Assembly: GCA_902605525.1 (NCBI GenBank)
Contig: CACLCV010000006.1
Location: 1-39,729, forward strand
Direction: 5' to 3'
DNA from: an uncultured Gammaproteobacteria bacterium
GTDB taxonomy: Bacteria > Pseudomonadota > Gammaproteobacteria > GCA-002705445 > GCA-002716945
Length of the DNA: 39,729 nt
Each line of letters opens with the position of its first letter. The first letter of the stretch is position 1. The position numbers and the translations under genes are program-made. Of the stretch, positions 1 through 39,729 are shown one piece after another. The notes beneath the pieces were generated by a model. It saw only the letters and a program-made list of their open reading frames with translations. It did not search any database and was not told where the DNA came from.

Positions 1-2
1 GT

Positions 3-497
3 ATGAATAAACGAGACTCTGTAATTATAGGGAAGGTTATATCCACACATGGTATTCATGGGTGGCTATCTATTTATTGTTATGCACATCCTCCAGAGAA
101 TTTAAAAAATTATAACACTTTCATATTTTTAAATGACCTGATAAGACAAATTAACATCACTGATATTAAAGTAATGCCTAAGAAAGTTATTATAAAGATT
201 AAGGATTATAATGATATTAATACTTCAGAAAATATCCTAGGTAAAGACATACTAATTGATAAATCTGACATCCCTATACTTGTTGATGGTGAATATTATT
301 GGAGGGAGCTAGAAGGTTTAGAGGTGGTGACATCAGAAGAAAAGTTTCTCGGAGTGGTAGACTTCATTTTTAATAATGGGTCAAATGATGTTCTAGCGAT
401 AAAGCATAATAATAAATATATTTACATAGCTCTCATAAAAGATAATATAACTCTAGTTCCAAATAAAAAAATTATCATAAAACATGAATCAGTTTAA
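3..497 (+). CDS. rimM: Ribosome maturation factor RimM
   Basis: GKVISTHGIHGWLSI N-terminus and YYWRELEGLEV motif; directly upstream of trmD and rplS (canonical order). Confidence 0.93.
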   Translation: MNKRDSVIIGKVISTHGIHGWLSIYCYAHPPENLKNYNTFIFLNDLIRQINITDIKVMPKKVIIKIKDYNDINTSENILGKDILIDKSDIPILVDGEYYWRELEGLEVVTSEEKFLGVVDFIFNNGSNDVLAIKHNNKYIYIALIKDNITLVPNKKIIIKHESV

Positions 498-1224
498 TAT
501 ATTAACTATTTATCCAGATTTTTTTAAATCGTTTAATAAACATGGTTTGATTAAAAAAGGCCTTGATAAAGAAATAATTCATATAAACACAATTGATCTT
601 AGATTACATACTCAAGATAAACATAATAGAGTCGACTTTAAAACATATGGTGGTGGTCCCGGCATGGTCATACAGTACCAGCCAGTTAAAGACTCACTAA
701 AAACGATAAAATCTGGTAAATGTTATTTCTTGTCACCACAAGGAAAGACGCTTAATCAAAAAAAAATCATAAAGCTATCAAAAGAAAAAAATATTACTCT
801 TTTATGTGGAAGGTATGAGGGCGTTGATCAACGAGTTATAGATAACTTGGTAGATGAAGAAATATCAATCGGAGATTATGTTTTATCAGGAGGAGAGTTG
901 CCTGCAGCTATAATAATAGAGTCTGTGACAAGATTATTACAAGGAGTAGCAGAGGACATCGACTCTATCCACAATGATTCTTTTTATAATGGAATTCTTG
1001 ATCATCCCCATTATACTAAACCAGAAATTATTGATGACATGCCTGTACCAGATACTCTTCTTTCCGGCAATCATAGAGAAATTGTATTATGGAGAAGAAA
1101 GCAGGCACTGGGAGCAACATTTGTAAAAAGGCCAGACTTGTTAAAAAACGTGAAACTTACAAAAGAAGATGATAGACTACTGCAAGAATTTATTACTGAG
1201 TTGAAAGCTAGAGAAAATGAGTAA
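484..1224 (+). CDS. trmD: tRNA (guanine-N1)-methyltransferase TrmD
   Basis: [34 protein letters not shown] motifs. Confidence 0.98.
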
Positions 1225-1561
1225 AATAATTGAAAATATCACCTCAAGACAGATTAAAACTGTCCCGAATTTCTCATCTGGAGATACTATCGTTGTGTCT
1301 GTAAAAGTTAAAGAGGGCAAAAGAGAGCGTATTCAAGCATTTGAAGGCGTGGTAGTGGCAGTAAAAAATAGAGGCATCAGCTCATCTTTTACTGTTAGAA
1401 AAATCTCATACGGAGAGGGCGTTGAGAGAGTTTTTCAAACTCACAGCCCTATCATCGATAAAATCCAAGTCAAACGCAAGGGAGCTGTAAGAAGGGCTAA
1501 GTTGTATTATTTGCGTGAAAGATCTGGAAAATCTGCAAGGATTAAAGAAAAGCTTAACTAA
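1217..1561 (+). CDS. rplS: 50S ribosomal protein L19
   Basis: [32 protein letters not shown] and [15 protein letters not shown]; follows trmD. Confidence 0.98.
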
Positions 1562-1571
1562 GCACTAAAAA

Positions 1572-2027
1572 TTGAATCAAGTTTTCATAGGCATAGGAAG
1601 TAATAAAAATCATCCTTTCTTCAGAATATATTCTGTTTTAAAACAAATAAACCGAATTAAATCTACTAGAATTGTAAAAAAATCAAGCTTATATGAAACG
1701 AAACCTCTAGGACCTCAAAGTCAGCCTAATTTTATTAATGCTGTAATAGAAATTAAAACAAAGTTGAATCCACATGAATTATTAGATGAACTCCAAGGAC
1801 TTGAGAAACAGCATAATAGGAAAAGGACAAAAAAGTGGGGACCCAGAAGCATAGATTTAGATATACTCATCTATAATAGAATTACTATGGAGTCAAGAGA
1901 CCTAATAATCCCTCATCCAGGGCTAGAATATAGAGAGTTTGTCTTAATACCGTTATATGAAATTACGAACTATGGGTATGAAATACCAAAATATGGCAAA
2001 GTCTCAAATTTAATTAAAAACTTATAA
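1572..2027 (+). CDS. folK: 2-amino-4-hydroxy-6-hydroxymethyldihydropteridine pyrophosphokinase
   Basis: IGSNKNHPF, TKPLGPQSQPNFINAV, RTKKWGPRSIDLDIL motifs; TTG start. Confidence 0.95.
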   Translation: MNQVFIGIGSNKNHPFFRIYSVLKQINRIKSTRIVKKSSLYETKPLGPQSQPNFINAVIEIKTKLNPHELLDELQGLEKQHNRKRTKKWGPRSIDLDILIYNRITMESRDLIIPHPGLEYREFVLIPLYEITNYGYEIPKYGKVSNLIKNL

Positions 2028-2656
2028 TGATAAATAACAAATATATTGCTATAGAAGGTGCGATTGGTGTTGGTAAAACTACATTGGCTAAAACTATATC
2101 TAATACCATGAAATGCCAAACCCTATTTGAAGATTATATTGATAATCCATTCTTAAAAAAATTTTATGATGAAAATCAGAACAATTCTTTTTCTACGCAG
2201 CTATATTTTCTTTTAAAAAGAATCGATCAATCTAAAAAAATCAATAGAACAAATGACATGCTAATATCCGACTTCTATTTTGGTAAAGATGAGTTATTTG
2301 CTAAATTGAATTTATCAGAGCTAGAATTTGAAATGTACAGTAGTATCCGTAAAAAGCTTAATTTTACCCCACCTATACCAGATTTGATTATTTATCTTCA
2401 AGCCTCAACAGATATATTAATTGAAAGAATTAAGAAACGAGGGTTGGATGTAGAAAAAAATATAAAAAAAAAATATATAGAATCTGTTAATGATCTATAT
2501 ATGAAACATTTCCATGAATACACATCGTCACCTGTTCTGATAATTAACACTTCCAATGTAAATATAAATGATCAGAATGATTATCAGTTATTGATAGAAG
2601 AAATATCATCTGATATTAATGGTAAAAAATATTTCAATCCCTCTTCAATAAAATAA
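2027..2656 (+). CDS. Deoxynucleoside kinase (dAdo/dGuo kinase family)
   Basis: P-loop IEGAIGVGKTTLA and lid-region arginines; start overlaps the folK stop (TAATG). Confidence 0.85.
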   Translation: MINNKYIAIEGAIGVGKTTLAKTISNTMKCQTLFEDYIDNPFLKKFYDENQNNSFSTQLYFLLKRIDQSKKINRTNDMLISDFYFGKDELFAKLNLSELEFEMYSSIRKKLNFTPPIPDLIIYLQASTDILIERIKKRGLDVEKNIKKKYIESVNDLYMKHFHEYTSSPVLIINTSNVNINDQNDYQLLIEEISSDINGKKYFNPSSIK

Positions 2657-3399
2657 TGACTGCTTTAGACAATTTATTAAAGTCTTATAGAAATGGGACT
2701 GCGCTTTCATGTGTGACCGCTTATGATGCAAGCATAGCTAAATATCTTGAAACTCAAGGAGTTAATATTGTACTTGTAGGTGATTCTTTGGGACAGGTTA
2801 TCAAAGGTGATAAATCTACGCACAATGTTTCATTTGAAGAAATAACTTATCACGCAAAATGTGTTACATCAGGAACTAAGAAAGCAACCGTTATGGTTGA
2901 TCTTCCAAAAAATACTTACAATACTAAATCGACTGCATTAAAAAATTCAAAAAAATTAATAAACAATAACCTAGCTGATCTTATAAAAATCGAAGTTAAT
3001 TCTGATAACTTAGATATTGTTAAATATCTTGTTCAAAAAAATATACCTATATGTGGTCATCTAGGCCTTTTGCCACAATCGGTAAAAAATAAGTCAGGAT
3101 TTAGAAAATATGGCAAAACTAAAAAGGAAGCTAACTTGATATATAATAATGCAATATTGTGTGATGAAATCGGAGCTAAAATTATTCTTTTAGAATGTGT
3201 AGAAGTTGCATTAGCTAGAAAAATAGCAAACACATGCAGTTGTCCAGTTATAGGTATTGGCTCAGGCTTAGGTCTAGATGGACAAGTTGCTGTCATCTAT
3301 GATCTCTTAGGGATTAGTTTTAATAAAATTGCATCACTTAGTAAAAAAAATGAAAAAGTCATAAATAAAGTAATACAAGCGTTCATAAAAAAAACCTAG
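2656..3399 (+). CDS. panB: 3-methyl-2-oxobutanoate hydroxymethyltransferase
   Basis: VTAYDASIAKYLETQGVNIVLVGDSLGQV and PVIGIGSG..LDGQVAVIYDLLG motifs. Confidence 0.96.
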   Translation: MTALDNLLKSYRNGTALSCVTAYDASIAKYLETQGVNIVLVGDSLGQVIKGDKSTHNVSFEEITYHAKCVTSGTKKATVMVDLPKNTYNTKSTALKNSKKLINNNLADLIKIEVNSDNLDIVKYLVQKNIPICGHLGLLPQSVKNKSGFRKYGKTKKEANLIYNNAILCDEIGAKIILLECVEVALARKIANTCSCPVIGIGSGLGLDGQVAVIYDLLGISFNKIASLSKKNEKVINKVIQAFIKKT

Positions 3400-3402
3400 G
3401 TT

Positions 3403-4230
3403 ATGAAAGTAATAAGTTCTCTAGATGATGCAAAATCTTTCATAAACGATCATAAATCTGATGAGACAATATCATTAATTCCTACAATGGGAAATATTCA
3501 TTCTGGTCACATAAAGCTTATTAACAGCGCATCAAGTTCTTCACTAAAAATTGTTTCAATATATGTCAATGAACTTCAATTCAATGATAGAAATGACTAT
3601 ATAAGCTATCCAAGAACCCTAACTGATGATTTATCTATTTGCGAAGATAATAATGTAGATCTAGTATTTACTCCCGATAATTCTGTCATATGCAAACAGC
3701 TTGATGGTGATAAAAATGACCTTCCTAAATTTACATCATATATGTGCGGGGCAAATAGACCGGGACATTTCTCAGGTGTATTTAGGATAGTTAAATCTCT
3801 TTTTGAAATAATTGAGCCAAATTATGCATACTTTGGTAAGAAAGATTTTCAACAACTTTTATTGGTAAAATATATAGCTAGTACCTATTTTCCAAAATTG
3901 AAAATCATTGATGTTGATACTGTAAGAGACTCAAATAATATTGCTCTCAGTTCAAGATTAAGTAAAGTATCTCGCGAATCAATTCATCAAGTTAAATTGA
4001 TTTTTCAAACATTGATGATAATGAAAAAAAAATTACTTAGCGGATTGGAATATAATGCTGTTAAAGAAAGCAGTATATTAGACTTAGAAGATAATAATAT
4101 ATCAGTCGAATACTTAGATTTAAGACGTCTAGATACATTAAAAGAGCAAGTAAATATTAATCACCCATGTGGAATTTTTATTGCTTGTTATATAGATAAC
4201 ATTAGATTAATAGATAATATTGAAATTTAG
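3403..4230 (+). CDS. panC: Pantothenate synthetase
   Basis: IPTMGNIHSGHIKLI, YFGKKDFQQLLLVK, SSRLSK motifs; follows panB. Confidence 0.95.
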   Translation: MKVISSLDDAKSFINDHKSDETISLIPTMGNIHSGHIKLINSASSSSLKIVSIYVNELQFNDRNDYISYPRTLTDDLSICEDNNVDLVFTPDNSVICKQLDGDKNDLPKFTSYMCGANRPGHFSGVFRIVKSLFEIIEPNYAYFGKKDFQQLLLVKYIASTYFPKLKIIDVDTVRDSNNIALSSRLSKVSRESIHQVKLIFQTLMIMKKKLLSGLEYNAVKESSILDLEDNNISVEYLDLRRLDTLKEQVNINHPCGIFIACYIDNIRLIDNIEI

Positions 4231-4265
4231 TTATAATCACATAAAAAAAATAGTAATATACATTC

Positions 4266-4646
4266 ATGGAGAGGCAGTACTTAAATTCAAAAATACATAA
4301 GGCAACGGTAACAAATTCAAACATTGACTATGAAGGATCTTGTGAAATTGATGTGGCTCTTTTAAAAGCAGTAAATATAGATCCTTATGAAAAGATAGAT
4401 ATCTATGATATTACCAATGGTGAAAGATTATCTACATATGCAATTCCTGGTAAGCCCGATACAGGAATTATTGGAATTAACGGCGCATGTTGTCATAAGA
4501 TCAAGGTAAATGATGAAATAATAATCTGTAGTTACACAATGTTGAATGAAAATGAACGCATAAATCATGTACCAACAATAATATATGTAAATAAATCAAA
4601 TCAAATTATTGATAAACCCGTAAACCAAAAACTTAACGCCATATAG
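4266..4646 (+). CDS. panD: Aspartate 1-decarboxylase precursor
   Basis: KIHKATVTNSNIDYEGSCEID (GS self-cleavage site), DITNGERLSTYAI, GINGACCHK. Confidence 0.95.
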   Translation: MERQYLNSKIHKATVTNSNIDYEGSCEIDVALLKAVNIDPYEKIDIYDITNGERLSTYAIPGKPDTGIIGINGACCHKIKVNDEIIICSYTMLNENERINHVPTIIYVNKSNQIIDKPVNQKLNAI

Positions 4647-4648
4647 CT

Positions 4649-6070
4649 GTGGATATCAAAGATCGGCTAAGAAATATTTCATCCAAATCAAAAAAAGGAA
4701 GAAGTACACTTTTAAAGAATAAAACATTCAACGGAATCACTCTTGATTTGTCTAGGAACTTCATTAACAGTGATGTTTTTATAAAAATGAAATCTTTGCT
4801 GACAGTGAATAAATTTTTAGAAAAAAGAAAAAAACTTTTTACAAATAAGCTAATAAGTAAAACTGAATCGCAAAAAGTTTCATTTATACATTATCGTAAT
4901 AGCCAAATGTACGACAAAGCTATAGAGAAAATGTCTAAATTTTACTTACAGATTAAAGAAAATAAAATTAAAAGTTCTAATGGGAATAAAATTGATACTG
5001 TTATTCATATTGGTATCGGAGGTTCTATATTGGGACCAAAATTTTTATCAGAAGCATTAGAAAATTTTAAAAGAAATGATTTTGTAACATATTTTATCTC
5101 AAGTGGAGATACTGATGAAATAGCTGATCTAATTAAAAAAATAGATGTAGAGCGTACACTATTTATTTTTGCTTCTAAAAGCTTTAAGACTGACGAAACG
5201 ATGAGAATAAAATTATTTATTGATAATTATTTAGAGAAAAATCTCTCTGACCAAGCAGATTATATTCATAAAAACCAATTTATAGCAATCTCGTCAAATA
5301 AGCTATTATGTAAATCTCTAAATTTTTTACCTAAAAATATCTTTACCTTTCCAAAAACAATCCCTGGAAGATTTTCAATTGCTTCGCCAATTAGTTTGAT
5401 TAATATGTTTCAAATAGGCATCGAAAATTACATAAAATTTGTCAAAGGAATAAGATCTATGGATTCACATTTTTTAAAAGCTAAAATTGAATCCAATTTA
5501 CCTATTAACCTAGCTCTAATTAATGTTTGGAATATTAATTGTCTTTCTAAACATGGAAACGTAATTGTTCCTTACTCATATAGACTCAGAAATATTTCAA
5601 ATTATATCCAACAAATTGAGATGGAAAGTAATGGGAAATCAATGACAAATAATTTTGAACATACCTTGAATATGACATCACCTATAGTTTTTGGTACCTC
5701 TGGTACGGAGTGTCAACATTCTTTTTTTCAAGCTGCACACCAAGGAACCTTAAATGTATATTTTGATTTCATATATGTTAAGAAACTCAATACTAATTCA
5801 AATAGATTTCTGGCAGCCAATGTTCATGCTCAAGCAGATTTACTATTTAAAGGTAAGAAAAAAAAATATTTGTACAAATCATTAAATGGTAATTCGCCAT
5901 CTAATTTAGTTTCTCTAGATAGAATTTCTCCGGATAGGATAGGCAAAATTATCAGTTTATATGAACATAAAGTCTTCGTTGAGGGTGTGATATGGAACAT
6001 AAATAGCTATGATCAGTGGGGTGTTGAAGAGGGTAAAATCTTAGCTAAGAAAAATCTTTTGAAAAATTAA
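4649..6070 (+). CDS. pgi: Glucose-6-phosphate isomerase
   Basis: HIGIGGSILGPKFL, FASKSFKTDETM, FSIASPISL, C-terminal NSYDQWGVEEGK; GTG start. 473 aa, shorter than classical PGI. Confidence 0.95.
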   Translation: MDIKDRLRNISSKSKKGRSTLLKNKTFNGITLDLSRNFINSDVFIKMKSLLTVNKFLEKRKKLFTNKLISKTESQKVSFIHYRNSQMYDKAIEKMSKFYLQIKENKIKSSNGNKIDTVIHIGIGGSILGPKFLSEALENFKRNDFVTYFISSGDTDEIADLIKKIDVERTLFIFASKSFKTDETMRIKLFIDNYLEKNLSDQADYIHKNQFIAISSNKLLCKSLNFLPKNIFTFPKTIPGRFSIASPISLINMFQIGIENYIKFVKGIRSMDSHFLKAKIESNLPINLALINVWNINCLSKHGNVIVPYSYRLRNISNYIQQIEMESNGKSMTNNFEHTLNMTSPIVFGTSGTECQHSFFQAAHQGTLNVYFDFIYVKKLNTNSNRFLAANVHAQADLLFKGKKKKYLYKSLNGNSPSNLVSLDRISPDRIGKIISLYEHKVFVEGVIWNINSYDQWGVEEGKILAKKNLLKN

Positions 6071-7149
6071 TTAACTAACACTTTTAAACACTCTGGTAGA
6101 ATTGATTCTAGCTGCTCAGCACTATTTTTAGTTATAGTTATGTGTCCAAGTTTTCTCAAATTCCTTTCTTCTTTATCATAACTGTGAAAATAATGTGACT
6201 CTAAGTCATTCAATATATTATCATCCGGATATTTTGATAATATATTAAACATCAGTGAAGATTTGAAGTTAATCGGTTTGTTGTCCAGATCCCCAGTAAT
6301 TGCTCTCACATGAAGTTCAAATTGACTTGTAGAGGAGCCCTCTATTGACCAGTGGCCTGAATTATGAACACGGGGAGCCATTTCATTAGCTACTAATTTT
6401 CCGTCCTTTGATACAAAAAACTCAACTACCAGTACACCTACATATTTAAAATAATTTAGCAGCTCTTTTCCATACTTCTCTGCAGTATCTTGTAATTCTT
6501 TATTTATATAAGGGAATTTACTATATCTTAAGATTCCATCTTCATGGAAATTTTCAATAAGAGGATAGAAAACTATATTATTATCTTCCTGTCTTACGCA
6601 AATTAATGATACTTCAGTTGAGAAATCTACAATCTCTTCAATTATACACGAGCACTCTGATAGAAGCTTTTCTAGTAAATCTATTTTCGAGTTACATTTT
6701 AGTTGATTTTTTCCATCATATCCAAATCTTCTAGATTTAAGTAAATACCTTGATTCATTTCCTTGACAATAATTTTTTAAATCTGACATATTTTTTATTT
6801 CTTTATATTCAGTAACATTGATATTCAATTCTCTAAAAAGATTTTTCTCCAGAAGTCTATCTTGACATACCTCAAGCGCTTTTGTGGGAGGAAAGACTTT
6901 AATTTTCTTCTCTAAAAACCTCATTGCAGATATATCTACGTTTTCAAAGTCTATAGTTGCAACATCATAGTTATCAATAATATAATCTAACGTCTTTTGG
7001 TCAGTATAATCAGTTTGTAGGTGTTTAGTATGTTTACCTGCAGGTGGATTTTGAGAAGGATCCACAACTATGAAATCATGATTTAACTTGGATGACTCTT
7101 CTATCATCATCATAGCCAGCTGACCAGCACCAAATATAGCTATTTTCAT
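6067..7149 (-). CDS. purK: N5-carboxyaminoimidazole ribonucleotide synthase
   Basis: GAGQLAMMM N-terminus, KSRRFGYDGKNQ, NEMAPRVHNSGHWSIEG motifs; paired with purE. Confidence 0.96.
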   Translation of the reverse strand: MKIAIFGAGQLAMMMIEESSKLNHDFIVVDPSQNPPAGKHTKHLQTDYTDQKTLDYIIDNYDVATIDFENVDISAMRFLEKKIKVFPPTKALEVCQDRLLEKNLFRELNINVTEYKEIKNMSDLKNYCQGNESRYLLKSRRFGYDGKNQLKCNSKIDLLEKLLSECSCIIEEIVDFSTEVSLICVRQEDNNIVFYPLIENFHEDGILRYSKFPYINKELQDTAEKYGKELLNYFKYVGVLVVEFFVSKDGKLVANEMAPRVHNSGHWSIEGSSTSQFELHVRAITGDLDNKPINFKSSLMFNILSKYPDDNILNDLESHYFHSYDKEERNLRKLGHITITKNSAEQLESILPECLKVLVN

Positions 7150-7643
7150 TAGAGTAACTTACTTGCTTTTAGTACACGTCTTGTTTGTTTTTTCCTAAAT
7201 TCTAAAAGTTTCTTATTTATATTAGGATGTTTTATACTTAATATAGAGGCTGCGAGTAGACCTGCGTTTATAGATCCTGCTTTACCTATTGCAACTGTAG
7301 CTACTGGAATTCCAGCTGGCATCTGCAGGATAGATAATAACGAATCTTTACCCTCTAGGCTCTTAGTTTTTATTGGCACACCAATAACAGGTATATGTGT
7401 CTTTGCTGCTGTCATGCCAGGAAGATGTGCAGCGCCGCCAGCTCCAGCGATAATAACTTCTACCCCTCTCTCACTTGCATTTTCAGCATATTCGAATAAT
7501 AAATCAGGTGTTCTATGCGCGGAAACTACTTTTTTTTCGTGATTGATGGCTAGATTTTCTAGAGTGTCTGACGCATGCTTCATGATTGGCCAGTCAGATT
7601 GTGATCCCATTATTATACCAACAAGTATTTGTGACCTTTTCAT
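7149..7643 (-). CDS. purE: N5-carboxyaminoimidazole ribonucleotide mutase
   Basis: [41 protein letters not shown] track start 7682; internal ATG at 7643 preferred. Confidence 0.96.
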
Positions 7644-7741
7644 TTTTAAAAAAAGTAATTGTAACAGCAATATCAAGATCATAACAATACTTTTATTAAG
7701 TATTATTATAATTGATACTAAAATAAGGTATTATTCACCAT

Positions 7742-8683
7742 ATGATTATTGTAACTGGCGGTGCGGGTTTCATAGGTACAAATCTTGTGCGATCTTTAAT
7801 AGAATCAGATAAACAAATTTTGATTGTTGAAGAATTAGATAGATATCCAAAAAAATTTGAAAATATAAAGAATTTAGAAATTTTAGATTGCCTCGATCAT
7901 AATATCTTTTTAAAAGATTTACTTAATGGTAAACATATAAATAAAATAGATCAAATATTCCATTTGGGTGCATGTTCAAAAACTACAGAACCTGATAGAG
8001 ATTATATCATGGATGTAAATCTCAATTACTCAAAAAAACTATTGGAATATTCTGCTAATAATAATATTGATATGATTTATGCTTCTTCAGCATCAGTTTA
8101 TGGTGACGGGACTATTTTTAAAGAAGATTCAGATAATGAATCTTCATTAAATCATTATTCAGAGTCTAAACTATTATTTGATAATTATGTAAGAGAGAAC
8201 ATGGCTAAGATTAAATCTCAGATTGTTGGTATGCGTTATTTCAATGTTTATGGACCTTATGAGCAACATAAAGAAGTAATGAGTAGTGTTGCATATCATT
8301 TCTATAATCAATTTAAGCAGAATGGGATGCTAAAACTTTTTAGAGGTAGCCATGGTTATGATGATGGCGAACAAAGAAGAGATTTCGTATACGTTAAAGA
8401 TACTATTGATATAAAATTATGGTTTATGCAAAATAATTACTCGGGGATATTTAATGTCGCTACAGGTAAGAGTCGTTCATTTAATGATGTTGCAAATGCA
8501 GTAATAAATTATTTTAATTCAGGCTATATTGAATATATAAATTTTCCTGAGGGTTTAGAAGAGCAATACCAGGCTTTTACTGAGGCTGATATGAATAATC
8601 TCAGAGAGATAGGTTACCAGAAGGAGGCAACTGAACTAGAGGACGGGGTATCGTCATATTTGAACTTCTTAGATCAAAACTAA
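7742..8683 (+). CDS. hldD: ADP-L-glycero-D-manno-heptose 6-epimerase
   Basis: IIVTGGAGFIGTNLV, YASSASVYGDG, GMRYFNVYGPYEQHK, DFVYVKD motifs. Confidence 0.94.
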   Translation: MIIVTGGAGFIGTNLVRSLIESDKQILIVEELDRYPKKFENIKNLEILDCLDHNIFLKDLLNGKHINKIDQIFHLGACSKTTEPDRDYIMDVNLNYSKKLLEYSANNNIDMIYASSASVYGDGTIFKEDSDNESSLNHYSESKLLFDNYVRENMAKIKSQIVGMRYFNVYGPYEQHKEVMSSVAYHFYNQFKQNGMLKLFRGSHGYDDGEQRRDFVYVKDTIDIKLWFMQNNYSGIFNVATGKSRSFNDVANAVINYFNSGYIEYINFPEGLEEQYQAFTEADMNNLREIGYQKEATELEDGVSSYLNFLDQN

Positions 8684-8686
8684 AAA

Positions 8687-9673
8687 ATGCCAAACAAAAA
8701 AATATTAATAATTGCTCCTGCGTGGATTGGAGATTTGGTTATAAGCGCATCATTCATGAAGGCACTAAAAAATAATCAAAATAATTCTATTGATATTCTA
8801 GTTAATTCAAATCTTTTACATTTAGCTAATGTAATACCCGGCATAAGAAAAGTTATAGCATCCGAGACAGAACATGGGAGATTATCATTAATATATAGAA
8901 TTAAGAAAGGTCTAAGTCTAAGATCAGAGCAATATGACGAGTGTTATATTTTAACAAATAGTTATAAATCAGCAATTATTCCAATGGTTGCAAGAATAAA
9001 AAAAAGAATAAGTTATTTAGGAGAACTTCGTTTTGGATTAATAAATATCATAAAAAAACCTATCGAAAAAAGCTTAGGTATGGTGAATAGATATTTACAT
9101 TTAATAGACCAGAAGTATTCTGACAAAGTTAAGCCCATTTTTGATATCAATACGAATAAAGAATTAATTTTTAATAAATTTAAATTTAGTGGTAAATATA
9201 TAGTTTTTTGTCCTGATGCTGAATATGGTCCTTCAAAAAGATGGCCAACTAATAAATGGCTCAACCTTGCTAACGAATTATCACGACTGTATAAAGTTAT
9301 TATTCTAGGTTTAGACACTAGCATAAGTGACGCATTTAGGCCTTTAGAGTCAGAAAAAATAATTAATCTTATTGGCAAAACTAATCTACTTGAAGTTATG
9401 GAAATAATTGCAGCATCTGAGGGAGTTATTTCAAATGATTCTGGCTTAATGCATATTTCTGCTTCATTAGATAAAAAAATAATAGCTTTGTATGGGTCAT
9501 CGTGTCCAACTTACACCCCACCTCTAATTTCAAAAGAAAAAAGAGATATTATTTATAAAGACTTAGATTGCAGCCCATGCTTCAAAAGAGTTTGTCCACT
9601 AGGGCACACAAAGTGTTTAAATGACATAAAAGTAAATGAGGTAAAGCAGTCAGTAACTAAATTATTTCAGTAA
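8687..9673 (+). CDS. waaF: ADP-heptose:LPS heptosyltransferase II (GT9)
   Basis: IIAPAWIGDLVISASFMKAL, CPDAEYGPSKRWP, SNDSGLMHISASL, ALYGSSCPTYTPP. Confidence 0.9.
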   Translation: MPNKKILIIAPAWIGDLVISASFMKALKNNQNNSIDILVNSNLLHLANVIPGIRKVIASETEHGRLSLIYRIKKGLSLRSEQYDECYILTNSYKSAIIPMVARIKKRISYLGELRFGLINIIKKPIEKSLGMVNRYLHLIDQKYSDKVKPIFDINTNKELIFNKFKFSGKYIVFCPDAEYGPSKRWPTNKWLNLANELSRLYKVIILGLDTSISDAFRPLESEKIINLIGKTNLLEVMEIIAASEGVISNDSGLMHISASLDKKIIALYGSSCPTYTPPLISKEKRDIIYKDLDCSPCFKRVCPLGHTKCLNDIKVNEVKQSVTKLFQ

Positions 9674-10609
9674 TTTATTATAAATTTCGTTTGCAATTCT
9701 ACACATATCAATTTTAATGTATTTATCATCGGTACCAGAATCTTCATAAGCTAATCTGTTTGATTTATCATTGATGGTAGCCCACCTAAGGGATGTTGAT
9801 GATTTCTTTGATGGATAAAAAGCTACCGTTTTTTTGTTTAAAGACCCTGCAACATGTAGCGGACCAGTTGATCCCGAAATAAACAAATCACATTGGTTAA
9901 TATTTGAAAACATTTGTGTGAGTTGATTTGTTGGTTTAATTACATCGATATCTAATTGAGGTACTCTATTCTTCATTAGAAGACATTTATCATAATCATA
10001 AATATCGCAATGTAAAATAAATTTATAGGAACATAATCTATCTAAATCTATACATAATTTAATAAAATCGTCTTCAGATAATGTCTTAGATGATCCACCG
10101 GTAAATGGGTGAATAAAAATTATTTTTTTTGCATTATTTCTTTTTTCATTTTTGTTCTCTATTTTTATGTAAGGACCATTAGCTTCAACAACTTGAAAAC
10201 CATTATCAACTAAAAAGTAGCGTACAAGATCATTGTTGTATTCATATTCAGGCTTGAGCGATTTTGACCTATTCTGTTTGATTGTTTTATTATAGAAAAA
10301 TTGAACTAATTTTGTTGAGGGTGCATATCTATTTTTAATATTTGCTTTCCATAGATTATAGCCAATAGTAAATGTGGAAAAAAAACTTATGGAGTAATTA
10401 TATTCCTGATTTAAAATGTTAACAGATGACCCAACATCCACAAATACATTGTCAATATCATTTGATAATATCGATATATCCTTATAATTTTTATCGACAA
10501 GACAATCGATTTGTATGTCTGGTATGGATGATTTTATGATTTTTAGAGCTGGAAGAATCAACATTAAGTCTCCTAAGCGATCATTTCTTATAACTAGAAT
10601 CTTATTCAT
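9662..10609 (-). CDS. Glycosyltransferase family 9 (heptosyltransferase-like)
   Basis: ILVIRNDRLGDLMLILPALKIIK N-terminus, IHPFTGGSSKTL, FISGSTGPLHVAGSLNKKTVAFYP. Confidence 0.85.
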   Translation of the reverse strand: MNKILVIRNDRLGDLMLILPALKIIKSSIPDIQIDCLVDKNYKDISILSNDIDNVFVDVGSSVNILNQEYNYSISFFSTFTIGYNLWKANIKNRYAPSTKLVQFFYNKTIKQNRSKSLKPEYEYNNDLVRYFLVDNGFQVVEANGPYIKIENKNEKRNNAKKIIFIHPFTGGSSKTLSEDDFIKLCIDLDRLCSYKFILHCDIYDYDKCLLMKNRVPQLDIDVIKPTNQLTQMFSNINQCDLFISGSTGPLHVAGSLNKKTVAFYPSKKSSTSLRWATINDKSNRLAYEDSGTDDKYIKIDMCRIANEIYNKLLK

Positions 10610-10693
10610 TTGTGTATTACAACAATAAAAATTATTACTTACAAATTATTCTTTGTTTCTTCACTAATAATAAGACTATAATATCGAAATTAT

Positions 10694-11785
10694 ATGAAAA
10701 TTAATAAAGTACTGGCTCTATGTTTATCTCCTGACCAGGGTGGGCTGGAGTTATATTTTACAAAACTTGCTCAGCATTATAGGAATAAGGGCGATAAAAT
10801 GCATGCCGCCTGTGTGAAAAAATCATATATTTCTAAAATTATCACTAACAACAAAGTTGAATGTACGCCCAAAGGTGTTTTCAAATATTTAATCAACTTT
10901 TTTGTGTTAAGGAAATACATTATCAACAATAAATTAAATATTATTCACGTAAGTTGGTCTAAAGACATTTATATAGCAGTGATACTAAAGTTATTAACAC
11001 CTGGAGATATCAAGATAATTTATTATAGACAAATGAAAATATCTCATTCAAAAAAAACCTTCTATCATAAATTCTTTTATAGAAACATAGACTTAGTTTT
11101 AGTTATAACAGATAAACTATGTGAAGAAGCTTATAGGAATCTGCCAATAGATAAAGATAAAGTTCAAAAACTTATATATGGTATCAGTAAACCAAAATCG
11201 GAAATGAAATTAAATAAATCAGATTTTATGATGAGCAATAATATTGACCCAAAAATATTTTCTATTGGTATATTTTCACGTGTTGAAGAACAAAAAGGTC
11301 AACACCTTGTTTTGGAGGCTATGAATATTAGCTCAAATAAGATGCAACTGTGTATTATTGGACACATCATGTCTAAACAATACAAAGAAGATTTACTTAT
11401 CAATGCTAAAATATATCACTTAACCAACTATTTAAAATTTATTAACTTTGTGGATTCACCAATGTCATTCATGCCATTTTTTGATTTAGTGATACTGCCT
11501 ACTTACGAGGAAACATTTGGACTAGTTGCTGCAGAAGCAATGATTATGGGTGTACCAGTTATTGGAAGTGATGCCGGTGGTGTACCAGAAATTATCTCAC
11601 ATGGTACTAATGGCCTTTTATTTGATACAAAAAATGCTAGCGACCTTTCAAAAAAAATTGATACATTGTATGAAAATAAAACTTTAAGGGATTCACTGGT
11701 TTCTAATGCATCTAAATATGCTTATGAGCAGTATGATTATGATAAACATTTTGATAAATTAGAGAAAATATTTGACGCTTTATAA
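10694..11785 (+). CDS. Glycosyltransferase family 4 (GT-B)
   Basis: GIFSRVEEQKGQHLVLEAM, PTYEETFGLVAAEAMIMGVPVIGSDAGGVPEII motifs. Confidence 0.9.
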   Translation: MKINKVLALCLSPDQGGLELYFTKLAQHYRNKGDKMHAACVKKSYISKIITNNKVECTPKGVFKYLINFFVLRKYIINNKLNIIHVSWSKDIYIAVILKLLTPGDIKIIYYRQMKISHSKKTFYHKFFYRNIDLVLVITDKLCEEAYRNLPIDKDKVQKLIYGISKPKSEMKLNKSDFMMSNNIDPKIFSIGIFSRVEEQKGQHLVLEAMNISSNKMQLCIIGHIMSKQYKEDLLINAKIYHLTNYLKFINFVDSPMSFMPFFDLVILPTYEETFGLVAAEAMIMGVPVIGSDAGGVPEIISHGTNGLLFDTKNASDLSKKIDTLYENKTLRDSLVSNASKYAYEQYDYDKHFDKLEKIFDAL

Positions 11786-11787
11786 AA

Positions 11788-12549
11788 ATGAATAAAATAA
11801 CAGGCACAATAATAACTCTCAATGCTGAAAAATATATTGAAAGAGCTATAAGAAGTTTACAAAGTATTTGCGACGAGGTAATTGTCCTTGATTCTGAAAG
11901 TACAGATCTAACAAGAGAGATAGCAGTGAATTCTGGAGCCAAGGTATTTGTTCAACCTTTCTTAGGAGATGGTGACCAAAAAAAAGAAGCCTCTAAATTT
12001 TCGAAAAATAATTGGATATTTAGCATGGATGCCGATGAATATTTAGCAAATGACCTAATAGAATTTGTTAAAACAATCAATCTTAGTGATGATTATGATA
12101 GTTATTCATTTCGTAGAAAAAATTACTGTGGGAATGAATGGATAAAAGCAGCTGGATTTTATCCTGATGAAGTTACAAGATTGTATAACAAAGCCAAAGT
12201 AAATTATGATACAAGATCAGATCATGCTGCTGTAACAAGTATTAAAAGATTTAGATCAAAATCACATATCATACATAATACATACGAGTCCATGGATGAA
12301 TGGGTTGAGAAGATAAATTTTAGAAGTAGTATGAGTGCCAAACAACTTTTTAAAGATGGAGTTAAAGCATCTTCAATCAGACCAATAACAAGATCTATTT
12401 TCGCGTTTTTTAAAAAATTAATTATCAAAGGTGGGATTTTTCAAGGAAAAAATGGTTTTAAAGTAGCACTTACAACTATGTTCAACACTTATCTAAAATA
12501 CACAAAGTTAAATGATATTTATGACAAAGAAAATAGTTCAAATAAATAA
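11788..12549 (+). CDS. Glycosyltransferase family 2, WaaE/KdtX-like LPS core
   Basis: GTIITLNAEKYIERAIRSLQSICDEVIVLDSESTDLT; SMDADEYL; EVTRLYNK. Confidence 0.85.
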   Translation: MNKITGTIITLNAEKYIERAIRSLQSICDEVIVLDSESTDLTREIAVNSGAKVFVQPFLGDGDQKKEASKFSKNNWIFSMDADEYLANDLIEFVKTINLSDDYDSYSFRRKNYCGNEWIKAAGFYPDEVTRLYNKAKVNYDTRSDHAAVTSIKRFRSKSHIIHNTYESMDEWVEKINFRSSMSAKQLFKDGVKASSIRPITRSIFAFFKKLIIKGGIFQGKNGFKVALTTMFNTYLKYTKLNDIYDKENSSNK

Positions 12550-13122
12550 TAAGTCTTTTTCACAATCAATATCTTTCAATTTCCGTACAAAGCCGTAACT
12601 TATTTTATGTCCCTTGCAACTAGCTTTTAAGTCATCAATTAAGATGGTGTCCATATTTAGATTTTTGAAAATATAGTGAGCATTAGCTTTAACACCCACA
12701 AGATAAAATCCTCCATCATTTGAAGGGCCAAATACACAATCATGTTTATTTAATAAATTAATACACTCAGATATTTCATCAACACTTATAGATGGAATAT
12801 CTGAACCTATCACTAATCTTTTTTCAAACTTTACATCTTTTTGATTTAAAATTGAGTATATCTTATCACTAAGTTTTCCTCTTCTTTGGATCTTAAGATT
12901 AATGTTATATTTTTTTGAAAGCTTTTGAAGAAACAAGCCATCTTTCTTTGGAAACAAATAGAGTAGGTTTGTAGTATTGAATTTCGATACAATATTACAT
13001 GTCTTATCAAGCATAAGCTTTGCTAAATACTTTCTTTCTTCTTTTGGCAATAGTGCCTTCAATCTAGTTTTGCATTCAGCAAAATCAGGATTTTTTGACA
13101 TAATGTTGATTATTATACTCAT
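12538..13122 (-). CDS. rSAM/selenodomain-associated transferase 1 (TIGR04282/DUF2064-like)
   Basis: KTRLKALLPKEERKYLAKLM, LVIGSDIPSIS, DCVFGPSNDGGFYLVGV; adjacent to transferase 2 and the rSAM. Confidence 0.85.
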   Translation of the reverse strand: MSIIINIMSKNPDFAECKTRLKALLPKEERKYLAKLMLDKTCNIVSKFNTTNLLYLFPKKDGLFLQKLSKKYNINLKIQRRGKLSDKIYSILNQKDVKFEKRLVIGSDIPSISVDEISECINLLNKHDCVFGPSNDGGFYLVGVKANAHYIFKNLNMDTILIDDLKASCKGHKISYGFVRKLKDIDCEKDLLFI

Positions 13123-13790
13123 TTATAAATATTGGCTAAGAATTTATCATTTACACCAAGGTAATATAAGAGTCTTAATAATCTCATTAAAAAGATTGTT
13201 CTAAAAAATCCATACTCTTCCCATCTTCTTGATGAAGTTATAGCTAGCCCCTTAATTAGATTTGGTTTACTTAATTTCTTTATTCTGTTAGAAAACTCTA
13301 TATCTTCCATTAAATATATTTCTTTAAAACCTTTTACTCTGTAAAAAAAATTATTCTCCACAATCATAACTTGATCGCCTGTCGCGTAATTAAATAATCT
13401 GCTTCTTATGTTTATAAGCGTAGATAGTATCGTGTATTTAAAATTATTTGATTTTATTTTGATATTAAAAAACCCCCATTGAATATTTTTATTAATCTTT
13501 TTAAGATGGTTTATTGCATCATTATCCAGTATGGTATCTGCATGAAGAAATACTAAGTACTTCCCGCTGGCATGTTTTGCTCCTAAATTAAATTGTTTTG
13601 CCCTAGAAGGTTCAGATATGTATACATTACATGATAATGTTTTGGCAATATTTACCGTAGAATCATGGCTTCCCCCGTCAACTACTATCAATTCAGCATT
13701 TAGGTATTTTCTTATTTTTTTTAAAAAAATTAGATTTGATAAAAGTGTTTGTTCCTCATTAAGTGTTGGAATAATAAAAGAAAGATTCAT
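13119..13790 (-). CDS. rSAM/selenodomain-associated transferase 2 (TIGR04283-like GT2)
   Basis: SFIIPTLNEEQTL, VVDGGSHDST, SRAKQFNLGAKHASGKYLVFLHADT, NIRSRLFNYATGDQVM, LMEDIEFSNRIKKL, TSSRRWEEYGFFRTIFLM. ORF track start 13814; internal ATG at 13790 removes the overlap with the upstream gene. Confidence 0.9.
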   Translation of the reverse strand: MNLSFIIPTLNEEQTLLSNLIFLKKIRKYLNAELIVVDGGSHDSTVNIAKTLSCNVYISEPSRAKQFNLGAKHASGKYLVFLHADTILDNDAINHLKKINKNIQWGFFNIKIKSNNFKYTILSTLINIRSRLFNYATGDQVMIVENNFFYRVKGFKEIYLMEDIEFSNRIKKLSKPNLIKGLAITSSRRWEEYGFFRTIFLMRLLRLLYYLGVNDKFLANIYK

Positions 13791-13792
13791 GC

Positions 13793-14743
13793 TTATATTG
13801 TTGTTCCTCCACAACTACTTCCGGATCCAGCGGTACAACCATAACAATGGTCTCCGGTTGATATCTCTCTATTATGTAGATATTTTTTTGTCATCTTGGT
13901 GATATGAGTTTCTTTACCTGATAAGTTCATTTTGAGCATTTGATTGAAATCACAATCAAAGACGTTTCCTTTATAGTCAATGCTAATTAACTCTTTACAC
14001 ATTACATTTTCTTTAGCTTTTTCTGAAAATGATGATATTAGAAGTTTCATATAGCTATTAAACTTACCTTGGCTTACTAATGTGCTACCAAATCTATTAA
14101 TTGGCATATTTGTAATTGTAAACAAGTTATTGAACTCGATGTCAAAACTCTTTCTAAGATATGTCTTATACTCCTTTTCGAGTTTAATTTGTGAAGGAGG
14201 TAGAACAGGACCTTGTGGGTTGTAGACTAGATTTAAAATTAGATCTTTCTTAATCCCATATCCCATATTATTCAGTAGTCTTAATGCATTAATACTCTCA
14301 TCAAACACACCTTTACCTCTTTGACGATCTACATTTTTTTTTATATAACAAGGTAAGGAGGCAATAATTTCTATTTTATGTTTTACAAAAAAACTCGGTA
14401 AATCTTCCATGCCATCTTCATTGAGTATAGTCAAATTACATCGATCAATTATACGAATATCATGTTGTCTTAATTCCTTAACCATATATTTAAAATACTT
14501 ATTTATCTCAGGAGCGCCTCCTGTCAGATCAACTTTTTCGATATTATTATTAACAGCAAAATTGATTACATTATCTATGGTTTTTTTATCCATCATTTCT
14601 TTTCTTTTTGGACCGGCATTTACATGACAATGAAGACAGCTTTGATTACACTTATAACCTAAATTAACCTGGATGGTTTTAAGACAAGACCTTCTAATGC
14701 TTGGGAAATTCGTATTTTTAATAAGGGGATAAATCTTATGCAT
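13793..14743 (-). CDS. ArsS-like radical SAM/Cys-rich domain protein (TIGR04167-like)
   Basis: rSAM motif CNQSCLHC; LTGGAPEINKYF; C-terminal Cys-rich HCYGCTAGSGSSCGG. ORF track extends to 14806; start likely ATG 14743 or TTG 14764 (SD-like GGAGGA upstream of the latter). Confidence 0.88.
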   Translation of the reverse strand: MHKIYPLIKNTNFPSIRRSCLKTIQVNLGYKCNQSCLHCHVNAGPKRKEMMDKKTIDNVINFAVNNNIEKVDLTGGAPEINKYFKYMVKELRQHDIRIIDRCNLTILNEDGMEDLPSFFVKHKIEIIASLPCYIKKNVDRQRGKGVFDESINALRLLNNMGYGIKKDLILNLVYNPQGPVLPPSQIKLEKEYKTYLRKSFDIEFNNLFTITNMPINRFGSTLVSQGKFNSYMKLLISSFSEKAKENVMCKELISIDYKGNVFDCDFNQMLKMNLSGKETHITKMTKKYLHNREISTGDHCYGCTAGSGSSCGGTTI

Positions 14744-14757
14744 AATTATAGTTAAAT

Positions 14758-14770
14758 GATACAATGTATC
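14758..14770. repeat. Hyphenated palindrome GATACA-a-TGTATC in the divergent rSAM/tldD intergenic region
   Basis: Perfect 6+1+6 inverted repeat read directly from sequence. Confidence 0.6.
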
Positions 14771-14782
14771 CTCCACTAAATC

Positions 14783-16216
14783 ATGAAAAATGAATTTATA
14801 AATCAAATAAACAGCTATCTTCCAAACGTTGACTATTGCTCTTTCCGTTTTGTAAGCAAATATACGAATGTTTTATCGGTTACAAGAAATGTCTTAGAGC
14901 CGATTGAGATCATAGAAGATGAAGGCCTGATGGTAACGGTAATTCATAACGGTGGATATGGTTATTCTGCGACGAGCGACTTGACTAGGGAAGGAATATT
15001 GAAAGCGACAGAAGAGGCAAAGAATTGGTCTGCATTTACAAAAGGTAACTTAATTCATCAGCCCACTCCTCCAGCGGATATCATTAATAATGGCAAGTAT
15101 TTTACTCATGAGCAAGATACTTGGGCCAAAGAGTCAAACAAAGATAAAGTTGATTATCTATATGAAATTAATAAAGCTTTAAAGTCTAAACCAACAATTT
15201 CAAACTGGGGAGCAAGCTTTAGATACAATAAAATTGAAACTTTATTTACAGATACAAATGGAAGTAAATTTAGACAAAATATCTCGTACATACTTCCCCA
15301 ACTAATTGCATGTGCCGAATATAAAAAAGAAATCCAAACTAGAACATATGGGGGCCATGCTCATGCTAGACAGATTGGTTATAATTTTATTAAAGACTCA
15401 AATTTAATTGATACAGCAACGTCAATTGCAAATGATGCAATAGAACTGTCTATGGCACCAAACTGTCCAAGTAAAAAATGCGATGCGTTAATAGCGCCTG
15501 ATCAAATGATTTTACAAATTCACGAATCTATCGGACATCCACTAGAATTAGATAGAATATTAGGTGATGAGAGAAATTATGCTGGCTCAAGTTTTGTTAA
15601 TCTTGATATGTTTGGCAAATATAAGTATGGATCTGAAAAGCTGAACATATCTTTTAATCCTGAACAAGAATCAGAACTTGCATCGTATAATTTTGATGAT
15701 GATGGAACTCCAGCTCAAAAAAAATATCTAATCCAAAATGGATTACTAAAGAAACCAATAGGTAGCTTTTATTCCGCTCAAAGAGCTGAACAAGATTATG
15801 TTGCTTGTTCAAGAGCCACAAGTTGGAATAGACCACCTATCGATAGAATGGGTAATATTAACATGGAGCCAGGCGATACTCCTTTGTCTGAAATGATAGC
15901 AGCTATCGAAGATGGAATTTTATTAGAAACGAATAATTCATGGTCTATTGACGATTATAGGAATAAATTTCAATTTGGCTGTGAAAAAGGAACCATCATC
16001 AAAGATGGAGAGATGAGAGGAGTAGTAAAAAATCCAAACTATCGTGGTATCACTAAAGATTTCTGGCATAACTTAGCCATGGTCGGTGATGAATCATCTT
16101 ATTCCATCCTTGGTACAGCAAATTGTGGAAAGGGAGAGCCTAATCAAACTATCTTTGTAGGCCATGCAACACCGTCTTGTTTGTTTAAAGATATTGATGT
16201 TTTTGGTGGAGAGTAA
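14783..16216 (+). CDS. TldD/PmbA-family metalloprotease, TldD-type (HExxxH)
   Basis: HESIGHPLELDRILGDERNYAGSSF, QIGYNF, GCEKGTIIKDGEMRGVVKNPNYRGI; paired with a TldE-like gene. Confidence 0.88.
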   Translation: MKNEFINQINSYLPNVDYCSFRFVSKYTNVLSVTRNVLEPIEIIEDEGLMVTVIHNGGYGYSATSDLTREGILKATEEAKNWSAFTKGNLIHQPTPPADIINNGKYFTHEQDTWAKESNKDKVDYLYEINKALKSKPTISNWGASFRYNKIETLFTDTNGSKFRQNISYILPQLIACAEYKKEIQTRTYGGHAHARQIGYNFIKDSNLIDTATSIANDAIELSMAPNCPSKKCDALIAPDQMILQIHESIGHPLELDRILGDERNYAGSSFVNLDMFGKYKYGSEKLNISFNPEQESELASYNFDDDGTPAQKKYLIQNGLLKKPIGSFYSAQRAEQDYVACSRATSWNRPPIDRMGNINMEPGDTPLSEMIAAIEDGILLETNNSWSIDDYRNKFQFGCEKGTIIKDGEMRGVVKNPNYRGITKDFWHNLAMVGDESSYSILGTANCGKGEPNQTIFVGHATPSCLFKDIDVFGGE

Positions 16217-17541
16217 TGAGAGAGTATTTTGAAAATATTACTAAAGAATTATTTAAAAACATAAAAAGTAATGAGCTTTTAATTATTAATTTCGATGCTG
16301 AAGAATCAAAATTTGTCAGACTAAATAAGGGTAAAATAAGACAAGCTGGAAGTGTTAAACAAATTTCAATGACACTAAGTTTATCTACAAAAGATAAAAG
16401 AAATTTAAAATCATATGTAAGGCTCAATGGAAGTTTTGAAAGAGATATATCCACGCTAATAAAAACTCTCAATTACTTAAGAAGGGAGTTGCCGGATTTG
16501 CCTAAGGATCCATATATGATGTTTTCCACATCTGTTCATTCAACTGAGATATCTTCTGAAAAGCAAAGTACTAGTGATGAAGTAATTTTAGAACACATAT
16601 TGAATAGCGCAACTAAGCTAGATTTAGTAGGAATATTTTCATCAGGATCAATTTATACTGGACTAGCAAATTCATTAGGTCAAAAAAACTGGCATGAAGA
16701 TTATTCCTTTAGCTTTGACTATTCTATTTATAACAAAAATAATAATGCTATAAAGCTTAACTACTCATCAAAAAAATGGAATAAAGAAGATTATGATTTT
16801 ATTCTTAACAAAGGTATAGAAAAGTTAGCTATACTATCGAATCCAGAGAAGAAAATTACTACTGGAGAATACAGAGTATACCTTGAGCCATCTGCACTTA
16901 ATGAAATCATAGATATGATGGCATGGGGAGGATTTAGTTATAAATCCAATAAAATTGGAACTAGTCCTCTTCATTTATTAAATAAAAAAGAAAGAAAACT
17001 AAATGAACTTATATCTATAGATGAAAATATAAAAGACGGACTCTCTGCTAATTTTAATTCTGATGGTTTTATAAAGCCTGAGGAGATTAGCATGATTAAA
17101 AAGGGAGAATTTAGAGAATCTTTAACCTCACCTCGTTCGTCACTAGAATATTCAGTAGTTCACAATGCAGCAAGTCCCTCAGAATATCCCTGTTCTATAG
17201 ATATGAGAGCAGGCTCCATAAGTGATGACAAAATCTTAGAGACAATTGATAAAGGAATTTATATAAGTAATCTCTGGTATTTAAACTTTTCAGATAGAAA
17301 TAACGGAAGAATGACAGGACTTACAAGGTTCGGGTGTTTTTTAGTAGAAAACGGCAAGCTTACTGCTCCAATTAATACAATGAGATTCGATGACAGCGTT
17401 TACAGTATGTTGGGTGATAACTTGATCGGTCTCACTTCAAGTAGGGAGCTTCTAATTGACTCTGGAACATATGAGGAAAGGTCAACATCAAGTGCAAGAT
17501 TACCCGGCGCCATAGTAAATAACTTTAAGATGACACTATGA
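16216..17541 (+). CDS. TldE/PmbA-like partner subunit
   Basis: YRVYLEPSALNEIIDMMAWGGFS, C-terminal RLPGAIVNNFKMTL; ATG overlaps the tldD stop. Confidence 0.82.
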   Translation: MREYFENITKELFKNIKSNELLIINFDAEESKFVRLNKGKIRQAGSVKQISMTLSLSTKDKRNLKSYVRLNGSFERDISTLIKTLNYLRRELPDLPKDPYMMFSTSVHSTEISSEKQSTSDEVILEHILNSATKLDLVGIFSSGSIYTGLANSLGQKNWHEDYSFSFDYSIYNKNNNAIKLNYSSKKWNKEDYDFILNKGIEKLAILSNPEKKITTGEYRVYLEPSALNEIIDMMAWGGFSYKSNKIGTSPLHLLNKKERKLNELISIDENIKDGLSANFNSDGFIKPEEISMIKKGEFRESLTSPRSSLEYSVVHNAASPSEYPCSIDMRAGSISDDKILETIDKGIYISNLWYLNFSDRNNGRMTGLTRFGCFLVENGKLTAPINTMRFDDSVYSMLGDNLIGLTSSRELLIDSGTYEERSTSSARLPGAIVNNFKMTL

Positions 17542-18899
17542 TGATTAAAACAAGATTTGCACCTAGCCCTACAGGATGGCTTCATATTGGTGGTGTCAGA
17601 ACTGCACTTTATTCCTGGCTTTATGCAAGGAAGAATAATGGAAAGTTTTATTTAAGGATAGATGATACAGACACCACGAGAAGTTCAGATGAATATAAAA
17701 ATTCCATTATATTTGCTCTAAATCAACTTGGACTTAACTATGATGACGAAATAATTTATCAGTCAAATAGATTCGATCATTATGTAGATAAAATAGAACA
17801 ACTTTTAAATGATGGTATGGCTTATTACGACAAAGTTGAAATAAATGAAAAAACTAAAGAGACAGATCTTTCAGTGCAATTTGAAAATAGACTAAATAGA
17901 AAAGGACATGTAATTCGATTTAGAAATCAAAAACAAAATAGCATAACCATTCATGATTCTGTGCATGGTGAAGTAATATTTGACCCTAAAGTCTTTTTTG
18001 ATGTTGTAATATTAAGATCAAGTGGTGTTCCAACATATAACCTCACATCAGTGGTAGATGATATAGACCTAGGTATAACACATCTCATAAGAGGAGATGA
18101 CCATCTCAGCAATCTTCCTGTTCAGGTGAATTTATTTGAATCGTTTAAAGCCAAAGTTCCATCTTTTTCGCACCTTCCAATGATTCATGGTGTAGATGGC
18201 AAAAGACTATCAAAAAGACATGGTGCAGTTGATATTAATCATTTTTTAAATGAAGGGTACAGAGTAGATGCAATATTAAATTATCTTGCTAAAACTGGAT
18301 GGTCTCATGGAGATCAAGAAATATTTAGTATAGATCAATTAATTGAGCTATTTGATTTAGATAGAATAACAAAGTCAGCTGCTGCATTTGATATTGAAAA
18401 AATGAATTGGTTAAATCAGCATTATATTAAAAATGATTCAATTGAGAATATTGCTGAGCAGATTCTTCCTTTTCTAATAGCCAAAGAGTTACCAAACACA
18501 CCAAAAAATGACAAATATTTATGTGATATTCTACATTTGGGCATAGAAAGAGAATATTCTTTGAAAAATATTGCAAATAGCATTACATACTTTTATGAAA
18601 ATGAGATTAAATATGACCTAGATATCATCACTAAATTTGAAAAAGAACAAACAATAAAAATTCTCAGAGATACAATATCTAAATTATTTATTGTTGATTT
18701 TACCGACAAGCCATCAATAAGTGCATGTGTTAAAGCAACCTGCAAAGATTTATCTCTAAAATTTAAAGATGTAGGCCCTTTGATACGGTTCTCAACTACC
18801 GGAAGGCTCAATGCTCCATCCATTGATGACTTATGTTTTGTGTTAGGAAAAAAAAGAGTAATTGAAAGAATATCAAGATTCCTAGAAATTTATAAATAA
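17538..18899 (+). CDS. gltX: Glutamyl-tRNA synthetase
   Basis: RFAPSPTGWLHIGGVRTALYSWLYAR, LRIDDTDTTRSS, KRLSKRHGAVDI. Confidence 0.96.
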   Translation: MMIKTRFAPSPTGWLHIGGVRTALYSWLYARKNNGKFYLRIDDTDTTRSSDEYKNSIIFALNQLGLNYDDEIIYQSNRFDHYVDKIEQLLNDGMAYYDKVEINEKTKETDLSVQFENRLNRKGHVIRFRNQKQNSITIHDSVHGEVIFDPKVFFDVVILRSSGVPTYNLTSVVDDIDLGITHLIRGDDHLSNLPVQVNLFESFKAKVPSFSHLPMIHGVDGKRLSKRHGAVDINHFLNEGYRVDAILNYLAKTGWSHGDQEIFSIDQLIELFDLDRITKSAAAFDIEKMNWLNQHYIKNDSIENIAEQILPFLIAKELPNTPKNDKYLCDILHLGIEREYSLKNIANSITYFYENEIKYDLDIITKFEKEQTIKILRDTISKLFIVDFTDKPSISACVKATCKDLSLKFKDVGPLIRFSTTGRLNAPSIDDLCFVLGKKRVIERISRFLEIYK

Positions 18900-18904
18900 A
18901 TCTA

Positions 18905-19048
18905 TTACCAGTGAGGGGGCTTGTCTCTTTCATAGTCTATTTTTTGATTTTTTTTATTTCCATACTCATCATAGCTTTGCTTACCTATATCTATTGGTTT
19001 CTTTTTTTTCTTTTTAATTTTCGAGCGATTTGTTTTAATATCTTGCAT
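18905..19048 (-). CDS. Small hypothetical protein (47 aa), ...IDIGKQSYDEYGNKKNQKIDYERDKPPHW
   Basis: Minus-strand ORF below the track's size cutoff; fills the gap between gltX (stop 18899) and divergent DUF2721 (19090); single possible ATG after an in-frame stop. Confidence 0.45.
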   Translation of the reverse strand: MQDIKTNRSKIKKKKKKPIDIGKQSYDEYGNKKNQKIDYERDKPPHW

Positions 19049-19089
19049 AATTTATTTATCATTGGCATGAATAATGCATATGAGCTTAT

Positions 19090-19530
19090 ATGGATGATAT
19101 CAAATTCTTTATATGGTACCCAGCTTTATTATTTCCGGCAATACCGATTATGTTGTTAGTATTTACCAATAAATATACTGCACTAGCAATGCTAATAAGA
19201 AAGTTACACATACTTTCATATGATAATTCGGGTAATTACCTTTCAGCAGAGAGAATACAAATCTTATCATCAAGATTACTCCTTTTAAGATGGATGCAGA
19301 CACTTTCAGGATTATCTTTTCTAATAAATCTCCTAACAATATTTTTTGGCTATTTAGATTTTATGAATATTGCTTTAAATTTATTTGTTGCTGCAGTTTT
19401 TCTTTTATCGATAGCAATCATATTATTCATTATAGAGTCACAACAATCACACTATGCCTTAAATCTTCATATAAGAGATCTTGAAATATACAATAAAAAA
19501 AAAGTTTACGAAGCTAAATCTTATAGATAA
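19090..19530 (+). CDS. DUF2721 family membrane protein
   Basis: FPAIPIMLLVFTNKYTALAMLIRKLH, RIQILSSRLLLLRWMQTLSGLSFLINLLTIFFGY; several TM segments. Confidence 0.75.
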   Translation: MDDIKFFIWYPALLFPAIPIMLLVFTNKYTALAMLIRKLHILSYDNSGNYLSAERIQILSSRLLLLRWMQTLSGLSFLINLLTIFFGYLDFMNIALNLFVAAVFLLSIAIILFIIESQQSHYALNLHIRDLEIYNKKKVYEAKSYR

Positions 19531-19999
19531 TAGGTTTAGTATTTTTAAGTATATTATTTAATTTTTCATTTTTTACAACTGATACAGGGCGAAATTCTTT
19601 ATTTGTCTCAAACAAGTCGTCTCTTTGAGCTTGATTGATAACTATGGAACCCTTTTCACCAGATACAGACCGATGATATGTATTCAAAGGAATTTTCAAT
19701 GCCCCGCTATCACGGTTAAGCTTTATTATCTGATAAGGGCGATCCCAATCAAAATTAATTAATTCGAAAGTTCTAGAACCACTAATAACACGGTTATTAT
19801 CAATCTGATGAGAGTGGATATAAAACTGCTTGTTACCCAATTCATCATTAGGCGGTGATACAGCTGCTGATTCATGTATAACCAAGTCTGATGCATTTGA
19901 CTCTTTTATCGAAATGTCATAAAAAAGCACATTGTCTGTTTTTTTGAATATTTTATGTTTATTAAGTTTAATGGCACTCACATTTTTTAAAATGCACAA
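19514..19999 (-). CDS. Hypothetical cupin-like protein
   Basis: FYIHSHQIDNNRVISGSRTFELINF and LKIPLNTYHRSVSGEKGSIVINQAQRD resemble cupin motifs 1 and 2. Confidence 0.55.
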   Translation of the reverse strand: MCILKNVSAIKLNKHKIFKKTDNVLFYDISIKESNASDLVIHESAAVSPPNDELGNKQFYIHSHQIDNNRVISGSRTFELINFDWDRPYQIIKLNRDSGALKIPLNTYHRSVSGEKGSIVINQAQRDDLFETNKEFRPVSVVKNEKLNNILKNTKPIIYKI

Positions 20000-20083
20000 A
20001 TCATGCCAATATATAGATACGGCATGTTAATTGCATGTTTTACTATAAATATCTATAAAGAGATGAAATTTTTGATTAAAAAT

Positions 20084-20920
20084 ATGACCTTATTAATATT
20101 TACCGATATAGACGGAACATTTATTAACAATGATACATTTGATGAGGGATTTAATACTGAGACTGTTTCACAACTAAAACAAGCCCAACACTTAGTAGTA
20201 TTTAATACTAGTAAGACATTTGATGAGGTTGATTACTTTCAAAAAAGAATTAAAACATCGCTCTCATTCATATGTGAGACTGGCGGAGGTATATATTTAG
20301 CGAATGATCATTTTAAAATAACCGAGTCATCTAGAGGGACGTATCAAGTTTTATATGAATCTGGAAAGATATACGAATACAAGGATCAAATTCAATCTGA
20401 AATAAATAAAAATTTTGGAGATGAGTTAACTTTTTTTGATGACCTTAGTGTTGACGAACAAGCTTCATTATCTGGACTATCAGGCCATGATCTAGAGCTT
20501 GCTTCAAGAAGAGATTTTTCAATATTAATTAAATGGAAGTCAACAAAATCTAAGTATGATGAGTTTAAATTATTTCTTAAGCAGTTTAAATTAAACCTTA
20601 TTACCGGAGGGAGGTTTTCCCATATTTGCTCTGAACATGACAAAGGCAAAGCTACTAGATTATTTATAGATAAAACAAAAAAGTTTTTTAATAATTCTAA
20701 TATTGTTACTGTAGGGATAGGGGATAGTAAAAATGATTTTGAGATGCTAAATGAAGTAGATTTTCCATGTATTGTAAAATCTCCTAATAATCATTTATTG
20801 GAGGACAGTTTGAATGGTAAAAATATCACATTCAGTGACCATGCAGCACCAAACGGATGGATTGAATGTATAGAAAAAGTAATAACAAAAATTAAATCTT
20901 CGGAGATTGTAAATGTCTGA
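20084..20920 (+). CDS. Mannosyl/glucosyl-3-phosphoglycerate phosphatase (MPGP family HAD)
   Basis: LIFTDIDGTFINN, VVFNTSKTFDEV, CETGGGIYL, LITGGRFSHIC, VGIGDSKNDFEML; followed by gpgS. Track start 20003; ATG 20084 preferred. Confidence 0.88.
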   Translation: MTLLIFTDIDGTFINNDTFDEGFNTETVSQLKQAQHLVVFNTSKTFDEVDYFQKRIKTSLSFICETGGGIYLANDHFKITESSRGTYQVLYESGKIYEYKDQIQSEINKNFGDELTFFDDLSVDEQASLSGLSGHDLELASRRDFSILIKWKSTKSKYDEFKLFLKQFKLNLITGGRFSHICSEHDKGKATRLFIDKTKKFFNNSNIVTVGIGDSKNDFEMLNEVDFPCIVKSPNNHLLEDSLNGKNITFSDHAAPNGWIECIEKVITKIKSSEIVNV

Positions 20921-22127
20921 TTTTCATCAAAATGGAGTTATTAGCACTCTACACAATTTATCTACTCGTTCATTAGAAGAGATTGAAAGAGAACTTAGAG
21001 AATATTCTAAAAGTGCACCAATTGAATTAATTTTACCTTCACTTTATTCAGAACTAGAAGGACCAGCCTTAAAAAATATAGTTGATTGTTTGAGTAAAGT
21101 AAAATATCTAAATCATATTACTGTAGGTCTTGATAGAGCAACAAAAAAAGAATATATCAAAGCAAAAGAGTTTTTTTCTAATCTAAACCAATCTCATTCA
21201 GTACTATGGAATGACAGTCCAAAAATGAAAAAGTTAGATAAAGATTTTATGGCACTAGGTATCGCGCCTGACCAAGCTGGAAAAGGTAAAAATGTTTGGT
21301 ACTGTATGGGATACACATATTCTCGAAACGAGGCAAAATCAGTTGCCCTTCATGATTGTGATATCATGACTTATTCTAGAGAACTATTAGCAAAATTAGT
21401 ATATCCAGTAGCCAACCCACATTTTAACTATGAGTTTTGTAAAGGGTATTATCCAAGAGTGAGAGATGGCTCTTTAGGTGGAAGAGTTACAAGACTGTTA
21501 GTTACTCCATTACTTAAAACTTTTAAAAAAGTTCTTGGTCATAGAGATTATATTGAGTTTATTGATGTTTTTAGATATCCGTTAGCCGGTGAATTTTCGT
21601 TTCGAAGTAGGCTTCTCAAAGAGATAAGAATCCCATGTGATTGGGGTTTAGAAATTGGATTGTTATCAGAAATGCAGCGTAATCAAGCATATAATAGGAT
21701 ATGTCAGGTAGATATAGCCGACACTTATGACCACAAACATCAGCCTCTTTCCGAGGAAAACAGAGATGCGGGTTTATCTAAAATGTCCATTGATATTACA
21801 AAAACTCTTATAAGAAAACTTGCGGCACAAGGTGATACATTCACTCACAATACGTTAAGAACTCTTAAAGCTACATACTATCGAACAGCCCTTGATTTAT
21901 TAGAGATTTATTATAATGATGCAAAAATAAATGGGCTTAATTTAAATATCAATGAAGAAGAGATCGCTATTGAGTTATTTGCAAACAACATAATTATTGC
22001 AGGACAAGAATTTTTAGATAATCCTAATCAAAATCCTTTAATCACTAATTGGAATCGTGTAGAAACAGCCATGCCAGATATTAAAAAAAGATTCTTAGAA
22101 ATAGTTGAGTCAGACTCTAAGATATAA
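20913..22127 (+). CDS. gpgS: Glucosyl-3-phosphoglycerate synthase (GT81)
   Basis: LILPSLYSELEGPALKNIV, GKGKNVWYCMGY, ALHDCDIMTYSRELL, PLAGEFSFRSRLLKEIRIPCDWGLEIGLL. Confidence 0.9.
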   Translation: MSDFHQNGVISTLHNLSTRSLEEIERELREYSKSAPIELILPSLYSELEGPALKNIVDCLSKVKYLNHITVGLDRATKKEYIKAKEFFSNLNQSHSVLWNDSPKMKKLDKDFMALGIAPDQAGKGKNVWYCMGYTYSRNEAKSVALHDCDIMTYSRELLAKLVYPVANPHFNYEFCKGYYPRVRDGSLGGRVTRLLVTPLLKTFKKVLGHRDYIEFIDVFRYPLAGEFSFRSRLLKEIRIPCDWGLEIGLLSEMQRNQAYNRICQVDIADTYDHKHQPLSEENRDAGLSKMSIDITKTLIRKLAAQGDTFTHNTLRTLKATYYRTALDLLEIYYNDAKINGLNLNINEEEIAIELFANNIIIAGQEFLDNPNQNPLITNWNRVETAMPDIKKRFLEIVESDSKI

Positions 22128-22138
22128 AATCTATAAAG

Positions 22139-23887
22139 ATGGTAGAAAATAAAAAAGAAAATTTAGAAAAGAGAGTTAATCAACATATCAATCGCATCTA
22201 TGAAGGTATATTGACTTCAGATGCATTAACACAATTAACAGACACTATTTTATCGAAGATTATTGACTCTCAAAATGAATTACCAGATCACATCACTCAA
22301 GAGGGCGAGTCATGGTCAGAAAGGACTATCGTTTTAATTACCTATGCTGACACAATAAAGGATAAAAATAATCTTCCAATTAACACAATCAATAATTTTT
22401 TACATGAACATACCAAAGATTTCTTTGAGATAGTTCACGTACTTCCATTTTTTCCATCAAGTTCTGATACTGGTTTTTCAGTAATGGATTATTACACTAT
22501 CTACCATAAATTCGGTCAATGGAATGACATTTTAAAAATTTCCAAAGATTTTGGAGTGATGGCAGATGTTGTGATTAACCATGGTTCATGTCAAGGAAAA
22601 TGGTTTAATAATTTTATAAAAGGGAAGGGTAAAGGCCACGACTATTTTTTAGACTTTGATGAAAAATTTGACGTATCCAAAGTTGTAAGACCAAGGACTA
22701 GCGATTTACTGAATTCCTTTGATACGAATGCTGGTGAGAAATTTGTATGGTGCACCTTCAGTAGAGATCAAGTAGATTATAATTTCAGTAAACCAGTAGT
22801 TCTCTATGAATTTATTGAAATAATAATATTTTATCTATCTAAAGGAATTACTGTATTTAGATTCGATGCAGTAGCATTTATCTGGAAGAAAATCGGAACT
22901 CGCTGTATTAATCTTGATAAAACGCATGAAATTGTAAGATTATTTAGAACCTTATTAACCTATCTATCACCAAAAGCTATTTTAGTTACTGAGACAAATA
23001 CACCAGCTAGAGAAAATGTTTCCTATTTTGGTAATGCAAATGAAGCACATTGGATTTATAATTTTTCTCTTCCTCCTATTTTAGTATATTCTATTCTCTC
23101 TGGTGATTCCTCATATCTAGAAAAGTTAACAATGAGCATGCCCCCATCTCAACTAGGAACATCTTATCTAAATTTTATTGCATCGCATGATGGAATTGGA
23201 CTTCGTCCAGCTGAATCATTTTTATCAAAAGATGAAATTGATAGATTTATAGAACAGATGGAAAATAATGGAGGTAAAGTGTCATATCGCTCAAATAATA
23301 CAGATACCCCTGAGCCATATGAAATTAATATTTCACTTTATGATGCTATGACTGTTGCGTTTAATAAAGAGTCTAATCTCGGCTTTGAGAGATTTATATG
23401 TATTCATACAATAATGTTGTCACTTGAAGGAGTACCTGCACTTTATATTCACAGTTTGTTTGGTACAAAAAATGATCATAAATTATTTGAAAAGACCGGA
23501 CAAAATAGATCATTAAATAGAGGAAAAATAAAATATGAAGATATTAAGTTATTAGATGAAACTAAACTTCAAACTAAAATATTTAATAAACTAAAAACAC
23601 TTTCGAATATCAGAAAAAGACAGCGAGCATTCCATCCTAATGCGGTACAGTTCACACTTCACTTAGGTAAAAATTTATACGGAGTATGGAGACAAAGTCT
23701 TGATAAAAAGCAAAGTATTTTTTGTATTTCTAATCTTACAGATAAAGATGTTGATCTTAGTTTATTAGATCTCAACCTGATAGGTTTTGATGAATGGGAA
23801 GATTTAATTTCACAAAGTAAATTTAATGACATTACTAGTAAACTAACTTTATCCCCATATCAGACATTGTGGCTAACAAATCTATAA
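22139..23887 (+). CDS. GH13_18 sucrose phosphorylase-family enzyme, likely glucosylglycerate phosphorylase
   Basis: HVLPFFPSSSDTGFSVMDY, FRFDAVAFIWKKIGTRC (nucleophile Asp), LVTETNTP (acid/base Glu), ASHDGIGLRP; genomic context with gpgS. Confidence 0.85.
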   Translation: MVENKKENLEKRVNQHINRIYEGILTSDALTQLTDTILSKIIDSQNELPDHITQEGESWSERTIVLITYADTIKDKNNLPINTINNFLHEHTKDFFEIVHVLPFFPSSSDTGFSVMDYYTIYHKFGQWNDILKISKDFGVMADVVINHGSCQGKWFNNFIKGKGKGHDYFLDFDEKFDVSKVVRPRTSDLLNSFDTNAGEKFVWCTFSRDQVDYNFSKPVVLYEFIEIIIFYLSKGITVFRFDAVAFIWKKIGTRCINLDKTHEIVRLFRTLLTYLSPKAILVTETNTPARENVSYFGNANEAHWIYNFSLPPILVYSILSGDSSYLEKLTMSMPPSQLGTSYLNFIASHDGIGLRPAESFLSKDEIDRFIEQMENNGGKVSYRSNNTDTPEPYEINISLYDAMTVAFNKESNLGFERFICIHTIMLSLEGVPALYIHSLFGTKNDHKLFEKTGQNRSLNRGKIKYEDIKLLDETKLQTKIFNKLKTLSNIRKRQRAFHPNAVQFTLHLGKNLYGVWRQSLDKKQSIFCISNLTDKDVDLSLLDLNLIGFDEWEDLISQSKFNDITSKLTLSPYQTLWLTNL

Positions 23888-24263
23888 ACAAGTAATTAAT
23901 TATTTAATTCCCATACTTTTACTGTTAGTTTTTTTCTCATCAATGTCTATATAATTAAGAAGATGTCTAAGCTGAAAATATATTGTTCTAAAAATGTAGA
24001 AAGAAAAAATGTACAAAAAAGTGCAAATCACGAGAGAAGAAACTTCTAAAAAAACTATAGACTACCTAGATATATACCAAATAAAAAATATGATTGGCAT
24101 GATTAAAAATAAAGATATTAGGTATACTCTTACCATTGTTCTAAACTTAATCTTTGTTTGTAACTCTTTGTTCAAAAAATCTTCCTCATTCAACTATATA
24201 ATCCAAACATATTATTTAAATTATATCTATGGTTTTTTAAAATAATTACTTAGGAGAATAACT

Positions 24264-24419
24264 ATGAGTCTTACTACACTAAAGTGGGGGAGTACATTTC
24301 TGATTTTAACAGGAATACTCATTGCTCAATTCAACCTATATCCTCTATATATCTTTGTACATTCGATTGGCGCGCTAGGTTGGATGATGTCTGGATATCT
24401 GATGCAAGATAAAGTGTAA
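24264..24419 (+). CDS. Small membrane protein (51 aa), DUF6552-like
   Basis: MSLTTLKWGSTFLILTGILIAQFNLYPLYIFVHSIGALGWMMSGYLMQDKV; SD-like TTAGGAGA upstream; below ORF-track cutoff. Confidence 0.6.
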   Translation: MSLTTLKWGSTFLILTGILIAQFNLYPLYIFVHSIGALGWMMSGYLMQDKV

Positions 24420-24495
24420 TGACGAACTTTGGTCTGCAACTACCTATTTTTGCAATTGGTTATGTGAATTACTTCTTGAGCTAATAAATTTTATT

Positions 24496-24568
24496 CGTCC
24501 CCAAGGGGATTCGAACCCCTGTTGCCGCCGTGAAAGGGCAGTGTCCTAGGCCTCTAGACGATGGGGAC
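24496..24568 (-). tRNA. tRNA-Glu (anticodon UUC)
   Basis: Reverse complement GTCCCCATCGTCTAGAGGCCTAGGACACTGCCCTTTCACGGCGGCAACAGGGGTTCGAATCCCCTTGGGGACG folds as a cloverleaf; acceptor GTCCCCA/TGGGGAC; 3' CCA not encoded. Confidence 0.97.
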
Positions 24569-24706
24569 TTAACAGTTTGAAATATTATACAGAGATATTT
24601 AATAAAAAGATAATATTAATAAAACATATTAAAATTAATGTAAATAATAATATTTCTATTTTTTTTTGTAGGTTTTTAAGTATAACAATAGTCTAGTTAT
24701 GCTACG

Positions 24707-25273
24707 ATGCTGTTTAATATGTCTATAGCTAAACCAATTCAAAAATTTTGTATCGTTTGTGGATCTCCGACAGAATTTAAAATCCCAGAGGGGGATAATA
24801 AAGAAAGAGCTGTTTGTACAGTATGTGGACACATCCACTATCAAAATCCAAAAGTTGTATCAGGCTGTATATTAGAGTGGGACGATAAAATAGTCCTGTG
24901 TAAGAGAGCTACTGAACCTAGATCGGGTTATTGGACACTTCCTGCTGGTTTCTTAGAAAACAATGAAACAGTTGCCGAGGGCGCACTAAGAGAGACGCTC
25001 GAAGAAGCAAATGCAAAATCTGATAGTATTAAACTATTTTATATGTGTGACTTACGACATATTAGTCAAATTTATATGATGTATCATGGTAAGCTTCTGG
25101 ACGGCAAATATTCGCCTGGACCAGAAAGTGAAGAGGTAGAATTATTTTCAGAGTCAGAAATTCCATGGGATGATATAGCTTTTACTGTCATTGAGAATAC
25201 ATTAAGACTTTATTATGAAGATAAGAAAAAAGGGAATTTCTCTATTCATTTTGATACTATAGACCCTAGATGA
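24707..25273 (+). CDS. Nudix hydrolase with N-terminal zinc ribbon
   Basis: CIVCG...CTVCGHIHYQNPK zinc ribbon; Nudix box GFLENNETVAEGALRETLEEANA. Confidence 0.92.
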   Translation: MLFNMSIAKPIQKFCIVCGSPTEFKIPEGDNKERAVCTVCGHIHYQNPKVVSGCILEWDDKIVLCKRATEPRSGYWTLPAGFLENNETVAEGALRETLEEANAKSDSIKLFYMCDLRHISQIYMMYHGKLLDGKYSPGPESEEVELFSESEIPWDDIAFTVIENTLRLYYEDKKKGNFSIHFDTIDPR

Positions 25274-26085
25274 AAAAAATTATCCTCCATTTTTCTTTTT
25301 TAATGATACTAGTCACTTCATCATATGCTCACGAGGATAATGAAGAGAGAATAAAGTTTTGGAAAGAATATTATAATCCTAAAGTCGAAGTAAAAAATCA
25401 GAATATACCATCTGTTAAAATCACACTTATTAAAAATAAACCTTTTTATCAAGTAAGAACACAAGTCAAAAATTTTACTTTCACCCCTGAGAAGAATATG
25501 GAAAATAATGAGCCATCGGAAGGATATGGCAAATTATATATTAATGGAGATTATGTAAGCAGAATTTATAGTGAGTATCATTTTGTTAAAATATTACCGG
25601 TAGGGAATAATGAGATTAAGGTGATTCTTAGCACAAATCTTGATCATGATATCACTAATAATGGAAAAGTTATTTCTGATGATATTATTTATCAATTTCC
25701 TGAGTACACATTTTCTGAAGCGAGAAACCAATCATATAATCAAATGATACAATGTGAATTTTCCGAAACTGGAAAAATATTACTTAATGAACTTGCAAAA
25801 AAAGGTATGGCGATCACCGAGTCTTCTGACCATCTTCAATGCAGATATGATGCAAGACATGATATTTTAGGACCTTTCGCACAAAAAATGACACGCTTGC
25901 AAAGGTACTATCATGAAGTGAGCTTGGATATATTAAAAAAGAGAATTCAAGTTTGGAAAGATTTTGAAAGCAATTCGATAAATCTTAAAAAGGCTAGGGA
26001 CATGAATCGTTCCTTAGAAAGTAGTGTTGATAAATTGATGCAAAAGAAGGTTGAACAATTAGAGGCGGAAAAAAAGGATGTATGA
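25270..26085 (+). CDS. Periplasmic hypothetical protein
   Basis: N-terminal signal peptide MKKIILHFSFLMILVTSSYA; GYGKLYINGDYVSRIYSEYHFVKILPVGNNEIKVILSTNLDHDI resembles CopC/DUF4399-like beta-sandwich proteins. Confidence 0.6.
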   Translation: MKKIILHFSFLMILVTSSYAHEDNEERIKFWKEYYNPKVEVKNQNIPSVKITLIKNKPFYQVRTQVKNFTFTPEKNMENNEPSEGYGKLYINGDYVSRIYSEYHFVKILPVGNNEIKVILSTNLDHDITNNGKVISDDIIYQFPEYTFSEARNQSYNQMIQCEFSETGKILLNELAKKGMAITESSDHLQCRYDARHDILGPFAQKMTRLQRYYHEVSLDILKKRIQVWKDFESNSINLKKARDMNRSLESSVDKLMQKKVEQLEAEKKDV

Positions 26086-26308
26086 TTTATTTATAAATGC
26101 TTACACCATCACATCACTCGTAATGTTTCCAATACTTGTCTTTATAGTTATATTGCTAATAAGAGATTTAGGTAAATATTCAAAACTTTCAGAAAAAATA
26201 AATAACATCATTAAGGATCTTTCTGAAGACGTAACCGATAAAGGTTTTAAGAAAAATGATACTGAATCGACCCTATCTCATATTAGTAGATTCATAAATA
26301 AAAAATGA
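26078..26308 (+). CDS. Small single-TM hypothetical protein
   Basis: Overlaps the 3' end of the upstream gene; one TM helix, then a charged tail. Confidence 0.5.
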   Translation: MYDLFINAYTITSLVMFPILVFIVILLIRDLGKYSKLSEKINNIIKDLSEDVTDKGFKKNDTESTLSHISRFINKK

Positions 26309-26311
26309 TAA

Positions 26312-27319
26312 TCATTTAAGTACATATGCCAGAATTGTATCTGGAGATAAATCGATCATACACTTATTTTCAGGACAAGATTTGATTCTACTTGTATTGT
26401 AGCACGGAGAACATGGCATCTTTAAATTCGCTTCTATAATTTCATTCTTGGAGTTACCATACGGTCCAGTTTCTTCAAATGGAGTTGGACCTTGAAGCGA
26501 GATAACCTTCTTACAACTGACTCCTGCAACGTGTACTGAGCCGCTATCAGTAGCGATGACACATTCACTATTTTTCATCACTTCATAAAGGTTTGGAAGA
26601 CTAGTTTCCCCGCATAAATTATGAATTCTACTATCTCGAACATTGAGCTGATCTATAAATTCTTTTTCATTTTTTCCGCCAGTAATAACAATATCAAATG
26701 CTGTTCGAGCAATAATCTTTTTAATTAAATTCTTCCAATTATTTAATGGCCAAGCCCTATATCCTCTATGATTTGTTTTATTGAACTTACTATTTGAAGG
26801 ACAAATCACAATATATTTGTTATTGATGCCATATTCATGGGCAACATCGATATCTGAGCCAATTAGATATGGATAACATTCATTAGCATTTATATCTTTG
26901 AAATATGTTTGTAGTATTCTTAATTGATGTTTAACTCTGTGTTCATTTTTTCTATTTTCTGCGACATATTTATAAGGTTGACCAACTTTGATCTTTGATT
27001 TTATTAATCGTGCAAAGTTTTTAAATTTTGAACCAACCTCTAAATTAATTACAGCATCATATGGATTCAAATAGGACTTGAATATGATTTTTAATTTCCC
27101 CAAATTAATTAGAAGTGGTAGCTTAGTAAACTTTAGTACTACAGGTGAAATTCGTGAATCATATTTAAATAAATCTATCAAATTAGGCTTGGTGAGCCAA
27201 TCAATAGCTAATTCATCACCAAAATAATCTGTTAATGGTTTTACAACTGCAGTTGAGTCAATAGTGTCGCCTAATAACCCACATCTAATTATTAAAATTC
27301 TTGGCTTTTTTTTATTCAT
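26312..27319 (-). CDS. Glycosyltransferase family 9 (heptosyltransferase-like)
   Basis: RILIIRCGLLGDTIDSTAVVKPL, VICPSNSKF, ATDSGSVHVAGVSCKKVISLQGPTPFEETGPYG. Confidence 0.87.
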   Translation of the reverse strand: MNKKKPRILIIRCGLLGDTIDSTAVVKPLTDYFGDELAIDWLTKPNLIDLFKYDSRISPVVLKFTKLPLLINLGKLKIIFKSYLNPYDAVINLEVGSKFKNFARLIKSKIKVGQPYKYVAENRKNEHRVKHQLRILQTYFKDINANECYPYLIGSDIDVAHEYGINNKYIVICPSNSKFNKTNHRGYRAWPLNNWKNLIKKIIARTAFDIVITGGKNEKEFIDQLNVRDSRIHNLCGETSLPNLYEVMKNSECVIATDSGSVHVAGVSCKKVISLQGPTPFEETGPYGNSKNEIIEANLKMPCSPCYNTSRIKSCPENKCMIDLSPDTILAYVLK

Positions 27320-27361
27320 TAATTCGTTTAGAATACCTTCACTAATAAATTATATACCAAA

Positions 27362-28129
27362 ATGTCACACTGGATAAGTTTTACAGAAAACAATAAAGAA
27401 TCATTTGGAACCCTGGACGGAAATGATATTACTGTCTATGAGGGTAGTTTATTTAATAATCCTACTAAATCACACCTTAAGCTTAAACTCGAAGATGTGA
27501 CTATAATTAATCCATGCAAACCTTCAAAAATGATAGCGCTTTGGAATAACTATCAGTCATTAGCAACCGAGAAGGGTTTGTCAAAGCCAAATAATCCACT
27601 TTATCTAAATAAAGCAATATCTTGTATTATTGATCAAGGCGAGAACATTATTCGTCCAAAAACCTATAATGAGAATATTTTTTTTGAAGGTGAACTTGGC
27701 ATAGTCATAGGAAGAAGCTGTAAGGACATAGATATATCAGATGCTCAAAATTATATTTTTGGTTATACCTGCATTAATGACGTCACTGCTATGGATCTTG
27801 TAAAAAAGGATCCAACATTTGATCAATGGACAAGATCCAAAAGCTACGACACGTTTGGTATATTTGGACCTTGTATTACCGATGACATTGACCCAATGTC
27901 TCTTACGATCACAACCACTGTCGATGGAGATATAAAACAAGATTATAAAACAAGCGATATGTTTTTTAATGTTTATGAGATTGTAAGCTATCTCTCACAT
28001 GATATGACTCTAAATCCAGGTGACATAATCGCATGTGGTACCAATTCAGGATTAGGACCAATGGTTTCAGGCGAGACTGTAACCGTTTCTGTGAGTTCAA
28101 TTGGCAAAGTTGTTAACCAACTTATCTAA
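27362..28129 (+). CDS. Fumarylacetoacetate hydrolase family protein
   Basis: FFEGELGIVIGRSCKDI, YIFGYTCINDVTAMDL, SKSYDTFGIFGPCI, LNPGDIIACGTNSGLGPM. Confidence 0.9.
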   Translation: MSHWISFTENNKESFGTLDGNDITVYEGSLFNNPTKSHLKLKLEDVTIINPCKPSKMIALWNNYQSLATEKGLSKPNNPLYLNKAISCIIDQGENIIRPKTYNENIFFEGELGIVIGRSCKDIDISDAQNYIFGYTCINDVTAMDLVKKDPTFDQWTRSKSYDTFGIFGPCITDDIDPMSLTITTTVDGDIKQDYKTSDMFFNVYEIVSYLSHDMTLNPGDIIACGTNSGLGPMVSGETVTVSVSSIGKVVNQLI

Positions 28130-28136
28130 AAAGATA

Positions 28137-29003
28137 TCATCTTCTTTTCCACACATCAGTTGCTCCCTCAGGTCTAGGTTCTGGTATTGAATCAAATTTT
28201 ATATTTTCTTTACCATTATAAATCAAGAAATGTTTGCCCTTTGCTCTGCCTAGTAAGATTACATTTGTCTCTTTAGCAACATTTAAACCCATCTCTGTAA
28301 TACCTGATCGTGATAATAGAACACCAATATTCATTTGAGCAACTTTAATTACCATCTCTGATGTTAATCTACCTGTAGTATAAAATATTTTCCCTTCACC
28401 TTGGATATCATTCAGCCACATATTGCCTGCAATTGCATCTACAGCATTATGTCTTCCAACGTCTTCTACAAAATCTAATATTTTATCTTGACTACACAGA
28501 GCACACCCATGAACTGCGCCAGATTTTCTGTAAATTTCATTTTTATCATGAAGAAGTTTTAAGAGTTTATATATTGTTGATTGTTTGATATTAAATGAGC
28601 TCACTTTTTTTTCTTTGAGCTCATCCATTATTCCTCCAAATGTTGTTCCTTGCCCACAACCGGAGGTGACAACTTTATGTTTAAGTTTATTCTTAACCTT
28701 CGCAAGATCTAAACCTTTAGTCGTAACAGCCGCAGAGTTAACAGACCAATCTACATGAACAGACTCTAGTTGAGTAATATCATTAATAATGCCTTGATTT
28801 CTAAGATAACCAATCACTAGTGCTTCAGGATAATGCCCTAGAGTCATCAATGTAACTATCTCTTTTTTATCTAAGTAGATTGTAAGAGGTAATTCACCCG
28901 TAATTGGAAAAAATCTGTCAGAGTTATACTCATCTGTAACTTTAATCTCAGAAGTATCTGGCCTTTTTGATTTCGTAAGGTCAATTTTGTTTTTATTATC
29001 CAT
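28137..29003 (-). CDS. fdhD: Formate dehydrogenase accessory sulfurtransferase FdhD
   Basis: TSGCGQGTTFG, SGAVHGCALC, EDVGRHNAVDAIAG, TTGRLTSEMVIK, LLSRSGITEMGLNVA. Confidence 0.94.
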   Translation of the reverse strand: MDNKNKIDLTKSKRPDTSEIKVTDEYNSDRFFPITGELPLTIYLDKKEIVTLMTLGHYPEALVIGYLRNQGIINDITQLESVHVDWSVNSAAVTTKGLDLAKVKNKLKHKVVTSGCGQGTTFGGIMDELKEKKVSSFNIKQSTIYKLLKLLHDKNEIYRKSGAVHGCALCSQDKILDFVEDVGRHNAVDAIAGNMWLNDIQGEGKIFYTTGRLTSEMVIKVAQMNIGVLLSRSGITEMGLNVAKETNVILLGRAKGKHFLIYNGKENIKFDSIPEPRPEGATDVWKRR

Positions 29004-29028
29004 ACGTGATTAATTATATTACAATACT

Positions 29029-29946
29029 ATGATGAGAATATTTCTTTTTTTATCCCTAATTATTTTATCAAGCAATATCTATGCAGATATTATAAAGGTA
29101 ACTATCTTGGGAAGCGGAACACCAAGAGTCAATATTGATAGATTTTCACAATCAATTCTAATAGAACATAAAAATGATAAATTCCTTTTTGATGCGGGTA
29201 GAGGAGCACTTCTTAGGCTAAATCAATCGCGCATATTGCCTAATGAAATCGAAAATATCTTTTTTACTCACCTGCATTCAGATCATATACTTGGGTTTTC
29301 CGATATTCTAATGACTGGTTGGGTCTATCATAGGCAAAACCCACTTAATATTTTTGGACCTCCAGGCACAATTAATTTTGTAGATAGTACAATCAAATCA
29401 TTTGAAGAAGACATTAAAGTAAGAAGTCTTCCTCCAGAAAGTTTGAATGTAGAAAATCTTAACTCAAATATAGAAATTATCTATGATGATTTTACTTATA
29501 AGAAAAACGGATTAACAATTGAAACATTTGCAGTTAAACATGAGCCATTTACATACGCGTTTGGATTCAAAATTTTTAATAGTAAATATTGTATGGTGAT
29601 ATCTGGTGATACGACATATTCTGAGCAAGTAATAGAAAAAGCAAAAAATTGTGACTTATTAATTCATGAAATAGCTCATGCATCAGAGCATACATTAGAA
29701 AAATATCCAAAAGCAAAAGGAGTTATTTCTTATCACACCGATGTATCTCAAGTTTCAAAGATTATAAACACTGTAAAGCCCAGGCTTACAATCCTGAATC
29801 ATGTTTTATCCTTAGATGGCTCATCAGATGAACAAATATTAAATGAGATTAAAAAAAATACTAAACATAAGGTACTTATTGCAAAAGATTTAATGACAAT
29901 TGATTTAAAAGATGAAATTTATATTTATAAACAAAAAAACTTATGA
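29029..29946 (+). CDS. MBL-fold metallo-hydrolase, RNase Z-like, with N-terminal signal peptide
   Basis: FFTHLHSDHILGFSDILMTGWV; VISGDTTYSEQVIEKAKNCDLLIHEIAH; hydrophobic N-terminus ending SSNIYA. Confidence 0.88.
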   Translation: MMRIFLFLSLIILSSNIYADIIKVTILGSGTPRVNIDRFSQSILIEHKNDKFLFDAGRGALLRLNQSRILPNEIENIFFTHLHSDHILGFSDILMTGWVYHRQNPLNIFGPPGTINFVDSTIKSFEEDIKVRSLPPESLNVENLNSNIEIIYDDFTYKKNGLTIETFAVKHEPFTYAFGFKIFNSKYCMVISGDTTYSEQVIEKAKNCDLLIHEIAHASEHTLEKYPKAKGVISYHTDVSQVSKIINTVKPRLTILNHVLSLDGSSDEQILNEIKKNTKHKVLIAKDLMTIDLKDEIYIYKQKNL

Positions 29947-30740
29947 CAAAAATAATTGGAATTCTTAATCTTACTCTTGATAGCTTTTCTGATGGCGGAA
30001 TGTATTATGATCTTGAATCTGCTAAAAAACATATTTCAGAAATGATAACACATGGTGCTGATATAATTGACATCGGGGCAGAGTCTACAAGATCAGGCTT
30101 CTCGGATGTAAGTGCAGATGCTCAGATTAATACACTTGCACCTATTATTGAATTTATTAGTAAAAATCATGATATTAAAATAAGCATTGATACTAGATCT
30201 AGTGAAGTTATTAATGCTTTCTCTAGTCAAAATATTTTTTTTGTAAACGATGTATCATCAGGATTTCATGACATGAATATGCTCAAAACTGTATCGCATC
30301 TTAAATGTAATTATATTATGACCCATATGCCTGCCGAGCACCAAAAAGGTTTGAATAAAAAATATGATAATGTGCTTGATGAATTAAATATTTTTTTTAA
30401 TGAACGAATTAAGTCATGTATTGATCAGGGTATAGACAAAGAAAAGATAATTATTGATCCTGGTATAGGCTTTGGAAAGTCAGGTGATGATAATACTAAA
30501 ATTTTAGAAAATATAAATGCACTGAAATCTATCCATACCAATATTTGTATAGGTAGTAGTAATAAGAGATTTTCAAGTAAATTATTTGATGGTATTGAAA
30601 CTAAAGACGATTTAAAGGTAGCTAATCTTGCAACATTTGCAGTAAGTTCACTTCGAGGAGCTACATATCTTCGAGTCCATGATGTCGATATCGCTAAAGA
30701 TACAATCATGATAATTGATAAAGTAAAAAATGTTAGCTAA
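29943..30740 (+). CDS. folP: Dihydropteroate synthase
   Basis: IIGILNLTLDSFSDGGMYYD, GADIIDIGAESTRSG, IIIDPGIGFGKSGDDN, LRVHDV. Confidence 0.95.
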   Translation: MTKIIGILNLTLDSFSDGGMYYDLESAKKHISEMITHGADIIDIGAESTRSGFSDVSADAQINTLAPIIEFISKNHDIKISIDTRSSEVINAFSSQNIFFVNDVSSGFHDMNMLKTVSHLKCNYIMTHMPAEHQKGLNKKYDNVLDELNIFFNERIKSCIDQGIDKEKIIIDPGIGFGKSGDDNTKILENINALKSIHTNICIGSSNKRFSSKLFDGIETKDDLKVANLATFAVSSLRGATYLRVHDVDIAKDTIMIIDKVKNVS

Positions 30741-32433
30741 TGCATTTTAAAAGCGTCTGCTCAAAGTCTTTTACAAAACTTCTGACACTAAATATTTTGG
30801 GATTATTGATTTTTTGTTTGATTAAATTTTTTGCAGAGGCACATTCATCTTGATGGATTAAGGATACTATCTTGCTTTCATACTCCTCATAACTTTCTGT
30901 AATAAAATCATCTAATTCAAGACTTTTTAAGATACTAGAACTTACTCTCGAAGCAAAGTGCGAACCTTTAAGCGTAACTAAAGGAACGCCAGCTTGGATC
31001 ATCTCTATGGTTGTTGTGTGTCCATTATAAATCCTTGTATCAAGCGCAATGTCAATATGTTGAATCCTTTTGAGATGTCTTTCGTAGTTTATCCTATCGG
31101 CATATATTATTCTTTTTGAATCAATCCTTTTGTCAATGAACTTTTTAATATTGTCCCTCATCTCATAACCATAGTCCAATAGCCAAAGATATGTACTTTC
31201 ATGATTTTTCATTATAGTAAGCCATATATCAAAAAATATAGGATCAAGTTTAAAAGATTGATTCAAGCACCCTAAAATAATCCCTTTATTGGGTAAACTA
31301 AAATCTGATCGTTCGTTTTTAATATCCGTATTTATATCACCATTATTTACTTGGTAACTTTTAGGAAGATACAGAAATTGTTCACTATAATATTTCTGAT
31401 TATCTAGAGGTGTAACAACATTATCTGTAAGAATATAATCATATATTTGACTACCCGTAGTTCCTGGAAAAGCAAGATATGCAATAGTAATTTTTGCAAT
31501 ATCTTGATGAATTATATTGGAACGGTTATGCGAAATGATTGTTGTGAGATCTATCAATATATCTAAGTCATAACTTTGGATTTTATTAGTTGATTCAGTA
31601 GTGCTAAGTGCAGTAATGTCTACAAATTCATCAAAATCTTGTTCTATATGTAGCTTTTTATCTACTTCATGATCGTATGAAAACATATAGATAGAAAAAA
31701 TATCTTTGTCGAGATTTTTGAAAAAATTTTTCACTAAATAGAATGTTGGATGGTTTCTTATTTCTCCACACAAAAAACCTAACCTGATTTTATCATTGGT
31801 CTTTGTAATTTCTTTTTTTATGAGAGATCTCATATTATTTTCCCCCCATGTACAGGCATTTCCATAATTACTAATTTCATTTGAAACACTGGAGATATGA
31901 AGGAATGGATGAACAGTAACTTGATTAGATTTGAGCAGTTGTTGTGTTTGAACATAATTATCCCAGTTGCAAGTAATCTGTTCGATTCTAACTTTTAATT
32001 CAAAGGCTCTATTTTTATAATCGCTGTCACTAGCAAGTTCTAAACAAATATCTAATGATTTTAAATATTCTTTATTCTCAAATAAACCAACTGCTAAATT
32101 GTATTTAGCATCATTATATTCTTTGTTATTTTTTAATGCTTCACGAGCGTATTCAATACATTTTTGATTGTCACCTAATTCCAGCATTATAAGAGACAAA
32201 TTATTGTATGCTATCGATGAGAGAGGTGTCTCTAAGAGGGAGGTGTAAACATCTATAGCTTCATCTTTACGCTCAAGCATCTTATAAATGTTACCTAGAT
32301 TTAGTTTTAATTTTTCCTCATGAGGAAAATGTTTTATAGCTTGCAATAATAAATCAATGCAGGAGAGATAATCATTGGTATTAATAAAACTTTTTAATTT
32401 AGATATATATTCGCTTAGATTTTTATTTTGCAA
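30733..32433 (-). CDS. TPR-repeat protein with O-GlcNAc transferase-like (GT41/SPINDLY) domain
   Basis: N-terminal TPR-like repeats (EEKLKLNLGNIYKMLERKDEAIDVY, SIAYNNLSLIMLELGDNQKCIEYA); IRLGFLCGEIRNHP, LDILIDLTTIISHNR, YLAFPGTTGSQIYDYILTD, FYLPKSYQ-like, IALDTRIYNGHTTTIEMIQAGVPLVTLKGSHFASRVSSSIL. Confidence 0.88.
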   Translation of the reverse strand: MQNKNLSEYISKLKSFINTNDYLSCIDLLLQAIKHFPHEEKLKLNLGNIYKMLERKDEAIDVYTSLLETPLSSIAYNNLSLIMLELGDNQKCIEYAREALKNNKEYNDAKYNLAVGLFENKEYLKSLDICLELASDSDYKNRAFELKVRIEQITCNWDNYVQTQQLLKSNQVTVHPFLHISSVSNEISNYGNACTWGENNMRSLIKKEITKTNDKIRLGFLCGEIRNHPTFYLVKNFFKNLDKDIFSIYMFSYDHEVDKKLHIEQDFDEFVDITALSTTESTNKIQSYDLDILIDLTTIISHNRSNIIHQDIAKITIAYLAFPGTTGSQIYDYILTDNVVTPLDNQKYYSEQFLYLPKSYQVNNGDINTDIKNERSDFSLPNKGIILGCLNQSFKLDPIFFDIWLTIMKNHESTYLWLLDYGYEMRDNIKKFIDKRIDSKRIIYADRINYERHLKRIQHIDIALDTRIYNGHTTTIEMIQAGVPLVTLKGSHFASRVSSSILKSLELDDFITESYEEYESKIVSLIHQDECASAKNLIKQKINNPKIFSVRSFVKDFEQTLLKCIS

Positions 32434-32434
32434 G

Positions 32435-35191
32435 CTAATGTCTAGTATTACTTTTTATGTTTACAGCACAGAATTTAAACTCTGGTATCTTGGCGAAAGG
32501 ATCTAATGCAGAATTTGTGAGTAAGTTAGCAGCAGATTCAACATAGCAAAACGGTATAAATATTTGTCCAGGTTGCAGCATGTCATCTCTTCTCGCATAG
32601 ACATCAATTTTACCTCGTCTGGACTCGACAGTTATGAGATCACCATCAACAATATCAAATTTTTCCATATCCTCCTGACACAAATTAGCATTTGGGTCAG
32701 GTTCGATTTCATGCAACATAGTTGCTCTTCGAGTCATCGATCCCGTATGCCAATGTTCCAATTGTCTTCCAGTTATTAAAACAAACGGATATGATTCATC
32801 TGGAAGTTCTGCTGCATTAATAAGAGGTGATTTTACAAATTTAGCTTTGCCAGTTTCCGTAGGGAAATCATCTATAAATATTACAGGTTGTCCGGGGTCT
32901 TTTGAATCATCACAAGGGTAAGTAATGGAATGATTCTTCTCAAGCCTATCCCATGTAATCCCTTGTATGCTTGGCATACATTCAGTCATTTCCTTAAAAA
33001 TTTCTTTAGGATGTTTGTAGTTCCAAGTGAGACCCATACCTCTCGCAATTTGTTGGATAATCCACAAGTCTTGTCTTGCATCACCTGGTGGATTAACTGC
33101 TTGGTTACCTAGTTGAACTCTTCGATCAGTATTTGTGAAAGTACCTGTTTTTTCTGGAAAAGCAGATGCTGGAAGAATAATATCAGCATACATTGCAGTT
33201 TCTGTTAAGAAAATATCTTGTACTACAAGGTGCTCTAGCTTTGAAAGTGCATTTCTTGCATGATTTAAATCAGGATCAGACATTGCAGGATTTTCTCCCA
33301 TAACATATAGGCCTTTAATTCTTCCTTTGGTGATTTCATACATAATCTCAACAACTGTTAGTCCAGGATTTGGATCAAGTTCAGTATCCCAAAATTTTTC
33401 AAAAAAATTATTTATTTCAGGATTATCAACTCTTTGATAGTCAGGGTAGACCATAGGTATTAATCCAGAGTCTGACGCCCCTTGGACATTATTTTGTCCT
33501 CTTAAAGGATGTAATCCAGTTCCAGGTCTTCCAACTTGTCCTGTCATGAGCGCAAGTGAAATTAATGCCCTTGCATTGTCAGTACCATGAATATGTTGAG
33601 ATATACCCATCCCCCAAAAGATGATGGACGCTGGCGATGATGCATAAATTCTCGCTACTTCATGAATTGTCTGTGCATCGATACCACAAATTGACGCCAT
33701 ATTTTCAGGAGTGAAATCGTTTAAGTGATTTTTTAGATCTTCAAAGTCTGTTGTTCTCTCTTCTATAAATTTTTTATCGATTAAGTTTTGATCTATTATT
33801 GATTTCATTATGGCATTTAGAAGTGCTACGTCTGTATCAGGTTTAAATTGCAAATAATGAGTTGCATGTCTGGCTAAATCATTTCTCCTGGGATCTAAAA
33901 CTATTAAATTTTTTCCTGCTTTGGCTGCATTTTTTATGAACGTTGCTGCAACAGGATGATTTACTGTAGGGTTTGCTCCAATAACGATGATTGTATCTGC
34001 TTCTGCAACATCTGCAACTTGGTTTGAAACAGCACCTGAACCAATCATTTCTAGAAGAGCTACAACAGAAGATGCATGACATAGTCTTGTGCAATGATCT
34101 ACATTATTATTTTTAAAGCCTGTCCTTATCAGTTTTTGAAACAAATAAGCTTCTTCATTTGAACCTTTTGCACACCCGAAACCTGCAGTTGATTTTACAT
34201 CTAAATCGGTTAGTGATTTGAATTTTTCAGAAGTTCTCTCTATAGCATCTTCCCAAGAGATTGGCTCAAAATAATCTTCTATTCTGTCTAAGTTGAAATC
34301 CTCAGGTTGAATATTCTTAGTAACACCCTTTTTTCTTGCAAGAGGAACAGTTAGTCTTTGTTCACTATTTACATAATTAAATCCATATCTGCCTTTTACG
34401 CACAGTCTGCTCATATTAGCAGGCCCATCTCTTCCCTCTGCGAAAAGTATTTTGTCATCTTTGATATTGTAAGTAAGCAAACAGCCGACGCCGCAATATG
34501 GACATACACTATCTACTTTTTTATCAGGGATAACTTTACCGATTTCTTTTGATGGCATTAATGCACCTGTTGGGCAAGCTTGAACACACTCTCCACAACC
34601 AACGCATGTACTAGTTCCCATAGGATCATCTAAATCAAATATAATTTCTGATGCGAGACCTCTTTGAGCGTATCCGATGACATCATTTACCTGTTCTTCC
34701 CTACAAGCCCTTACGCATCTCGTACATTGTATGCATGCATCTAAATTTACAGCAATTGCAGGATGAGATAAGTCATGTTTATTTTGTACTTTAGAGGGAA
34801 AACGTGTCTCTTGGACTTCAAGTTTATCTGACCAATGCTTAAGCTCGGAGTTTGGATCATACAGTTCTTTTGATACATCTGATTGAAGTAATTCTATTAC
34901 AACTTTTTGTGAGTGAATGACTCGGTCATTATGTGTGTTAATAACCATACCATCATGTACTTTTCTAACACATGAAGGTTGAAGAGCTCTTTCTCCCTCT
35001 ATCTCAACTACACAAACTCTACAGTTTCCATCGGGCCTCATGCCTTCTTTGTAACAAAGGTGCGGAATTTCAACACCAATTCTTTTTGAGACTTCAAGAA
35101 TTGTCTCATCTGTATTTGCAGAGTATTCCTCTCCATTCAATGTGATGGAACAATTGATATCATGATTAATATCTTCAGGTTTTGCCGACAT
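32435..35191 (-). CDS. NAD-dependent formate dehydrogenase alpha (molybdo/tungsto) subunit, FdsA/Fdh1A-like
   Basis: N-terminal 2Fe-2S (GNCRVCVVEIEGERALQPSC), 4Fe-4S motifs (CIQCTRCVRACREEQ, CVGCGECVQACPTGAL, CPYCGVGCLLTY), VDHCTRLCHASS (Cys, not Sec), GMGISQHIHGTDNARAL. Confidence 0.95.
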   Translation of the reverse strand: MSAKPEDINHDINCSITLNGEEYSANTDETILEVSKRIGVEIPHLCYKEGMRPDGNCRVCVVEIEGERALQPSCVRKVHDGMVINTHNDRVIHSQKVVIELLQSDVSKELYDPNSELKHWSDKLEVQETRFPSKVQNKHDLSHPAIAVNLDACIQCTRCVRACREEQVNDVIGYAQRGLASEIIFDLDDPMGTSTCVGCGECVQACPTGALMPSKEIGKVIPDKKVDSVCPYCGVGCLLTYNIKDDKILFAEGRDGPANMSRLCVKGRYGFNYVNSEQRLTVPLARKKGVTKNIQPEDFNLDRIEDYFEPISWEDAIERTSEKFKSLTDLDVKSTAGFGCAKGSNEEAYLFQKLIRTGFKNNNVDHCTRLCHASSVVALLEMIGSGAVSNQVADVAEADTIIVIGANPTVNHPVAATFIKNAAKAGKNLIVLDPRRNDLARHATHYLQFKPDTDVALLNAIMKSIIDQNLIDKKFIEERTTDFEDLKNHLNDFTPENMASICGIDAQTIHEVARIYASSPASIIFWGMGISQHIHGTDNARALISLALMTGQVGRPGTGLHPLRGQNNVQGASDSGLIPMVYPDYQRVDNPEINNFFEKFWDTELDPNPGLTVVEIMYEITKGRIKGLYVMGENPAMSDPDLNHARNALSKLEHLVVQDIFLTETAMYADIILPASAFPEKTGTFTNTDRRVQLGNQAVNPPGDARQDLWIIQQIARGMGLTWNYKHPKEIFKEMTECMPSIQGITWDRLEKNHSITYPCDDSKDPGQPVIFIDDFPTETGKAKFVKSPLINAAELPDESYPFVLITGRQLEHWHTGSMTRRATMLHEIEPDPNANLCQEDMEKFDIVDGDLITVESRRGKIDVYARRDDMLQPGQIFIPFCYVESAANLLTNSALDPFAKIPEFKFCAVNIKSNTRH

Positions 35192-36854
35192 CTTTTACCT
35201 CATTCGAGAAATATTTTAACACAGATTTTATAGGATTAGATGCTGCTTGACCTAGACCACATATAGAAGCATCTGACATTGTTTGGCTTAAGTCTTCTAG
35301 AAGACTTATATTCCATTTCTTATCTTGCATAAGTTCAGAGGCTTTAGATGTCCCAGCTCTGCATGGAGTACATTTACCACACGATTCATGCTTGAAAAAA
35401 TCAATAGTTGTTTTTGCAGCGTCTCTTGCTTTATCTTTATCAGAAAGTACAACGACTGCGCCTGACCCTATAAAACATCCATATTCTTCAAGCGTGCCAA
35501 AATCTAAAGGAATATTATTCATGCTTGCTGGTAGAATACCACCCGATGCTCCACCTGGAAAATAACCATAGAACTCATGCCCTTCTAACATTCCACCGGC
35601 ATAATCATCTATTAATTTTTGAACTGTAATTCCAGCAGGAGCTAAATGTACACCAGGTTTTTTTATTCTTCCGCTAACAGAAAAAGATCTTAACCCTTTT
35701 CTGCCATTGGCGCCTTGATTTGCGAACCAATCTGATCCCTTATCTAATATATCTCTTATCCAAAAAAGAGTTTCCATATTATGTTCCAATGTTGGTCTTC
35801 CAAATAAACCAACTTGAGCAACAAAAGGCGGACGGAGTCGAGGCATACCTCTTTTGCCTTCTATAGACTCAATCATTGCTGATTCTTCTCCACATATATA
35901 TGCACCAGCTCCACGTCTCATCTCAATTTCAGGAATATCTGCGAAATGGTTTTTGATCTTATCTATTTCCGCTTCCATAATGTTTTTAACAGCAGGGTAT
36001 TCATCTCTCAAGTAAATATATATTTTATCTATACCCACTACTTTAGATGCTATTAACATGCCTTCAAAAAATCTATGTGGATCTGATTCAAGATAGAACC
36101 TATCTTTGAAAGTACCAGGTTCGCCTTCATCAATATTAATAGCAAGAAGCCTTGGAGCTTCTTGTTCTCTTAGTATTCTCCATTTTCTACCAGCCGGGAA
36201 ACCTGCGCCACCTAGGCCTTTAAGTTCTGATGCTTCAAGAATTTCCACAGCACTTTCATGAGAAATTTTCTTATTAACAATCGATTCATAAATTTCGTAC
36301 CCACCATCAGAGATATATTTATCTAGATTTATATAATTAGGAATCTCGGGATGAAATGCTTTGGCATCAATATTTTTTTTGATTTCTTTAAAAGTTGCAT
36401 TATCAATCGGATTAAACTTGACGACTGCTGCTGGCGCAGACTGACATCTACCTATACATGGTACTTTTTGGACTCTAACAGTGCCTTTGTAATAATCATC
36501 AACAGTTTTTGCAAGCTCATTAGCACCATTCATTTCGCAAGTAACTGAGTCGCAAATTCTAACAGTAAGTGATGGCGGCTTGTCTGAATCAGTGTCTACA
36601 ACATCAAAGTGATGATAAAAAGTTGCAACTTCATAAACTTCGGTTTGAGAAATACCCATAAGACTAGCCAGAGCTGTCATGTAATTTTTAGTTATTGCAC
36701 CCTGAGAATCCTGTATTTTATGAAGGTATTCAATCAGATGATCTCTTCTGTATGAGGAGGTATCAAGGATAGTCTCAAGTTTACCTAAGACATCAAAATC
36801 AACTTTGCGACCTCTCGGCCTCAGAGTAATTTTATTCTTAAGTGTTTTTTTCAT
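35175..36854 (-). CDS. NAD-dependent formate dehydrogenase, fused NuoE-NuoF-like subunit (FdsG-FdsB / Fdh1B-like)
   Basis: N-terminal thioredoxin-like NuoE domain (ICDSVTCEMNGA, KVPCIGRCQSAPA) followed by NuoF domain (LKGLGGAGFPAGRKW, NIDEGEPGTFKDR, GAGAYICGEESAMIESIEGKRG, CGKCTPCRAGT). Confidence 0.95.
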   Translation of the reverse strand: MKKTLKNKITLRPRGRKVDFDVLGKLETILDTSSYRRDHLIEYLHKIQDSQGAITKNYMTALASLMGISQTEVYEVATFYHHFDVVDTDSDKPPSLTVRICDSVTCEMNGANELAKTVDDYYKGTVRVQKVPCIGRCQSAPAAVVKFNPIDNATFKEIKKNIDAKAFHPEIPNYINLDKYISDGGYEIYESIVNKKISHESAVEILEASELKGLGGAGFPAGRKWRILREQEAPRLLAINIDEGEPGTFKDRFYLESDPHRFFEGMLIASKVVGIDKIYIYLRDEYPAVKNIMEAEIDKIKNHFADIPEIEMRRGAGAYICGEESAMIESIEGKRGMPRLRPPFVAQVGLFGRPTLEHNMETLFWIRDILDKGSDWFANQGANGRKGLRSFSVSGRIKKPGVHLAPAGITVQKLIDDYAGGMLEGHEFYGYFPGGASGGILPASMNNIPLDFGTLEEYGCFIGSGAVVVLSDKDKARDAAKTTIDFFKHESCGKCTPCRAGTSKASELMQDKKWNISLLEDLSQTMSDASICGLGQAASNPIKSVLKYFSNEVKDVGKT

Positions 36855-36950
36855 GGTATTTATTTCCTTCCCTGGTAACTATACACAATTATATGTTCTT
36901 TATATAATGATTCAAGCTGACATAAATTAATATAATAAGGAGAGAGTATT

Positions 36951-37322
36951 ATGAGCCAAGAAAAAGTATATTCAGAAGATGAGATTAATACGTACTTAAC
37001 AGATAAATTACCCCATTGGTTTTATGAAAATGGATGGATAAGGAGGAAATATAAAACTAGTGGGTGGAAAGGCACACTTATGGTAGTTAATACTGTAGGA
37101 CATTTAGCAGAGGCCGCATGGCACCATCCTGACATTGCTGCATCTTATGGTTTTGCGATAGTAAAACTTCAAAACCATGCTGCAAAGGGCATTACCGACA
37201 AAGACTTCTTACTTGCTGAGAAAATCGAATCAGTTGTTCAATGGCAGCCGTCGAAAGAAGATAATACTCTTGAAGGTACACCAGAGGATCCAAGATTTAA
37301 GTATGTCAAATATGATGAGTAA
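36951..37322 (+). CDS. 4a-hydroxytetrahydrobiopterin dehydratase (PCD/DCoH family)
   Basis: EAAWHHPDIAASYGFAIVKLQNHAAKGITDKD fits the PCD signature E-x3-HHP-x5-Y-x9-H-x8-D; SD AAGGAGAG upstream. Confidence 0.88.
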   Translation: MSQEKVYSEDEINTYLTDKLPHWFYENGWIRRKYKTSGWKGTLMVVNTVGHLAEAAWHHPDIAASYGFAIVKLQNHAAKGITDKDFLLAEKIESVVQWQPSKEDNTLEGTPEDPRFKYVKYDE

Positions 37323-37325
37323 GTA

Positions 37326-37910
37326 TTAGAGAAATTTTTTTACAATTCTTGTTATTTCTGTACTTGGTATTCCATTAGGTATAATTTTTTTTACCTGAAG
37401 TTTTTTATCAAGTACATAAATATTAGAACTGTGTTCAACTATATAACTTTTATTTTTTGGATCTACAAATTCATATTTAGTTTTAAAAAATTTTGTTAAG
37501 GCGTCAATATTCTCTTTATTAGAAGTTAATGCAGCAATCCTATTATCAAAAAAATCTACATATTCACGGACTTTTTTATAATCATCACGATCATAATCGA
37601 CACTTACAAACATCGGTAATACTTGGCTAGACTCATCGCCCAAACCTTTCATCACCCGTGCCATGTCCAATACTGTAGTAGGGCAAACATCAGGGCAATG
37701 CGTATAACCAAAAAAAACTAAAAGAACTTTATCTTCATAATCATTAAATTTTGTAATTTTATTATTCTTATCGTAGAAACTTACTCTCTCAAACACATTT
37801 GACATATCAGGGAATGCTTTTGAGATATCTGAATATGAATTAGTAGGACTAACTATTACCAAGGTTAAAAGTATCAGTAAAGTGATTATCGATGTGTGAA
37901 ATATTCGCAT
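37326..37910 (-). CDS. SCO1/SenC/PrrC-type thioredoxin-fold copper protein
   Basis: VFFGYTHCPDVCPTTV, FVSVDYDRDD, VEHSSNIYVLD; N-terminal signal/TM. Confidence 0.92.
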   Translation of the reverse strand: MRIFHTSIITLLILLTLVIVSPTNSYSDISKAFPDMSNVFERVSFYDKNNKITKFNDYEDKVLLVFFGYTHCPDVCPTTVLDMARVMKGLGDESSQVLPMFVSVDYDRDDYKKVREYVDFFDNRIAALTSNKENIDALTKFFKTKYEFVDPKNKSYIVEHSSNIYVLDKKLQVKKIIPNGIPSTEITRIVKKFL

Positions 37911-38032
37911 GACCTAATATACAATAACAAAAAATAAAATGTAATTAATTACCATTTTTTATAGGGTAATTTCAAGACATAAATATTAGAATAACCTTAT
38001 ATTCTTATCTACTCATTGTATGCATTATTGTT

Positions 38033-38061
38033 TTGACACACAAGCGAACTGATATTAATAT
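38033..38061 (+). promoter_or_regulatory. Putative sigma70-type promoter for the monooxygenase gene
   Basis: TTGACA (38033-38038), 17-nt spacer, TAATAT (38056-38061). Confidence 0.55.
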
Positions 38062-38071
38062 TTACGCAATG

Positions 38072-38084
38072 GGAAAATTTTTCC
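38072..38084. repeat. Hyphenated palindrome GGAAAA-t-TTTTCC in the monooxygenase leader
   Basis: Perfect 6+1+6 inverted repeat read from sequence. Confidence 0.6.
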
Positions 38085-38102
38085 TAGGGAACTCAGCTGA
38101 AG

Positions 38103-38115
38103 TGGCATGATGCCA
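38103..38115. repeat. Hyphenated palindrome TGGCAT-g-ATGCCA in the monooxygenase leader
   Basis: Perfect 6+1+6 inverted repeat, centre 31 bp downstream of the previous one. Confidence 0.65.
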
Positions 38116-38158
38116 AGGGTAAGTTGAGAAAACAAATTCGGTTAATCTGGAGGTAAAG

Positions 38159-39391
38159 ATGATCGGACAAATACTTTTAAACACACGTTACCTACTTGCA
38201 CCAATACTAATTATAGTAGCGGGTGCTGGTGTCTTACTAGGCGGTATTATGGCTTGGTTAGGCGTTGTATTACTTTTTGTAGGTCTACTAGTAGACATCG
38301 CTACAAAATTTGAAACAACAGGCGTTGGGTATGATGAAAACGGTGAAAGTCTTGGATGGCCTACATTCCAAAACTTAACAATGTATTTCATGTTACCTAT
38401 ATTCGTACTATTCCAATTAGTAATGGCATGGAGACTTTATACATTCATGGCACTAGGTGGAGCAGAAGGCGCGGTAGTAATGGAATTAATTCCAGGCATT
38501 TTAGTAATGCACGAAGGAATTACAGCTGTTAACTTAATCGGTGCTACATTATCATCAGGTATCTTTATAGGTATCGGTATTATTTACGGACATGAACTAT
38601 CACATACCAAAGGTTTTGGTTTTGTAATTTCACGTTTGATGATGGCATTATCAGGTTCAGCACATTTCTGCTATGCACACGTTTACAACCATCACTTAGA
38701 ACTTGCTAGTGAAGATGATCCTGCAACTGCACCTCGCGGTCGTACAATTTATGGTCATTACCCACTATCATATCTAGGACAATCTAAATTCTTATACAAC
38801 ATGGAAAAAGAAAGACTTTCAAGAATGGGAGTTTCATTCATTTCATGGCAAAACCGTTGGATTCGTGGTTATCTAATGGCGGTACCTACAGTAGCACTAT
38901 TCTTTATGGCTGGTGGCTGGATAGGTATGGCTGTACTAGCTACAGTCTGGGGAATTTCAAACTTCGAATTAGAAGCATTGAACTACCTAGAGCACTACGG
39001 TTTAATACGTGTAAAAGATCAACCTATCGATTATCGCCATAACTGGGATAACTCAACATGTTTCACAGCATGGTTCTTCATCGAAATCGGTCGTCAAGCT
39101 GACCACCATGATCGTGGAGAAACACATTTCTGGGAACTTGAAAACGTAGGTTGCCCTAATACAGGTTGGGGATACTTTGTAGTATTCTTCATCGCACTTG
39201 TACCGCCAATATGGCACTGGTATATGCGTAAAAGATTAGCTGCATGGGATACTCATTTTGCTACAGACGAAGAAAAAGCGATTGCTGCAAGAATCAACAA
39301 AGAAGTTGGTTACGAAGGCACACCTTTCTCAGGCGATGTATTACAAGATGCTGGTAACGTTGACCTTGGCTTAAGATCAGCTAAGAAGTAA
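38159..39391 (+). CDS. XylM/AlkB-like membrane-bound diiron monooxygenase
   Basis: His motifs GHELSHTK, HVYNHHLELASEDDPATAPRGRTIY, NYLEHYGLIRVKDQP, QADHHDRGETHFWEL; multiple TM segments; by recall closer to XylM than to GPo1 AlkB. Strong SD GGAGGT. Confidence 0.9.
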   Translation: MIGQILLNTRYLLAPILIIVAGAGVLLGGIMAWLGVVLLFVGLLVDIATKFETTGVGYDENGESLGWPTFQNLTMYFMLPIFVLFQLVMAWRLYTFMALGGAEGAVVMELIPGILVMHEGITAVNLIGATLSSGIFIGIGIIYGHELSHTKGFGFVISRLMMALSGSAHFCYAHVYNHHLELASEDDPATAPRGRTIYGHYPLSYLGQSKFLYNMEKERLSRMGVSFISWQNRWIRGYLMAVPTVALFFMAGGWIGMAVLATVWGISNFELEALNYLEHYGLIRVKDQPIDYRHNWDNSTCFTAWFFIEIGRQADHHDRGETHFWELENVGCPNTGWGYFVVFFIALVPPIWHWYMRKRLAAWDTHFATDEEKAIAARINKEVGYEGTPFSGDVLQDAGNVDLGLRSAKK

Positions 39392-39418
39392 CTTTACTCC
39401 TAAGCAGTAAGTAAATTT

Positions 39419-39450
39419 GAAGGTGCCTGGATTTCGATCTAGACACCTTC
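39419..39450 (+). promoter_or_regulatory. Intercistronic hairpin with UUCG loop between monooxygenase and ferredoxin genes
   Basis: GAAGGTG-c-CTGGAT-TTCG-ATCTAG-a-CACCTTC; 13 pairs (one G-U) with a single C-A mismatch. Confidence 0.65.
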
Positions 39451-39522
39451 ATCTCATTAAAGGGAATGGGTTTTTAAGATACATGTCTTATCAATCAACA
39501 AAATATAAACTCGGAGAAAAAT

Positions 39523-39702
39523 ATGAAAGTAACTTATAATGCAGACGTATGTACACACGCTGGAGAATGCGTAAAAGGTGCACCAAATGTATTTAAGGTA
39601 GTAGATGGTCAATTTGTAATTGACACAGCTGCTGATAGTGAAGAAAATATAAGAGCTACTGTTGGTAACTGTCCGTCAGGCGCACTTGTAATCGAAGAGT
39701 AA
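39523..39702 (+). CDS. Small ferredoxin (59 aa), Fer4_19 or 3Fe-4S-type
   Basis: MKVTYNADVCTHAGECVKGAPNVFKVVDGQFVIDTAADSEENIRATVGNCPSGALVIEE; C-x5-C-x33-C-P; SD GGAGA; just below ORF-track cutoff. Confidence 0.85.
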   Translation: MKVTYNADVCTHAGECVKGAPNVFKVVDGQFVIDTAADSEENIRATVGNCPSGALVIEE

Positions 39703-39729
39703 AAATTTAACTAACAATTCATAATTAGG

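Follow-up and report, generated by a model that had tools for sequence, protein, structure and literature searches.

A membrane hydroxylase operon nested in a methanethiol oxidase locus of marine Gammaproteobacteria is a candidate for the first step of DMS catabolism

The stretch of DNA analysed in this study (39,729 nucleotides, hereafter the window) ends with the genes of a putative membrane hydroxylase (hereafter HYD) and of a small ferredoxin, both open reading frames being preceded by a Shine-Dalgarno-like GGAG (Table 1). Upstream of HYD, the genes of a SCO1 protein, a pterin-4a-carbinolamine dehydratase (PCD) family protein and the formate dehydrogenase (FDH) subunits FdhB and FdhA follow in this order.

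Table 1. Features of the window, with position, strand and the evidence used for assignment
Feature	Position	Strand	Basis
HYD, AlkB/XylM-fold membrane hydroxylase, 410 aa	38159..39391	+	ORF, Pfam, PDB match, tree, alignment, AF2 model
Clade-specific QX2HH box GRQADHH, residues 311-317 of HYD	39089..39109	+	Gln in clade, His in outgroups
Ferredoxin, Fer4_19, 59 aa	39523..39702	+	ORF, Pfam, motif C10-x2-H13-x2-C16-x33-C50P
Window end, cutting a longer operon 27 bases past the ferredoxin stop	39703..39729		Judged from relatives
SCO1/SenC copper chaperone, typical mtoX neighbour	37326..37910	-	Domain search, relatives, literature
PCD family protein, in conserved mto module	36951..37322	+	Domain search, relatives
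NAD-dependent formate dehydrogenase, diaphorase (NuoE/NuoF-like) subunit	35175..36854	-	Sequence; module beside mtoX in L173 and L176
NAD-dependent formate dehydrogenase, catalytic (molybdopterin) subunit	32435..35191	-	Sequence, relatives
FdhD-like formate dehydrogenase accessory protein	28137..29003	-	Sequence inspection of translation

HYD matched the Pfam family FA_desaturase (4.4e-27), and no model in the NCBIfam search named the protein. Its significant sequence matches in the PDB were AlkB structures only (E-values of 6e-29 and 6e-26). The AF2 model (pLDDT 87, pTM 0.87) likewise had the AlkB structures 8f6t and 8sbb as its only significant fold matches (TM 0.71-0.81); no desaturase occurred among the significant PDB matches by sequence or by fold. 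XylM of pWW0, a full-length relative, is 27% identical to HYD across 94% of the latter. A luciferase-family domain was not found in HYD with Pfam, and the protein is thus not of the DmoA type. The initial annotation of an AlkB/XylM-like hydroxylase was therefore borne out by the Pfam family, the AlkB matches, the fold and the identity to XylM.

The ferredoxin belongs to the Pfam family Fer4_19 (PF06902; 6.8e-17, 61.7 bits, cut-off 24). It possesses three cysteine residues (C10, C16 and C50, the last one followed by proline), a histidine (His13) between the first two and a CPSGA sequence, and both the reading frame and the family match agree with the three-cysteine protein with CxxHxxC...CP motif that had initially been described beside HYD. 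Judged from this motif, the cluster is presumably [3Fe-4S] or a His-ligated [4Fe-4S]. Ferredoxins with the motif CXXHXXC(X)nCP are known as partners of bacterial cytochromes P450 and were isolated as [3Fe-4S] proteins (PMC6237146). The ferredoxin of the window shares with them the motif, the His at the variable site and the length of about 60 amino acids, but is a member of Fer4_19 and presumably serves a membrane diiron hydroxylase instead of a P450. In a survey of gene neighbourhoods, HYD and the ferredoxin occurred together without exception in those loci of the window's own clade in which both genes are covered, and because of this conservation the two families and their pairing are not due to chance.

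The continuation of the operon beyond the window end was deduced from a close relative, L021, whose DNA is 95% identical to the window over 7.6 kb. There, the ferredoxin gene is followed by genes for a GST-like protein, a XylA/BenC-type reductase, a protein with two transmembrane segments, a FadL-like porin and mtoX. The same gene order was observed in the close relatives L003, L004, L007-L012 and L072, with MtoX present where the available sequence extends that far. In these relatives, the GST-like protein comprises 216, the reductase about 363, the two-TM protein 90 and the porin about 500 amino acids. The porin of the window's family was not recognised in the Pfam search; it grouped with FadL-type proteins of Methylophaga in blastp clustering, and its designation as FadL-like rests on this clustering. 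MtoX of L021 (453 amino acids) reached 714 bits against the NCBIfam equivalog for methanethiol oxidase (NF052453, cut-off 650) and also matched SBP56.

The reductase carries the domains Fer2, FAD_binding_6 and NAD_binding_1 and is thus of the BenC/MmoC/XylA type. It was located in all of these loci (L003, L004, L007-L012, L021 and L072) and in Methylophaga. In the relatives, it lies two genes past the ferredoxin gene, and the ferredoxin is therefore probably an addition between a XylA-type reductase and HYD and not a replacement of the reductase. No rubredoxin was identified in the cluster, but the initial proposal that the ferredoxin stands in for a XylA-type reductase fails, as the reductase is cut off at the window end. 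An unusual pairing of HYD and ferredoxin without a reductase was accordingly ruled out as an effect of the window edge.

The electron-transfer partners vary within the clade. A Fer4_19 ferredoxin together with a reductase was detected in the window's family, in Methylophaga and in f45, a reductase without a local Fer4_19 protein in G170 and L159, and a stand-alone [2Fe-2S] ferredoxin (Fer2) in the HYD loci L051 and L065. Many orphan HYD copies (MerR/FabA and AmtB groups) have no reductase, ferredoxin or porin adjoining. Donor-related neighbours of HYD were thus ferredoxins of the Fer4_19 or Fer2 type and a reductase of the BenC/XylA type, and in view of these varied layouts HYD often has a Fer4_19 partner, but one that can be exchanged. 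In genome G295, a Fer4_19 ferredoxin is located beside SCO1-mtoX, while hydroxylase, globin and reductase are encoded elsewhere in the genome, which ties this ferredoxin to the methanethiol pathway.

Several further arrangements of HYD genes were observed. In the window's family, a second HYD paralog stands alone by an AmtB-like transporter gene (L002, G000:C21:9373-9858; full copies in L013-L022). The full copies are about 69-75% identical, and reductase, ferredoxin and mtoX are not located beside them. In Thiothrix-like and sponge-symbiont genomes (L025-L046, e.g. L032:4761-6004), an orphan HYD gene is divergent from the gene of a MerR regulator by fabA; the weak match of this regulator to the B12 photoreceptor CarH (51 bits, cut-off 400) hints at control by light or cobalamin. 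Two genomes each encode identical HYD copies twice, one in a full operon and one as a MerR-linked orphan (L133/L151 in G233 and L134/L152 in G093), which implies recent duplication or gene conversion. Furthermore, in the subclade L052-L068 the HYD gene is accompanied by the gene of a two-TM protein and by two tandem GST-like genes, sometimes duplicated, in place of ferredoxin and reductase.

The genes upstream of HYD belong to an mto locus. MtoX is a copper enzyme, and its gene is known to neighbour SCO1/SenC and mauG (PMC5739008). The SCO1/PCD/Fdh group occurs, whole or in part, beside mtoX in G093 (L176), G295 (L173) and G088 (L175), which belong to other families; at these mtoX loci HYD is absent and is encoded elsewhere in the genome. 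In the window's family, the operon HYD-ferredoxin-GST-reductase-TM-porin sits between SCO1 and MtoX. The HYD operon is therefore nested inside an mto locus in this family. The mto clusters published so far (mtoX-SCO1-mauG; PMC5739008, PMC6548844) have the MtoX equivalog and the SCO1 neighbour in common with this locus, but the upstream oxygenase, whose operon lies between SCO1 and mtoX here, does not figure in the mto loci of these papers. The genes for FdhA and FdhB were found 1.3-5.7 kb upstream of HYD, as initially noted, and the suggestion drawn from them, that HYD acts on a substrate which releases a C1 unit, appears right; this substrate now looks like a methyl-sulfur compound.

In a quick maximum-likelihood tree, the close homologs of HYD formed one clade of 75 rows with full support (SH-aLRT 100, stem 2.1). 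The XylM references formed a separate clade (SH-aLRT 100, stem 3.16) with HYD outside, and AlkB was also placed apart; the deep nodes, where branches are long, are uncertain. An AlkM-like ORF of Acinetobacter with odd composition and a Sphingopyxis row with a very long branch were left out of this tree. HYD is thus not placed inside a characterised clade of alkane hydroxylases.

The clade is also distinguished by its predicted diiron site. In FtAlkB, Fe1 is ligated by His137, 141, 167, 172 and 314, and Fe2 by His171, 272, 311 and 315 and by Glu271 (PMC10113152), and the His residues of AlkB are reported to be invariant (PMC10110569). Eight of the nine His residues conserved in four motifs of AlkB are present in HYD. 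The predicted ligands are H145, H149, H174, H178, H179, E278, H279, Q313, H316 and H317, with Q313 in the place of FtAlkB His311, and the third His box consequently reads QADHH and not HX2HH. In the alignment, from which incomplete loci were left out for this scoring, Gln at the position of His311 was found in the members of the HYD clade (signature GRQ[AGC]DHH), row L069 included, whereas His occupies this position in every AlkB, XylM and other outgroup sequence. HYD therefore resembles AlkB (FtAlkB 8sbb, FtAlkBG 8f6t) in fold, in the boxes HEL(S/A)H, HVYNHH and NYLEHYG with the Fe2 Glu, and in the membrane diiron site, but differs from it in the QX2HH box, in its own clade, in the mtoX/SCO1/FDH neighbourhood and in the absence of a recognisable rubredoxin from the cluster. 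With XylM/XylA of pWW0 it shares the combination of a single membrane hydroxylase with a FAD/[2Fe-2S] reductase and an outer-membrane transporter nearby. XylM keeps HINHH, however, and falls into another clade with another substrate context, and on pWW0 no Fer4_19 ferredoxin, globin or GST is encoded between xylM and the reductase gene, unlike in HYD operons. Front-end desaturases are also known to carry QX2HH boxes.

The association of HYD with mtoX was examined in 369 evenly drawn gammaproteobacterial genomes, with at least 54% identity as the threshold for membership in the HYD clade. HYD was present in 13 genomes from 7 families. MtoX was encoded by 12 of these 13 carriers and by 22 of the 356 non-carriers (Fisher 6e-13), and the one carrier without MtoX was the window's own assembly, which is 73% complete and cut at this locus. 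As the genomes are not independent in this test, counts per family (MtoX in 7/7 HYD families and 16/~171 others; 2e-7) and three separate physical linkages of HYD and mtoX, in the window's family, in Methylophaga and in G170 (1.3 kb), address the dependence in part. The association remained when confounding by sulfur oxidation was tested with SoxB strata: among SoxB-positive genomes, MtoX occurred in 9/10 HYD carriers versus 13/141 others (5e-8), and among SoxB-negative genomes in 3/3 versus 9/215 (1e-4), so HYD does not simply mark sulfur oxidisers. Among the named genomes with a member of the HYD clade, 27 of 30 had an mtoX match, 26 of these with at least 57% identity.

PF00296, the luciferase superfamily of DmoA, was absent from 24 of the 25 genomes of the window's order, and the single match is located on a GC-rich contig and is probably a contamination. 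A luciferase-family gene in G043, the one HYD-negative, mtoX-positive MAG, was considered as a replacement by DmoA and was discarded, its contig being GC-rich and probably a contamination.

These data bear on two readings outside methyl-sulfur catabolism. If HYD were a hydrocarbon hydroxylase (for a short alkane, a xylene-like aromatic compound or a terpene) in bacteria that happen to oxidise sulfur, its closest characterised relatives AlkB and XylM, the FadL-type porin and the XylA-type reductase would be explained. The separate clade with its long stem does not fit, no alcohol or aldehyde dehydrogenase or ring-cleavage genes were recognised in the HYD cluster, and the association with mtoX holds with and without SoxB, while MtoX occurred in only one of six genomes that have only distant AlkB/XylM relatives (30-36%). 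This reading is very improbable, and a plain alkane or xylene hydroxylase was set aside, as clade, ligand and context differ. A lipid desaturase or hydroxylase for the repair or remodelling of membranes exposed to H2O2 from MtoX is quite improbable as well. The Pfam family FA_desaturase, the adjacency of orphan copies to FabA and a CarH-like regulator, and the suggestion made by Kroeber and Schaefer (2019) for MDMS009_226 agree with such a role. On the other hand, sequence and fold are those of AlkB/XylM, the significant PDB matches include no desaturase, and an operon with a XylA-type reductase, a hydrocarbon-type porin and mtoX has a catabolic layout. In addition, 22 of the 34 mtoX-bearing genomes in the sample of 369 lack HYD, so the H2O2 of MtoX does not require it.

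Of 24 Methylophaga genomes, only those of M. thiooxydans and M. sulfidovorans contained HYD, and only these two contained MtoX. These are the Methylophaga species whose growth on DMS goes with mtoX (PMC6548844, PMC9563715); M. aminisulfidivorans reportedly uses methylated sulfur compounds without mtoX. The distance between HYD and mtoX is 7.6 kb in M. thiooxydans DMS010 and about 22 kb in M. sulfidovorans. In both species (L078 and L061), genes for NorQ- and NorD-like proteins are divergent from HYD, which is followed by genes for a truncated globin, the ferredoxin, a GST-like protein, the reductase, a small TM protein, FadL, a globin and a nickel-responsive-like protein. The divergent pair, a CbbQ/NorQ-type AAA+ ATPase and a NorD-like VWA protein (L078:2775-5683 and L061:2796-5694; also in L029 and L030), suggests a chaperone that activates the metal site of HYD in the Methylophaga clade. 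The truncated haemoglobins of HYD operons (L078:7245-7607 and 11254-11745; L160:11219-11617) possibly serve in O2 delivery or in protection against NO.

According to the comparison of DMS with methanol by Kroeber and Schaefer (2019, PMC6548844), a 'fatty acid desaturase' (MDMS009_226) was strongly induced by DMS in M. thiooxydans, together with a NAD(P)H-flavin reductase (MDMS009_61) and a FadL-type porin (MDMS009_906). The tags 97 (methylated-DNA methyltransferase Ogt), 149 (KDPG aldolase Eda) and 211 (mtoX of cluster 1) map to scaffold C25 of DMS010 (292 kb, about 275 ORFs of at least 80 aa), and provided that locus tags run contiguously along scaffolds, MDMS009_226 is located there too, as MDMS009_61 probably is. 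HYD is the sole FA_desaturase on C25, so MDMS009_226 is with high likelihood the HYD of M. thiooxydans, as mapped from the published tags. Cluster 2 of DMS010, with a TlpA protein of 164 amino acids, is located on C16, and MDMS009_906 is more likely the FadL protein on C16 near the second mtoX.

For M. thiooxydans, the first enzyme of DMS degradation was stated to be missing (Kroeber and Schaefer, PMC6548844), and published work found no dmoA in Methylophaga. A methyltransferase route was proposed by Boden et al. (2010, as cited in PMC6548844), according to whom DMS monooxygenase activity was not found in DMS-grown cells, and the induction of MtdA and folate enzymes on DMS fits a route via folate. 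Such a route is conceivable; in our view, though, activity assays of this kind could miss an enzyme that sits in the membrane. It is also conceivable, though rather unlikely, that HYD acts on another methyl-sulfur compound (dimethyl disulfide, a methylthio-alkane, 3-methylthiopropionate or similar), which it would demethylate or hydroxylate to methanethiol, and that DMS is not its main substrate in the window's lineage. Linkage to and co-occurrence with mtoX fit any precursor of methanethiol, and the two to four divergent HYD copies of many genomes may have split substrates. The induction on DMS relative to methanol and the confinement of HYD, within Methylophaga, to the two species that grow on DMS and carry mtoX nevertheless point to DMS, and the FadL-like porin and the AlkB fold favour small hydrophobic over charged compounds.

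Gene order, protein families, the separate clade, the ligand change and the association with mtoX were observed directly, and induction of HYD on DMS in M. thiooxydans comes from the mapping of published data. The link to the methanethiol pathway is strong, and a role of HYD in it is very probable. That HYD is a membrane diiron monooxygenase which converts DMS to methanethiol and formaldehyde is likely. As the catalytic subunit, it would act one step before MtoX. A small hydrophobic substrate, most likely DMS, would be admitted by the FadL-like porin, and the XylA/BenC-type FAD/[2Fe-2S] reductase would oxidise NADH and pass electrons, probably via the ferredoxin, to the diiron site, for which eight His, one Gln and one Glu are predicted as ligands. 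Insertion of oxygen from O2 into a methyl C-H bond would yield CH3-S-CH2OH, which would decompose to methanethiol and formaldehyde. The periplasmic, copper-dependent MtoX, matured by SCO1, would then form formaldehyde and sulfide or sulfane sulfur from methanethiol, and formate would be oxidised by the neighbouring FDH.

S-oxygenation of DMS to DMSO without removal of a methyl group has a precedent in the multicomponent monooxygenase DsoABCDEF (PMC13310141), but is hardly to be expected of HYD, whose tight linkage is to MtoX and FDH, enzymes that need methanethiol and a C1 unit and not DMSO. For demethylation by HYD, the proposed net reaction (DMS + O2 + NADH to methanethiol and formaldehyde) resembles that of DmoA/DmoB of Hyphomicrobium, although the proteins are unrelated, DmoA being a member of the luciferase family that uses FMNH2.

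DMS is described as the largest biogenic input of sulfur from the ocean to the atmosphere (PMC6548844). Open-licence papers from 2015, 2019 and 2022 state that, for Methylophaga and for other degraders without dmoA, the enzyme that starts DMS degradation had not been identified, and two papers from 2026 name DmoA alone for the step from DMS to methanethiol; subscription journals may contain a report outside this search. It appears somewhat more probable than otherwise that, in Methylophaga and several uncultured families of marine Gammaproteobacteria, DMS catabolism begins with an enzyme of the HYD clade, a membrane diiron monooxygenase with a Gln-for-His ligand that is aided by a XylA-type reductase, in part of the clade by a CxxHxxC ferredoxin, and by truncated haemoglobin. 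The clade also offers a naturally occurring replacement of His by Gln in a diiron site of the AlkB type. HYD is a single defined candidate gene, for which partners are known from the gene clusters and which can be counted in metagenomes by its signature, GRQ[AGC]DHH. If the assignment is true, bacteria would have two unrelated solutions for the reaction of DmoA, and HYD would be a marker gene for DMS consumption in the ocean; it would probably be the long-sought first-step enzyme with which many marine bacteria degrade this climate-relevant gas.
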